Assembly: GCA_012963075.1 (NCBI GenBank)
Contig: DTWI01000208.1
Coordinates: forward strand, 1-8,452
Direction of reading: 5' to 3'
DNA from: Fidelibacterota bacterium
GTDB taxonomy: Bacteria; Marinisomatota; Marinisomatia; Marinisomatales; Marinisomataceae
DNA: 8,452 nucleotides
Every line of letters starts with the position of its first letter. The stretch's first letter is position 1. The notes under the pieces were generated by a model. The model had not been told where the DNA came from, did not search any database, and was given only the letters and a program-made list of their open reading frames with translations. A program made the translations under genes and the position numbers. Positions 1 through 8,452 of the stretch are shown here, piece after piece.

Positions 1-1437
1 TATTTCTATAATAAAATAGGTTTAAATTTTGAAGAATCAGTTCGTGCATCTTTACAACGAGTAGACGGTGCATACGGAATTGTTGTTTTAAACTCAGATG
101 AACCCGATATGATGGTTGCTGCTAGAAGCGGAAGTCCCCTAGTATTGGGAATCAAAGACCATGAATTTTTCTTAGCTAGTGATATTTCTCCAATTATCAA
201 ACATACCAAACAAATTATATATCTTGATGAGAAAGAAATGGTCATTCTTGAAGGAAAGAATTATGAGATTAAATCTGTTGATACAAACTTAAGTCTTTCA
301 AAAGAAATTAAAATTATCGATCACAAAATTCAGGACTTTGAAAAAGGAAGCTTTAAATATTTCATGCATAAGGAAATTCATGACCAAAATCATTCTATTA
401 CTGATACATTAAAAGGCAGAACTAATGATCATGATATTCTTTTACATGGTTTGTCAAAGTATTGGAATGATATTAAAGAAGCTAATCAAATATACATTAC
501 TGCGTGTGGTACATCTTGGCATGCGGGCCTTATTGGAAAAAATGTAATTGAACAATTCGCAAAAGTGCCTATTCACGTTGAATATGCATCTGAGTTTAGG
601 TATAATGATGTTATCTTTGATAATAAAACGGTTGTAATTGCTATTTCTCAATCAGGAGAAACAGCAGATACGCTTGCAGCTGTTAATAAAGCGAATGATG
701 TTGGTGCAATTACAATTGGAATTTGTAATGTTCCTGGAAGTTCTATAGCGAGAGCTACAGATTGTGGGGTATATACGCGATGTGGACATGAAATAGGGGT
801 TGCATCAACTAAAGCATTTACGGCACAAATAGTTATTCTTTATTTATTTGCTTTAAAATTAGCTTCTTCTAAGAAGACGATTAATTTACAAGTTGTATTG
901 AAAGTTTTCCACAGCAATTTTAGAGACTTAAATAAACAAGTACAGAATGTCTTACGTAGGGAGAAATATATTAAAAAAATTGCATTAAAATATAAAAACG
1001 CTTCAAGTTTTCTTTATTTAGGAAGAGGATTGAATTTTCCTATTGCGCTGGAAGGTGCCTTAAAATTAAAAGAAATATCTTATATCCATGCCGAAGGTTA
1101 TCCAGCTGCAGAAATGAAACATGGCCCCATTGCTTTAGTAGATAAACATATGCCCGTTATTTTTATAGCCCCAAAAGACAGAACATATAATAAAATTGTA
1201 TCAAATATTGAAGAGGTCAAAGCTAGAAAAGGAAAAATTATTATTATTACCGATTCTAAATCAAAAAGATTAAAAGATTTATCAGATGATTTAATTTTAT
1301 TACCATCTATTAGTCCTTATAGTTTTTCTTTATTGGCAACCATTGTTTTACAATTATTTGCGTTTTTCATTGCCGTAGCCAACAAACATGATGTAGATCA
1401 GCCAAGAAATTTAGCAAAAAGTGTTACTGTCGAGTAG
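1..1437 (+). CDS. glmS: Glutamine--fructose-6-phosphate aminotransferase (isomerizing), 5'-truncated by window edge
   Basis: GlmS is a cytoplasmic enzyme that converts fructose-6-phosphate and glutamine to glucosamine-6-phosphate, the first step towards UDP-GlcNAc. The frame is open from base 1, so the gene starts before the window; 478 residues are visible against about 600-610 in the family. The missing part holds the N-terminal Cys nucleophile. Residues 1 to about 85 are the end of the glutaminase domain (RVDGAYGIVVL, FLASDISPI). The first SIS domain shows ACGTSWHAG (Cys codon at 505), SQSGETADT (from 646) and GHEIGVASTKAFTAQ. The second SIS domain shows LGRGLNFPIALEGALKLKE and AEMKHGP. 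The C-terminal tail DQPRNLAKSVTVE carries the lysine (codon 1417-1419) that corresponds to the catalytic Lys603 of E. coli GlmS, so the enzyme looks intact. The last 18 bases are repeated twice downstream (see repeats). An ATG at 109 is internal and not the true start. Confidence 0.97.
   Translation, partial: YFYNKIGLNFEESVRASLQRVDGAYGIVVLNSDEPDMMVAARSGSPLVLGIKDHEFFLASDISPIIKHTKQIIYLDEKEMVILEGKNYEIKSVDTNLSLSKEIKIIDHKIQDFEKGSFKYFMHKEIHDQNHSITDTLKGRTNDHDILLHGLSKYWNDIKEANQIYITACGTSWHAGLIGKNVIEQFAKVPIHVEYASEFRYNDVIFDNKTVVIAISQSGETADTLAAVNKANDVGAITIGICNVPGSSIARATDCGVYTRCGHEIGVASTKAFTAQIVILYLFALKLASSKKTINLQVVLKVFHSNFRDLNKQVQNVLRREKYIKKIALKYKNASSFLYLGRGLNFPIALEGALKLKEISYIHAEGYPAAEMKHGPIALVDKHMPVIFIAPKDRTYNKIVSNIEEVKARKGKIIIITDSKSKRLKDLSDDLILLPSISPYSFSLLATIVLQLFAFFIAVANKHDVDQPRNLAKSVTVE
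1420..1437 (+). repeat. glmS 3'-end repeat, copy 1 (functional glmS terminus)
   Basis: This 18-base stretch reads agt gtt act gtc gag tag and encodes SVTVE-stop, the end of the intact glmS. It matches each of the two downstream copies (1989-2006 and 2360-2377) at 14 of 18 positions. Most differences are at third codon positions or in the stop codon. This is the copy currently used by glmS. Confidence 0.8.
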
Positions 1438-1450
1438 TTTCGGGTAGATT
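1437..1450 (+). repeat. Left arm of a perfect 14-bp inverted repeat
   Basis: The sequence gtttcgggtagatt begins on the last base of the glmS stop codon. Its exact reverse complement, aatctacccgaaac, lies at 1972-1985. The two arms enclose the MORN-repeat gene and its downstream spacer, a 549-bp unit. They are too far apart to be an ordinary terminator hairpin. They resemble the terminal inverted repeats of a small non-autonomous element, but I see no clean target-site duplication directly outside them (gta on the left, gag on the right). Confidence 0.7.
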
Positions 1451-1455
1451 TTTCT

Positions 1456-1854
1456 ATGACTAAAAAAATCAAAGACGGACCATTCAAAACCTACCACGAA
1501 AACGAACAACTCTGGTATCAAGGAACCTACAAAGATGGAAAAATGGATGGACCATTCAAAACCTACCACGACAACGGACAACTCAAATCAGAAGGAACCT
1601 TCAAAGATGATAAAATAGATGGACTTTGGAAATACTACTACGACAACGGACAACTCAGATCAGAAAGAACCTTCAAAGATGATAAACGAGATGGACCATT
1701 CAAAGTCTACAACGACAACGGACAACTCAGATTAGAAGGAACCTACAAAGATAGAAAAATGGATGGACCATTCAAAACCTACCACGACAACGGACAACTC
1801 AAAGAAGAAGAAACCTACAAAGATGGTGAACTCATCGATTTCAAAGAATACTAA
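1456..1854 (+). CDS. MORN/YwqK-like repeat protein (five 24-residue repeats)
   Basis: This 132-residue protein is almost entirely tandem repeats. After MTKKIKD come five 24-residue units with the core GPFKTYHDNGQL..EGTYKDGKMD, then a short tail ending DFKEY. The pattern is that of MORN-variant proteins, often annotated as YwqK-family antitoxins, which fold as beta-hairpin repeats. Their function is poorly known, and I see no toxin partner here. There is no signal peptide or membrane segment, so it is probably cytoplasmic. It starts 18 bases after the glmS stop with no Shine-Dalgarno. Codon use differs sharply from the neighbours: 11 of 12 Tyr codons are TAC, all Asn codons are AAC, and Phe is TTC, while glmS prefers TAT, AAT and TTT. 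The + strand is poor in T. Codon use, repeats and flanking inverted repeats all suggest an acquired gene. Confidence 0.85.
   Translation: MTKKIKDGPFKTYHENEQLWYQGTYKDGKMDGPFKTYHDNGQLKSEGTFKDDKIDGLWKYYYDNGQLRSERTFKDDKRDGPFKVYNDNGQLRLEGTYKDRKMDGPFKTYHDNGQLKEEETYKDGELIDFKEY
1477..1836 (+). repeat. Five tandem 72-bp in-frame repeats
   Basis: The units are 1477-1548, 1549-1620, 1621-1692, 1693-1764 and 1765-1836, each encoding 24 residues. Units 2 and 5 are identical over their first 39 bases. Unit 3 is the most divergent, reading GLWKYYYDNGQL in place of GPFKTYHDNGQL. High nucleotide identity between units in a whole number of codons would let copy number change by slippage or recombination without breaking the frame. 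By hand count unit 2 has 28 G/C in 72 bases. Confidence 0.9.
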
Positions 1855-2005
1855 TCCCTTTTTTCTCCAAACTTGAATTCTTTTTTTATAACTTTGGTAA
1901 TAATAGAAAACTTATAAGAAACAAATTGATTACTTTGAACATAATAACTAATAATGAGAATGGGTTTAACCAATCTACCCGAAACGAGAGTGATACTGTA
2001 GAATA
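1855..2005 (+). other. Spacer after the MORN-repeat gene; no clear terminator
   Basis: This 151-bp AT-rich spacer has two T runs (about 1858-1864 and 1880-1887) but no stem before them, so I cannot call a terminator. Its 3' end holds the right arm of the 14-bp inverted repeat and then copy 2 of the glmS end. Read in the frame of copy 2, codons from 1953 give NENGFNQSTRNESDTVE-stop, which loosely resembles the glmS tail NKHDVDQPRNLAKSVTVE-stop if small gaps are allowed. It may therefore include a longer decayed glmS tail. I see no reliable RNA gene. Confidence 0.45.
1972..1985 (-). repeat. Right arm of the perfect 14-bp inverted repeat
   Basis: The sequence aatctacccgaaac is the exact reverse complement of 1437-1450. 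It lies three bases before copy 2 of the glmS end, so the right border of the MORN-bearing unit sits next to a repeated glmS terminus, just as the left border sits at the real one. Confidence 0.7.
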
Positions 2006-2006
2006 A
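1989..2006 (+). pseudogene. glmS 3'-end repeat, copy 2 (remnant)
   Basis: The bases agt gat act gta gaa taa read SDTVE-stop. They match the true glmS end at 14 of 18 positions and copy 3 at 14 of 18. The upstream codons lack the intact LAK motif with the catalytic lysine, so this is a remnant and not a working terminus. Its TAA stop shares a base with the ATG of the following small membrane ORF (taATG), a junction like the coupled one at copy 3. Confidence 0.65.
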
Positions 2007-2218
2007 TGAAAACCTTTAATTTTTTGTTAATATGGATATTTGGATTTTTTGTATTGTTATCTTTTGATTTATTTATGGAAGGTATTGTTTTTGAATGGTT
2101 GGATTGGAATGGAACAACAAAAAATGATTGGTTTTTTGTTTTATGGTGGGGAGTAGTAGTCGTTTGGTTTTTATATGGAATTTATAATTTTTATCTAAGA
2201 TTTAACGAAGATAGTTGA
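2006..2218 (+). CDS. Small two-helix membrane protein, unknown function
   Basis: This 70-residue ORF encodes a very hydrophobic, Trp- and Phe-rich protein. One membrane helix spans about residues 5-27 and a second about residues 42-62. They are joined by a polar loop (WNGTTKNDW) and followed by a charged tail ending RFNEDS. The first helix could be read as a signal anchor. I do not recognise a family. The start ATG overlaps the stop of the glmS remnant, with no good Shine-Dalgarno. It lies alone in the second inserted segment between two glmS-end repeats. The hydrophobic pattern and continuous frame support a real gene, but T-rich DNA can give hydrophobic ORFs by chance. Confidence 0.5.
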   Translation: MKTFNFLLIWIFGFFVLLSFDLFMEGIVFEWLDWNGTTKNDWFFVLWWGVVVVWFLYGIYNFYLRFNEDS

Positions 2219-2373
2219 TTACTCAAACCCCAACCGAAACCCTTTATAGTCCCAATTAATCAGTTTTTTATTAAATTGGTATTTATTAGGTTGAAAACAA
2301 TATGAAACTGATAACTCAAAGAATAAGTAGGGACTTTTTTTCACCCTACAATAACCTATAGTGTGACTGTAGA
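2219..2373 (+). other. Spacer between the small membrane ORF and the LpoA-like gene
   Basis: This 155-bp stretch has no convincing + strand gene. It contains weak inverted repeats (atcagttt at 2259-2266 with aaactgat at 2305-2312) and one stronger GC-rich hairpin at 2327-2349. It ends in copy 3 of the glmS terminus. A minus-strand frame crosses it but runs into the start of the downstream gene and looks like a shadow. Confidence 0.4.
2327..2349 (+). other. Short GC-rich hairpin with a T-rich loop
   Basis: The arms gtaggg (2327-2332) and ccctac (2344-2349) can form a perfect 6-bp stem. The 11-base loop contains seven T residues. The T run is inside the loop and not after the stem, so it is not a standard intrinsic terminator. 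It lies 11 bases before copy 3 of the glmS end and may be a border structure of the second inserted segment. Confidence 0.4.
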
Positions 2374-2377
2374 GTGA
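2360..2377 (+). pseudogene. glmS 3'-end repeat, copy 3 (remnant, probably the ancestral glmS end)
   Basis: The bases agt gtg act gta gag tga encode SVTVE-stop, the same peptide as the real glmS end, with wobble differences and TGA in place of TAG. The final GTGA contains the GTG start of the LpoA-like gene, a classic four-base coupled junction. This is what an original glmS/LpoA-like overlap would look like after the rest of glmS was separated from it by insertion. Confidence 0.7.
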
Positions 2378-4200
2378 AAAGATTATTAATAATTTTATTT
2401 TTCTCAATTGTATTGAGTCAAGAAGGAAATTCTGCCTATCTAAGATTAGAATTAGAGAATGCTATAAAAGATATTAATGCAAGACGATTCGATAGTGCAA
2501 TTTCACGAATTGAAAATACTAATTTTTTAGATTCAGAATATCTGAATCACTCTTTAATTCTTAAGATGAAAGCACTGCGTGGTATTAATGCTATAGATCA
2601 ATCTTTATTTGTTGCGAAACAAATTAATAGAAATGGCTTAAATGCAAATCTTCAAACAATATATAGCTTAGAACTTGGAGATATTTTCTCTGAAATGGGA
2701 TTATTTGATGAATCATTTGAACACTATCTTAGTGCAAGGAAATCAAATATTGACACAAAGGCTAATAAAAGAATAAATCAAAGATTAAATAAATTGTTAA
2801 AAATGAATCTTAGCGAAGAAAATTTTTTATCTTTACAATTATTAGAAACTGATTTAACTAATTTAAATATACTAAAGCTTGCACATTCTTTTTTATTAGC
2901 TAGGAATCAATCAGAAAATTGGAAAAATGTATTTTCTTCAGTGGATTATTCCATGTTATCTAGGGAATTTAAATCTTCTTACAACTATCTAAAGAAAAAT
3001 ATGCCATACGATAATTATTCTATAGCAAAAATTGGAGTAGTTTTACCTCTAAGTGGAGATAATTCAGAATATGCACAAGCTTTTCTCTCAGGACTTCAAA
3101 AAGGGAGTGAATTATTAAAGAGCAAGAATAAAACTTCCTATGTTATTTATGATAATCGAGGAAGTCAATTAAGTACAATTAAGGCATTTAATGAACTTTA
3201 TTCTTTTCATAAAGTAGATGCAATCATAGGCCCTACTAATAGTAAAAATTTAATATCAGGAGCAACAGCTTTATCAAAGTCTGAAATACCAATCTTTGCA
3301 CCTGGATCAATTGATGAAGATATCCATTCTATCAATAGCAATGTTCATTTATTGAATTCTTCTCTTGATTATAAAAATGAAATTTTAGCTAATCATATGA
3401 TTAACAACCTTCAGTTAGAGAAAATTGCAATTATTGCCCCTAAAACAAATGATGGAATCAAAGAAGTTGATTCATTTTTAGAGCAAATGAATAGACTAAA
3501 TAAAGAGCCAGTATCAATTCAGTGGTACGAAAACACTGAACCAGTAGATTTAAGAGGTATTTTTACAGAATTAAGAGAAGTAGCATGGGAGATTCAACAC
3601 GCAGATGAATACAAAGAATTTTTGGGAATAGATATCGATATTCTTGATGCAATGTTTGATTTTGATTCAGACGATGTTTATGATATGTTTGATTTTAATA
3701 ACCAAGAGGAAGAGATTGATTCAACGAAAGTGATTCTAGATGTAATTGATGGTGTATTTTTGCCGTTATCTGGTGAAGGATTGACATATGTAGGTACGCA
3801 AATTGCTCTTGCAAATTTGGAAACACAGTTTTTTGGTAATGAGCTATGGTTAGACTTAGATTTTATAAATCAAGAGAATATATCCTCGCATATTATTGGA
3901 ATGTATTTTATCAGTAGTTTTCTACCTAATTATAGAGTTGGTAATCAATTTGATTACAATCCGAAATTAAATAATGCTTTCCATTATGGTCTTGATTTAT
4001 CTCGTTTTATTAATTCTACAATAGAAGATGATAAAAGTTTTAACATGTCCAATCAAAATTCGAATAAATATTCTTACACCAGAAAGTTTGATTTTAGTTC
4101 GGGTAAAGTAAATACAGATATTAACTTATTTAAATATTCAAACAGACGATTAATTAAAACTGAAATTATCAATAATCCAACTAATTCACATGTTGATTGA
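2374..4200 (+). CDS. LpoA-like secreted protein: TPR region plus periplasmic-binding (type 1) domain
   Basis: This 608-residue protein starts with a hydrophobic export signal (MKRLLIILFFSIVLS); there is no lipobox Cys, so it is probably soluble in the periplasm. Residues about 22-210 are helical and look like TPR repeats (for example SLELGDIFSEMGLFDESFEHYL). From about 217 the type 1 periplasmic-binding fold begins: IAKIGVVLPLSGDNSEYAQAFLSGLQKG, then VDAIIGPTNS, IPIFAPGS and LEKIAIIAP. TPR plus this fold is the layout of LpoA, the outer-membrane activator of PBP1A, and of related ABC-type binding proteins. The position by glmS, pgeF and uppP favours an envelope role, but activation of a synthase is inference. 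Residues about 409-450 form an unusual acidic insert. The GTG start is chosen because the signal peptide follows directly and it overlaps the glmS-like TGA. Confidence 0.8.
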   Translation: MKRLLIILFFSIVLSQEGNSAYLRLELENAIKDINARRFDSAISRIENTNFLDSEYLNHSLILKMKALRGINAIDQSLFVAKQINRNGLNANLQTIYSLELGDIFSEMGLFDESFEHYLSARKSNIDTKANKRINQRLNKLLKMNLSEENFLSLQLLETDLTNLNILKLAHSFLLARNQSENWKNVFSSVDYSMLSREFKSSYNYLKKNMPYDNYSIAKIGVVLPLSGDNSEYAQAFLSGLQKGSELLKSKNKTSYVIYDNRGSQLSTIKAFNELYSFHKVDAIIGPTNSKNLISGATALSKSEIPIFAPGSIDEDIHSINSNVHLLNSSLDYKNEILANHMINNLQLEKIAIIAPKTNDGIKEVDSFLEQMNRLNKEPVSIQWYENTEPVDLRGIFTELREVAWEIQHADEYKEFLGIDIDILDAMFDFDSDDVYDMFDFNNQEEEIDSTKVILDVIDGVFLPLSGEGLTYVGTQIALANLETQFFGNELWLDLDFINQENISSHIIGMYFISSFLPNYRVGNQFDYNPKLNNAFHYGLDLSRFINSTIEDDKSFNMSNQNSNKYSYTRKFDFSSGKVNTDINLFKYSNRRLIKTEIINNPTNSHVD

Positions 4201-4816
4201 TTATTCTGAAAAAATAAATGTAAAGAATTTAAATATTTTATTTTCACTATCTAATTTTGCTCAGTCTTTAGAGGATATTTCTGTTATAAGAATGAACCAA
4301 ACTCATTCTAATCAATCAATTTTTTTAAACCAATTTTCTAAACAATATGAATATTCAGATGGCATATTTAGTTCAAATAATCAATTAATTTTAGAAGTAA
4401 GTGTTGCAGATTGTATGCCGATCTTCTTTGCAGACAAAAATAAAAACTTTTTTGGAGTTGTGCATGCAGGTTGGAAAGGTTTAGCCGAAGGTATTATTGA
4501 AAACAGTATTGAATTGCTAATAAACGAAGGTTTTAGATTAGATAGTGTAAAAGTTTTAATTGGTCCATCAATAAGGCAGGATAATTTTGAAGTAAAGAAT
4601 GATGTTGCAGACCTTTTTGATGATAGATTTTCAACATTAAAAGATGGGAAGATTTTTTTAAGTTTACAAAAGATTGCAATGAGTAAATTAAGTGCTTATA
4701 ACATTCATGATGTGATGGATGTAGAAGAGTGTACTTATAATACTCCTACTTACTATTCATATAGGCGAAATAAAACAGAGAAAAGAATGAAAGGAAGAAT
4801 TTATTGGAATGAATGA
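4190..4816 (+). CDS. pgeF: Laccase-domain protein YfiH / peptidoglycan editing factor PgeF
   Basis: This 208-residue protein belongs to the YfiH/LACC1 family. E. coli PgeF is known to correct peptidoglycan precursors carrying L-Ser in place of L-Ala; relatives were first described as polyphenol oxidases and some act on purine nucleosides. The zinc-site residues are all visible: His39 in MNQTHSN, Cys75 in VADCMPI and His92 in VVHAGWKGL. Also present are IGPSI near residue 124 and the C-terminal YYSYRRNKTEKRM motif. At 208 residues it is shorter than the usual 240-260: the N-terminal loop with GGVS and SLNLG motifs is absent, yet the catalytic core is complete. The ATG overlaps the preceding gene by 11 bases, and no ATG lies upstream in the open frame. 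Confidence 0.9.
   Translation: MLIDYSEKINVKNLNILFSLSNFAQSLEDISVIRMNQTHSNQSIFLNQFSKQYEYSDGIFSSNNQLILEVSVADCMPIFFADKNKNFFGVVHAGWKGLAEGIIENSIELLINEGFRLDSVKVLIGPSIRQDNFEVKNDVADLFDDRFSTLKDGKIFLSLQKIAMSKLSAYNIHDVMDVEECTYNTPTYYSYRRNKTEKRMKGRIYWNE
4792..4797 (+). promoter_or_regulatory. Possible Shine-Dalgarno for uppP
   Basis: The purine run aggaag-like sequence (aaggaag around 4791-4797) inside the end of pgeF lies 11 bases before the ATG at 4809. It favours that start over the later in-frame ATG at 4821. Other genes in the window lack such a site and seem to rely on overlap coupling. Confidence 0.4.
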
Positions 4817-5582
4817 ATTAATGAATTATCTAATTTTAGGATTTATTCAAGGTGTTACAGAATTTTTTCCTATAAGTAGTTCTGGTCATTTAGTTTTATT
4901 TGAAGATTTTTTAAAAATTAAGAATGCTGGAGCCTCCGCAGAAATTATTGCGCACTTTGGTACATTGTTTAGCATTATTCTTTTTTATAAAGCGACATTT
5001 TTCTCAAATAAAAATTCTGATGATTTTTTCCATCTAAATACGCTAAAAATGCTTTCTATTTCTACTATTCCAGCTATTTTATGCGGACTATTTTTTGATT
5101 TAGAAGTATTCTTCAATTATGATTCTGTTAAGACCTTTTTAATGGCTAATGGATTGATTTTGTTAGGGCTGAGTAGGTTAAGGGCTAATATGGATAACTC
5201 TTCAATATTCAAGAGTCCTCGTGAATGGAAGTGGAATTATAAAACAGCACTTTTTCTAGGTTTTTTCCAAGCTTTTGCTATGCTACCTGGTATATCAAGA
5301 TCGGGCATGGTGATTAGTTCTGCATTATTTTTTGGTTTAGATAAGAAAAAAGCAATTCAATATGCTTTTTTTATGGTGATACCTGTTATTATACTATCAA
5401 TTTTTTATAAACTATTATTTTTTAATGGTTTTGAAACTATTTCTTTTGAATCAGGATTAGTTTTATTTCTATCTTCATTTGTATTTGGATATCTCAGTTT
5501 AACATTTTTAATCAAATTTCTTGAAAGATTCAGTTTTGCTTGGTTTGGATTATACTGTATAATTATTAGTTTAGTTTTATGA
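4809..5582 (+). CDS. uppP: Undecaprenyl-diphosphatase UppP (BacA)
   Basis: UppP is an integral inner-membrane enzyme that removes a phosphate from undecaprenyl diphosphate, recycling the lipid carrier for peptidoglycan and other envelope polymers. The 257-residue length fits the family (about 260-275). Both signature motifs are present: GVTEFFPISSSGH at residues 15-27 (Glu18, the serine triplet and His27) and PGISRSG at 160-166 (Arg164). About seven to eight hydrophobic helices are visible. The first catalytic-region Glu of E. coli UppP is Gln14 here, a change common in other UppP proteins. The start overlaps pgeF by eight bases. Family members commonly tolerate bacitracin when abundant, but that is family knowledge. 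Confidence 0.95.
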   Translation: MNELMNYLILGFIQGVTEFFPISSSGHLVLFEDFLKIKNAGASAEIIAHFGTLFSIILFYKATFFSNKNSDDFFHLNTLKMLSISTIPAILCGLFFDLEVFFNYDSVKTFLMANGLILLGLSRLRANMDNSSIFKSPREWKWNYKTALFLGFFQAFAMLPGISRSGMVISSALFFGLDKKKAIQYAFFMVIPVIILSIFYKLLFFNGFETISFESGLVLFLSSFVFGYLSLTFLIKFLERFSFAWFGLYCIIISLVL

Positions 5583-6991
5583 TTGAAATAATTTTTACAC
5601 TCTATTTATTATTAATAATATTAATTGGTATTCTATCAAATAAATTTATTAATTCACAATTAGATTTTTTCTTAGCTGGGCGTAGACTTGGTCCTTGGGT
5701 AACTGCATTTTCTGAGAGAGCTTCTGGTGAATCAGCTTGGTTATTGTTGGGCTTACCAGGAGCTGCAATTGCAATTGGATATGGTGAAATATGGGCTGTT
5801 ATTGGGATTATCAGTGGTATTATTCTTTCCTGGTTTCTTATAGCAGAAAAATTGAGAGCCGAAACAGAACAATATGAAGCATTTACAATTCCTGATTACT
5901 TACATAAAAAATTTAATGATACATCAGGTATTATTAAAATATTTTCATCTGTAATTATTGCCGTCTTCTTTACTTTTTATGTTTCAGCCCAATTTCATGG
6001 CTCTGGAAAGATTTTAAATACTATTTTTGGAATAGAACCTTTGTATGGAATCTCTCTAGGAGCCTTAGTTATTATACTGTATACCATTATGGGAGGACTT
6101 TTAGCAGTTGCTTGGACTGATCTTGTACAGGGTATTTTGATGATTGGAACTTTAGTTATTCTACCAATTGTTGGTTTGATTGAATTGTCGTCTTTTGATA
6201 CTCCATTAAGAGATTTAATTATGAGCACAGATTCTGCAAAAAGTTCTTTGGTATCTGGATTAAGTGGGCTAGCTGCATTTTCGGTAATTATAGGTGGGTT
6301 AAGCTGGGGATTAGGTTACTTTGGTCAACCACATCTCTTAATTCGATATATGGCCATTAGATCAGTTAAAGACGTAAAAAAAGCGCGACTAATAGCTGCG
6401 TTATGGGCTATACCTGGTATCTCTGGTGCCTTTTTAATTGGAGTAATCGGTATGGGATACTTTGGAGAAGATTTTTTTATAGGTAAAGATGTAGAGAATG
6501 TTATGCCTATGCTTGCCAAAGAATTGTTACCTGCATGGTTAGCAGGATTGCTCATATCAGGTGCTGTTGCTGCTATGATGTCTACTGCAGATTCACAATT
6601 ATTGGTATCAACATCTGCTATTAGTGAAGATTTAGGGGTAAATGTATTAAAAAAATCTAATAAATTATTAAATAGTCGAGTTATAACAGTTCTTTTAGGA
6701 ATATTTGCCTATTTGGTGGCGATGTATTCCGAATGGAGTGGAAAAACTATCTTTAGTATTGTTAGTTTTGCATGGAGCGGTCTTGGATCATCCTTTGGTC
6801 CAGCATTACTGCTTTCATTGTGGTGGAAGGGAGTAACAAGAAAAGGAATTATTGCAGGTTTATTTACTGGATCTATTACCACTATTATTTGGGGGAGTAA
6901 CCCATATTTGCAATCTATTGTAACAGAGAGATTTATTAGTTTTGCTCTTGCTTTTGTTGCAATAATTATTATAAGTAAATACAGAAAATGA
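5579..6991 (+). CDS. PutP-like sodium/solute symporter (SSS family)
   Basis: This 470-residue inner-membrane protein, with about 13 hydrophobic helices, resembles the sodium/proline symporter PutP (about 500 residues). Matching stretches include FLAGRRLGPWVTAFS, WLLLGLPGA (54-62), LPDY-like TIPDYL (103-108), GGLLAVAWTDLVQ (172-184), GWGLGYFGQPH-like SWGLGYFGQPH (242-252) and MSTADSQLLVSTSAISEDL. Ser335 and Thr336 match the Na2-site Ser340/Thr341 of E. coli PutP. In the first unwound helix, E. coli ASDMSGW becomes ASGESAW (48-54), so the sodium-binding Asp55 is Gly50 and the next residue is Glu51. The substrate may be proline or another solute; I do not assign it. The ATG overlaps the uppP stop by four bases (ATGA). 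Confidence 0.88.
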   Translation: MIEIIFTLYLLLIILIGILSNKFINSQLDFFLAGRRLGPWVTAFSERASGESAWLLLGLPGAAIAIGYGEIWAVIGIISGIILSWFLIAEKLRAETEQYEAFTIPDYLHKKFNDTSGIIKIFSSVIIAVFFTFYVSAQFHGSGKILNTIFGIEPLYGISLGALVIILYTIMGGLLAVAWTDLVQGILMIGTLVILPIVGLIELSSFDTPLRDLIMSTDSAKSSLVSGLSGLAAFSVIIGGLSWGLGYFGQPHLLIRYMAIRSVKDVKKARLIAALWAIPGISGAFLIGVIGMGYFGEDFFIGKDVENVMPMLAKELLPAWLAGLLISGAVAAMMSTADSQLLVSTSAISEDLGVNVLKKSNKLLNSRVITVLLGIFAYLVAMYSEWSGKTIFSIVSFAWSGLGSSFGPALLLSLWWKGVTRKGIIAGLFTGSITTIIWGSNPYLQSIVTERFISFALAFVAIIIISKYRK

Positions 6992-7992
6992 TTAAAGCAT
7001 TACAGTCTATTCAGCATCTTAAGAATCATCCAGATTCTAATTATTTATTAGTTGGTGACCATGATTTCCTCTATTTATATATAAAAAATTTGGTTAAAAA
7101 AACACATTTTGAGTCTTTGGAATCTATTTCTTTCGATTGTTCTGAAAAATCTGGAGTGGAAGATAAAATCTTAAATAGTCTTACATCTATAGATTTGTTT
7201 GAATCTAAAAAATTTCTAACTATAAAAAATATTAACAAAGTTAGTAAGAAAAATAGAGAAACATTTATAAATACAATATCCAAGAATGATGGTTCAAACG
7301 TAATAATCTGTACGGATTCTTCTTTTTTAGGATTTGACTACAAATCAAATAAAAATTTTATTAAAAGCCAATTTGTTAATGATATTGCACCATTTTTCAC
7401 TGTTGTTGATATTAGTATTCCGTTTGAAAGTGAAATGATACGATGGGTAAAAATTTTCTCGAATGACTTTAGTTTTAAAATAAATAATAAGATTGCTAAG
7501 GATTTGGTTGAAATATTTGGGAATAATTTTTCAGCTATCTATAATGAAATTTCTAAACTGAGTATTATTACTGATAGCATAGACGATATTAATCAGGATT
7601 GGTTAGACAGTTTTTATGACTGGAAAAAGAATAAACAGCTTTGGGAATTGAATTATGCTATTTGCGATAAAGATATTGATAAAATCTTGTCATCAGGTCT
7701 ATCAATACTCAATCAGTTTGGTGTTTTGTATATTACCAATTCTTTTTTTACAATTTTTGAGGCACTTTTTCTTGCTAAGTTAAATAATGGAACAATTACT
7801 GATATGAGCCGTAAGAATTTAAGAGGAAAGATTATAAATAAAATTTCCTCATCTTCAGAGAAATATACTATTGAAGAAATTGAAAGAGGTATTAATTTAT
7901 TAGCCGATTTAGATAAAAGAGTTAAAACAAGAAATATTATTGATGAGTCAGAATTTACAAACCTTATTACACAAATCTACCGATATGAATGA
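6988..7992 (+). CDS. holA: DNA polymerase III subunit delta (clamp loader)
   Basis: Delta opens the beta sliding clamp as part of the clamp-loader complex. The protein is 334 residues (E. coli delta is 343). The N-terminal AAA+-like domain begins with YLLVGDHDFLYLYIKNLV (19-36) and, as expected for delta, has no Walker A P-loop. LFESKKFLTIKNINK (70-84) fits the clamp-contact region, where E. coli delta uses a Leu-Phe pair; here Leu70-Phe71. IFGNNFSAIYNEISKL (176-191) matches the domain II VGNDL..L.NEL.KL pattern, and LADLDKRVKTR (305-315) fits the C-terminal collar. Sequence divergence is high, as usual for delta. The ATG overlaps the symporter stop by four bases. Confidence rests on several ordered motifs, not on one catalytic residue. 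Confidence 0.87.
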   Translation: MIKALQSIQHLKNHPDSNYLLVGDHDFLYLYIKNLVKKTHFESLESISFDCSEKSGVEDKILNSLTSIDLFESKKFLTIKNINKVSKKNRETFINTISKNDGSNVIICTDSSFLGFDYKSNKNFIKSQFVNDIAPFFTVVDISIPFESEMIRWVKIFSNDFSFKINNKIAKDLVEIFGNNFSAIYNEISKLSIITDSIDDINQDWLDSFYDWKKNKQLWELNYAICDKDIDKILSSGLSILNQFGVLYITNSFFTIFEALFLAKLNNGTITDMSRKNLRGKIINKISSSSEKYTIEEIERGINLLADLDKRVKTRNIIDESEFTNLITQIYRYE

Positions 7993-8452
7993 CGAATTTA
8001 AATTAACGGACGAACGATTAATTAAACAATTCCAGGAAGGAGATCGTCATGCATTCGATGAATTGGTAAAACGATATAAAGATCGATTGCACAATTTTGT
8101 ATATAGATATATGAATAATCAAACTCTTGCAGAAGATGTTGTTCAAGAAACAATGATTAAACTTTATACCCATAAACATTATTATAAGCCTATTGCAAAA
8201 TTTTCTACTTGGATATATACAATTGCTAAGAATCTTGCGTTAACAGAGCTAAGAAAAAACAAAAGAAGACGAACAAATTCATTGTGGACTGACGATGGAA
8301 GACCTATTGATATTGAAATGGGTGGAGAATCTTTAGATAATAAGGTTCAAAATGAGTTGGCTGTTGAAGAATTGAAGAAATGTTTAGATAAAATTCCTGA
8401 GAATTTTCGTATTGCAGTTGTTTTAAGAGATTTTCAGGAACTTTCTTATGAA
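7985..8452 (+). CDS. ECF-type RNA polymerase sigma factor (RpoE-like), 3'-truncated by window edge
   Basis: The frame starting at ATG 7985 stays open for 156 codons to the window edge. Region 2 covers about residues 11-95: LIKQFQEGDRHAFDELVKRYKDR, then AEDVVQETMIKLY (49-61) and FSTWIYTIAKNLALTELRKNKRR (73-95). A variable acidic linker follows, and region 4 begins with ELKKCLDKIPENFRIAVVLRDFQELSYE. This two-domain plan with no region 1 or 3 is the ECF sigma plan. It directs RNA polymerase to a stress or envelope regulon in other bacteria; the regulon here is unknown. The start overlaps the holA stop by eight bases. An anti-sigma gene may lie beyond the window. Confidence 0.93.
   Translation, partial: MNDEFKLTDERLIKQFQEGDRHAFDELVKRYKDRLHNFVYRYMNNQTLAEDVVQETMIKLYTHKHYYKPIAKFSTWIYTIAKNLALTELRKNKRRRTNSLWTDDGRPIDIEMGGESLDNKVQNELAVEELKKCLDKIPENFRIAVVLRDFQELSYE

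Follow-up and report, generated by a model that had tools for sequence, protein, structure and literature searches.

Tn7 targets the glmS gene; it integrates downstream, duplicating 5 bp and leaving the gene end uncopied. The integron box follows the consensus GTTRRRY. Streamlined uncultured ocean bacteria are generally regarded as poor in mobile elements. Among the known systems closest to the locus described here are SCC and ECC, with pseudo-SCC named alongside them as a comparison. The part of the source available for SCC and ECC describes a large serine recombinase (LSR) family (Ccr), integration into a conserved gene (rlmH) at its 3' end, dyad-symmetric attachment sites about 50 bp long, repeats of the gene end, multiple attR sites per locus, and recombinase genes that often lie near contig ends or on small contigs (PMC6222049). 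For the attP of phage large serine integrases, the available part of the source gives 25-bp half-sites with a distal zinc-ribbon motif at positions 16-24 and a central dinucleotide (PMC3783163).

The window (the whole stretch of DNA that was analysed, 8,452 nucleotides) contained the 3' part of glmS (1..1437, Pfam SIS domains, C-terminus PRNLAKSVTVE) on the forward strand, on which all features given below also lie. The 3' end of this gene is the insertion target, and it was present in three core copies. Core copy 1 (AGTGTTACTGTCGAGTAG, 1420..1437) is attL-like and is today's functional glmS end, with its dyad centre between 1426 and 1427. Core copy 2 (AGTGATACTGTAGAATAA, 1989..2006), with its dyad centre between 1995 and 1996, and core copy 3 (AGTGTGACTGTAGAGTGA, 2360..2377), which overlaps the lpoA start codon, are both attR-like. 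The initial annotation had reported these three 18-mers, with 14 of 18 positions matching in each pair and spacings of 569 and 371 bp, all of which can be read directly from the sequence; its statement that the repeats encode SVTVE-stop failed for copy 2, which encodes S-D-T-V-E-stop. Core copy 1 had no second match in the window when up to 3 mismatches were allowed, so the repeats are degenerate.

Cassette 1 (1427..1995) spans the 569 bp between two successive dyad centres and contained a gene for a 132-aa MORN_2 repeat protein (1456..1854, Pfam PF07661, E=9.4e-36). Its left arm (GTTTCGGGTAGATT, 1437..1450) and its right arm (AATCTACCCGAAAC, 1972..1985) are exact complements, and this perfect 14-bp inverted repeat flanks the cassette and is centred exactly on the core. 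The repeat had been overlooked in the initial annotation. The arm score was 14 at this offset and at most 2 at shifted offsets, and a symmetric-arm search made without the motif placed its best centre here. All 25 bases from the dyad centre onward on the left side were identical in locus L014 (L-numbers denote glmS loci and G-numbers genomes among the Neomarinimicrobiota relatives). Cassette 1 is a clean unit.

The second unit contained a 70-aa two-helix membrane ORF (2006..2218, no Pfam match), followed by a conserved cassette tail of about 140 bp (2219..2359), which alignment showed to be common to L013 and L018. Its right arm (TTTTTCACCCTACAATAAC, 2337..2355) resembled the CACCCTCC arms of these two loci, and no left arm matching it was found in the window (arm score 1). 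The DNA of the two-helix ORF was 79% identical in L003, where it directly follows glmS, and 81% identical in L004. The earlier description of two equivalent units therefore did not hold, since cassette 1 scored 14 against 1 for unit 2 and the two-helix gene DNA adjoins glmS directly in L003. We interpret the right half of core copy 2 as an older glmS end that was displaced, because the two-helix gene comes next, as it does after glmS in L003. Beyond unit 2 lies an LpoA-like periplasmic-binding gene (2374..4200, Pfam PF13458 / PF04348), the right-hand anchor of the hotspot; 35 of 86 loci have such a gene after glmS. An LpoA relative with 95% identity, P0001, is encoded on a 13 kb contig. Core copy 3, beside lpoA, is probably the oldest displaced or original glmS end, a reading based on L118 and L119, where the glmS end overlaps the lpoA frame.

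The core motif A[CG]NGTNGARTRR was searched at 87 loci in a zone of 4.5 kb downstream of glmS. Results showed 26 matches on the glmS strand (277,874 bases) and none on the opposite strand; upstream of glmS there was none (74,366 bases), and the motif occurred once further away. Five of the 26 matches (L111, L119, L141, L154, and L174) lay inside long glmS-strand frames, that of L154 within a 364-codon coding frame, and were dropped, which left 21 against 0 by strand, spread over 16 loci. The L111 case is doubtful, as this dropped match lies close to the predicted lpoA start and could be a true displaced glmS end. No retained core copy was present at 71 of the 87 loci in the available sequence (up to 4.5 kb, with many contigs short). 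The strand counts, 26 against 0 and 21 against 0 after filtering, bear out the view that the window repeats are more than chance, and the window array is one instance of a recurrent system among Neomarinimicrobiota relatives. Searched genome-wide in 171 genomes, the strict core CCRTNACNGTNGARTRR gave 31 matches and its reversed control 22, so matches away from glmS are probably mostly chance.

Comparison of the junction across relatives revealed both empty sites and differing contents. In L008, glmS stands directly before ATGTCAATTATATGAATAAT, and in L019 there are 1.2 kb between them, closing with a core and then identical bases; likewise, cassette 1 occupies the window where L003 has none. 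These sites bear out the proposal that the end of glmS carries a cassette-like array. The gap between glmS and lpoA ranged from an overlap to about 4 kb (35 loci). Cassettes ranged from 78 bp to about 3 kb, the 78-bp units of L168 and L170 being gene-less, and cassette genes were mostly in the glmS orientation. Core bases 7-9 of glmS were AGC in L008, L012, and L019, and the right copy in L019 was ACC. To account for this AG versus AC conflict, either the base must have mutated afterwards or the exchange must lie rightward of base 8. Comparison of L008 with L019 brackets the exchange between core bases 8 and 12. Inserts that share a left arm also differed from each other in core base 9 (L018 twice and L098; L112 versus L237).

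The cassettes bear complementary arms 12-28 bp from one fixed core point. At distances 12-27, 204 of 336 cells were paired over 21 cassettes, and the permuted mean was 117.4 with a maximum of 174, so that none of 20,000 permutations reached the observed value. Complementarity was highest at d=22 (0.81) and lost at d=29 (0.14). Keeping the doubtful L111 match gave 210 of 352 paired cells, again reached by 0 of 20,000 permutations. Individually strong arms (score of at least 8.5) were present in 12 of the 21 cassettes, including window cassette 1, and 1.8% of mismatched arm pairs scored as high. The other nine scored 6.5 (L007), 3 (L011), 5 and 3 (L013), 2 and 3 (L018), 7 (L113), 2 (second cassette of L114), and 1 (window unit 2). 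The mismatched-pair rate and the comparisons of unit 2 arms and of arm recurrence were computed with L154 included. The motif-free search used only symmetric complementarity to the right flank of glmS and reported best centres scoring at least 9. Its best centre coincided with a core copy at 8 of the 81 loci (the window, L105, L114, L128, L129, L161, L162, and L168; the best centres of L128 and L168 were tied). Arm sequences formed recurring families in fixed register. The arms are arranged as in the attP of large serine integrases, a site of about 50 bp built from dyad half-sites.

LSR genes were found next to such cores. In G111, a 632-aa protein with Resolvase, Recombinase, and Zn-ribbon domains stops 40 bp before the core centre, on a different contig from the glmS of that genome, and in G135 the C-terminus of an LSR (partial gene) stops at the same distance of 40 bp. 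A 599-aa LSR frame in G162 extends to a glmS end; the G162 assembly may mix strains because it has two glmS ends (L154 and L270). The arm TCCAACCCCAA of G162 recurred in register in G145, in a cassette of 1072 bp that lacks an LSR and has a single long ORF with no Pfam match; shifted controls gave 0 of 1608. The arms of the G111 and G135 LSR elements showed no convincing match to any cassette. The core-adjoining LSRs point to the enzyme class, which the initial annotation had left unnamed. Some small proteins resemble the C-terminal segment of the LSR and may be directionality factors, competitors or without any role. PF07508 matched in 19 of 171 class genomes, and within the window's family only in G008, where the frame has 285 aa and contains a stop. 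This family yielded no intact LSR, and the window has no LSR gene. PF00239 matched in 3 of 25 genomes. The G111 LSR matched three sequences of solved structure (YokA twice and TP901-1), and none of its relatives was found in viral contigs. For its 36%-identical relative P0164, a search of 50,697 phage records returned nothing at E<=1e-20, and none was found in plasmids. The class of G015 (395 genomes, E<=1e-60) gave no match either, a search that shows little without a positive control.

Taken together, we consider it likely from these sequence comparisons that the inserts are SCC-like, serine-integrase-dependent, mostly non-autonomous mini-cassettes that use the glmS 3' end as attB in Neomarinimicrobiota. 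The end encoding Ser-Val-Thr-Val-Glu-stop would be the chromosomal attB of an LSR family of this group. A few elements would be autonomous, with the integrase gene next to the attachment site, and most, including window cassette 1, would be non-autonomous, consisting of two attachment half-sites that enclose a short gene or nothing. Their movement probably depends on a site-specific recombinase encoded elsewhere, which in the window's lineage would act in trans. In circular form, such a cassette would undergo recombination with the end of glmS close to the dyad centre (core bases 7-8, usually 'AC'), the incoming half would provide Val-Glu-stop and restore glmS, and the old gene end would be displaced to the far side as the next core copy. 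Repeated insertions would yield a tandem array with the newest cassette nearest glmS.

The locus differs from SCC and ECC in its target (glmS, not rlmH), its phylum, the presence of a single LSR next to the core in place of a CcrAB pair, and several arm families on one target. Cassettes here are also far shorter, 78 bp to about 3 kb against the 32 kb given for ECC in the available text (PMC6222049). The domains of the G111 LSR are shared with phage large serine integrases, whereas its relatives were absent from viral contigs and P0164 from phage records. A literature search over titles and abstract starts, with most subscription journals outside its coverage, returned no paper on serine-integrase cassettes at glmS.

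An integron-like origin, in which IntI or XerC/XerD would recombine folded single-strand hairpins with the glmS end as attI, is unlikely. Integrons resemble the locus in their short gene cassettes in tandem, mostly on the strand of the anchor gene, with an enzyme that here would also come from elsewhere; the arms vary in sequence yet pair, and Val-Glu-stop (GTNGARTRR) is similar to GTTRRRY. Tyrosine recombinases are also the ones repeatedly seen in relatives: PF00589 matched in 17 of 19 genomes, and two proteins of about 302-306 aa that recur are read as XerC- and XerD-like. However, the recombinase class and site architecture differ, and the anchor here is a housekeeping gene. The arms lie outside the core around one centre rather than within an attC-type hairpin (attC likeness was judged by eye from folds and an alignment), their families recur in fixed register as protein recognition would give, and the core-adjoining genes are LSR, not IntI. 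An integron integrase (TIGR02249) exceeded the cut-off in only 1 of 31 genomes, away from glmS, and was rejected as the general enzyme; G085 and G162 had partial matches under the cut-off. XerC/XerD acting on a dif-like core was set aside as well; the dif-type pattern was rarer in total than the reversed control in each of 12 genomes, a count that carries no weight in either direction.

Transposition of a Tn7-like or MITE-like kind would make the core copies target-site duplications and the arms terminal inverted repeats, and we regard it as very unlikely. Tn7 shares the target gene, the arms are inverted at both ends, the gene-less 78-bp units look MITE-like, and a small L129 protein matched the Sleeping Beauty transposase HTH domain below the cut-off. 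Against this, insertion lies within the coding end and rebuilds it, the copied gene end spans 12-18 degenerate bases instead of 5 bp, and a catalytic transposase domain was absent from 12 proteins of cassettes or glmS-adjacent inserts (2 from the window, 10 from relatives). This reading was rejected, as the core copies differ from each other, also in the best pair of empty and filled sites. Homologous recombination was one of two builders proposed in the initial annotation. In the form of exchange between displaced gene ends brought in by natural transformation, it appears highly improbable: DNA with a glmS end could recombine and several contigs end at the glmS end, but a stretch of 12-18 degenerate bases falls short of what RecA-type recombination needs, and the fixed dyad geometry of the arms is left unexplained. 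The other proposed builder, an enzyme acting in trans, is the most likely one. That chance or selection on 3'-UTR features produced variable intergenic genes with accidental gene-end matches is extremely improbable; pairs do agree at only 14 of 18 positions and 5 of 26 motif matches lay in coding frames, but the strand bias of 21 to 0, the arm pairing reached by 0 of 20,000 permutations, and the empty and filled sites stand against it.

If the serine-integrase cassette reading is true, small ocean-bacterial genomes would gain a plug-in site for new genes. Such a site, taking cassettes as small as 78 bp and repairing its target gene each time, would explain the variable locus across lineages and would offer a simple assay of gene flow in these bacteria. 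SCC-like biology would extend far beyond staphylococci and enterococci, and the LSRs with their attP/attB pairs would be new site-specific tools for glmS ends. More tentatively, and with somewhat less than even confidence, the glmS end may act across the phylum as a platform for gene capture, an analogue of the integron that relies on serine integrases. Integrases of differing arm specificity on rare autonomous elements would insert and swap micro-cassettes transcribed from the glmS promoter, and the site might allow rapid adaptation of streamlined ocean genomes.

The window had no match to phage records in megablast, and LpoA relatives were not found among viral contigs. The DNA of the unit 2 tail was not found in plasmids, and its 28-base pattern had no exact match among viral contigs. 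Single-strand folds of the tails were unremarkable (z -1.52, -0.63, and +0.91). Tail DNA matched in 7 of 26 genomes, 2 of these 7 weakly, and showed 77-81% identity to L018 and L013. The antisense frame of the unit 2 tail reads ...LINWDYKGFRLGFE-stop.

The array at glmS is best read, from the sequences compared here, as a series of putative cassettes that depend on a serine integrase. The window contained glmS, two short ORFs, an lpoA-like gene, Cu-oxidase_4 (yfiH-like), BacA/uppP, a sodium symporter, DNA polymerase III delta and sigma-70. The LpoA-like protein had at least 120 relatives, and all those named by organism among the ones listed were Candidatus Neomarinimicrobiota, for which SAR406 is another label. 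The three copies of the glmS end described in the initial annotation were recovered at 1420-1437, 1989-2006 and 2360-2377, with 14 of 18 positions matching in each pair and spacings of 569 and 371 bp. The first unit, cassette 1 (1427-1995), was bracketed by 14-bp inverted repeats, at 1437-1450 and 1972-1985, that match perfectly, and its MORN gene was made of 72-bp direct repeats (1473-1830). The third copy overlapped the lpoA start and was read as the oldest displaced glmS end, since the glmS end also overlaps the lpoA frame in two relatives' loci (L118 and L119). A conserved cassette tail (2219-2359), also seen in loci L013 and L018, gave the antisense reading ...LINWDYKGFRLGF(E)-stop, suggestive of a possible remnant of a gene.

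The core, a degenerate repeat of the glmS end written as A[CG]NGTNGARTRR, marked 84 glmS ends and 26 further downstream places in 87 loci. All 26 were on the glmS strand, and in the 87 loci the pattern occurred neither on the opposite strand downstream of glmS (0) nor upstream of glmS (0). Five of the 26 were dropped as lying inside long glmS-strand frames (L111, L119, L141, L154 and L174). The one in L111, at L111:1256 (oriented), is a core-like 18-mer close to where lpoA is predicted to begin, and it may be a genuine displaced end of glmS comparable to window copy 3. The retained set comprised 21 cassettes of 78 to 2907 bp in 16 loci, with no retained core copy in the available sequence of the other 71 loci (of 87). 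The smallest members were gene-less 78-bp units, paired arms between two cores, in L168 (1186-1264, oriented) and L170 (117-195).

A comparison of relatives for empty sites and sites with alternative content, proposed in the initial annotation, returned both. In locus L008 glmS directly abuts ATGTCAATTATATGAATAAT. L019 carries an insert at this junction, and ATGTCAATTATATGAATAAT comes after the core at the end of the insert. Locus L003 has two-helix gene DNA immediately behind glmS, and in the window cassette 1 lies between the two. The glmS end of L019 was identical to the empty site of L008 through core position 8 and different at position 12, which would place the exchange between these positions. 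Exchange at the dyad centre (7-8) would fit this pair if position 8 mutated later, and does not fit the sequences as they stand.

Nineteen loci with an lpoA-like gene were taken from genome contigs, most of them Neomarinimicrobiota or Marinimicrobia. A match to the glmS query was present in 121 of the 171 class genomes, and 77 regions downstream of glmS were collected (20, 20, 20 and 17). The glmS-lpoA gap ranged from an overlap to about 4 kb in loci showing both genes (35 of 86), with L119, whose lpoA frame begins before the glmS stop, scored as without lpoA. Five contigs ended about 12 bases or less from the glmS stop (L124, L136, L148, L130 and L135), as expected if strain-variable inserts interrupt assemblies; those of L130 and L135 were 118-119 bases long, and no gene end was recognised in them. 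glmS was split over several frames in two genomes (G011 C2:195750-197187 and G016 C1:178927-180334), through either assembly error or decay.

The cassette arms, complementary flanks measured from the centre of the core, were searched for in 81 loci with complementarity to the glmS right flank as the sole criterion. The best centre fell on a core copy, between core bases 7 and 8, in 8 loci, two with ties; the overall score distribution resembled the cross-locus null, and the information lies in the location of the best centres. Arm pairs within their own cassette scored at least 8.5 in 12 of 21 cases versus 1.8% of mismatched pairs. Complementarity rose from about 12 bases from the centre, reached its maximum at 22 and was absent at 29 (permutation test of complementarity, 0 of 20,000). 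PMC3783163 gives a half-site of a large serine recombinase (LSR) as 25 bp with the zinc-ribbon motif at positions 16-24, and PMC6222049 describes dyad symmetry in the attachment (att) sites of ECC elements. Arm families were common to distant genomes, for example GGAGGGTG, AGGGGGTATT, TTTGATAGTTCT, TTCCAACTAAA and TTTCGGGTAGATT, the last present in the window and L014.

Among recombinase candidates, PF00589 matched in 17 of 19 genomes, and the proteins that recurred fell into two kinds, about 302-306 aa in length and taken to be XerD- and XerC-like. Of 31 genomes, 1 had an integron integrase above cut-off, and its gene was not next to glmS. Locus L187 (G110 C156) showed a full integron integrase at the contig start (432 bits to TIGR02249). 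PF07508 matched in 19 of 171 genomes, and the strict core pattern, run over the 171 genomes, pointed to a 7249-bp contig of genome G111. A protein of 632 aa encoded on this contig combines Resolvase, Recombinase and zinc-ribbon domains, and its end lies 40 bp before a core centre. The same distance was found in G135, whose contig begins within an LSR. The G162 contig begins in a glmS end, beyond which lies an LSR frame of 599 aa in the opposite orientation. The G111 and G162 LSRs were 26% identical; the former had 79 relatives in the protein collection, and the 3 with an organism name were all Bacteroidota. The G162 element arm corresponded in register to the cassette arms of G145 (equally good shifted controls, 0 of 1608), and no convincing match to the G111 and G135 element arms was found among the cassette arms. 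The array agrees with LSR att systems in geometry and neighbouring genes; it would work like integrons and like SCC, a cassette chromosome moved by LSRs, from which it differs in target, size and phylum.

Cargo included MORN_2 proteins in the window and L018 (one protein, below cut-off) and, judged by eye, in L014, L114 and others, as well as HNH endonucleases (L007, L018 and L098, the last without a right-hand core) and, by eye, small membrane proteins. The first frame after glmS resembled the LSR C-terminal segment in nine loci (L105, L116, L123, L128, L131, L132, L137, L155 and L162), L123 and L132 being the seeds of the model. These short frames were without the catalytic domain, and the segment they resemble is DNA-binding; a directionality factor or competitor is a possible role. 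The main cassette ORFs lay mostly in the glmS direction, as judged by eye, and a small frame antisense to glmS was seen in L129 and L113.
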